A DNA stretch of 32,034 bases from Patescibacteria group bacterium (GTDB taxonomy: Bacteria; Patescibacteriota; UBA1384; UBA12157; JAENIV01): NCBI GenBank assembly GCA_023485405.1, contig JAMCZU010000010.1, positions 1 to 32,034 of the forward strand, written 5' to 3'. The first letter of the stretch is position 1. Each line of letters opens with the position of its first letter. The position numbers and the translations under genes are program-made. The notes beneath the pieces are model-generated. The model was not told the DNA's origin and searched no databases. It saw nothing but the letters and a program-made list of their open reading frames with translations. Positions 1 through 32,034 of the stretch are shown piece by piece.

Positions 1-526
1 CATCACCTAAAATTGAATGGCCCAAAATATCAATTTGACCACCGGCATCATTAAAATAGTATTCGCGCGTTACCTGCCATCCATTTTTTTCTAAAACAGA
101 GGCAACACAATCACCAATTACCCCACCGCGAGCATTACCAACAGTCAAAGGTCCAGTTGGGTTAGCCGAAATAAATTCCACATCTACTTTTTTATTTTGA
201 CCAATATTGTTTTCGCCATACTTACTACCAATTTTCAAAATTTCGGAAATTTTTTCCAACCAAAAGGGGAGTGACATTTTAAAATTTATAAAACCGGGCT
301 TAGCCACTTCCACTCTTTCAAAGATCTGATTATCTTTAATTTGCCCGACTATCTTATGAGCAATTTCCTCCGGACTATCCCCCAACCTTTTAGCCAAAAT
401 CATCGCAATATTAGTTGAAAAATCGCCAAATTTTTCCGGCGCTTCACTCACATCAAAACTCGACATTTTAATATCTGGATACAATTTCTCGATCGCTTTT
501 TGAATTATTTCTTTTATTTCGTTCAT
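1..526 (-). CDS. argS: Arginyl-tRNA synthetase, 5' part (3' end outside window)
   Basis: Class I aminoacyl-tRNA synthetase that charges tRNA-Arg in the cytoplasm. The ATG is at 526, and the first 175 codons are open to the window edge. Residues 1 to about 85 form the Add1-type N-terminal tRNA-binding domain. The Rossmann catalytic core follows, with the ArgRS signature SANPTGPLTVGNARGG and then YYFNDAGGQID. The HIGH box, usually HVGH in ArgRS, reads TVGN at residues 128-131 (bases 134-145), so both histidines are replaced. The rest of the signature is intact, so I read this as a lineage variant and not decay. A perfect TATAAT lies at 568-573, about 41 bases upstream. Family assignment is firm; the C-terminal anticodon domain cannot be seen. 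Confidence 0.93.
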   Translation of the reverse strand, partial: MNEIKEIIQKAIEKLYPDIKMSSFDVSEAPEKFGDFSTNIAMILAKRLGDSPEEIAHKIVGQIKDNQIFERVEVAKPGFINFKMSLPFWLEKISEILKIGSKYGENNIGQNKKVDVEFISANPTGPLTVGNARGGVIGDCVASVLEKNGWQVTREYYFNDAGGQIDILGHSILGD

Positions 527-567
527 TTTATTTGAAACTTAGTTATTGATATTCTTAAACTTTTTTT

Positions 568-573
568 ATTATA
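568..573 (-). promoter_or_regulatory. -10 box of argS
   Basis: On the minus strand this reads TATAAT, 41 bases before the argS ATG. No good -35 hexamer is visible at 16-18 bp spacing. The palindrome at 613-622 lies about 40 bp upstream of the box, a usual place for an activator or repressor site. Confidence 0.5.
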
Positions 574-597
574 CATTTCTTATCGTCAAAATAAAAC

Positions 598-630
598 TTA
601 CCACCACTTTTTCGCGATCGCGGATTTATT
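598..630. promoter_or_regulatory. CGCGATCGCG palindrome, copy 1 (putative operator)
   Basis: The perfect 10-bp palindrome is at 613-622. On the plus strand ACCACTTTT precedes it and an AT-rich TTATT-containing stretch follows. The same arrangement recurs around copy 2 at 1237-1246, so about 30 bp are conserved between them. The site lies between argS and the PaaX/Cas2-like gene. An operator for that regulator is plausible but unproven. Confidence 0.5.
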
Positions 631-684
631 ACAACAAAATAAACCTGTTAATTTGATGATATTCTTAAACTTCATTCATAAATT

Positions 685-1200
685 TTAATCCGTAGATTTA
701 AGATCAAATATTTTAAGATATTTTTCTTCATTTGTTAACGCTTTAGAAATAAAATAATCTACATTTTCTTCGATATTTAAAATTAACAATAATTCTTCTA
801 AATCAGCCGAAATATCATTGGGTGTAATCCAAACTGATTTTTGAATTGGCTGACATCCCAACAAGCGCAATTTTGTTCGAAATAAATCTCTTGTTTTCTT
901 TTTCTTCTCCACAATATCAAAAGCAATAATTCGCCAGAAACCGTCCCATTCTCCAAATATTCTTTTTTTAATAAGCTTTAATTTACCTTTTGAGGTTGTT
1001 CTTAAAAATCTTTCACCATTTATTTCAATTTCTTCAAGGTATCCCCTATTTTTTAACTCTATTAACGAACGGTAAAAACTGCCTCGATATTTCTTGAACG
1101 ATTTCCCAAATCCTTTATAAGGATACCAAATAGCCGCATTTTCCTTAATAAAACCATCAACAACACCTAAAATTTTTTCAGCCATTGACTTTCGACGCAT
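685..1200 (-). CDS. PaaX/Cas2-like putative transcriptional regulator
   Basis: A 171-residue cytoplasmic protein. Residues 1 to about 75 are basic and look like a winged helix (KYRGSFYRSLIELKNRGYLEE, then a short hairpin ending FLRTTSKGK). Residues about 85-165 resemble the ferredoxin-like fold shared by the PaaX C-terminal region and Cas2: WRIIAFDIVEKKKKTRDLFR, then LGCQPIQKSVWITP. Such proteins are common in CPR genomes and are sometimes annotated as Cas2. No CRISPR array, cas1 or other cas gene is present here, so a DNA-binding regulator is more likely. AAGGGA serves as Shine-Dalgarno for the ATG at 1200; a second ATG, five codons in, is possible. Copies of CGCGATCGCG lie upstream and downstream of the gene, which suggests autoregulation. 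Confidence 0.7.
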   Translation of the reverse strand: MRRKSMAEKILGVVDGFIKENAAIWYPYKGFGKSFKKYRGSFYRSLIELKNRGYLEEIEINGERFLRTTSKGKLKLIKKRIFGEWDGFWRIIAFDIVEKKKKTRDLFRTKLRLLGCQPIQKSVWITPNDISADLEELLLILNIEENVDYFISKALTNEEKYLKIFDLKSTD

Positions 1201-1221
1201 TTAAAAAATCCCTTCTTATAT

Positions 1222-1257
1222 TTGTTACCACTTTTCCGCGATCGCGATATTATTGTA
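1222..1257. promoter_or_regulatory. CGCGATCGCG palindrome, copy 2 (putative operator of the PaaX/Cas2-like gene)
   Basis: The palindrome at 1237-1246 sits about 37 bp upstream of the regulator start codon, where it would overlap the promoter or early leader. TTACCACTTTT precedes it and ATATTATTG follows, closely matching copy 1. This fits an autoregulatory operator, but no binding data can be read from sequence. Confidence 0.5.
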
Positions 1258-1294
1258 ATGAATGAAATATTTATAAAATGTTAAACACTTAATG

Positions 1295-1323
1295 TTGACA
1301 ATGGAAGACTTTTTATGTAAAAT
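1295..1323 (+). promoter_or_regulatory. Consensus sigma-70-type promoter of the 105-aa membrane protein gene
   Basis: TTGACA (1295-1300), a 17-bp spacer, then TAAAAT (1318-1323). Transcription would start near 1330, giving a leader of about 60 nt that ends in a GGAGG Shine-Dalgarno at 1378-1382. This is one of the strongest promoters in the window. Confidence 0.75.
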
Positions 1324-1388
1324 ATAGACATCAAATCAGAGAAAGTCGAATCAGGCAAAGATAGTTAATTCAGATACGGAGGAAAGAA

Positions 1389-1706
1389 ATGTCGAGAGAA
1401 ACGTTGTTTTGGGTGTGGCTAGCAGGATATTTTGTTGCAGGAGTTATCTATGCCGCCATAATTGTACGACTCGGAACACTGTCAGAGTCAGAGGGGCAAT
1501 TTACTCCACCAACCTTACTCACTTTTTCGAGATCTTCTGCTTACACGCCGTTCATAAATGAGAAGTATATCAGCATCTGTTTGCTAGTAATGTTCTGGTT
1601 AGTGGCGCTAGCAATAGACCTCGTTATACTACTAGATTACATTCTTTCTTGTCTAGTTAAGAAGCTAGCACAATTATCAAATTTACGAATTCACCCACCG
1701 GCCTGA
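1389..1706 (+). CDS. Hypothetical two-helix membrane protein (105 aa)
   Basis: I do not recognise the family. Two hydrophobic segments are clear: about residues 5-26 (WVWLAGYFVAGVIYAAIIV) and 60-87 (ISICLLVMFWLVALAIDLV). Between them is a polar loop of about 30 residues, and a short basic tail follows. It is probably an integral membrane protein. GGAGG lies seven bases before the ATG. The gene is a self-contained unit with a consensus promoter upstream and an intrinsic terminator whose hairpin loop contains the TGA stop. It runs against the surrounding minus-strand genes, which suggests an independently acquired cassette. Confidence 0.65.
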   Translation: MSRETLFWVWLAGYFVAGVIYAAIIVRLGTLSESEGQFTPPTLLTFSRSSAYTPFINEKYISICLLVMFWLVALAIDLVILLDYILSCLVKKLAQLSNLRIHPPA

Positions 1707-1726
1707 CGGCCGGTTTTCATTTTTTA
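1697..1726 (+). terminator. Intrinsic terminator containing a stop codon in its loop
   Basis: A 7-bp perfect stem (ACCGGCC with GGCCGGT, 1697-1703 and 1708-1714) has the loop TGAC and is followed by a T-rich tail. The TGA stop of the 105-aa gene starts in the loop. The T tail overlaps the last codons of the convergent tyrS gene, so the two genes share about ten bases of spacing. Confidence 0.8.
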
Positions 1727-2895
1727 ATTTTTAGAAAATTTCTTTTACCAACTTTTATGATCATTCCCTCTTTAGTCTCAATCATCTCTTTCGGATCAGT
1801 ATTTTTTTCAAAGTTAATTTCCACACTCCCCTGCTCGATTAAACGACGTGCTTGAGTTTTTGAAGAAGCCATTTTAACATCTACCAATAAGTCTTCTAGT
1901 GCAATTTTATTTTTGGTAATTTTTTTAGTTTGAATTTCCGAAGGTTTCCCGTGTTTACTAAAAACTTGATCAAATTCTTGTGAGGCTTTTTCGGCTTCCT
2001 CGGCTGTATAATAAGTTTCAACAATAACTTTACCAAGCTCCGCTTTAATATCACGGGGATTCTTGCCTTCCTTTAATTCTTTTTTAATTAATTCTAAAGC
2101 CTCTATCGTCACATCGGTACAAAGCTCATAATAATGCATAATCAAATTATCTGGAATAGACATAATTTTGCCATACATTTCCTCTGGAGTATCGTTAATA
2201 GCGATGTAATTTCCAAGCGACTTTGACATTTTTTCCTTACCATCCAAACCAATCAGATAATTCATCATTAAAATGTCTTGCTCTTTTTGGTTATATGCTT
2301 TTTGTAACTGCCTACCCATCAAAAGATTAAATTTTTGATCCGCTCCCCCTAACTCAATATCAGCTCTGACCGCCACCGAATCATAACCTTGTAAAAGCGG
2401 ATAAATTACTTCGTGAAAATAAAAAGGCTGTTTTTTTTCTAACCTTTTTTTAAAAGTTTCATGTTCAACCACTTGAGTAACCGATACTTTAGACATCAAT
2501 TCGATATTTTTTTCTAAATCAAATTTTTCGTACCATTCACTTTGCAAATGAATTTCAGTTTTTTCTTTATCTAAAATCTTAAAAGCTTGAGCGAAAAATT
2601 CCTCAGCATTTTTTTTAATATCATCTTTAGAGACTCTTTCACGAGTTTTATCTTTGCCAGACGGGTCACCAATTCTGGCCGTATAATCACCAATAATAAA
2701 AACCGCAATATGGCCCAAATCTTGAAAAGCTTTAAGTTTTCTAATCGGCGCGGCATGACCTAAATGAATATCTGGTTTATTAGGATCAATACCATATTTA
2801 ACACGAAGCTTTTTTCCTAATTTCAACTTTTCTTTAAGAGAGGATTCGACAATAATTTCATTCACTCCTCGTGATAATAATTCGTCAATAGTCAT
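1717..2895 (-). CDS. tyrS: Tyrosyl-tRNA synthetase
   Basis: Class I synthetase that charges tRNA-Tyr; at 392 residues it is near the usual length. The HIGH motif is HLGH at residues 44-47 within GIDPNKPDIHLGHAAP, and KMSKS is at 222-226. The tyrosine-binding region includes ADIELGGADQKFNLLMGR. A C-terminal S4 RNA-binding domain (about residues 330-392) contains KTQARRLIEQGSVEIN. The PNKPDIHLGH form resembles the TyrZ-type subfamily more than E. coli TyrS. AGGAG precedes the ATG. The gene is divergent from the penicillin-binding protein gene, and the two promoters overlap in a gap of about 70 bp. Confidence 0.96.
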   Translation of the reverse strand: MTIDELLSRGVNEIIVESSLKEKLKLGKKLRVKYGIDPNKPDIHLGHAAPIRKLKAFQDLGHIAVFIIGDYTARIGDPSGKDKTRERVSKDDIKKNAEEFFAQAFKILDKEKTEIHLQSEWYEKFDLEKNIELMSKVSVTQVVEHETFKKRLEKKQPFYFHEVIYPLLQGYDSVAVRADIELGGADQKFNLLMGRQLQKAYNQKEQDILMMNYLIGLDGKEKMSKSLGNYIAINDTPEEMYGKIMSIPDNLIMHYYELCTDVTIEALELIKKELKEGKNPRDIKAELGKVIVETYYTAEEAEKASQEFDQVFSKHGKPSEIQTKKITKNKIALEDLLVDVKMASSKTQARRLIEQGSVEINFEKNTDPKEMIETKEGMIIKVGKRNFLKIKK

Positions 2896-2915
2896 CTTTC
2901 TCCTTTACACCTTCT

Positions 2916-2945
2916 ATTTTAACGCGTCTGGTGGTAAAATGTAAA
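2916..2945. promoter_or_regulatory. Overlapping divergent promoters of tyrS and the class A PBP gene
   Basis: For tyrS (minus strand): TTTACA at 2940-2945, an 18-bp spacer, TAAAAT at 2916-2921. For the PBP gene (plus strand): an extended -10 with TG at 2932-2933 and TAAAAT at 2935-2940. The -35 of one promoter overlaps the -10 of the other, so polymerase binding should be mutually exclusive. The plus-strand -10 covers the GTG at 2931, which rules that codon out as the PBP start. Confidence 0.55.
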
Positions 2946-2963
2946 GGAAAGGAAAGACTTTTA

Positions 2964-5519
2964 ATGAGTTTAAAACAAATTTTTACTTTTCATCACAATC
3001 CACTTAATATCAAACAAATATTCAATAAAGAACGATTTACTAAACGAAAAATCAAAATTTGGTCTTTAAGAGTTCTTCTGGGTCTTGTTTTGTTTGTTTT
3101 AGTGCTTTTTGCTTGGTATGCCAAAGATTTACCCACTCCAGGAAAAATTAAAGAGCGTCAATCTGCCGCTGCGACTCAAATTTACGATCGAAATGGCAAA
3201 CAATTATACGCCATTCATGGCGACACTAAAAGAATTATGGTTGGTTCTGCTGACATACCTGAAGTAGCCAAACAAGCCACCATTACAGCCGAGGATCGCA
3301 CTTTTTACAAACATCATGGCTTAAACATCAAGGGCATCTTAAGAGCAATGTATTACAATATTATCCATAAAAATAATTATCTTTCCGGCGGCTCAACGAT
3401 CACCCAACAGTTTGTTAAAAATGCTTTACTTGATCCCCGAAAAACCATTACTCGAAAAATCAAAGAACTGATCTTAACAATCGAAATCGAAATCATGTAT
3501 AACAAAGATGAAATTCTAACAATGTACCTTAATGAAATTCCTTATGGTTCAAATGCTTACGGGATTGAAGCCGCTTCCGAGTCATTTTTGGGTAAAAAAG
3601 CGAAAGACTTGGATTTAGCAGAAGCCGCCACTTTGGCCGCGCTGCCTCAAAGACCAAGTTATTATTCTCCTTACGGCATTCATCCAGACAAACGCGAGGC
3701 TCGGGTTAACTGGATTTTAGACTCAATGGCTGATCTTGGTTATATCTCAAGAGACGATGCCAACAAGGCCAAAACGGAAGCAAAAAATATTAAATTTATC
3801 CCGAAAAAAGAAGATATTAGTGCGCCACATTTTGTGATGTATATCAAAGATTTATTAGTTGATAAATTTGGTGAGCAAGCAGTTGAAGAAGGTGGTTACA
3901 AAGTTACGACCACTCTTGACGGCGATCTACAAAAAAAGGCTGAAGAAGCCGTGTCATCTGGAGCGGCTAAAAGATTCGACGGTATCAACGCTTCCAATGC
4001 CTCGCTGGTTGCTATTGATCCAAAAAATGGCCAAGTTTTAGCGATGGTTGGCTCAGTTGATTATTTTAATAATGCCATTGACGGCCAGGTTAATGTTGCC
4101 ATTGCCGAACGACAACCAGGATCTGCTTTTAAACCAATTGTTTATGCGACTGCATTTAAGAAAGAATATAATCCGGCCTATACTTTATGGGATGTCACTA
4201 CTGATTTCGGCAATTACACTCCTAAAAACTATGATGGCACTACCCATGGACCAGTAAGTATGAGAAAAGCATTGGCTGGCTCACTCAATATTCCAGCCGT
4301 TAAAACCCTTTATCTTGCTGGAATGGATAATGTTTTAGACCAGGCTCATCAAATGGGCATTACAACCCTAAATGATAAAAATCGTTATGGTCTTTCCTTA
4401 GTTTTAGGTGGAGGTGAAGTAAAACTTTTAGATTTAACTACGACTTATGGTGTTTTTGCTAATTCCGGAACACTGGCTCCGACTACCCCATTTTTAAAGA
4501 TTGTTGACTCCAAAGGTAAAGTTTTAGAAGAATATAAAGAAGAAAAAGATAACGTCCTAGATCCACAAGTTGCTTACGAAATATCTTCTGTCTTGTCGGA
4601 TAACAGCGCTCGCTCATATGTTTTTGGCTCCAATTCTGCCCTGAATTTTAGTGATCGAATGGTCGCCGTTAAAACTGGGACCACTTCTGAGTACCGTGAT
4701 GCTTGGACTGTCGGTTACACTCCTCAAATTGTTGCTGGTGTTTGGGTAGGAAATAATGACAATAGCCCAATGACTGCAGGGGCTGCTGGCGCCATGGCCG
4801 CCGCTCCGATCTGGCATGATTTTATGGCTAAAGCTTTAGCCGATAAACCCGCTGAAGATTTTGCTGCTCCCCAAGGCGTTCAAGAATTTACAGTTGATAA
4901 GTATACTAATAAATTACCTTCTGGCGGTGAAACAATTACTGATATCTTTGCCAGTTGGCAAATTCCTAAAGACCACTCTAATGATGTTGGTACAGTTAGA
5001 ATTGACAAATATACCGGGCACTTGGCAACTGACGACTGTCCTGATCAATTTGTCGAAGAAAAAACTGTCACCGATATTCATTCTGAACAACCCGATAACC
5101 CGGCTTGGGAACAACCAGTAAGGGCTTGGGCTGCCTCAATGGGATTACTTTCTGGCAGCGCACCCGAAGGAGACAAAACTTGTGCGGCTTTAGATAATAA
5201 AACCTCGATTAAAATAAAGAGCCCTGCCAATAGCAGCACAGTTTCCGGTACTTTTACGATTTCCGCTGATGTATCCTCTAACATTGGGATTAAAAAAGTT
5301 GATTTTCTAATTGACGATGTAGCCATTGGCACCGATACAAGCGCACCTTATTCTATCTCCTATAATGCTAACAGTCTGTCAGCTGGGAAACATCGAATCT
5401 CTGTCACCGTCACTGACCAAAGTAATCTTACTTCTTCAGATTCGATTGTGGTTACTAAAAATGGCGGTACACCAACACCAGTTAGCAAAATTACCCCAAC
5501 ACCAACTCCTACTCCTTAA
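2964..5519 (+). CDS. Bifunctional class A penicillin-binding protein (PBP1A-like) with C-terminal Ig-like domain
   Basis: Polymerises lipid II and cross-links glycan strands on the outer face of the membrane. I chose the ATG at 2964 because AGGAAAGG precedes it and the in-frame GTG at 2931 lies in the promoter, giving 851 residues. A single membrane anchor spans about 34-52. The GT51 glycosyltransferase follows, with catalytic Glu near 110 in EDRTFYKHHG, then GGSTITQQFVKN and EIPYG. The transpeptidase has SAFK (Ser near 387), SLN near 440 and KTGTT near 570, so all catalytic motifs are present. An Ig-like domain comes next (from about 755: SPANSSTVSGTFTISADV, later VDFLIDD and AGKHRISVTVTD). 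The protein ends in a Thr-Pro repeat tail, perhaps a wall-spanning linker. It stands alone, convergent with the PIN-TRAM gene. Confidence 0.93.
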   Translation: MSLKQIFTFHHNPLNIKQIFNKERFTKRKIKIWSLRVLLGLVLFVLVLFAWYAKDLPTPGKIKERQSAAATQIYDRNGKQLYAIHGDTKRIMVGSADIPEVAKQATITAEDRTFYKHHGLNIKGILRAMYYNIIHKNNYLSGGSTITQQFVKNALLDPRKTITRKIKELILTIEIEIMYNKDEILTMYLNEIPYGSNAYGIEAASESFLGKKAKDLDLAEAATLAALPQRPSYYSPYGIHPDKREARVNWILDSMADLGYISRDDANKAKTEAKNIKFIPKKEDISAPHFVMYIKDLLVDKFGEQAVEEGGYKVTTTLDGDLQKKAEEAVSSGAAKRFDGINASNASLVAIDPKNGQVLAMVGSVDYFNNAIDGQVNVAIAERQPGSAFKPIVYATAFKKEYNPAYTLWDVTTDFGNYTPKNYDGTTHGPVSMRKALAGSLNIPAVKTLYLAGMDNVLDQAHQMGITTLNDKNRYGLSLVLGGGEVKLLDLTTTYGVFANSGTLAPTTPFLKIVDSKGKVLEEYKEEKDNVLDPQVAYEISSVLSDNSARSYVFGSNSALNFSDRMVAVKTGTTSEYRDAWTVGYTPQIVAGVWVGNNDNSPMTAGAAGAMAAAPIWHDFMAKALADKPAEDFAAPQGVQEFTVDKYTNKLPSGGETITDIFASWQIPKDHSNDVGTVRIDKYTGHLATDDCPDQFVEEKTVTDIHSEQPDNPAWEQPVRAWAASMGLLSGSAPEGDKTCAALDNKTSIKIKSPANSSTVSGTFTISADVSSNIGIKKVDFLIDDVAIGTDTSAPYSISYNANSLSAGKHRISVTVTDQSNLTSSDSIVVTKNGGTPTPVSKITPTPTPTP

Positions 5520-5521
5520 AC

Positions 5522-6478
5522 TTAATAGTTTTTTCGAGTACTACTTCGACGAGGTTGGACAAAAATCATTTTGCCCGCCACGGTATGATAAATGCGAACG
5601 ACCTCAGAACGAACTTCTTTGCCCACTAAATTTTCACCGCCCTCAACCACAATCATTGTACCATCTGGTAAATACCCCACTCCTTGACCTGATTCTTTAC
5701 CTTTTTGGATAATCTTTACCAAGATTTCTTCACCAGGAATAAGTGAAGGTTTTAAGCTTTCAGCCAATTCATTTACATTTAAAACTTCAACTTTCTGAAT
5801 CTTGGCAATACGATTTAAATTATAATCAACGGTGATAATTTTGGCTTTTCTTTTTTTGGCCACTTTAATTAACCTTAGATCAACCGGTTCTTTGCCACCC
5901 TCAAAATCATCAATAATTTCTAAAGGAATTTTTGGATTATGCTGCATTTTGTCTAGTGATTCCATTCCGCGACGACCTTTAGCACGACGCAGTGAATCAT
6001 CGGAATCAGCGATATTTTGAAGTTCTACTAAAACAAACTGCGGAATCAAGATTTTCCCTAGAATAAAACCACTTTGAGCAATTTGTTCTAAACGACCATC
6101 AATTAAAGACGATGTGTCTACTACAATTTGATTTTCACCTAGTTCTTGAGAAGCACCAAAAATTTTTGACATAATTTTATGAAAAAAATCGGAGGCAGGT
6201 TTGGCCTGAGCAATAAATAAATCTAAAGTCGCTACTGTAATAAAAACATCAACAATCATTGGCACCCAAGTACCATACGGGCCAGGTAATTTCGATAAAG
6301 GTATCGCTACTTGAGAACCAATTAGTAATCCAATAATCACCCCTAGCAATCCCATGAAAAAATAAGGAAAAGAAATTTTCAGTAGCCGTCGGGTGAGAAA
6401 AAGTAAGGCAATAGCGACAATTAAAACGATCAAAAAAATTGTCACATTAGTTTGTTCGACATTATTGATATTAAACAC
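5522..6478 (-). CDS. Membrane-anchored PIN-TRAM domain protein (YacL-like)
   Basis: A 318-residue protein of the PIN-TRAM family that includes B. subtilis YacL. Hydrophobic segments lie at about 12-29, 38-55 and 71-91. A PIN nuclease-like domain begins near 118 (QIVVDTSSLIDGR, with acidic residues at 121 and 127) and includes a later acidic site in TVDYNLNRIA. A TRAM RNA-binding domain occupies about 250-312 (GEEILVKIIQKGKESGQGVGYLPDGTMIVVEGG). Its start overlaps the end of radA by 8 bases, so the two are translationally coupled. The same neighbourhood exists in Firmicutes (radA, disA, yacL), here without disA. The in vivo role of the family is poorly known; an RNase or RNA-binding role is inferred. 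Confidence 0.9.
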   Translation of the reverse strand: MFNINNVEQTNVTIFLIVLIVAIALLFLTRRLLKISFPYFFMGLLGVIIGLLIGSQVAIPLSKLPGPYGTWVPMIVDVFITVATLDLFIAQAKPASDFFHKIMSKIFGASQELGENQIVVDTSSLIDGRLEQIAQSGFILGKILIPQFVLVELQNIADSDDSLRRAKGRRGMESLDKMQHNPKIPLEIIDDFEGGKEPVDLRLIKVAKKRKAKIITVDYNLNRIAKIQKVEVLNVNELAESLKPSLIPGEEILVKIIQKGKESGQGVGYLPDGTMIVVEGGENLVGKEVRSEVVRIYHTVAGKMIFVQPRRSSTRKNY

Positions 6479-7766
6479 AATACCTCCTTATAACTTCTAA
6501 AATTGTTTTTTCTTTAATAAATTTATTAAAACCTAGCCTCTCGGCTTCAGCCTTGCGTTTATCTTCTCGTAAGACTCTTCGAATCTCACCCGAAAGCCCC
6601 AACTCGCCGAAAGCACAGAGTTTTGGATCAACCACTTTACCACGAGCGGCGCTGGCAATGGCTAAAACTACCGCTAAATCAACTGCTGGCTCAATAATTT
6701 TAACACCACCAACAATATTAATAAAGACATCCTGATTAGCAAGATTAATCCCTGCTTTTTTTTGCATGACTGCAATAAGTAATTGCAAGCGATTTAAATC
6801 AAAGCCAGAAGTTCTCCGTTGCGGATAACCAAAAACCGTTGTTGTCGTTAATGCCTGCACTTCAACCAATAAAGAACGACTACCTTCAATGGTGGCTGTA
6901 ACCACTGTACCTGGCGTATTGCTCAAACGCTCGGCTAAAAATAATTTCGAAGGATTTTTTACTTCCACCAATCCTTTTTCTGTCATTTCGAAAATACCAA
7001 TTTCATCAGTTGTTCCAAATCGATTTTTGACCCCTCGTAAAATACGGTGCTGGTGAAAACGCTCCCCTTCTAAATACAAAACCGCGTCAACTAAATGTTC
7101 TAAAGTTCGAGGTCCTGCCACCGCACCATCTTTAGTCACATGACCTACTAATATGACGGCCGTTGATGTACTTTTTGCTAACTGTTGCAATTTCATTGCG
7201 CAAACTTTAACTTGAGCAATTGAGCCAGCCACTGTTGGAAGATTTTCCAAATAAACAGTTTGGATAGAATCAATAATCACCAAATCAGGTTTTTCTGCTT
7301 GAACTTTCTTAGAAATCATTTCAATATTTGTCTCGGTATAAAGTTTGAGATTTTTTGTTTTGAGATTAAGTCGTTCAAAACGTAATTTTATTTGTTCCAG
7401 GGACTCTTCGCCAGAAACATACAAAACATTTTTTAAAACTGCGGAAATTTGTAAAAGTAACGTTGATTTACCAATACCCGGATCACCGCCTAAAATAAAA
7501 ATTGATCCCGGCACAATACCACCACCCAAAACTCGATCGAATTCATTCATACCAGTTGGAATTCTAACAAAATTTTTAATATTAATTTTCGAAAGTTCAG
7601 TTACTTCTGCTTGGCTTGTAACTAAAAAATCAGATCTGGCACTTTCTTTAGACGATCGCATTTCTCGCAACGTATTCCAATTACCGCAACCGTCACATCG
7701 GCCTTGCCATTTTAAATATTCTTGTCCACAATCAGAACAAACAAAAATAATTTGTTCATTAGTCAT
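6471..7766 (-). CDS. radA: DNA repair protein RadA (Sms)
   Basis: RecA-like ATPase that helps process recombination intermediates; 431 residues. It has the N-terminal C4 zinc finger (Cys 10, 13, 24 and 27), Walker A at 94-102 (GDPGIGKST), Walker B near LVIIDSIQT, the RadA-specific KNRFG motif (GVKNRFGTTDEIG), and a C-terminal Lon-protease-like domain (INIVGGVKIIEPAVDLAV, then FGELGLSGEIRRV). An extended -10 (TGG then TATGAT, 7776-7784) lies only 9 bases before the ATG, so the message should be almost leaderless. It is transcribed with the PIN-TRAM gene. Confidence 0.97.
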   Translation of the reverse strand: MTNEQIIFVCSDCGQEYLKWQGRCDGCGNWNTLREMRSSKESARSDFLVTSQAEVTELSKINIKNFVRIPTGMNEFDRVLGGGIVPGSIFILGGDPGIGKSTLLLQISAVLKNVLYVSGEESLEQIKLRFERLNLKTKNLKLYTETNIEMISKKVQAEKPDLVIIDSIQTVYLENLPTVAGSIAQVKVCAMKLQQLAKSTSTAVILVGHVTKDGAVAGPRTLEHLVDAVLYLEGERFHQHRILRGVKNRFGTTDEIGIFEMTEKGLVEVKNPSKLFLAERLSNTPGTVVTATIEGSRSLLVEVQALTTTTVFGYPQRRTSGFDLNRLQLLIAVMQKKAGINLANQDVFINIVGGVKIIEPAVDLAVVLAIASAARGKVVDPKLCAFGELGLSGEIRRVLREDKRKAEAERLGFNKFIKEKTILEVIRRYCV

Positions 7767-7775
7767 AGTGACCTA

Positions 7776-7784
7776 ATCATACCA
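7776..7784 (-). promoter_or_regulatory. Extended -10 promoter of radA
   Basis: On the minus strand TGG is followed by TATGAT. It ends 9 bases before the radA ATG, so the transcript would start about 2-3 bases before the coding sequence. No Shine-Dalgarno fits between. Confidence 0.5.
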
Positions 7785-7795
7785 AACCTTTTGAT

Positions 7796-7966
7796 TTAAA
7801 CCAAGAATTTATAAGCAAGATAGAGAAAAATAAAAGCACCAAGAGTACTGCCAACAATATCCCATAAAGAAAAGATGCCAGCACCAAAAAGAGTTGGTAC
7901 ATAACCGCCAACTATTGAACCAGCGAAAATAGCAAAAAAATATATTGCCTTGTTTGAATTATCCAT
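7796..7966 (-). CDS. Small two-helix membrane protein (56 aa)
   Basis: A short gene of 56 codons plus TAA. The product begins MDNSNKAIYFFAIFAGSIVG and continues through a Gly-rich turn (GGYVPTLFGAGIFSLWDIVG) to a second hydrophobic helix (TLGAFIFLYLAYKFLV). The helix, glycine turn, helix layout resembles the small GlsB/YeaQ-type membrane proteins, although I cannot confirm membership. No strong Shine-Dalgarno precedes the ATG. It lies just downstream of a fragment of another small membrane protein and just upstream of the radA promoter. Confidence 0.6.
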   Translation of the reverse strand: MDNSNKAIYFFAIFAGSIVGGYVPTLFGAGIFSLWDIVGSTLGAFIFLYLAYKFLV

Positions 7967-7994
7967 TAGCTTTAGTATCTCTATTCTATGAATA

Positions 7995-8132
7995 TTATTT
8001 AGCGATAAAATCTAAGTAAATTCCAGCTAAAAACGCTAAAGTCGAAGAAAAAGGGCCGGAGTTAGAATAACCCAAGCCCATAATGCCTAAAAGGTAAGAA
8101 ACCGCTTCATTGACCGAGCGTGTCTTTTCACT
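7995..8132 (-). pseudogene. 5'-truncated small membrane protein gene
   Basis: An open frame of 45 codons ending in TAA encodes SEKTRSVNEAVSYLLGIMGL, then GYSNSGPFSSTLAFLAGIYL and DFIAK. It looks like an authentic helix, Gly/Ser turn, helix membrane peptide. No start codon exists before an internal ATG that would leave only 28 residues. Its upstream end overlaps, in a different frame, the 3' end of the secreted-protein gene at 8087-8440. The simplest reading is that the cassette upstream replaced the promoter and 5' end of this gene. A short functional product from the internal ATG cannot be excluded. Confidence 0.45.
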
Positions 8133-8440
8133 CTAGTTTCATGATCAGCCCCACCCAGCGATCGTTGAATTAGAGAGAATTTGACGTTAGAGCACTGTCC
8201 ATAACACGCTGTTCGACATTTTAGGTTTAGCCTAAAAAGAATTGTCGGTACAGCAAGGTGAGATATTGCTTCCTTGCTGGCATGTCTTAATACTGCCTGA
8301 TAGTCTTCCGTGGCAATCATCGCCAAAGAAGCACTATTCGCAATAACCACCTGATCATTACTTCTAGTGTCAGCTATTGCCGACTGACTGAAGATCAGAA
8401 TCAGAATTGATAAAACTAAGACAAATTCACATACTCTCAT
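8087..8440 (-). CDS. Hypothetical secreted protein with Cys cluster
   Basis: I do not recognise the family. GGAGG lies nine bases before the ATG at 8440, so this start is preferred over an in-frame GTG at 8449, which would abut the Shine-Dalgarno. The 117-residue product has a clear Sec signal peptide (MRVCEFVLVLSILILIFSQS, predicted cleavage after AIA). The mature part of about 90 residues has a spaced Cys motif, KCRTACYGQCSNVKF, and a basic tail (RVKRHARSMKRF). The last residues are read over the remains of another gene in a second frame, so the native C-terminus may have been lost. A good promoter lies upstream; no terminator is visible. Confidence 0.5.
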   Translation of the reverse strand: MRVCEFVLVLSILILIFSQSAIADTRSNDQVVIANSASLAMIATEDYQAVLRHASKEAISHLAVPTILFRLNLKCRTACYGQCSNVKFSLIQRSLGGADHETRVKRHARSMKRFLTF

Positions 8441-8542
8441 CAATCTCACCCTCCAATAAATAGATTTGACGCAAAACCTTCATTTTGCCTTGCATCCCTC
8501 CCTTGGTATTTATTGGCAGCCGACTAAAGTTAGTACATCTTT

Positions 8543-8571
8543 ATATTATTCGTCGTTATGTTATAAGTCAA
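8543..8571 (-). promoter_or_regulatory. Promoter of the secreted-protein gene
   Basis: Minus strand: TTGACT (8566-8571), a 17-bp spacer, TAATAT (8543-8548). The -35 box overlaps the stop codon of the YdjM-like gene. The leader is about 95 nt long and carries a 22-codon open frame starting at 8495 that overlaps the main start codon. Confidence 0.65.
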
Positions 8572-9140
8572 TTTTTTAGTAAAATTGCTTTAATTAAATT
8601 AATATTTAAAAGAATTAAGGCCAAAAATAAAATAGTAATAGCAGGAAAAATAATTGTATTTTCAAACCATTGACCAGTGGCTATTCTCGCGCCATCGAAT
8701 GGTTTAGGAGGAATCCCAAAAAAACGATGATAAGGAAAAAAGACAGGAATACCTTCATTCGTGAACATATCAGCCAAAAGATGACTTAAATAAGCAATAA
8801 TACTAGCAATAAAAACTACTGACGTATCAATTCCCCAATACGGTGGAAACGATTTAAAAAGAAAATGCAAACCAAGCCCTACTAATCCCACACCCAACAA
8901 AGAATGCGTAATGTTACGATGTTCTAAAAATGGATCGGAAATTTTGCCCAAAGTGTGACCAAACGGCAGCATGTGCCAGAGCTTGCCAGTCGGTTGATCA
9001 ATGTCGGGCAAAAGTGCCGCAAGATAAGAAAAAACCAAAACTGCACCGAAAGTTGCTGGCGCATAAGTAGGTTCGGTACTAACTAAATAATAAGTCAGTC
9101 CCACTGATAAACCCAAAATTTGATGAGTTTTCCCCGTCAT
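8568..9140 (-). CDS. YdjM/DUF457-like membrane-bound metal-dependent hydrolase
   Basis: A 190-residue integral membrane protein of the YdjM-like family (DUF457, annotated as inner-membrane metal-dependent hydrolase). Family features are visible: N-terminal MTGKTHQILGLSVGL, the acidic ALLPDIDQP motif, HRNITHSLLG, and the metal-ligand-like histidines in AYLSHLLADMFTNEG followed by YHRFFGIPP. At least four hydrophobic segments alternate with these motifs, and the protein ends in a helix. AAAGGA precedes the ATG. Family identity is secure; substrate and physiological role are unknown for most members. Confidence 0.85.
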   Translation of the reverse strand: MTGKTHQILGLSVGLTYYLVSTEPTYAPATFGAVLVFSYLAALLPDIDQPTGKLWHMLPFGHTLGKISDPFLEHRNITHSLLGVGLVGLGLHFLFKSFPPYWGIDTSVVFIASIIAYLSHLLADMFTNEGIPVFFPYHRFFGIPPKPFDGARIATGQWFENTIIFPAITILFLALILLNINLIKAILLKN

Positions 9141-9196
9141 TTTTTCCTTTTCTTAGATTTCTAATAATACACTTAAACTTTACCAAAAGAAAGATT

Positions 9197-9224
9197 AAAA
9201 AAGTCCAAGTGATTAGCTTGGACT
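9197..9224 (-). terminator. Intrinsic terminator of the two-gene cassette 9243-10134
   Basis: An 8-bp perfect stem (AGTCCAAG at 9202-9209, CTTGGACT at 9217-9224) has a 7-nt loop and is followed on the minus strand by six T residues. It lies just past the stop of the 111-aa gene. Confidence 0.75.
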
Positions 9225-9242
9225 GGCCAAATTTGATCATAG

Positions 9243-9578
9243 CTATATTGACATAAAGCCATGTTTTTGCCCCCAAGCAAGATATAGATGTCGCATTTCC
9301 TCAACACAACCAGCTGACTCTTCGGGGATTACTACTAATTCTATCCCCTCTTTCTTAGTAATTTCGCAAATCGCCAAGAATCGCCAATGAACATTACAAT
9401 TGGAATTACGCTTAATTTCATTCAACATTAAGGTAATTGTCTCTTTACCCATTTTAACGATCTTAACAAAAGAAGGGTGGTCTGTAGGAACAAATGAAAG
9501 ATGAGAAGTTTCTAAATCAAGTTTAAAAGATACGCGCAGATACTGATCTTTTATCTCGTCGCTGACTTTATTTGCCAA
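9243..9578 (-). CDS. Conserved hypothetical protein (111 aa, WGQKHG C-terminal type)
   Basis: The start is a TTG preceded by GGAGG at seven bases. The product resembles a widespread unnamed family of about 100 residues with the layout HPxxxxIxxMGxxxxxLxLxE, then a W-containing helix and a terminal AxxWGRxxGY-like end. Here these read HPSFVKIVKMGKETITLMLN, HWRFLAICEIT and YLAWGQKHGF. No catalytic motif or membrane segment is visible. It is the second gene of a cassette: a 19-bp gap separates it from the upstream gene, and a terminator follows it. The function is unknown; the family resemblance is from memory and not confirmed. Confidence 0.6.
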   Translation of the reverse strand: MANKVSDEIKDQYLRVSFKLDLETSHLSFVPTDHPSFVKIVKMGKETITLMLNEIKRNSNCNVHWRFLAICEITKKEGIELVVIPEESAGCVEEMRHLYLAWGQKHGFMSI

Positions 9579-9597
9579 TTTCTAACCTCCTAGACAA

Positions 9598-10134
9598 TTA
9601 TTTTGCATTGTACTTGGCAATTTGTTGTTTAGCCTTATTCAGAAAAAGTTGTCCTTTTTCGCTTCCTAACCAAGCTATCAACATTTTAGCAATATTAATA
9701 TCCTCTTCGGAAATAGGATCATAATCAGGATGGAATACATCTTGAAGTTTATCACTGGAAGTTAAAAGAACCATCAGAAGGCTATATTCATTGCGACATG
9801 GAGGAGCTAGGCTCTGTTCTGCCCAAACATCAAGAAATACTTGTTCGAGAGACATATCTTTCTTCGCTTTTATTTTTGCCATCTCTACTTGGTAGAGAAA
9901 TTCTTGCCCAATATTCGTTCCCAGCCATTGAACAAGGGTAGCTGCAATTGTTGCATCACGTTGCGTCATTACAACAAGGCGATTCTCTCTTAAAATAACT
10001 TCCAAAATACCATCAGCCGAATTATTACATTCCTGCCAAAGATTAGCAAAAACCTTCTCTCGATATCTGTCCGAATCTTTAATGCGATCATGATGAATAC
10101 TAAAATGCAAGATAGCAAGATTTAACACTGTCAA
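9598..10134 (-). CDS. Hypothetical helical protein with an internal repeat (178 aa)
   Basis: I do not recognise the family. The start is taken as the TTG at 10134, six bases after the AGGGGG Shine-Dalgarno. The longer in-frame ATG at 10164 lies inside the -10 box and cannot be translated from this promoter. Two similar segments occur: ATLVQWLGTNIGQEFLYQVE at about residues 65-84 and KMLIAWLGSEKGQLFLNKAK at about 150-169, each followed by a Lys-rich helix. They share a WLG-x3-GQ-x-FL core, which suggests a duplicated helical unit. It is soluble and Cys-poor. The gene forms a two-gene operon with the 111-aa gene downstream. Confidence 0.55.
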   Translation of the reverse strand: MTVLNLAILHFSIHHDRIKDSDRYREKVFANLWQECNNSADGILEVILRENRLVVMTQRDATIAATLVQWLGTNIGQEFLYQVEMAKIKAKKDMSLEQVFLDVWAEQSLAPPCRNEYSLLMVLLTSSDKLQDVFHPDYDPISEEDINIAKMLIAWLGSEKGQLFLNKAKQQIAKYNAK

Positions 10135-10162
10135 TCTACACCCCCTAATTAAGATTGAGCTC

Positions 10163-10171
10163 ATTATATCA
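10163..10171 (-). promoter_or_regulatory. Extended -10 promoter inside the end of recJ
   Basis: Minus strand TGA followed by TATAAT. The TGA is the stop codon of recJ, so the same bases end that gene and form the extended -10 of the next cassette. No strong -35 is seen. Confidence 0.6.
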
Positions 10172-11809
10172 CTTTACTTTTAAATCCAAAATTTTTAGTT
10201 GTAATTTTCGCTCAGACCAATTATCTTCGTCTAAAGTAAAAACAATGTCGGCTTGGGAATTATTCAAATTTTTAACTATCTCACCTAAACCAAAACCAAT
10301 CGCCGAAATATTGTCAGCTTTGAATTTAAGATGTTCATTATTTTTACCCACCGTTTTTACATCAGAAATTTTGGCTTGTTCCAAAAGAAAAACTGGTCGC
10401 GGATTTCCTAGTCCAAAAGGTTCAAATTTTTTAATTTTATCAAATAAATTAAGTTTCAAATCTTCTTTTTTTAGTTTCAAATCAACCTTGATTTTTGGCA
10501 CTAAATCTTCATCTTTTATTTTTAACTGTGCAATTTCTAATAGTTTATCATACAAATTAGATAAATGTTTTAATTCTAAACTAAGTCCGGCTGCTTTTTT
10601 ATGACCGCCATATTTTAATAAATAATCTTTAGCCTGCTCCAAAGCTTCAACCATATTGTAAGCATCAATCGAACGCGCTGATCCTTTGAGCTTGCCTTCT
10701 TTTTGTTCACAAATAATCACCGGTCGAGAAAATTCTTCCATTAATTTACCAGCCACCAAACCCACAATGCCTTGTGGCCAATTTTTGCCTTCCAATAAAA
10801 TAAGTTTTTTCTTATCTAAACCATTTTGGCAAACTTTTTCTTTTGCCTCCACCAAAACTCTTTTTAGTTCTTCTTGACGCTGACGATTAATGGTATCGAG
10901 CTTTCCGGCTAAAATACTAGCTTCTTTTTGATCTTTAGAAATTAGTAAATAAAAACTTTCATTTGCATGATCCATCCTGCCCGGCGCATTAATCCGCGGA
11001 CCAATTTGAAAACCAACTGAATAAGTATCAATATTTTCTTTCGCGATGGCCGCTTTTTCATAAAGCTCCTTGAGACCTAAACGATGAGTTTTTTGCAAAA
11101 TAATTAAACCAAATTTCGCAAAAATACGATTTTCTGAAACAAGTGGCACCATATCACAAATAGTTGAAATAGCCACTAAGTCTAGCATCCATTTTAGATG
11201 ATTTTCCGGAATTTTTTTTAATCTTAAATTGATCGCTTGAATAAATTTAAAGACAACACCGGTAGCAGCTAGTTCCGTAAAAGGATATTTTTCATTCTTT
11301 TGTTTTAAGTCAATCACAATACAATTTGGTTTTTCTTGAGCCATTTCGTGATGATCAAGGACAATTACGTCGAAGCCATTTTTTTTAGCAAACTCAATTT
11401 CAGCACTATTTCTAACACCTAAATCAATGGTAATTAGAAGTGTTGCGCCTTCTTTTTTTAGAACTTCTATCCCCTCTTTATTTAAACCATAACCCTGTTC
11501 ACGCGAAGGGATATAAGCATAAGTCTTGAAACCAATTTTTATTAAGAATTCATAAAGCAAGGCAGAGCCTGGAATGCCATCGGCATCGTAGTCACCAAAA
11601 ATTCCAATTGTTTCTTTTTTTAAATATGCTTTTTCAATTCTTGCAACTGCTTCTTTCATCCTACTGATTCTAAACGGATCAAAAAGACTTTCAAAATCAG
11701 GATTTAAAAAAGAGGCCCAATCCTCCTTTTTAATTTTTCTATTAATGAGCAGTTGCTCAATAATGTCGTTACTTTTTTGAGGGGCTATTTGCCATCGCTT
11801 GTTATTCAT
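10169..11809 (-). CDS. recJ: Single-stranded-DNA-specific exonuclease RecJ
   Basis: 5'-3' ssDNA exonuclease of the DHH phosphoesterase superfamily, acting in recombination and repair. At 546 residues it is near the usual core length. Motifs in order: GIFGDYDADGIPGSALL (near 70), LITIDLGVRN, VLDHHEM (near 150), GPRINAPGRMDHANESFYLL, and the DHHA1 motif YGGHKKAAGLSLE, followed by a C-terminal OB-like region. It starts one base after ftsQ ends, so it belongs to the murC-murB-ftsQ-recJ operon. recJ at the end of a dcw operon is unusual and may simply reflect genome compaction. Confidence 0.96.
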   Translation of the reverse strand: MNNKRWQIAPQKSNDIIEQLLINRKIKKEDWASFLNPDFESLFDPFRISRMKEAVARIEKAYLKKETIGIFGDYDADGIPGSALLYEFLIKIGFKTYAYIPSREQGYGLNKEGIEVLKKEGATLLITIDLGVRNSAEIEFAKKNGFDVIVLDHHEMAQEKPNCIVIDLKQKNEKYPFTELAATGVVFKFIQAINLRLKKIPENHLKWMLDLVAISTICDMVPLVSENRIFAKFGLIILQKTHRLGLKELYEKAAIAKENIDTYSVGFQIGPRINAPGRMDHANESFYLLISKDQKEASILAGKLDTINRQRQEELKRVLVEAKEKVCQNGLDKKKLILLEGKNWPQGIVGLVAGKLMEEFSRPVIICEQKEGKLKGSARSIDAYNMVEALEQAKDYLLKYGGHKKAAGLSLELKHLSNLYDKLLEIAQLKIKDEDLVPKIKVDLKLKKEDLKLNLFDKIKKFEPFGLGNPRPVFLLEQAKISDVKTVGKNNEHLKFKADNISAIGFGLGEIVKNLNNSQADIVFTLDEDNWSERKLQLKILDLKVK

Positions 11810-12568
11810 TTATTTATAATATACTCTGCCTTCGATTCGGACATCAATATATTGAGTAACTTCATTTTTGTGATCAGCTAAAAATTTTTTTAGATCAGCT
11901 AGTTGATCAGGAACGCTTCGCGTGGTGTCAAAAATTACTTTCCAACTTTGATCAGTCAGTGCATCAACTTGAAAAAGAGTCTCGTTGATTTCAAATTGAT
12001 TTATTTTGAAACCAGTCTCTTGATTAAATGTGGTGTTAAGTTCAGTAACAAAATCTAAAAAATTTCCTGAGAGAATTTTTTGACCAAGATTGACACTCAC
12101 ATTGTTGTTATCTTTAATAATCGGCAGATTATTTTGACTAACATCACTTAATTGTATTTCTTTATAGATTTCACCATTACCATCAACTAAGAAATTTTTT
12201 TGTCCTGTTTGCCAAATAACTTTAGCCGATACTTCTGAAAATTGAATTTTTAAAGTATCTGGCAGACCCCTTGTAATTTTAGCCCCTTTTACTTCGGGAA
12301 ATTTTTGGGTAATTTCAGCTTGGGTTTTGGATGAGTTAAAACGAAAAATATTAGCGCCATTTAATTCTTGGAAAATTTTGCTGATTTCCGAGTTATTAGA
12401 ATTTTCAATCACAATGTTTTTTATTTTAAAAAATGATGAGTAAAAAAGAAAATAAATAAGACCACCAAGAACAATCAAAATCAATATAATATAAATATAA
12501 ACTTTAGAAAATTTCTTTTTTTCCACTGCATAAGATGGATTATAGACTTTCGGATTTCGAAGTTGCAA
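11810..12568 (-). CDS. ftsQ: Cell division protein FtsQ-like (POTRA domain)
   Basis: Divisome scaffold protein, 252 residues. The start is a TTG with AAGGAGGG four to five bases upstream. A short basic cytoplasmic tail is followed by one membrane span (about 23-43, YIYIILILIVLGGLIYFLFY), a POTRA domain (about 48-115, FFKIKNIVIENSNNSEI through LPDTLKIQFSE) and the FtsQ beta region (VIWQTGQKNFLVDGNGEIYK). The position directly after murC and murB supports FtsQ over other POTRA proteins. A structured 54-bp gap separates it from murB; recJ follows at once. Confidence 0.85.
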   Translation of the reverse strand: MQLRNPKVYNPSYAVEKKKFSKVYIYIILILIVLGGLIYFLFYSSFFKIKNIVIENSNNSEISKIFQELNGANIFRFNSSKTQAEITQKFPEVKGAKITRGLPDTLKIQFSEVSAKVIWQTGQKNFLVDGNGEIYKEIQLSDVSQNNLPIIKDNNNVSVNLGQKILSGNFLDFVTELNTTFNQETGFKINQFEINETLFQVDALTDQSWKVIFDTTRSVPDQLADLKKFLADHKNEVTQYIDVRIEGRVYYK

Positions 12569-12571
12569 AAA

Positions 12572-12634
12572 CCCTCCTTACCACTGACCAATAATTTTGT
12601 CAAAAATTTCCGCGGTCAATGCTCACCATTGACC
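12572..12634 (-). promoter_or_regulatory. Alternative hairpins between murB and ftsQ (possible translational attenuator)
   Basis: In transcript order: arm 1 GGTCAATG (12634-12627), a loop containing the murB TGA stop, arm 2 CATTGACC (12621-12614), then GCGGAAATTTTT, then arm 3 GGTCAGTG (12589-12582), which abuts the ftsQ AAGGAGGG (12579-12572). Arm 2 pairs perfectly with arm 1, and with arm 3 through one G-U wobble, so two exclusive hairpins are possible. A ribosome ending murB would cover arm 1 and favour the second. The pairing is seen; the regulatory role is inferred. Confidence 0.4.
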
Positions 12635-13603
12635 TATATATTCAATTTCCTCTTCTAAAACAACCCCAAATTTCTCATTGACGCTATCACGCATCTGCTC
12701 AATCAAAGATCGTACTTCCGATCCTTTAGCACCATTTTTATTAAGAATAAAATTGGCATGAACATTAGAAACCTCAGCCGAACCAACTTTAAGTTTTTTT
12801 GCCCCCGCTTGATCTAGCATAAAACCAGCGGTTCGTTCTTTTAGAAATTCGGGCATATTTTTTGTGCCGCTTCCAGAAATATTTTTTAGTTCTTTAGGAA
12901 TGGGATTTCGAAAAACAGAACCGGCTGACAATCCAATCGGTTGTGTTGCTTGACGTTTTTTTTGAATCGCATTTAAACGTCGGATAATTTCTTCTTTCTG
13001 ACTTCGAGCCAATTGAAATCGAGCGGTGAGAATAACTGGTTTTTCTTTGGATTTTATTTTTTTTAGTTTTGAACTTCTATAAGAAAAATCTAACCAACTG
13101 GTATCGTATTGACTTACTTTTGGAATACCGTTCTCTGGATCTTTTTCAAGAACAGTTAGGTTTTTTAAATAATCACCAATCGCATTTCCCCAGGCACCAG
13201 CATTACCATGCAGAGCACCACCAATTGTTCCAGGCACACCATAGAGAAATTCAAGCCCAGCTAGATCGTTAGAAGCTAGTTCCATGATCAATCTTGGTAA
13301 CATTACACCTGAATCAACAATTACTTGGCTTTTTTCTTTCATAATCGCGATATTAGTGGTAGTATTTTTAATTACTAACCCGGCAAACCCATAATCAGAA
13401 AATAAAATATTTGAACCATTGCCTAAAATAAAATAAGGAATTTTAAAATCAACCGCTGTTCTAACTGCTTTAATTAGATCGTCAATTGTTTTTGCCTCAA
13501 AAAAATAATCAGCCACACCACCAATACGAAGAGTAGTAAAATCTCTCATTACCACATGCTCACGCACACTTTTTAAAACATCTGTTAATTTTTTGTTTTT
13601 CAT
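12623..13603 (-). CDS. murB: UDP-N-acetylenolpyruvoylglucosamine reductase
   Basis: FAD enzyme that reduces UDP-GlcNAc-enolpyruvate to UDP-MurNAc with NADPH; 326 residues. The FAD-binding region shows FTTLRIGGVADYFFEA, LGNGSNILFSDYGFAGLVI and GVPGTIGGALHGNAGAWG. The substrate part shows SYRSSKLK, then GLSAGSVFRNP with the catalytic Ser, LDQAGAKKLKVGSAEVSNVH and the C-terminal Glu-containing LEEEIEYIG. The first four bases of the gene overlap the end of murC, and its stop lies in the loop of a hairpin before ftsQ. Confidence 0.96.
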   Translation of the reverse strand: MKNKKLTDVLKSVREHVVMRDFTTLRIGGVADYFFEAKTIDDLIKAVRTAVDFKIPYFILGNGSNILFSDYGFAGLVIKNTTTNIAIMKEKSQVIVDSGVMLPRLIMELASNDLAGLEFLYGVPGTIGGALHGNAGAWGNAIGDYLKNLTVLEKDPENGIPKVSQYDTSWLDFSYRSSKLKKIKSKEKPVILTARFQLARSQKEEIIRRLNAIQKKRQATQPIGLSAGSVFRNPIPKELKNISGSGTKNMPEFLKERTAGFMLDQAGAKKLKVGSAEVSNVHANFILNKNGAKGSEVRSLIEQMRDSVNEKFGVVLEEEIEYIGQW

Positions 13604-14994
13604 TTTTGTAATTCTTCTAAAATATTTTGACCCAATTTAAAAACATCACCCGCCCCCATTGTAATTATCACAGTTTTGCCACCAACATTATCAACTAATT
13701 CTTGGACGATTTTATCCCAAGAATTAACATATTTAACTTGCTTTTGATTTTTGTGAATAACTTGGACTAATTCTTCGGCCGTGATGGTAACTTCTTTTTC
13801 TCGGGCCGAAGCGTAGATATCGGTAATAATAACCCTATCAGCCGCATTAAAAGCAGTGGCAAAACTACTTAAAAGTTCTTTGGTGCGAGAATAAGTATGA
13901 GGCTGGAAAATACACCAAATTTTTGCATCAGGAAATCTTTTTCTGGCCGCTTCAAGCGTTAGAGTAACTGAATGTGGGTGATGTGCATAATCATCAATTA
14001 CTGTAATATCTTTAAATTGACCAATTTTTTCAAAACGTCTTTTGACTCCCCTAAATTCGGCGAGATATTTCTTAATTGATTTTTCTTGAATACCCAATTT
14101 TAAAGCCACAATAATCGCCGCGGTGGCATTTAAGACATTGCCTTCACCCGGAATTTTTAAAACAAAAGGCCCAATTTTTTCTCCTTTATTTATAAGATAA
14201 AAGTTTGTTGAATCAGGCAATTCAGCATAATTAATAATTTGCCAAGCAACATTTTCGCTAAATCCATAAGTTTCAAAATTTCGATCAGCTAGTGATCGAA
14301 GCAATTTTTTAGCTTTTGGATAGTCTAAACATAAAACAATAAAACCCTTGCGCGGAATACGACAAGCAAATTTATAAAAGGCGTCGTAGACATTCTCGTC
14401 AGTTAAAAACATATCCGGATGATCCATTTCAATACTAGTAATTATTTCAATTTGCGGGTTAAGATCAAAAAATTTAGAATTATTATCATCAGGGCTTTTT
14501 CGATATTCATCCGCTTCTAGAACAAAATAATCGCCACTACCTAAATGACCAGACGCTGGCAGATCAGCAATTTCTCCCGACCCGATAACATAGCTTGGAT
14601 CTAAATTAGCTTTAGCTAAAAGAAAACTAATTAGTGCGGTAGTTGTTGTTTTACCATGAATGCCAGAAACAGCAATTACCTGTGACTCTTGTGAAAAAAG
14701 ACTTAAAACTTCTGAATAAGGTTTAATGTTTAATCTTTTTTTGTGAGCTTCTTTGACTTCAATATTATCTTTGTCGTAGGCTGCCGAAAAAACAACTATA
14801 TCAGGTTTATTTTGTAGATTTTTCGTGTCAAAAGGTGTGACTGTAATGCCCGCTTTTGCTAAAGCAATATCTGTCACAAATGAATCTTCCACGTCAGAAC
14901 CCGTCACTTCATAACCTTTTTCTTTAGCCAAAATCGCTAAAGCCGCCATCCCCACACCTTTAATACCAATAAAATGAATTTTTTGTGTATTCAT
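13600..14994 (-). CDS. murC: UDP-N-acetylmuramate--L-alanine ligase
   Basis: ATP-dependent ligase that adds L-Ala to UDP-MurNAc; 464 residues, close to the usual length. The N-terminal Rossmann domain begins HFIGIKGVGMAALA. The P-loop is SGIHGKTTTTALIS. EADEYRKSPDD holds conserved acidic residues. The central domain has IEMDHPDMF and GVKRRFEKIG, and the C-terminal domain VIDDYAHHPHSVTLTLEAAR and FQPHTYSRTKELLS, all MurC signatures. It heads the murC-murB-ftsQ-recJ operon. Upstream is the mannosyltransferase gene in the same direction, 80 bp away. Confidence 0.97.
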   Translation of the reverse strand: MNTQKIHFIGIKGVGMAALAILAKEKGYEVTGSDVEDSFVTDIALAKAGITVTPFDTKNLQNKPDIVVFSAAYDKDNIEVKEAHKKRLNIKPYSEVLSLFSQESQVIAVSGIHGKTTTTALISFLLAKANLDPSYVIGSGEIADLPASGHLGSGDYFVLEADEYRKSPDDNNSKFFDLNPQIEIITSIEMDHPDMFLTDENVYDAFYKFACRIPRKGFIVLCLDYPKAKKLLRSLADRNFETYGFSENVAWQIINYAELPDSTNFYLINKGEKIGPFVLKIPGEGNVLNATAAIIVALKLGIQEKSIKKYLAEFRGVKRRFEKIGQFKDITVIDDYAHHPHSVTLTLEAARKRFPDAKIWCIFQPHTYSRTKELLSSFATAFNAADRVIITDIYASAREKEVTITAEELVQVIHKNQKQVKYVNSWDKIVQELVDNVGGKTVIITMGAGDVFKLGQNILEELQK

Positions 14995-15014
14995 ATTTTT
15001 CTTAAAAATTCCGC

Positions 15015-15030
15015 GACAAGCTTGCTTGTC
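15015..15030. other. Small inverted repeat between the PMT gene and murC
   Basis: GACAAGC and GCTTGTC are separated by only two bases. On the minus strand GCGGAATTTTT follows, so it might be a weak terminator for the PMT gene, but the loop is too tight and the T-run sits about six bases away. It is the only structure seen in this 80-bp gap. Confidence 0.25.
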
Positions 15031-15074
15031 TATATATTTTAAAACTCTACAGCTATCTTAAACGATTTTTTCTC

Positions 15075-16283
15075 TTAAATCCAGCCCTTAAGCCAAATCC
15101 GGTGGTAAAATTGATCTGAACTTAAAGGCATGCCAACCCAAATAGGCAAAAAATAAATAAAAAGTAAGAATAAAACACAAAAATATATCGCTACATAATA
15201 TTTACCATATGGATATTTTAAAACAAGTCTTTCAAGCCACAAAGAGATACCTAAGGTTAAAAAGATAAAAGACGGCATCGCGTGGTAAAAAAATAAAACT
15301 CGATTAAACGGCGCCCAAAACAAGAGAAAAACTAGAAATCCCGCTAAAATAACTAAATGATTTTTGTATTTTAAAGCCGTCCCCCAAATGAGCAAAGGGA
15401 TAATAACGATTGACGACCACCAAGCAAGAGGATTGCCAATACCATCCACACCAATACTTTGGCCATTTTCACTCTTAAAATAAAACCAAATTGGCCGCAA
15501 GAGCAAAAACCAACTCCACCACTTCGAACCATAGGGATGAGTATCTTTCAGTCCAATGTTGTAATTAAAACTCTGCATTTGCCATTCGTAAACCTGAGCA
15601 AAGAAATTTTTTGTGCCAAAATTAAAAAGGAAAAAAGCTAAATAAATACTAAGTGGAAGCGCGCCAAGAAAGATGAAATATTTCCAAAGATTTTTACGCC
15701 ATGAAATGTGCTTTGTAAAAATCATCACTCCAAAAACAATTAAAATTAAAGCGCCAATATATTTCACCGAAGCGGCTAACCCTACTGCTATACCTGTCAA
15801 AATAATCCAATGAAATTTCTGGGTATTTATAAATTTCAAGAAAAAATAAAAAGCTAAAAGAATAAAAAAGATTAAAAAGATATCAATCAAACCGGTGCGA
15901 GAATAAACTAGCAACATGCCATCTAGGGCCATGATGCTGGCCGTATAAAGACCAACTCTTTTGGAAGAAAGTTCTTTGCCGGTAAAGTAACCTAGAATGA
16001 TTAAGAGTGTGCCAAAAATAGCGGGCATCAAGCGCCAAGTAAATGATGTATCACCAAAAAACTTGAGACCAAAAGCAATAATCAATTTACCTAAAGGCGG
16101 ATGAATATCAAAAAACGAAGTACCTGTCAGATAATTTTGGGCAAATTTGACAAAATAGACTTCATCAAAAATTTGATCGCCAATTTTACCCAAATGCCAA
16201 AGTCGCAGTAAAAAACTGGCTACGACAATTAAAATTAGCGTTAAAATTACCCAATTTTTTTGAAAAAAGGCTTTTAAAGTCAT
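15075..16283 (-). CDS. PMT-family (dolichyl-phosphate-mannose-type) protein glycosyltransferase
   Basis: A GT39-type polytopic enzyme that transfers mannose from a polyprenyl-phosphate donor to exported proteins, as in Actinobacteria; 402 residues. The catalytic acidic pair is Asp40-Glu41 in FDEVYFVKFAQNYLTG, followed by FFDIHPPLGK (58-66). At least nine hydrophobic segments follow. The C-terminal four-helix part includes WAPFNRVLFFYHAMPSFIFL, and the protein ends WLKGWI, like full-length PMT proteins. An extended -10 ends 13 bases before the ATG. It sits between murG and murC. The protein substrate is unknown, and mannose specificity is inferred from the family. Confidence 0.88.
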   Translation of the reverse strand: MTLKAFFQKNWVILTLILIVVASFLLRLWHLGKIGDQIFDEVYFVKFAQNYLTGTSFFDIHPPLGKLIIAFGLKFFGDTSFTWRLMPAIFGTLLIILGYFTGKELSSKRVGLYTASIMALDGMLLVYSRTGLIDIFLIFFILLAFYFFLKFINTQKFHWIILTGIAVGLAASVKYIGALILIVFGVMIFTKHISWRKNLWKYFIFLGALPLSIYLAFFLFNFGTKNFFAQVYEWQMQSFNYNIGLKDTHPYGSKWWSWFLLLRPIWFYFKSENGQSIGVDGIGNPLAWWSSIVIIPLLIWGTALKYKNHLVILAGFLVFLLFWAPFNRVLFFYHAMPSFIFLTLGISLWLERLVLKYPYGKYYVAIYFCVLFLLFIYFLPIWVGMPLSSDQFYHRIWLKGWI

Positions 16284-16296
16284 TTCTTTTAACTAA

Positions 16297-16305
16297 ATTA
16301 TATCA
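16297..16305 (-). promoter_or_regulatory. Extended -10 promoter of the PMT gene
   Basis: Minus strand TGA followed by TATAAT, 13 bases before the ATG, so the leader should be only about six bases long. It lies just after the terminator of the neighbouring small genes. Confidence 0.55.
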
Positions 16306-16332
16306 GAATTATCCCGTTAAGACCAAATTTAA

Positions 16333-16355
16333 ACCCCCATTTACTAAATGGGGGT
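16333..16355 (-). terminator. Intrinsic terminator of the overlapping small-gene pair
   Basis: A perfect 10-bp stem (ACCCCCATTT with AAATGGGGGT) has a 3-nt loop. On the minus strand TTTAAATTT follows. Its first base is the last base of the 122-aa gene stop codon. Confidence 0.75.
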
Positions 16356-16723
16356 CAAGATAAAGATAGTTGCTTAAAGAGACTTTCAACCTCAAAAATA
16401 ATCATCTCGGCGCTTGTGCCAGGTGGAAAATATAATTGAGAAACATGAGGATGATTTTCTCTTGATCTTAAAATGCTTTTTTGGGAAATAGTAATCCCAA
16501 AAGAACAGTCTACTAGTTCACCAGAAACTTCTTTAACCACTGTTAAATCTTTGCCCTGTTGATCCTCAAGACTATTTGGCTGATGAAGAATTACTTGACA
16601 AAAGACCGGTTGTCCTTTTGGGTCAATAGCATCTTCAAGAATCTTTTTTACCACTCCTTCTTGATATCTACCAATTCTTGAACGCTTGGCTAATCTTTTC
16701 CGTCGTGCTTTAGTATCTCGCAA
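16355..16723 (-). CDS. Hypothetical basic-N-terminus protein (122 aa)
   Basis: I do not recognise the family. The start is a TTG at 16723 inside the end of the upstream gene, with GGGTGG about ten bases before it; translation may be coupled. The first 16 residues are strongly basic (MRDTKARRKRLAKRSR). The rest looks like a soluble alpha/beta domain with PVFCQVILHQPNSLED, VVKEVSGELVDCSFGITISQ and a C-terminal stretch YFPPGTSAEMIIFEVESLFK. No membrane segment or catalytic motif is evident. Promoter, gene pair and terminator form one cassette between acpP and the PMT gene. Confidence 0.5.
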   Translation of the reverse strand: MRDTKARRKRLAKRSRIGRYQEGVVKKILEDAIDPKGQPVFCQVILHQPNSLEDQQGKDLTVVKEVSGELVDCSFGITISQKSILRSRENHPHVSQLYFPPGTSAEMIIFEVESLFKQLSLS

Positions 16724-16896
16724 TACGAAACACCACCCTTCCCGGCAGGACTATTCCTCGTAGCTGGAATTGGCTTGGTACTCATTTCAACAAAAGCTAT
16801 ACCTCCATCAGGTTTCTCCACTTCAACGCTCACTCGATCTGGCCCTATCTTTTTGATAGAACGAACCCAATCATCTGTATTATATCCGAGTGTCAT
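16690..16896 (-). CDS. Hypothetical small protein (68 aa)
   Basis: I do not recognise the family. The ATG is preceded by a strong GGAGG. The 68-residue product (MTLGYNTDDWVRSIKKIGPD, then VSVEVEKPDGGIAFVEMSTK) looks like a small beta-rich domain with a Gly/Pro-rich tail. Its 3' end overlaps the next gene by 34 bases in another frame. A single gene split by a frameshift is possible, but the TTG start with a Shine-Dalgarno-like site for the second frame favours two proteins. Confidence 0.5.
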   Translation of the reverse strand: MTLGYNTDDWVRSIKKIGPDRVSVEVEKPDGGIAFVEMSTKPIPATRNSPAGKGGVSYCEILKHDGKD

Positions 16897-16940
16897 TTTT
16901 TTTGCCTCCAGTACTAAAAAGTATACAACCCCACGATTAA

Positions 16941-16968
16941 ACTATAACAAATTAAAGCAATTACTCAA
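16941..16968 (-). promoter_or_regulatory. Promoter of the overlapping small-gene pair
   Basis: Minus strand TTGAGT (16963-16968), a 16-bp spacer, TATAGT (16941-16946), followed by a leader of about 40 nt ending in GGAGG. Nothing else coding is seen in the 16897-17108 gap apart from the acpP terminator. Confidence 0.5.
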
Positions 16969-17059
16969 TCTCTTATTTTTCTCCAATTTCTCACTTTAAG
17001 CACTCGAGCGGATAAAATGGAAAAGTATAAAGTACAGAAAATCTATGGTATTAATCTTA

Positions 17060-17087
17060 GAAAAGCCACCCGCATAGTACGGGTGGC
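17060..17087 (-). terminator. Intrinsic terminator of acpP
   Basis: An 8-bp GC-rich perfect stem (GCCACCCG at 17065-17072 with CGGGTGGC at 17080-17087) has a 7-nt loop and is followed by TTTTCT on the minus strand. Confidence 0.75.
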
Positions 17088-17108
17088 ATAAAATAAGATG
17101 TTCCTGCT

Positions 17109-17369
17109 CTAGGCAGAAACAGTTTCGGGCTGGAGAGCTCTTTGAATATGGTCGACAGCTTCGCCGACCGTAGTGATCTGTTTGGCTTCCTCGTCGGAAA
17201 TTGTGAGTTTGAATTTATCTTCCAAACCCATTACTAGCTCCACTAGATGTAAGGAATCAGCGCCGAGATCTTCTTTGAACCTTGAACCATCGCACAGATT
17301 GCTTGCTTGAACTACCATTTTGTCTGCCACAATCTTTACGACTCCTGCCCTTATCTCATCACGCGTCAC
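17109..17369 (-). CDS. acpP: Acyl carrier protein, free-standing
   Basis: An 86-residue ACP that carries acyl chains on a 4'-phosphopantetheine arm. The attachment serine is Ser39 in GADSLHLVELVMGLEDKF, close to the canonical GADSLDTVELVM. The surrounding helices fit (RFKEDLGADSL, then LTISDEEAKQITTVGEAVDH). The start is a GTG with AAGGAGGTG about eight bases upstream. It is a single-gene transcription unit with its own promoter and terminator, and has no fatty-acid synthesis gene beside it. CPR genomes usually lack type II fatty-acid synthesis, so the acyl partner is unclear. It is visibly richer in GC than the flanking mur genes, which may indicate transfer. Confidence 0.93.
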   Translation of the reverse strand: MTRDEIRAGVVKIVADKMVVQASNLCDGSRFKEDLGADSLHLVELVMGLEDKFKLTISDEEAKQITTVGEAVDHIQRALQPETVSA

Positions 17370-17395
17370 AAGAATTCACCTCCTTAGAAGATACT

Positions 17396-17411
17396 CTCCT
17401 TTTAAAAGGAG
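17396..17411. repeat. 16-bp perfect palindrome in the acpP leader
   Basis: The palindrome is CTCCTTTTAAAAGGAG. In the acpP mRNA its CTCC half is complementary to GGAG of the nearby Shine-Dalgarno (AAGGAGG), so it might compete for or mask that site. It is also next to the dyad around the promoter. Confidence 0.5.
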
Positions 17412-17450
17412 TGCTTTTTAATAATATCATAATCAAAAAAAGCACACCAA
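17411..17450 (-). promoter_or_regulatory. acpP promoter enclosed by an inverted repeat
   Basis: Minus strand TTGGTG (17445-17450), an 18-bp spacer with extended TGA, TATTAT (17421-17426). The inverted arms GTGCTTTTT (17411-17419) and AAAAAGCAC (17437-17445) enclose the -10 box with 17 bp between them, as an operator would. Confidence 0.5.
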
Positions 17451-17530
17451 CTGTTGCTTTGTAAACTATACCTCAAAAATATAATAACTATTCTGTGGTC
17501 GTATTATTTTTATTAGATTTTAAATTTTAG

Positions 17531-17540
17531 TACGATCGTA
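17531..17540. repeat. 10-bp palindrome TACGATCGTA
   Basis: A perfect palindrome with the same CGATCG core as the CGCGATCGCG sites, 62 bp from copy 3 of that site in the same non-coding gap between murG and acpP. It may be a weaker version of the same binding site. Confidence 0.35.
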
Positions 17541-17589
17541 GCTATTTTTAATAGAACTAAAATATTGTTCATTTTACAGATTCAATTTA

Positions 17590-17623
17590 TCGTATGTATT
17601 TCGCGATCGCGATATTTATACGA
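17590..17623. promoter_or_regulatory. 34-bp interrupted palindrome centred on CGCGATCGCG, copy 3
   Basis: The core palindrome is at 17602-17611. Outer arms TCGTAT (17590-17595) and ATACGA (17618-17623) are perfectly symmetrical about the same centre, so 26 of the 34 positions are self-complementary. It lies just past the murG stop and about 220 bp upstream of acpP. No T-run follows, so it is not an intrinsic terminator. The rest of the 276-bp gap is AT-rich; apart from the acpP promoter elements and TACGATCGTA I see nothing else in it. Confidence 0.6.
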
Positions 17624-17645
17624 AGATTTTCTTCTGTTATTTGGA

Positions 17646-18701
17646 TTATTTTTTGGCTACTTCAAAGAGAGTATTGATAATTTCTTCAGCGGCGTCGGGG
17701 CGGAAAAAACTTTTAGCATGATGACCCAGTAATGCCCTGGTTTTCTCATCGTCCATTAAATGATCAATAATTGTTTTTAACGAATTAGCGGTTAAGTTTT
17801 TTTCTGAAACAACTACCGCCGCATTCATCTTTTGGAAAACTTGCGCATTCGCTTCCTGATGTTCATTAGCGGCAGTCTCCAGCGGAATAATAATTGACGG
17901 AATTCCTGTCGCCGCAATTTCTGTTAAAGTCGAGGCACCAGCCCGAGAAATAATTAAATCAGCATCACGCATAAATTTTGGCATTTGGTAAGAAAAATCG
18001 AATAAATGATAGTAAGGATTTTTTAAATTTTGCAGTTTTTCAAAATCGCGCTGCCCCGATAAATGCCAAATTTCAAAACGATTAATTAATTCTGGCAGAA
18101 TTTCGGAAATTAAATTATTTATCTTTGAAGAACCCTGTGACCCACCGGTAATTAAAATTTTTGGCCGACCTTCATCTTTAATTGATGTTTGTATAAATTC
18201 CGGATTGACCGGAATACCGGTATAAATTAATTTCCTGACTGGCAATTTTTGCGTATAATATTCCAACGGAAAACCCAAACAAATTTTTCGAGCAAAATTT
18301 GCGGCCCATAAATTTGCTCGTCCCATTACTACATCTGATTCGTGAATCACTAAAGGAATTTTAAAGAATCTAACCCAGAAAATAATTGGCACTGTTACAT
18401 ATCCCCCTTTAGCAAAAACAACATCCGGCCTAAAGAAAAGTATGATAAAAAATGCTTGGATAATACCACAAAATATTTTAAAAAGATCCCAAAAATTAGA
18501 TAAAGAAAAATAAGTTCTCCTTTTACCAGAAAGGATTGCTTTAAAAGGAATTTGAAAATCTTTGGAAAGTTTTTTCTCAATCCCCTGCCGGGAACCAACA
18601 TACAAAAGCTGGACTCGCTTATTTTTTTGGAGAGAACGCCCTACCATAATGACCGGCCAGGCATGTCCCGCTGTACCACCACCAGTTAAAAGTATCTTCA
18701 T
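17646..18701 (-). CDS. murG: UDP-GlcNAc--lipid I N-acetylglucosaminyltransferase
   Basis: GT28 enzyme that makes lipid II from lipid I at the inner face of the membrane; 351 residues. The N-terminal glycine loop reads GGGTAGHAWP (usually GGGTGGH). HESDVVMGRAN matches the conserved HEQN region in a modified form. The donor-binding site is intact: ITGGSQGS, ISRAGASTLTEIAATGIPSI, and PLETAANEHQEANA with the family Glu and Gln. It follows ftsW after a 4-bp gap and ends the murD-side operon. Confidence 0.96.
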   Translation of the reverse strand: MKILLTGGGTAGHAWPVIMVGRSLQKNKRVQLLYVGSRQGIEKKLSKDFQIPFKAILSGKRRTYFSLSNFWDLFKIFCGIIQAFFIILFFRPDVVFAKGGYVTVPIIFWVRFFKIPLVIHESDVVMGRANLWAANFARKICLGFPLEYYTQKLPVRKLIYTGIPVNPEFIQTSIKDEGRPKILITGGSQGSSKINNLISEILPELINRFEIWHLSGQRDFEKLQNLKNPYYHLFDFSYQMPKFMRDADLIISRAGASTLTEIAATGIPSIIIPLETAANEHQEANAQVFQKMNAAVVVSEKNLTANSLKTIIDHLMDDEKTRALLGHHAKSFFRPDAAEEIINTLFEVAKK

Positions 18702-18705
18702 TTTG

Positions 18706-19818
18706 CTAAATCCTCGTTGATTGACTTGAATATTTAGAAATATTTAATAAAATTCCTACCGCAATTAAAGTCACGATCAAAGACGATCCACCGTAACTAA
18801 TAAACGGCAAGGGTACGCCAGTTAAAGGAATTAAGCTTAGCATCGCCGCAATATTAATAAACGCTTGTAAAACTATCCAGGTAACAATGCCGGTCGCAAG
18901 TAGTCTAGAAAAAGTATCAGGTGCATTTTGAATAATCCGACGACCACGAACAGCCAAAAAGATAAAAACCACAATCACTAAAGATGCTCGAATAAAACCT
19001 AGCTCTTCGGCAATAATCGCAAAAATTGAGTCAGAATAAGCTTGAGGCAAGTATAAATATTTTTGCTTACTTTGACCAAACCCTAAACCCCAAAGCCCAC
19101 CTGAACCAACCGCAATTAAAGCTTGGTTAATATGATACGCCGCACCTAATGATTGATCATTGGGATTTAAAAAAACTAAAAAGCGTTGAAGCCGATAAGG
19201 TTCAATTTTAATTAGAATACCGACTAAAACCAAAAGTGAGACACCACCAATCGTCAAATGTGTCCAACGTGCGCCGGCGACAAAAAAAATTACCACCGCC
19301 GTGCCAAGAATAACTGAAAGTGTGCCTAAATCCGGTTGACTCATAATTAGAAAACCCAAAACTAACATCAAAAAAGCAAAAGGAACAAAACCGGTCGCAA
19401 AATTGCCAACCTGATCACCTTTTTTTTCAAGCCAGGAAGCCAAGTAAATAATAAAAGTTAGTTTAACAATTTCTGAAGGTTGAAAAACAGCACTACCAAA
19501 ACCCAACCAGCGATGAGCACCACCAAATTCTTTACCAATGCCTGGTAAAAAAACCGCAATCAGTAATACTAATGTGGCCAAAAACATAGTTAAGGATATT
19601 TTTTTCCAAAAGCGATAGTCAATAAAGTAAGCCCCCACCATCATAATTAGTCCCACCACTAATGATATAAGCTGATGAGTAGCATAATAATAATTTGTGC
19701 CAAAACGTTCTTGTGAAGTCACAATTGAAGCTGAAGAAATCATTACCACACCGAAAAGACACAAAAGAAAAACTGTTAAAGCAAAAATTAGATCTGGTTT
19801 TGAACGACTTTTATTCAT
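18706..19818 (-). CDS. ftsW: SEDS-family glycosyltransferase FtsW
   Basis: A SEDS peptidoglycan polymerase of the division machinery; 370 residues with about ten hydrophobic segments. Signature segments are GGAHRWLGFGSAVFQPSE, SQPDLGTLSVILGTAVVIFF, the large loop with YRLQRFLVFLNPN and GLWGLGFGQSKQKYLYLPQA, SDSIFAIIAEELGF, and C-terminal GVPLPFISYGGSSL. RodA is the alternative, but the place between murD and murG favours FtsW. It overlaps murD by 8 bases and is separated from murG by 4. Confidence 0.94.
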   Translation of the reverse strand: MNKSRSKPDLIFALTVFLLCLFGVVMISSASIVTSQERFGTNYYYATHQLISLVVGLIMMVGAYFIDYRFWKKISLTMFLATLVLLIAVFLPGIGKEFGGAHRWLGFGSAVFQPSEIVKLTFIIYLASWLEKKGDQVGNFATGFVPFAFLMLVLGFLIMSQPDLGTLSVILGTAVVIFFVAGARWTHLTIGGVSLLVLVGILIKIEPYRLQRFLVFLNPNDQSLGAAYHINQALIAVGSGGLWGLGFGQSKQKYLYLPQAYSDSIFAIIAEELGFIRASLVIVVFIFLAVRGRRIIQNAPDTFSRLLATGIVTWIVLQAFINIAAMLSLIPLTGVPLPFISYGGSSLIVTLIAVGILLNISKYSSQSTRI

Positions 19819-21211
19819 CTTTTAAGTCCAATATTATCTTTTTAAAAGTTTCGCCGCGCTCTTTATAATTTTTATATCGGTCAAAAGAAGCCGAAGCCGG
19901 TGACAAAATAACTACATCATCTTTTTGACCAATTTCAAGCGCGAAATTAACTGCTTCTTCCATTGATTTAATAGTGTCAATAATTTCAATTGAGTGGTCT
20001 CCATCAATCGCATCAATTATTTTCGATGCTGTTTGCCCAATACTAATAATTGCTTTAACTGTGCTATTTTTAATTATTTGACCAAGTTCTTTAAAATCGG
20101 AATTTTTTTCTGATCCACCGACTAATAAAATAATTGGCGATTTAAAAGAATTAATCGCCGCAATGGTGGTATCTGGTGTCGTTGAAAATGAATCATTATA
20201 AAAATTAATTCCTTTAAAACTTCTGACAAATTCCAAACGATGTTCTAAACCCTTAAAAGATTTAACAGTAGTTTTAATTGATTCTAAGTCTGCGCCTGCT
20301 AGATACGAAGTCAAAACAGCCGCACAAATATTTTCTAAATTATGTTCGCCTTTTAAAATTACTTCGCTTGTCTTACAAATTGGTAAATCTTCATCGTTAA
20401 TTCTTAAAATAATCTCGTTATTTTCTACAAAACAGCCCTCATCAACAGATTTTCGACGCGAAAACCAATAAGTTTTTGTTGGCGTTTGGGCACCAAATTC
20501 AAAACTTGTTAAATAGTCGGCATTAATCACTGTTAAATCATTTTTTGTTTGGAATTTTACAATATTAATTTTTGACTCAATATACTCTTGCCGGCTTTGA
20601 TGATAGTCTAAATGATCAACTTTAATGTCTAAAACAACGGCAATATGAGGTGATTTCTCCATATCTTGCAATTGAAAACTCGAAAGTTCTAAAACCACAA
20701 TGTCATCTTTTGTTAATTTCTCTAAAAATTCAATTGGCGGATTACCAATGTTGCCACCTAAATAAATGTTAATATTTTTGAAATTTGAAATTTGAAATTT
20801 GAAATTCTTTAATATCTCCGATATTAAAGTGGTTGTTGTGCCTTTGCCTTTAGTGCCGGTTACACCGACGATAGGGCAGGGGCAGAGATCAAAAAACAAT
20901 TTCATTTCCGAAGAAATAATTACTCCATTGTTCTTTGCTTTTTGAATTTTTGAATTCAAGTAGGGGAGACCAGGTGTGCGAAAAAGTATTTCAAAATCCT
21001 CTAAACCTTCGAGATAATTCTCACCTAACCGAAATTGCACTGGTAGATCTTTAATTTGTTCTAAGTACTGCCCCAGCTCTTGCCTACTCTTTCGATCACA
21101 AATCGTTAATTGAACATCTTGTTGAATTAAAAATTTAACTAAGGCAATATTTTCTTCGCCCAAGCCTAAAATACCAACTTTTTGATTTTTTAAATCGTAA
21201 ATATTAATCAT
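19811..21211 (-). CDS. murD: UDP-N-acetylmuramoylalanine--D-glutamate ligase
   Basis: ATP-dependent ligase that adds D-Glu; 466 residues from the ATG at 21211. This start, four bases after pgeF, is preferred over upstream in-frame codons that lie inside pgeF. The N-terminal domain begins VGILGLGEENIALVKFL. The P-loop is GVTGTKGKGTTTTLIS, where MurD usually has GTNGK(S/T)T. Later come VLELSSFQLQDM, KVDHLDYHQSRQEYIESKI, GLEHRLEFV, FYNDSFSTTPDTTIAA and VILSPASASFDRYKNYKERG. A short insertion after the P-loop helix (NFKFQISNFK) is encoded by a heptamer repeat. It overlaps ftsW by 8 bases. Confidence 0.94.
   Translation of the reverse strand: MINIYDLKNQKVGILGLGEENIALVKFLIQQDVQLTICDRKSRQELGQYLEQIKDLPVQFRLGENYLEGLEDFEILFRTPGLPYLNSKIQKAKNNGVIISSEMKLFFDLCPCPIVGVTGTKGKGTTTTLISEILKNFKFQISNFKNINIYLGGNIGNPPIEFLEKLTKDDIVVLELSSFQLQDMEKSPHIAVVLDIKVDHLDYHQSRQEYIESKINIVKFQTKNDLTVINADYLTSFEFGAQTPTKTYWFSRRKSVDEGCFVENNEIILRINDEDLPICKTSEVILKGEHNLENICAAVLTSYLAGADLESIKTTVKSFKGLEHRLEFVRSFKGINFYNDSFSTTPDTTIAAINSFKSPIILLVGGSEKNSDFKELGQIIKNSTVKAIISIGQTASKIIDAIDGDHSIEIIDTIKSMEEAVNFALEIGQKDDVVILSPASASFDRYKNYKERGETFKKIILDLKDE
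20777..20804 (-). repeat. Four tandem TTTGAAA heptamers inside murD
   Basis: Four perfect copies of a 7-bp unit lie in the coding sequence and encode an insertion, NFKFQISNFK, between the P-loop helix and the YLGGNIG strand. Because 7 is not a multiple of 3, gain or loss of one unit would shift the frame. Tracts translating as QISNFKF-like peptides recur in CPR proteins, from memory. Confidence 0.75.
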
Positions 21212-21215
21212 TTGA

Positions 21216-21965
21216 TTATTGTTTAATTCCAATGACAGCAGCAGCGGCCGGTACACCCTCTTTTTCTTTACGATAACTGCCATAGATACCATTTTCGCAA
21301 GCAGTACAAACATTCGATATTTCAATATTAGTTGATGCCACGCCTGTATTTTTTAAATCAACGAAAACAGCTTTTTTTAAATCAACATAACCATCATTGT
21401 TACGTACAAAAGCCGCTGATGGATAGTAATCCAAGAAAAAAGACAGGACATCTTTTTTAACCACGAAATGCTTTTGACAAATACCCGGACCCACCCCCAC
21501 CACTAAATTTCGCGGTTCGCTACCAAGACTTTTAAATTTTTCAATTGCTTTAGGCACAATTTGAGCGATAATCCCCCGCCAACCAGCATGTAAAACACCC
21601 GCAATTTTTAAAGTTGGATCATAAATTAAAACAGGTAAACAGTCAGCGATTGTAACCATTAAATAAACATTACTGTCTTTGGTAATTAAACCATCGGTTG
21701 CCATAATTGCCGTTTTGAGATTGGTAGCACCCTTACCTCGATCGTTTTGATCAACAACAGCAATTTGAGCGCCATGAGCCAAAGCCGGCACCACCAAGTC
21801 AGAAATATTAATATTTAATTGGTGTAAAAACTGTTCTCTATTTTTGACAGTAATTTCTTCTTTCTGATGACCAAATCTCATGTCGCCAAAATGACGATTA
21901 GAAATACCATGACTTAATTCTGAGAAGGCAGAAAAAATAGAAAATTTAAAGAAGTGCTCTTCCAT
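21216..21965 (-). CDS. pgeF: Peptidoglycan editing factor PgeF (YfiH/laccase-domain family)
   Basis: A 249-residue multicopper-oxidase-like fold enzyme. E. coli YfiH/PgeF removes wrongly incorporated first amino acids from UDP-MurNAc precursors. Family marks include AHGAQIAVVDQND, MATDGLITKDSNVYLMVTIADCLPV with the metal-ligand Cys, VLHAGWRGIIAQIVPKAIE with its His, GVGPGICQKHFVV and CTACENGIYGSYRKEKEG. Its place immediately before murD, four bases away, supports the editing role. The promoter (TTTAAC, 17 bp, TACAAT) ends 6 bases before the ATG, which predicts a leaderless mRNA. Confidence 0.92.
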   Translation of the reverse strand: MEEHFFKFSIFSAFSELSHGISNRHFGDMRFGHQKEEITVKNREQFLHQLNINISDLVVPALAHGAQIAVVDQNDRGKGATNLKTAIMATDGLITKDSNVYLMVTIADCLPVLIYDPTLKIAGVLHAGWRGIIAQIVPKAIEKFKSLGSEPRNLVVGVGPGICQKHFVVKKDVLSFFLDYYPSAAFVRNNDGYVDLKKAVFVDLKNTGVASTNIEISNVCTACENGIYGSYRKEKEGVPAAAAVIGIKQ

Positions 21966-21971
21966 AATGAT

Positions 21972-22000
21972 ATTGTAACAAAAAAAACCTTGTAGTTAAA
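21972..22000 (-). promoter_or_regulatory. Promoter of the pgeF-murD-ftsW-murG operon
   Basis: Minus strand TTTAAC (21995-22000), a 17-bp spacer, TACAAT (21972-21977). Only 6 bases separate the -10 box from the ATG, so transcription should begin at the start codon. Confidence 0.55.
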
Positions 22001-22036
22001 GAAAAAAAACCGCCCTGAACCTTACCTGCAAGAGTA

Positions 22037-22064
22037 TTGCTTTTATCATAAAAAGTGTTAGTAT
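22037..22064 (+). promoter_or_regulatory. Promoter of the peptide/radical SAM operon
   Basis: TTGCTT (22037-22042), a 16-bp spacer ending in an extended TGT, TAGTAT (22059-22064). The leader is about 60 nt and ends in GAAGGAGG before the ATG at 22134. Two direct repeats lie just downstream of the start site. Confidence 0.5.
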
Positions 22065-22070
22065 ATAGGC

Positions 22071-22095
22071 AGAATATTTGAATAGAATATTTGAA
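22071..22095 (+). repeat. Two 12-bp direct repeats in the operon leader
   Basis: AGAATATTTGAA occurs at 22071-22082 and at 22084-22095, one base apart. The spacing is a little more than one helical turn and the copies sit just past the start site, so a repressor operator is possible. Confidence 0.55.
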
Positions 22096-22133
22096 CATCA
22101 AAATTTGACCGCGTAACGAAGGAGGACAAACTT

Positions 22134-22346
22134 ATGTTTATCTTAGCGATGGTAGATTGGCTGAAATGGACAATTGGAGCAGTGATTTTTACTCTCTTTG
22201 TCTTGTTAGTGTGGTTATTCTTTAATTCACCCGAACCAAGCGAAACATCAAGCTCGGACTCGTACTCGCCACCAGAAGACAGTGACGATGATCGTTGTAA
22301 TAATGAGAACTGCTGTAACCGTAATCAAGGACCATACTATGGTTAG
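22134..22346 (+). CDS. Small membrane-anchored peptide with Cys/Asn-rich tail (candidate RiPP precursor)
   Basis: A 70-residue product with a strong GAAGGAGG Shine-Dalgarno. Residues 12-30 form one hydrophobic helix (WTIGAVIFTLFVLLVWLFF). A Ser/Pro/acidic linker follows (about 31-53, ending DSDDD), then a tail RCNNENCCNRNQGPYYG with Cys at 55, 60 and 61. The last 8 bases overlap the start of the radical SAM/SPASM gene, so the two are translationally coupled. Leader-like part, acidic linker, Cys-bearing end and a coupled SPASM enzyme together suggest a modified peptide. The membrane helix is unusual for a precursor. It could instead be a plain small membrane protein. Confidence 0.6.
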   Translation: MFILAMVDWLKWTIGAVIFTLFVLLVWLFFNSPEPSETSSSDSYSPPEDSDDDRCNNENCCNRNQGPYYG

Positions 22347-23649
22347 ATCATTACGCCAAATCTTGCCATTTCTCATCACAGAGCGCTATCTGCGGAAAGT
22401 TTTGTCCACTCCGCTATCAGAGCAAGATTATAACAGATTGGCAAGAAGAGCATCACTTGATTTAGTCGGTCTAATGTTGGCCGAAAAGCACCTTCCTGAT
22501 AAAACAAAAAAGATAATCCAAGAACGCTTACGCACCCACTCTTATAACCAAAAAAATCGCAGATTAAAGCGACCAAAACATTCATCCCTATTACGAATGT
22601 TAGACATTGAACTGACAGAAAGATGCAATTTGGCTTGCCATCATTGCTATATTCGTCAACCACTTCATGACAGTGTAAGTTCATCAACTGAGATGTCAAC
22701 AGATTTTCTGTCTCAACTTCTCGATGAAGGGATAACTTTGGGACTCAAGGCGGTACGTTTTACTGGCGGCGAGCCTTTGATCAGACCAGATTTTATAGAC
22801 ATCTACCAAGCAGCGGCAGATAGAAAACTTGAGATTTTAATCTCGACTAATGCTACTTGTATAGACGAAACAATCGCTGCTACATTCGCTACTTATAAGC
22901 CTTGCGCAACCAGTATCTCTTTATATGGTTGGGACGAGAAGTCTTATTATCGCACCACCGGTCAAAAGGATGCTTTTTTCAAGCTGATTAACGGAATTTC
23001 ATTACTTAGAAAAAACAAAATTCCTTTTGACTTAAAATATCCGCCGGTACGTTTGTTAATGGATAACCGTTCACGTTTAGATAAACTTGCAAAAGAGCTC
23101 GGCAATAAGAGTTCGTTACCATACGTTTGGGAATTGATTTTACGGGCTCATCGCGAAGAGAATCTGAATAAACAGATCCGAAGCCAACGACTGACGGTTC
23201 AAGAAGCTGCCCGAGAAAGAACACGAATAAAAGGATTGGTCGCAAAGGAATACGGAGCTCTTTGTTCAGCATCTGGCAAACATTTTTCTGATAAGTTGAT
23301 GAGTTGTCGCGGTGGCAAAGATAGACTAACAGTTGATGCCTCCGGCCATCTTCAGTTGTGCTTAGAGTTGAGACATCCAGAGACTATCTATGACTTGCGA
23401 AACGGTTCTTTGCATGATGCTTTGCAGAATTTCATCCCGCCATTACTCGAAAGAGTGATCCAAAACAGGGAAATTTATGATCGTTGTGGACATTGCCGGC
23501 TTTATCGACGTTGCCTGATGTGCCCGGCAGTTAGTTGGACAGAGTTCGGTACTTTGGAAGGAATTTCTGAATATCACTGTCGGGTGACACATTGCCAAGC
23601 TTGGTTAATTGGTTTTCTGGAAGAAAACCAATATGGCTGGCAAAACTAG
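22339..23649 (+). CDS. Radical SAM/SPASM peptide-maturase-like protein
   Basis: A 436-residue radical SAM enzyme. The ATG at 22339 is chosen because AAGGA lies seven bases upstream; the longer frame lies inside the peptide gene. A helical N-terminal extension of about 85 residues precedes the [4Fe-4S] motif CNLACHHC (Cys 96, 100, 103), then FTGGEPL. The SPASM domain is complete: Cys323 in SCRGGKDRLTVDASG, Cys341, then CGHCRLYRRCLMC (383, 386, 392, 395) and Cys414, with another Cys at 419. This arrangement holds two auxiliary clusters in peptide-modifying enzymes such as those making sactipeptides, ranthipeptides and PQQ. No protease or transporter is nearby. The substrate is inferred to be the 70-residue peptide. 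Confidence 0.85.
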   Translation: MVRSLRQILPFLITERYLRKVLSTPLSEQDYNRLARRASLDLVGLMLAEKHLPDKTKKIIQERLRTHSYNQKNRRLKRPKHSSLLRMLDIELTERCNLACHHCYIRQPLHDSVSSSTEMSTDFLSQLLDEGITLGLKAVRFTGGEPLIRPDFIDIYQAAADRKLEILISTNATCIDETIAATFATYKPCATSISLYGWDEKSYYRTTGQKDAFFKLINGISLLRKNKIPFDLKYPPVRLLMDNRSRLDKLAKELGNKSSLPYVWELILRAHREENLNKQIRSQRLTVQEAARERTRIKGLVAKEYGALCSASGKHFSDKLMSCRGGKDRLTVDASGHLQLCLELRHPETIYDLRNGSLHDALQNFIPPLLERVIQNREIYDRCGHCRLYRRCLMCPAVSWTEFGTLEGISEYHCRVTHCQAWLIGFLEENQYGWQN

Positions 23650-23664
23650 CAAATTATGACAAAT

Positions 23665-23695
23665 AACCTGTGTTTAAAACCACAGGTTTTATTTA
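23665..23695 (+). terminator. Intrinsic terminator of the radical SAM operon
   Basis: An 8-bp perfect stem (AACCTGTG at 23665-23672, CACAGGTT at 23681-23688) has an 8-nt loop and is followed by a T-rich TTATTTAT. Confidence 0.7.
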
Positions 23696-23726
23696 TAAAA
23701 ATAAATCAAATAAATTTAAATCATGC

Positions 23727-23758
23727 AAACCATAAAATCAAACTTCGTAGGTTTGATT
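23727..23758. repeat. Left hairpin end of the RAYT element
   Basis: Reads AAACCATAAAATC, then AAACTTCGTAG and GTTTGATT. The inner arms (AATCAAAC and GTTTGATT) fold on a short TTCGTAG loop containing GTAG, the tetranucleotide often linked to REP elements. Its right arm supplies TTGATT at 23753-23758, the likely -35 box of the transposase gene. Confidence 0.8.
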
Positions 23759-23780
23759 TATAAGTAAATTAAACTATAAT
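23753..23780 (+). promoter_or_regulatory. Leaderless promoter of the RAYT gene, -35 inside the hairpin end
   Basis: TTGATT (23753-23758), a 16-bp spacer, TATAAT (23775-23780). Only 6 bases separate the -10 box from the ATG, so the transcript should start at the start codon. Transposase bound to the hairpin would block its own promoter. Confidence 0.6.
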
Positions 23781-23786
23781 AAAAAT

Positions 23787-24452
23787 ATGAGGAAAGATCC
23801 ATTAGTAAATGGACAATATTATCATATATTGAATCGGAGTATTGCAAAGTACGAAATTTTTAATTTTCCTAATGATTTTTTGCGCTTTATTAATATTCTT
23901 GACTTATATCGTTTTATTGATTTCCGGTATAGTTATTCGATTTTTTCTCGACTATCTCTCTTGCAACAACAAATAATAATAAGCGGTCTTAGAAAAAATC
24001 CCAATATTGACGTCCAAATAATCGCTTATTGTGTTATGCCAACCCATTTTCATCTTATATTAAAACAATTAGTTGATGGTGGTATTAGTACCTACATCTC
24101 AAGAGTTCTTAATAGCTACTCTAAATCTTTCAATCTTATACATAAACGCAAAGGACCTCTGTGGGAAGGACGATTTAAGAATATTTTAATCACAACTGAC
24201 GAACAATTGCTTCACTTAAGCCGATACCTACATTTAAATCCGACATCTGCTGGTCTAGTAAAGAAACCGGAAGAATGGCAATTTTCTTCATATCAAGAGT
24301 TTATCGGCAAACAAAAACAAGGAATTTGTGATTTTAGAGATGTCATCGACATCAACCCTGGAAATTATAAAAAATTCGTTTTAGAGAGAGCGTCATATCA
24401 AAAAAAGCTATCTAAAATAAAAAAAATTCTTTTAGAAAACCATACCGACTAA
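23787..24452 (+). CDS. REP-associated tyrosine transposase (Y1/HUH family)
   Basis: A 221-residue HUH-type single-strand transposase of the RAYT branch. The N-terminus shows the usual GQYYHILNRSIAKYEIF. The metal-binding HUH motif is CVMPTHFHLILKQ. The candidate nucleophile Tyr is in YISRVLNSYSKSFN, followed by GPLWEGRFKNILI and LSRYLHLNPTSAGLVKKPEEWQFSSYQEF, typical of RAYTs. All catalytic motifs are intact, so it may be active. Such enzymes are usually single-copy domesticated proteins that disperse REP hairpins. Here inverted hairpins flank it, and one more related hairpin occurs at 28695-28718. Confidence 0.92.
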   Translation: MRKDPLVNGQYYHILNRSIAKYEIFNFPNDFLRFINILDLYRFIDFRYSYSIFSRLSLLQQQIIISGLRKNPNIDVQIIAYCVMPTHFHLILKQLVDGGISTYISRVLNSYSKSFNLIHKRKGPLWEGRFKNILITTDEQLLHLSRYLHLNPTSAGLVKKPEEWQFSSYQEFIGKQKQGICDFRDVIDINPGNYKKFVLERASYQKKLSKIKKILLENHTD

Positions 24453-24455
24453 CAC

Positions 24456-24487
24456 AATCAAACCTACGAGGTTTGATTTTATGGTTT
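24456..24487. repeat. Right hairpin end of the RAYT element
   Basis: Inverted copy of the left end with a single mismatch. The arms AATCAAACC and GGTTTGATT enclose the loop TACGA, and TTTATGG follows. It begins 4 bases after the transposase stop and could also terminate transcription. Confidence 0.8.
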
Positions 24488-24504
24488 AGAATTAAGAATT
24501 ATTT

Positions 24505-25530
24505 TTAGATTCCTCTACCCACTAAGGCAATCATCAACCCGATTATCGCCATCACGGCTGAAATAACCCAAAAACGCATCACTACTTTTGGTTCAGGCCA
24601 ACCCAATGCTTCAAGGTGATGATGAATTGGAGCCGAAAGAAAAACTTTCCGTTTAAATAATTTCTTTGAGGTTATCTGGATAATAACTGACAAAGCCTCG
24701 ATCACAAAAATAAAACCAATGATCGGAAGTACTGCAACTGAATTGGTCAAGAAAGCAATCACTCCTAAAGTTGCTCCCAAAGCCATAGAACCAGTATCAC
24801 CCATAATAAATCTGGCCGGATAAATATTAAACCACAAAAAAGCTAATAGTGCTCCCATAATTGTGCCACAAAAAGCCGCGAGAGCCGATTTTCCTTCAAC
24901 TAGAGCGATGACACCATAAGCACCATAAGTAATGGCTAGCGTACCACCAGCCAAACCATCAAGTCCATCTGTTTCATTGACCGCGAAAGCAAGCGCAACA
25001 ATGACCAAAATAAATAATGGCACATACCAAAAACCCAAAGATAAATCACCAACTCCCGGAATATGAAAAATATCCCAACCTAATTTAAAGTAAAACCACC
25101 AAGCACCTATTGCCGCGATCATAAGATAAATCAAAAGTTTAAATCGAAAACGAAGTCCTCCGCCATGTGGCCCGATACCTTTAATATTAAAAATATCATC
25201 AATCGCCCCAATAATCCCAGAAGCAACTAAGGCAAAGAGCGGTAACCAAGTACCAGCACGTGAGAGATTAAAAAGTATGGTGATCACAGCTGTTGTTACC
25301 CAAATAACTAAGCCCCCCATTGTCGGTGTATCGGCTTTATGTTTATGCAATGAATAAAAAATTGGTGCTCGCTGCTGGTCAAAACCAGTTTTACGAATTC
25401 GTTTGCCAAAACGATTACGATATAGAAAATCGGTAAAAATTGGCGTCCAAATAACAGCAATAATAAAAGAAATACCTGTGAGCCAAAAAATTTTGGCCAA
25501 ATTTGGTAAATAAATTTGAATTTGTTCCAT
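24505..25530 (-). CDS. mraY: Phospho-N-acetylmuramoyl-pentapeptide transferase
   Basis: Polytopic enzyme that forms lipid I from UDP-MurNAc-pentapeptide and undecaprenyl phosphate; 341 residues and about ten membrane spans. Motifs: KADTPTMGGLVIW, the catalytic ETDGLDGLAGGTLAI with its Asp pair, FNIYPARFIMGDTGSMALGA, and the histidine motif APIHHHLEALGWPEPKVVMR. The start shares one base with the murF stop (TAATG), so the two genes are translationally coupled. Its 3' end is 18 bp from the RAYT element. Confidence 0.97.
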   Translation of the reverse strand: MEQIQIYLPNLAKIFWLTGISFIIAVIWTPIFTDFLYRNRFGKRIRKTGFDQQRAPIFYSLHKHKADTPTMGGLVIWVTTAVITILFNLSRAGTWLPLFALVASGIIGAIDDIFNIKGIGPHGGGLRFRFKLLIYLMIAAIGAWWFYFKLGWDIFHIPGVGDLSLGFWYVPLFILVIVALAFAVNETDGLDGLAGGTLAITYGAYGVIALVEGKSALAAFCGTIMGALLAFLWFNIYPARFIMGDTGSMALGATLGVIAFLTNSVAVLPIIGFIFVIEALSVIIQITSKKLFKRKVFLSAPIHHHLEALGWPEPKVVMRFWVISAVMAIIGLMIALVGRGI

Positions 25531-26720
25531 TATTCTTTCAATCTTTCAACAACTTTATCCAAGCCAATTGCTCGTGAGGCCTTAATTAAAATTATATCAT
25601 TTCTCTGGATATTAGCCAAAAGATAATCACTAGCAGCTTGGGCATTTTCAAAATGAACTTTACTATTGTATTTTTGTGACTCGGTACCAACCGAGATAAC
25701 CTCATCAGCAATTTCATTGGCATACTGACCAATAAGCTCGTGAGCCTTGGCTGAAATTTGACCAATTTCTAACATATCGCCTAAAACAGCAATTTTTCGA
25801 CCATTTTCTTTAGGTGATGGTAAAAAATTTAAAACATCCAGCGCCGCTTTCATCGAAAGCGGATTGGCATTATAAGAATCATCAATAAGCAAAATATTAT
25901 TTTTCCCTTTTAAAACCGACATTCTGTGCACTTCTGATCTAATATTTTCTAACCCTTTAGCAATATCACTTGGTGACATTTCGAAAATACTAGCAACGGC
26001 CACCGCTGCCAGCGCGGAATAAACATTCCAAACCCGGCCTAATGTTGGCACAGTGGCTCTAAATTTATAATTTTCACTTGAAATTTGAAATAACGTTCTA
26101 GGTTTAAAATCATCAATTTCCGTAATAATATTTTTAGCCATAATATCCGCCTCTTCTTCAATGGCATAAGTCAAAATTTCCGAGCAATCCGTAAAAGATA
26201 ATTTTCTTAAATTTTCGTCATCAAGATTTAAAATGGCCCAACCACCACAGGGTAAAGCTCTGATCAAATCGGTCTTTTCTTTCGTGATTTTCTCGATACT
26301 GCCAAAAGCAGCCATATGGGCCGGTGCAATGCTGGTAAGGCACGCAATATCAGGCTGAACGAAGCTAGTCAAATATTGGATATCGCCTGGTTTGTCGGCG
26401 GCGAATTCTAGGACTAAAACTTTAAATTTACGACCAAATATTGCTCTAAATTTTACACCAACGATGATTGTCAACCATTGCCAGAATCGGTTGGGCGATT
26501 TTTTATAGCCCAATATACTAAGTGGCACGCCCGTTTCGTTATTTAAATTACCGTGTGATTTTCGAATATCTGTGCCAAATTTAATTTTTAGAACTTCAAA
26601 AATGGCCTCTTTAGTAGAGGTTTTACTAATTGAACCAGTGATCGCCACAATTTTGGGTTTTGAACGTTTAAGATAAAATTTCACCCAAAACCGCAGATAT
26701 TTTTGTAATATTTTCGACAT
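25530..26720 (-). CDS. murF: UDP-N-acetylmuramoyl-tripeptide--D-Ala-D-Ala ligase (short MurF)
   Basis: Mur ligase that adds the D-Ala-D-Ala dipeptide. At 396 residues it is shorter than the usual 450 or so, because the N-terminal UDP-substrate-binding domain is largely missing: the P-loop comes at about residue 28. That P-loop reads ITGSISKTSTKEA, with Ser where the second Gly (GSxGKT) is expected. Other motifs fit MurF: NNETGVPLSILG, LEFAADKPGDIQYL, LLIDDSYNANPLSMKAAL and VLGDMLEIG. Truncation of this domain may be common in CPR. A TATAAT ends 9 bases before the ATG. Confidence 0.88.
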   Translation of the reverse strand: MSKILQKYLRFWVKFYLKRSKPKIVAITGSISKTSTKEAIFEVLKIKFGTDIRKSHGNLNNETGVPLSILGYKKSPNRFWQWLTIIVGVKFRAIFGRKFKVLVLEFAADKPGDIQYLTSFVQPDIACLTSIAPAHMAAFGSIEKITKEKTDLIRALPCGGWAILNLDDENLRKLSFTDCSEILTYAIEEEADIMAKNIITEIDDFKPRTLFQISSENYKFRATVPTLGRVWNVYSALAAVAVASIFEMSPSDIAKGLENIRSEVHRMSVLKGKNNILLIDDSYNANPLSMKAALDVLNFLPSPKENGRKIAVLGDMLEIGQISAKAHELIGQYANEIADEVISVGTESQKYNSKVHFENAQAASDYLLANIQRNDIILIKASRAIGLDKVVERLKE

Positions 26721-26729
26721 CTTAGTTCA

Positions 26730-26735
26730 ATTATA
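26730..26735 (-). promoter_or_regulatory. -10 box of the murF-mraY operon
   Basis: Minus strand TATAAT, 9 bases before the murF ATG, so the message should be nearly leaderless. The upstream gene's terminator (26754-26783) lies right behind it. Confidence 0.5.
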
Positions 26736-26753
26736 TCTTTTACTTACTAAAAT

Positions 26754-26783
26754 AAAAAGAGGCCGGAAAAGTTTTCTGGCCTC
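26754..26783 (-). terminator. Intrinsic terminator of the vWA-like lipoprotein gene
   Basis: A 12-bp stem with one G-T pair (26759-26770 with 26772-26783) has the sequence GAGGCC at its base and five T residues on the minus strand. It insulates murF from the accessory block. Confidence 0.8.
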
Positions 26784-26811
26784 AAAAACAGATCATCGCA
26801 AACTAATTAGT

Positions 26812-27519
26812 TCATTCTTGCAAAGGTTCAACTTCGACTAAACAATCTTTGCCAGCCCAAGCTTGGAAAAACTGCTTAAAAATCCGTCGGACACGAGCAT
26901 GAGTTTCCGGATCAATCGCTTGATCTTTAGCCAAAAGACCTGGATACCAATAAAGAGTGACACTTATGGGTGGATTTTTTGGCTTAGGAGCAATCGCTAG
27001 CATATCTTTGATGATGGCTTGATTCCCCCTACTGGCAAGATATTTTGGCGTAAAAAGCAAAGCCGAACTGCTTTGAATAAAATCGGAAGTCATCACTAAA
27101 CGCCAACCACGATCTTTTGGCATCAGCTCTGATTCGATCCTCACCACTTCCAGTAGCGGCGACTGATCAACTAATTGGACATTGTCAATGGCTTGACCAA
27201 ATTCCTTGATAATCTTGGTCGCCTGTTCTTTACGACTGATATCGGCCGGCACTGTCAAAACAAAATGGTGTTTGGCTAAAACAAGATGCTTATAAGCCGA
27301 ATTAACTTGACTAAAGCCAACCATTTTCAGATTTGATCCCGTGCAGGCCATCTTGACAAAATCTTCGCCCACTTTGTCAACACCCTTTTTAATAAGGTTC
27401 ATCTGTGGTTTCAAGCTTTTCGAGTTATCGGCAATGATCAGCCATTCTTCAGCCACTTTTTTGCTGCAACCCATCAAACAGCAAATCATTAAACAGAAAA
27501 TCAACACTCTCGAGCGCAT
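26812..27519 (-). CDS. vWA-like lipoprotein
   Basis: A 235-residue protein with a lipoprotein signal peptide; the lipobox LMGC places the lipidated Cys at residue 18. The mature part begins with a strand followed by DNSKS at 31-35 (LIIADNSKSLKPQMNLIKKG), matching the DxSxS start of a von Willebrand A metal-binding site. A later VMTSDFIQSS may give another site residue. It is therefore probably a surface-exposed adhesion or scaffold protein. AGGGAGC precedes the ATG. It is more GC-rich than the mur genes and follows two co-oriented genes of similar composition, but a terminator lies between. The vWA call is motif-based and moderate. Confidence 0.65.
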   Translation of the reverse strand: MRSRVLIFCLMICCLMGCSKKVAEEWLIIADNSKSLKPQMNLIKKGVDKVGEDFVKMACTGSNLKMVGFSQVNSAYKHLVLAKHHFVLTVPADISRKEQATKIIKEFGQAIDNVQLVDQSPLLEVVRIESELMPKDRGWRLVMTSDFIQSSSALLFTPKYLASRGNQAIIKDMLAIAPKPKNPPISVTLYWYPGLLAKDQAIDPETHARVRRIFKQFFQAWAGKDCLVEVEPLQE

Positions 27520-27607
27520 CCAAATCAGCTCCCTTCTTAGATAGACTCTTGGACTTTCCTTATTTATTTTAAAATTTAAGGTCCTTGAAGAAAATGGAAA
27601 ATTTTAG

Positions 27608-27634
27608 AAAAAAAGCCCCGCCATCCGGCGGGGC
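27608..27634 (-). terminator. Intrinsic terminator of the membrane/Rossmann-like operon
   Basis: An 8-bp all-GC stem (GCCCCGCC at 27615-27622 with GGCGGGGC at 27627-27634) has a 4-nt loop and is followed by seven T residues on the minus strand. It is the strongest terminator in the window. Confidence 0.85.
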
Positions 27635-27652
27635 AAGAGGAAGGAAGGAAGT

Positions 27653-28621
27653 TTAATCTGTTGCGTAGGCAGACTCCTGTTCAGCCGCCGCGGCGGCCGC
27701 GGCCGCGGCCGCCGCTGCTCTTTCGGCATCAGCGATTTTCTTGATCTTTCGTTCCTCGGCTTCACGGAACATTTCCCTGGTCTCGGTCGGCGTTGGTATT
27801 TCAACATCAATCGGTTGAAGATTCCACTGCCGTCCCCTTTTGACCAGAAACGCGGTGTAAAGCCAAGGTTTTCCCGGCTGATAGAAGACAACGGCCAGTT
27901 CTTCGCGGTCGGAAGATTTTGCCAAATCCATGGCCAGATCTTTGAGCGCGCGTTTGCGACTGGTCTCGCCTTCGTAAGGCATCATCACTGCCGGATAGAT
28001 GAAAGGTGAATTCGGATTAATCGTCTCAGTGACGAAAATTTCCGAAGAAACCGTTTCTCCTTCAAGAAAACGATCCATTTCATCTACCAGATGACGATGC
28101 GCCGCATCACGGGTGTTGGCCAATTGAGAAACCTCGATTGGCCGCGACTGGATCATCCGACTGGTCGTTCTCTCTGGCGCCAAATCGGCCACCTGACCAA
28201 AGAGAGCTTTGGCATCTTGCTTGATTTTGGTGTTGCCTTCCAAAACACTACTACCAAGCCCAATGATACCGCCGCCGAATCCCGGACAGCCAGATGACAA
28301 CATAATGGCTCCTTGAAGCATCGCTTGCTTGGAACCATTGCCCATAATCCGACTCAAAGTCGCCGGATCATCAATAGCCATTGTCCGAACTGTCGCTCGA
28401 AAATCGAGGGCGTCCAAAGCCGAAAGCTGATGCGGCTCGGCTTGAATACCGAGCTTTTCGTACTCGTTGGCCATGGCAATCGCCCGCCCTGGCTCGGGAT
28501 CAACCACATGAACCATAGAAAAACGTTCGAGCATCTCCGGTTTTTCCTTAACCGCTTCGAAGTTTGCTCGAGTGCCACGATTAGCACCATAGTGGGCATA
28601 GATTACATCCGCATTAGACAT
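27653..28621 (-). CDS. Rossmann-like protein with C-terminal polyalanine tract (unknown function)
   Basis: A 322-residue soluble protein that I do not recognise. The N-terminal half looks like a nucleotide-binding alpha/beta fold: VIYAHYGANRGTRANFEAV, then VHVVDPEPGRAIAMANEYEK, then TMAIDDPATLSRIM, and a Gly-rich stretch GCPGFGGGIIGLGSSV. The order recalls ThiF/E1-like or other Rossmann proteins, but catalytic residues are not clear. The second half has EELAVVFYQPGKPWLYTAFL. A charged helix (REAEERKIKKIADAER) then runs into 12 alanines at 302-313. AAGGAGG precedes the ATG, which overlaps the upstream membrane-protein gene by 8 bases. The two are one operon. Confidence 0.55.
   Translation of the reverse strand: MSNADVIYAHYGANRGTRANFEAVKEKPEMLERFSMVHVVDPEPGRAIAMANEYEKLGIQAEPHQLSALDALDFRATVRTMAIDDPATLSRIMGNGSKQAMLQGAIMLSSGCPGFGGGIIGLGSSVLEGNTKIKQDAKALFGQVADLAPERTTSRMIQSRPIEVSQLANTRDAAHRHLVDEMDRFLEGETVSSEIFVTETINPNSPFIYPAVMMPYEGETSRKRALKDLAMDLAKSSDREELAVVFYQPGKPWLYTAFLVKRGRQWNLQPIDVEIPTPTETREMFREAEERKIKKIADAERAAAAAAAAAAAAEQESAYATD
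27690..27715. repeat. 26-bp all-GC perfect palindrome encoding polyalanine
   Basis: A perfect 26-bp palindrome built from GCC, GCG and GGC units sits within a run of about 32 G/C bases in an AT-rich genome. It encodes most of the 12-alanine tract. It could fold into a very stable mRNA hairpin near the end of the operon, and tandem GCN codons are prone to expansion. Confidence 0.8.
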
Positions 28622-30122
28622 TTTTGTTTCCTCCTTGTTTTACTGCAGATAAATCATGACTTTTATTTGCTTTGCCGTCACCTCCCGCCGAGCCATCAAA
28701 CCCCGGAGGTTTGATTTTCAACCAGCTCAAAGTAGCTAATTCCCGACCACAAGATTCAATAGTTGTTCCCAATTCACTTAAAACCTGCGTTCTAATGCCA
28801 GTAAAAATACCCTCCATTTCGATGTTATTTTTGTCCAGCTTATCATCAATCATCTCATAGATATCATTGATCGTGGTCTGTAACTGACTACGGTATGTTT
28901 CCAGCATCTCGCGGTAGCGACGACTGGCCTGCTCAAAAGTGTTACGAACTTCAGCCAAAACACGGTTAATCAAATTTTGTGTCTGCTGAAAAATATCTCT
29001 TTTACGACTCAAAGTTTTGAAACGCCTGTTTACCTTTCGGTAATCGCGATTGATTTCTTGAGTTTTGTGGAAACAAATCCCTGCCACCGCCGCCATAATC
29101 GGAATGGCCAGAACATTAACAGAAACCAAAGCGGTATTAGTAATCGCGACACTAAGATTACTAGAAAACGCTTCCTTAATATCCGGCATTCTTAAAGCGC
29201 CAATAAACAAAGAGCCAAAAATTAATAGTGGCACTGCCCACCAATGCTTATTTAATACCAGGTGAGCCAAAAAAATAGCCGTGATAGTCATTGTCATTGC
29301 CAAAAGTGGAATTAGCCCCGGAATATCCATGGAAGTACCTTCGTAACGCGGATAAACCGAAAGATAAACAATTGGCAGATCAAGCAAAGCCGCCAGCAAG
29401 CCACATACGAAATACCAAGTCAGTTTACATCTAAGACCATTTAGCTCGGTTTTAGTTTGATTGCAACCAACATCTACTGTCGCTTGTTGAGCAAATGCTT
29501 CCTGATTAATAACCGGTGCTGGCGGTGTCTGCAAAGGAGACGGTTGGGATATTTTTTCCAAAGCTCGAAACATCCTCGGCCGGACTTCTTTGTTTAAGTG
29601 AGCAGATGATCTTACGATACTATCCAAATCACTAACTGCCGCACTAAACCGAAAACGGGCCAGCTGCAACTTGCTTTGGCCCTTATCAACTGCCTGCTTG
29701 ACAATGTTAAAGACATATTCTGTAGCACGAGACTGCAAAGCTTCTGGCAGACGTCTAATGCGAAAATCATCACTAATGTTCTCCCTAATCTGCGCATCGC
29801 TAGGCAAAATCGTCACCACCTGATCGCTGTCTTGATGAGGAAGACGAGCGGTGCTCAAAAACCGATCGAGTGTCGCTTGAACATGTGATCTTGTTAGGTC
29901 AGTATACTCACGGACACGACTCGTCCTTTGAGCAATGGCTTCTTCTCTTTCGCGCTGCCGCTTTTCTCGCTCACGCGCACGACGTTCGTCATCTAAACGA
30001 CGCTTGCGTTCAGCAGAAGTTTCTGTTGGTTTTGCTTTTTCAGATCTTTTCACCCCCCAAAGTTTTTCGTAAGTTAAATCGCCGAACCATTTTTTTGGAC
30101 TAAGATTTTCTCCGAGTCTCAT
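28614..30122 (-). CDS. Four-helix membrane protein with flanking coiled coils (unknown function)
   Basis: A 502-residue protein that I do not recognise. The ATG at 30122 has GGAGGG seven bases upstream; the longer TTG frame is rejected. Order of parts: an N-terminal region with a highly charged coiled coil (about 37-65, ERKRRLDDERRAREREKRQR), a helical domain (about 75-190), a Pro-rich linker, four membrane spans at about 235-255, 270-290, 294-311 and 329-351, and a long helical C-terminal region (about 355-470) rich in Arg, Glu and Gln. The C-terminal tail contains KIKPPGFDG, encoded by a REP-like hairpin. It is the first gene of an operon with the Rossmann-like gene. Base composition is more GC-rich than the mur genes. 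Confidence 0.55.
   Translation of the reverse strand: MRLGENLSPKKWFGDLTYEKLWGVKRSEKAKPTETSAERKRRLDDERRAREREKRQREREEAIAQRTSRVREYTDLTRSHVQATLDRFLSTARLPHQDSDQVVTILPSDAQIRENISDDFRIRRLPEALQSRATEYVFNIVKQAVDKGQSKLQLARFRFSAAVSDLDSIVRSSAHLNKEVRPRMFRALEKISQPSPLQTPPAPVINQEAFAQQATVDVGCNQTKTELNGLRCKLTWYFVCGLLAALLDLPIVYLSVYPRYEGTSMDIPGLIPLLAMTMTITAIFLAHLVLNKHWWAVPLLIFGSLFIGALRMPDIKEAFSSNLSVAITNTALVSVNVLAIPIMAAVAGICFHKTQEINRDYRKVNRRFKTLSRKRDIFQQTQNLINRVLAEVRNTFEQASRRYREMLETYRSQLQTTINDIYEMIDDKLDKNNIEMEGIFTGIRTQVLSELGTTIESCGRELATLSWLKIKPPGFDGSAGGDGKANKSHDLSAVKQGGNKNV
28695..28718. repeat. REP-like hairpin within a coding sequence, related to the RAYT ends
   Basis: The arms ATCAAACC (28695-28702) and GGTTTGAT (28708-28715) are identical to those of the right end of the RAYT element; the loop is CCGGA in place of TACGA, and the TTT that follows matches as well. 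In all 21 of 24 bases agree. It lies in the last 40 codons of the membrane-protein gene, 4 kb from the transposase. Confidence 0.7.
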
Positions 30123-30161
30123 TGAAGTACCCTCCAAATACAGATCAATTTTCAAGGTTCA

Positions 30162-30170
30162 ATAATAGCA
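30162..30170 (-). promoter_or_regulatory. Extended -10 promoter of the membrane/Rossmann-like operon
   Basis: Minus strand TGC then TATTAT, 39 bases before the ATG at 30122. No strong -35 is seen, as expected for an extended -10. Confidence 0.5.
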
Positions 30171-30236
30171 TCTTTAATCTAAACAAACTCTTGTTGGAAA
30201 AAAATAGAAAAACTTTGAAAAATCCGAGCCAAGCCC

Positions 30237-30265
30237 TTGTTAATTCTTTGTGTTTATGCTAGAAT
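30237..30265 (+). promoter_or_regulatory. Promoter of the GHMP-kinase-like gene
   Basis: TTGTTA (30237-30242), a 17-bp spacer ending in an extended TGC, TAGAAT (30260-30265), 23 bases before the ATG. It is divergent from the preceding operon, and the two promoters share a 166-bp gap. Confidence 0.6.
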
Positions 30266-30288
30266 AAATGATATTTTAAAGAAAGAAG

Positions 30289-32034
30289 ATGATTAAGCGA
30301 GACGTTGTCAATTCCACTAATCTTCGACAAAAATTTCCCGAACTTTATCAGGACTTATTTTCAAGTTGTCAAATTGTTATCTCGTCCTCGGACAGTTTCT
30401 TTTGGGCCGGTGAATACGCCCGTTTCTTTGGCGGTTTGACTATTTTTCAAAAATTACCAACCAAAAATTTCATTGGTTTAGAGGTATTAGATGAAAAAAA
30501 ATTCTGCTTCGCCGATCCTTTATTAGGTTATAATCCAGCGCATGATTCTTTCGAAAGAACTCCTTACGAACCGGCTAAAGAAATTCGCTTGATCAATTTT
30601 CTAAAAGATTTTTGGTCAACTTTGGATCAAACGGGCAAAATTAAGGGTTTGCGGATTCATATTTTGAGTGAATCACATTGCGGCGGTGGTTTAGGCAGCA
30701 CCGGAGTAGTAATGGCTTGTTTGGCCGCTGCCTTATTGGTTTTGGCTGGCAAAACATCCACTGATGAGATTGAAAAATGGGAAACTGCTTCAGTTGATGA
30801 TTTACTTCACCACGACGATTATTTGGATTTTAAAAAAGTTTTTCGCCTTGCTTGGCGCTTAACGGCTATTTGCCGCGATGGCAACTCTTCTGGCGCAACA
30901 AGTTTTGGCGCTTTGATGCATAGCTCTTATCCCATTATTTTTTTCTCAAAAAATATCAACAATCTTCTTAATCATCCAACGATTCGTTCTCCGCGTGAAA
31001 ACTTGGAAAATTGCCAAATAATTGAGGAGGTTCCTTTTTGGGGCAGTACATTGGAGGAAGTCTTTCCTTTTAGAACACCACAACCTTGGCCAATTGATAT
31101 TGCTCGTATTTATTCGGGTCACTTAATTAACACGGAAAATATTTTCAAATCACTTTCCAAGCTTAATACTGACATTGAAAAACTCGAAGAAACAATTAAT
31201 AAAGAATTAGCTTTGCAAATTAAAGATAAGGATTTAAGTTTAAAATATTTGCTTGATTTAGAAAATGAACGGAACCAAAAATTTTCCTATCATAATTATT
31301 TAGACATTATGAATGTCACGACTGTCAAATTACTGCTGGCTTTGAAAGACTTATTTACGGTTGGTTCAAGCGAAGAAGTGCTGCGTCAATTTATTGGCGT
31401 CATCAATCAAACCCAGGATTTTAATCATTTTCTGGGACATTCTACTCCGATTTTAGATAAAATATGTCGGCAGTATGCTGACGTGATTGCTCAAGAAAAC
31501 GAGTTAAATGTCGCTGGCGCAAAAATTGAGGGCATTGGCAAAGGCGGTCATATCTTGATTATTGGTCCAAACGGTACTATCACCGATAAATTTACTGAAG
31601 AAACTGAAAAGTTAGTGCAAGAGACAAAAAAAGATATTTTTCTCGATTGGGCTTCATGGTCAGATGGTTTTGGTGAAAGTGGCCTAAAAATTGAGCAGTT
31701 TTTACCCGAACGCAAGTATTCATCATTTCTTTCGCCCCAATGTTGCCGTCTAAATTTCTTTAAAGGTGGCAACTCCCACATTAAATTAGTCGAGCCAGAA
31801 AATTTAAATAAAATTTTAAAAGAGACCGATTTAGCTTTTCTTGTTTCGGAGCATAAAATCTATATTAAAGGAAAAGCGTTGTCATCTAAAGAAATTCCTT
31901 CAGCCAAGGCAACAATTGAGATCATTACTAAAATTATCGAAAGTCCTCAGTTAATGATTAAAAATAAATCTTTCAACGATCATACTTATGGTCAAAACCG
32001 TTATGATTTGCAAAGTAAAATTTTTATTCCTCTT
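30289..32034 (+). CDS. GHMP-kinase-like protein with C-terminal extension (3' end outside window)
   Basis: 582 codons are open from the ATG at 30289 to the window edge. The N-terminus has a GHMP motif 1-like segment, SSDSFFWAGEYARFFGG (33-49). The ATP-loop motif 2 is CGGGLGSTGVVMACLAAALL (131-150). Motif 3 is GAKIEGIGKGGHILII (410-425), so the kinase-like unit spans about 30-430. The long middle with RDGNSSGATSFGALM and a helical region is larger than in typical GHMP kinases. Beyond 430 comes a second region (IFLDWASWSDGFGESGLKIE, later YIKGKALSSKEIPSAKATIE) that I cannot assign. A sugar or isoprenoid kinase activity is likely; the substrate is unknown. It is divergent from the 28614-30122 gene. 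Confidence 0.75.
   Translation, partial: MIKRDVVNSTNLRQKFPELYQDLFSSCQIVISSSDSFFWAGEYARFFGGLTIFQKLPTKNFIGLEVLDEKKFCFADPLLGYNPAHDSFERTPYEPAKEIRLINFLKDFWSTLDQTGKIKGLRIHILSESHCGGGLGSTGVVMACLAAALLVLAGKTSTDEIEKWETASVDDLLHHDDYLDFKKVFRLAWRLTAICRDGNSSGATSFGALMHSSYPIIFFSKNINNLLNHPTIRSPRENLENCQIIEEVPFWGSTLEEVFPFRTPQPWPIDIARIYSGHLINTENIFKSLSKLNTDIEKLEETINKELALQIKDKDLSLKYLLDLENERNQKFSYHNYLDIMNVTTVKLLLALKDLFTVGSSEEVLRQFIGVINQTQDFNHFLGHSTPILDKICRQYADVIAQENELNVAGAKIEGIGKGGHILIIGPNGTITDKFTEETEKLVQETKKDIFLDWASWSDGFGESGLKIEQFLPERKYSSFLSPQCCRLNFFKGGNSHIKLVEPENLNKILKETDLAFLVSEHKIYIKGKALSSKEIPSAKATIEIITKIIESPQLMIKNKSFNDHTYGQNRYDLQSKIFIPL

Follow-up and report, generated by a model that had tools for sequence, protein, structure and literature searches.

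A radical SAM/SPASM enzyme and a membrane-helix peptide encoded by overlapping genes in a patescibacterial genome: a putative peptide-modification pair

In the genome of a Patescibacteria group bacterium, the gene of a radical SAM/SPASM enzyme is directly preceded by a short, overlapping gene that encodes a peptide with a membrane helix. The pair has the character of an accessory unit and, judged from its sequence, looks like a small and rare peptide-modification system. The pairing, the type of enzyme and its fold together make it somewhat probable that the two genes constitute an accessory module in which the membrane-anchored peptide has its tail modified by the partner enzyme, and we infer that the system is of the RiPP type. 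If the tail is indeed modified, this would be a minimal, self-anchored SPASM system of two genes, without protease, exporter or recognition domain. It would operate in bacteria very poor in biosynthetic genes, and could reveal the way in which epibionts decorate membrane or surface. The visible cysteines of the peptide, which the preliminary description took as part of the likely substrate, are a misleading clue.

The overlapping genes and their signals

The features of the pair are collected in Table 1; the window is the whole stretch of 32,034 nucleotides that was analysed. The peptide comprises a membrane helix (about residues 12-30), an acidic linker (31-53) and a tail (54-70, RCNNENCCNRNQGPYYG; also given as CNNENCCNRNQGPYYG). 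Helix and linker, which had been pointed out before, are borne out by the ORF sequence, the best 18-residue hydropathy window reaching 2.62, and the residue numbers of Cys 55, 60 and 61 and Tyr 68-69 are correct. None of 5000 dinucleotide shuffles of the window DNA yielded an ORF of at least 60 aa with a comparable helix that ends at the enzyme start. A search with the peptide alone returned weak hydrophobic matches and nothing further.

Table 1. Features of the gene pair and of the adjoining element in the window
Feature	Position	Strand	Basis or remark
AGAATATTTGAA-T-AGAATATTTGAA, a tandem direct repeat 5' of the peptide gene	22071..22095	+	12-base units
Putative substrate peptide gene, 70 aa	22134..22346	+	Sequence, shuffle test, G001 counterpart
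AAGGA ribosome site and CATACTATGG	22325..22343	+	CATACTATGG identical in G001
Radical SAM/SPASM enzyme gene, 436 aa	22339..23649	+	Pfam, SPASM cysteines, AlphaFold and Foldseek
Terminator-like hairpin common to both genes	23665..23688	+	
IS200-like (Y1) transposase element, adjoining the pair and not part of it	23727..24487	+	Gene 23787-24452

The overlap of 8 bases reported earlier is confirmed: the peptide ORF and the enzyme ORF, which begins with the ATG at 22339, have ATGGTTAG in common. Each gene has its own ribosome site, a strong GGAGG in front of the peptide and AAGGA in front of the enzyme, and the stretch CATACTATGG codes both for PYYG, with which the peptide ends, and for the start of the enzyme. 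One promoter and one terminator had been proposed to serve both genes. The terminator hairpin is present. For the promoter there is no confirmation: a scan of the + strand upstream of 22134 let no sigma-70-like site pass. As for the tandem repeat, the window holds exact copies of AGAATATTTGAA only at these two places, and at up to one mismatch 7 matches are found vs 1.03 expected. Placed where a regulator might bind, it is a possible candidate for a regulator site. Rfam gave no match.

A second pair in another genome

Among the about 780 genomes of the phylum that were searched in overlapping samples, only one other, G001, contains an ortholog of the enzyme; apart from it, these samples include no relative from the same family. 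Other classes of the phylum yielded no further ortholog. The two enzymes share about 40% identity over the aligned part, with the core, the C-terminus and all SPASM cysteines conserved. In G001, the enzyme ATG likewise overlaps by 8 bases the ORF of a membrane peptide, here of 54 aa (MVLAAVIIVMGLLAFVIGAIWKGNQISGEEEKTTKKVDTSADDVYGRGRNSYYG), which places a short peptide gene with such an overlap beside the enzyme in both orthologs. Shuffled G001 upstream DNA gives this layout at a rate of 0.0006. The G001 locus also has an AGGAG ribosome site, and a promoter-like site (TTGATT-17-TATAAT) lies directly upstream of the peptide gene. The G001 enzyme frame contains one TGA and one frameshift; since the essential infB gene on the same contig (C69; L027:7560-8209, minus strand) is also frameshifted, sequence errors are likelier than decay.

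Of the radical SAM loci elsewhere in the phylum, about 30 were compared and none has a comparable peptide layout; the short hydrophobic ORF with a TTG start and a 4-base overlap at the radical SAM locus L054 is unlike the window peptide. The recurrence in G001, the low shuffle rates and the absence from these other loci therefore indicate that the pair is real and specific. Several other matches were rejected. The SPASM enzyme encoded by G150 is a different one and lacks a peptide of this type, and bacterial and archaeal contigs gave a single archaeal radical SAM match that is unrelated. Among viral contigs, a phage family matched at 31-45% identity over 80 residues only, and the best-ranked matches in plasmids and phages, mostly at 22-28% identity, included no ortholog. 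In the literature, covered partially in full text, no description of such a pair was found.

Both peptides have a membrane helix followed by a charged linker, and both end in (P/S)-Tyr-Tyr-Gly; outside the helix and the last residues they do not align. The preliminary description expected a peptide with a helix and a Cys tail in front of homologues of the enzyme. The helix peptide is found in G001 and the Cys tail is not, and the cysteines as the substrate are thus not borne out. Because the G001 peptide lacks cysteine, the conserved function is not one of thioether chemistry; the core cysteines expected of ranthipeptides and sactipeptides are not conserved. The 6 bases directly 5' of the enzyme ATG are the same in the window and in G001, an identity with a chance of about 3e-4 at that spot. 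The stretch in question adjoins the ribosome site of the enzyme gene and doubles as its spacer and start. With two sequences, selection for the peptide is inseparable from selection for translation, and the conserved YYG end, which overlaps the start codon, may in part be explained by the gene overlap, i.e., by a constraint on the DNA.

This pattern of conservation bears on the main rival to the substrate reading, according to which the peptide would serve as a small adaptor that brings the enzyme to the membrane, its target there being a lipid, a small molecule or some other protein. Such a role is conceivable, if rather unlikely. It would agree with the conservation of the helix and the charged linker instead of tail residues and with the AlphaFold model, in which the enzyme itself shows no obvious membrane segment; moreover, physical partners are often encoded by overlapping genes. 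However, the best structural and profile matches of the enzyme are modifiers of peptides or proteins, and an adaptor gives no account of the YYG end of both peptides, except if this end reflects a DNA constraint.

The enzyme and its closest known relatives

The Pfam model Radical_SAM (PF04055) matches the enzyme at 1.2e-19, above its cut-off. As previously claimed, the SAM cluster motif is complete (C96-x3-C100-x2-C103) and so is the set of SPASM cysteines, C323, C341, C383, C386, C392, C395 and C414, in the arrangement C323-x12-G336-x4-C341, C383-x2-C386-x5-C392-x2-C395, C414. The last spacing of the quartet, CX2C, is atypical, the usual form being CX3C, and the Pfam SPASM match in the G001 enzyme reaches only 0.0021, below the cut-off. 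The AlphaFold model used here was built from 24 rows and has a mean pLDDT of 76.6, with values >90 in much of the core; an earlier model from 3 rows (pLDDT 44) was left out. Foldseek places anSME, SuiB, SkfB, PqqE and EpeE, all of which modify peptides or proteins, among the nearest solved folds. The nearest sequences in the PDB are those of PqqE and, with a two-row profile, SkfB as well. Matches to viperin in PADLOC cover the common radical SAM core only, and this identity was rejected.

The enzyme passes none of the curated NCBIfam models listed. Its top scores are for AhbD (6e-24) and NirJ2 (1e-22), which would be compatible with an enzyme whose product is a cofactor or tetrapyrrole-like compound, the peptide being an unrelated small protein that is merely co-transcribed. 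These scores are nevertheless not diagnostic because the same models head the list for unrelated SPASM enzymes from this phylum, and they lie far below the curated cut-off (85 vs 500 bits). No tetrapyrrole genes were recognised among the window genes read or scanned, and the pairing of peptide and enzyme recurs, all of which renders a small-molecule product improbable.

The enzyme most resembles the SPASM RiPP maturases PqqE, SkfB, SuiB and EpeE, which have the same radical SAM core and SPASM cysteines and a small peptide gene directly upstream. In contrast to these systems, the window shows no evident recognition domain and neither protease nor exporter, the candidate precursor carries a membrane helix in the position of the leader, and the enzyme stays below all curated family cut-offs. 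The N-terminal 80 residues, which form four helices of low confidence in the model and are missing in the G001 ortholog, do not resemble a winged-helix fold; no RRE is evident in the model and Pfam PqqD does not match the enzyme. Some SPASM RiPP enzymes need no leader recognition domain. The closest solved fold is that of the anaerobic sulfatase maturase anSME (Foldseek 1e-10), which also acts on a peptide segment. Yet the identity to it is 16%, and the sulfatase motif Cys/Ser-x-Pro/Ala-x-Arg is found in neither the window nor the G001 peptide.

In the mycofactocin (MftA/MftC) and PQQ (PqqA/PqqE) systems, a short peptide with a Tyr near its C-terminus is encoded adjacent to a SPASM enzyme, a likeness that extends to the way of working only. 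MftA and PqqA have no membrane helix, unlike the window peptide; furthermore, a partner of the MftB or PqqD type was not seen and the enzyme passes neither the MftC nor the PqqE model. A precedent for RiPPs in the CPR radiation is provided by the CPR graspetides (PMC8939145), which differ in relying on ATP-grasp chemistry, with enzymes unrelated to the one in the window.

Proposed mechanism, genomic setting and other loci

In the substrate reading, the short peptide would be translated first and its N-terminal helix would insert into or dock at the membrane, while translation would continue across the 8-base overlap to yield the SPASM enzyme. The enzyme would then modify the hydrophilic tail on the cytosolic side by means of a SAM-derived radical and the auxiliary SPASM clusters, most likely near the C-terminal Tyr-Tyr-Gly and not at the non-conserved cysteines. 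The modified peptide might perhaps act at the cell surface of the epibiont. That the peptide is the substrate, and with it the site, the chemistry and the role of the product, is what we infer from the arguments above. That the tail is exposed at the surface is a guess. The positive-inside rule predicts opposite orientations for the two peptides: outward for the tail in the window, where Lys 11 precedes the helix, and inward for that in G001, where Lys 22 follows it. A cytosolic enzyme could act only on an inward tail or before export. Also to be weighed against the substrate reading, as far as sequences and model tell, are the limitation to two members, the lack of the N-terminal 80 enzyme residues in G001 and the absence of an evident RRE and of a C39 peptidase/exporter. 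The more specific proposal that the helix takes the place of a leader, and that in this ultra-small bacterium the SPASM enzyme converts the Tyr-Tyr-Gly of a membrane-anchored peptide into a redox-active or cross-linked group, is unlikely.

The pair had been said to split a dcw cluster, and comparison with G002 and G003 confirms that it breaks the dcw gene order, between mraY on one side and pgeF/murD on the other. In G002, about 380 bp separate mraY from pgeF and murD; G003 has another ORF in this interval, which in the window is occupied by the pair and the separate IS200-like element. The ends of the latter are 32-nt inverted, partly palindromic, hairpin-forming sequences with 97% complementarity, and the element follows directly after the terminator of the pair. 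The G001 pair sits elsewhere, beside obg and a gene whose product carries an LPKTG sorting signal. In the window, the GC content of the enzyme gene exceeds that of the measured neighbours (42 vs 31-39%), and in G001 it is 51% vs 40-43% for infB and obg.

This accessory distribution, together with the inserted position, the higher GC in both genomes and the shortness of a membrane peptide, would also fit a bacteriocin-like, membrane-active peptide that the enzyme activates and the epibiont uses against its host or competitors. As noted earlier, however, there is no exporter or protease nearby: a C39-type export peptidase was not found in the genome of the window, no protease adjoins the pair, and no immunity gene lies next to it. 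As the tail of the window peptide is in addition acidic and not cationic, a bacteriocin is very improbable.

Elsewhere in the window, two overlapping genes of unassigned family (27653-30155) encode proteins of 513 and 322 aa. The former contains several hydrophobic stretches and gives a weak ZorA/MotA-like match (1.2e-4); the latter, its partner, has a tail rich in alanine.

Some other SPASM loci of the phylum are of interest in their own right. At L007:740-970 (minus strand) and at L046, which belong to two genomes of one genus (G059 and G182), a SPASM enzyme has a strongly Cys-rich small ORF alongside, e.g., CKPHCGPGCWPPRC...CWPPLCYPNCNPSCRPEC. The top score of the L007 enzyme is for the grasp-with-spasm maturase model, below the cut-off. 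From their sequences, these ORFs are better candidates for a Cys-based RiPP than the window pair. Short Cys-rich ORFs also lie 3' of SPASM genes at L047 and L063 (LDCNPNCGPLGNCNPDCDPHD; SCDGPICDCGDDCYDCIDCDE). Finally, the genome of the window encodes a second SPASM enzyme of 462 aa (L002:1204-2592, plus strand), followed by a methyltransferase-like gene; its extra N-terminal region of about 100 residues appears PqqD-like by eye, with no Pfam match.
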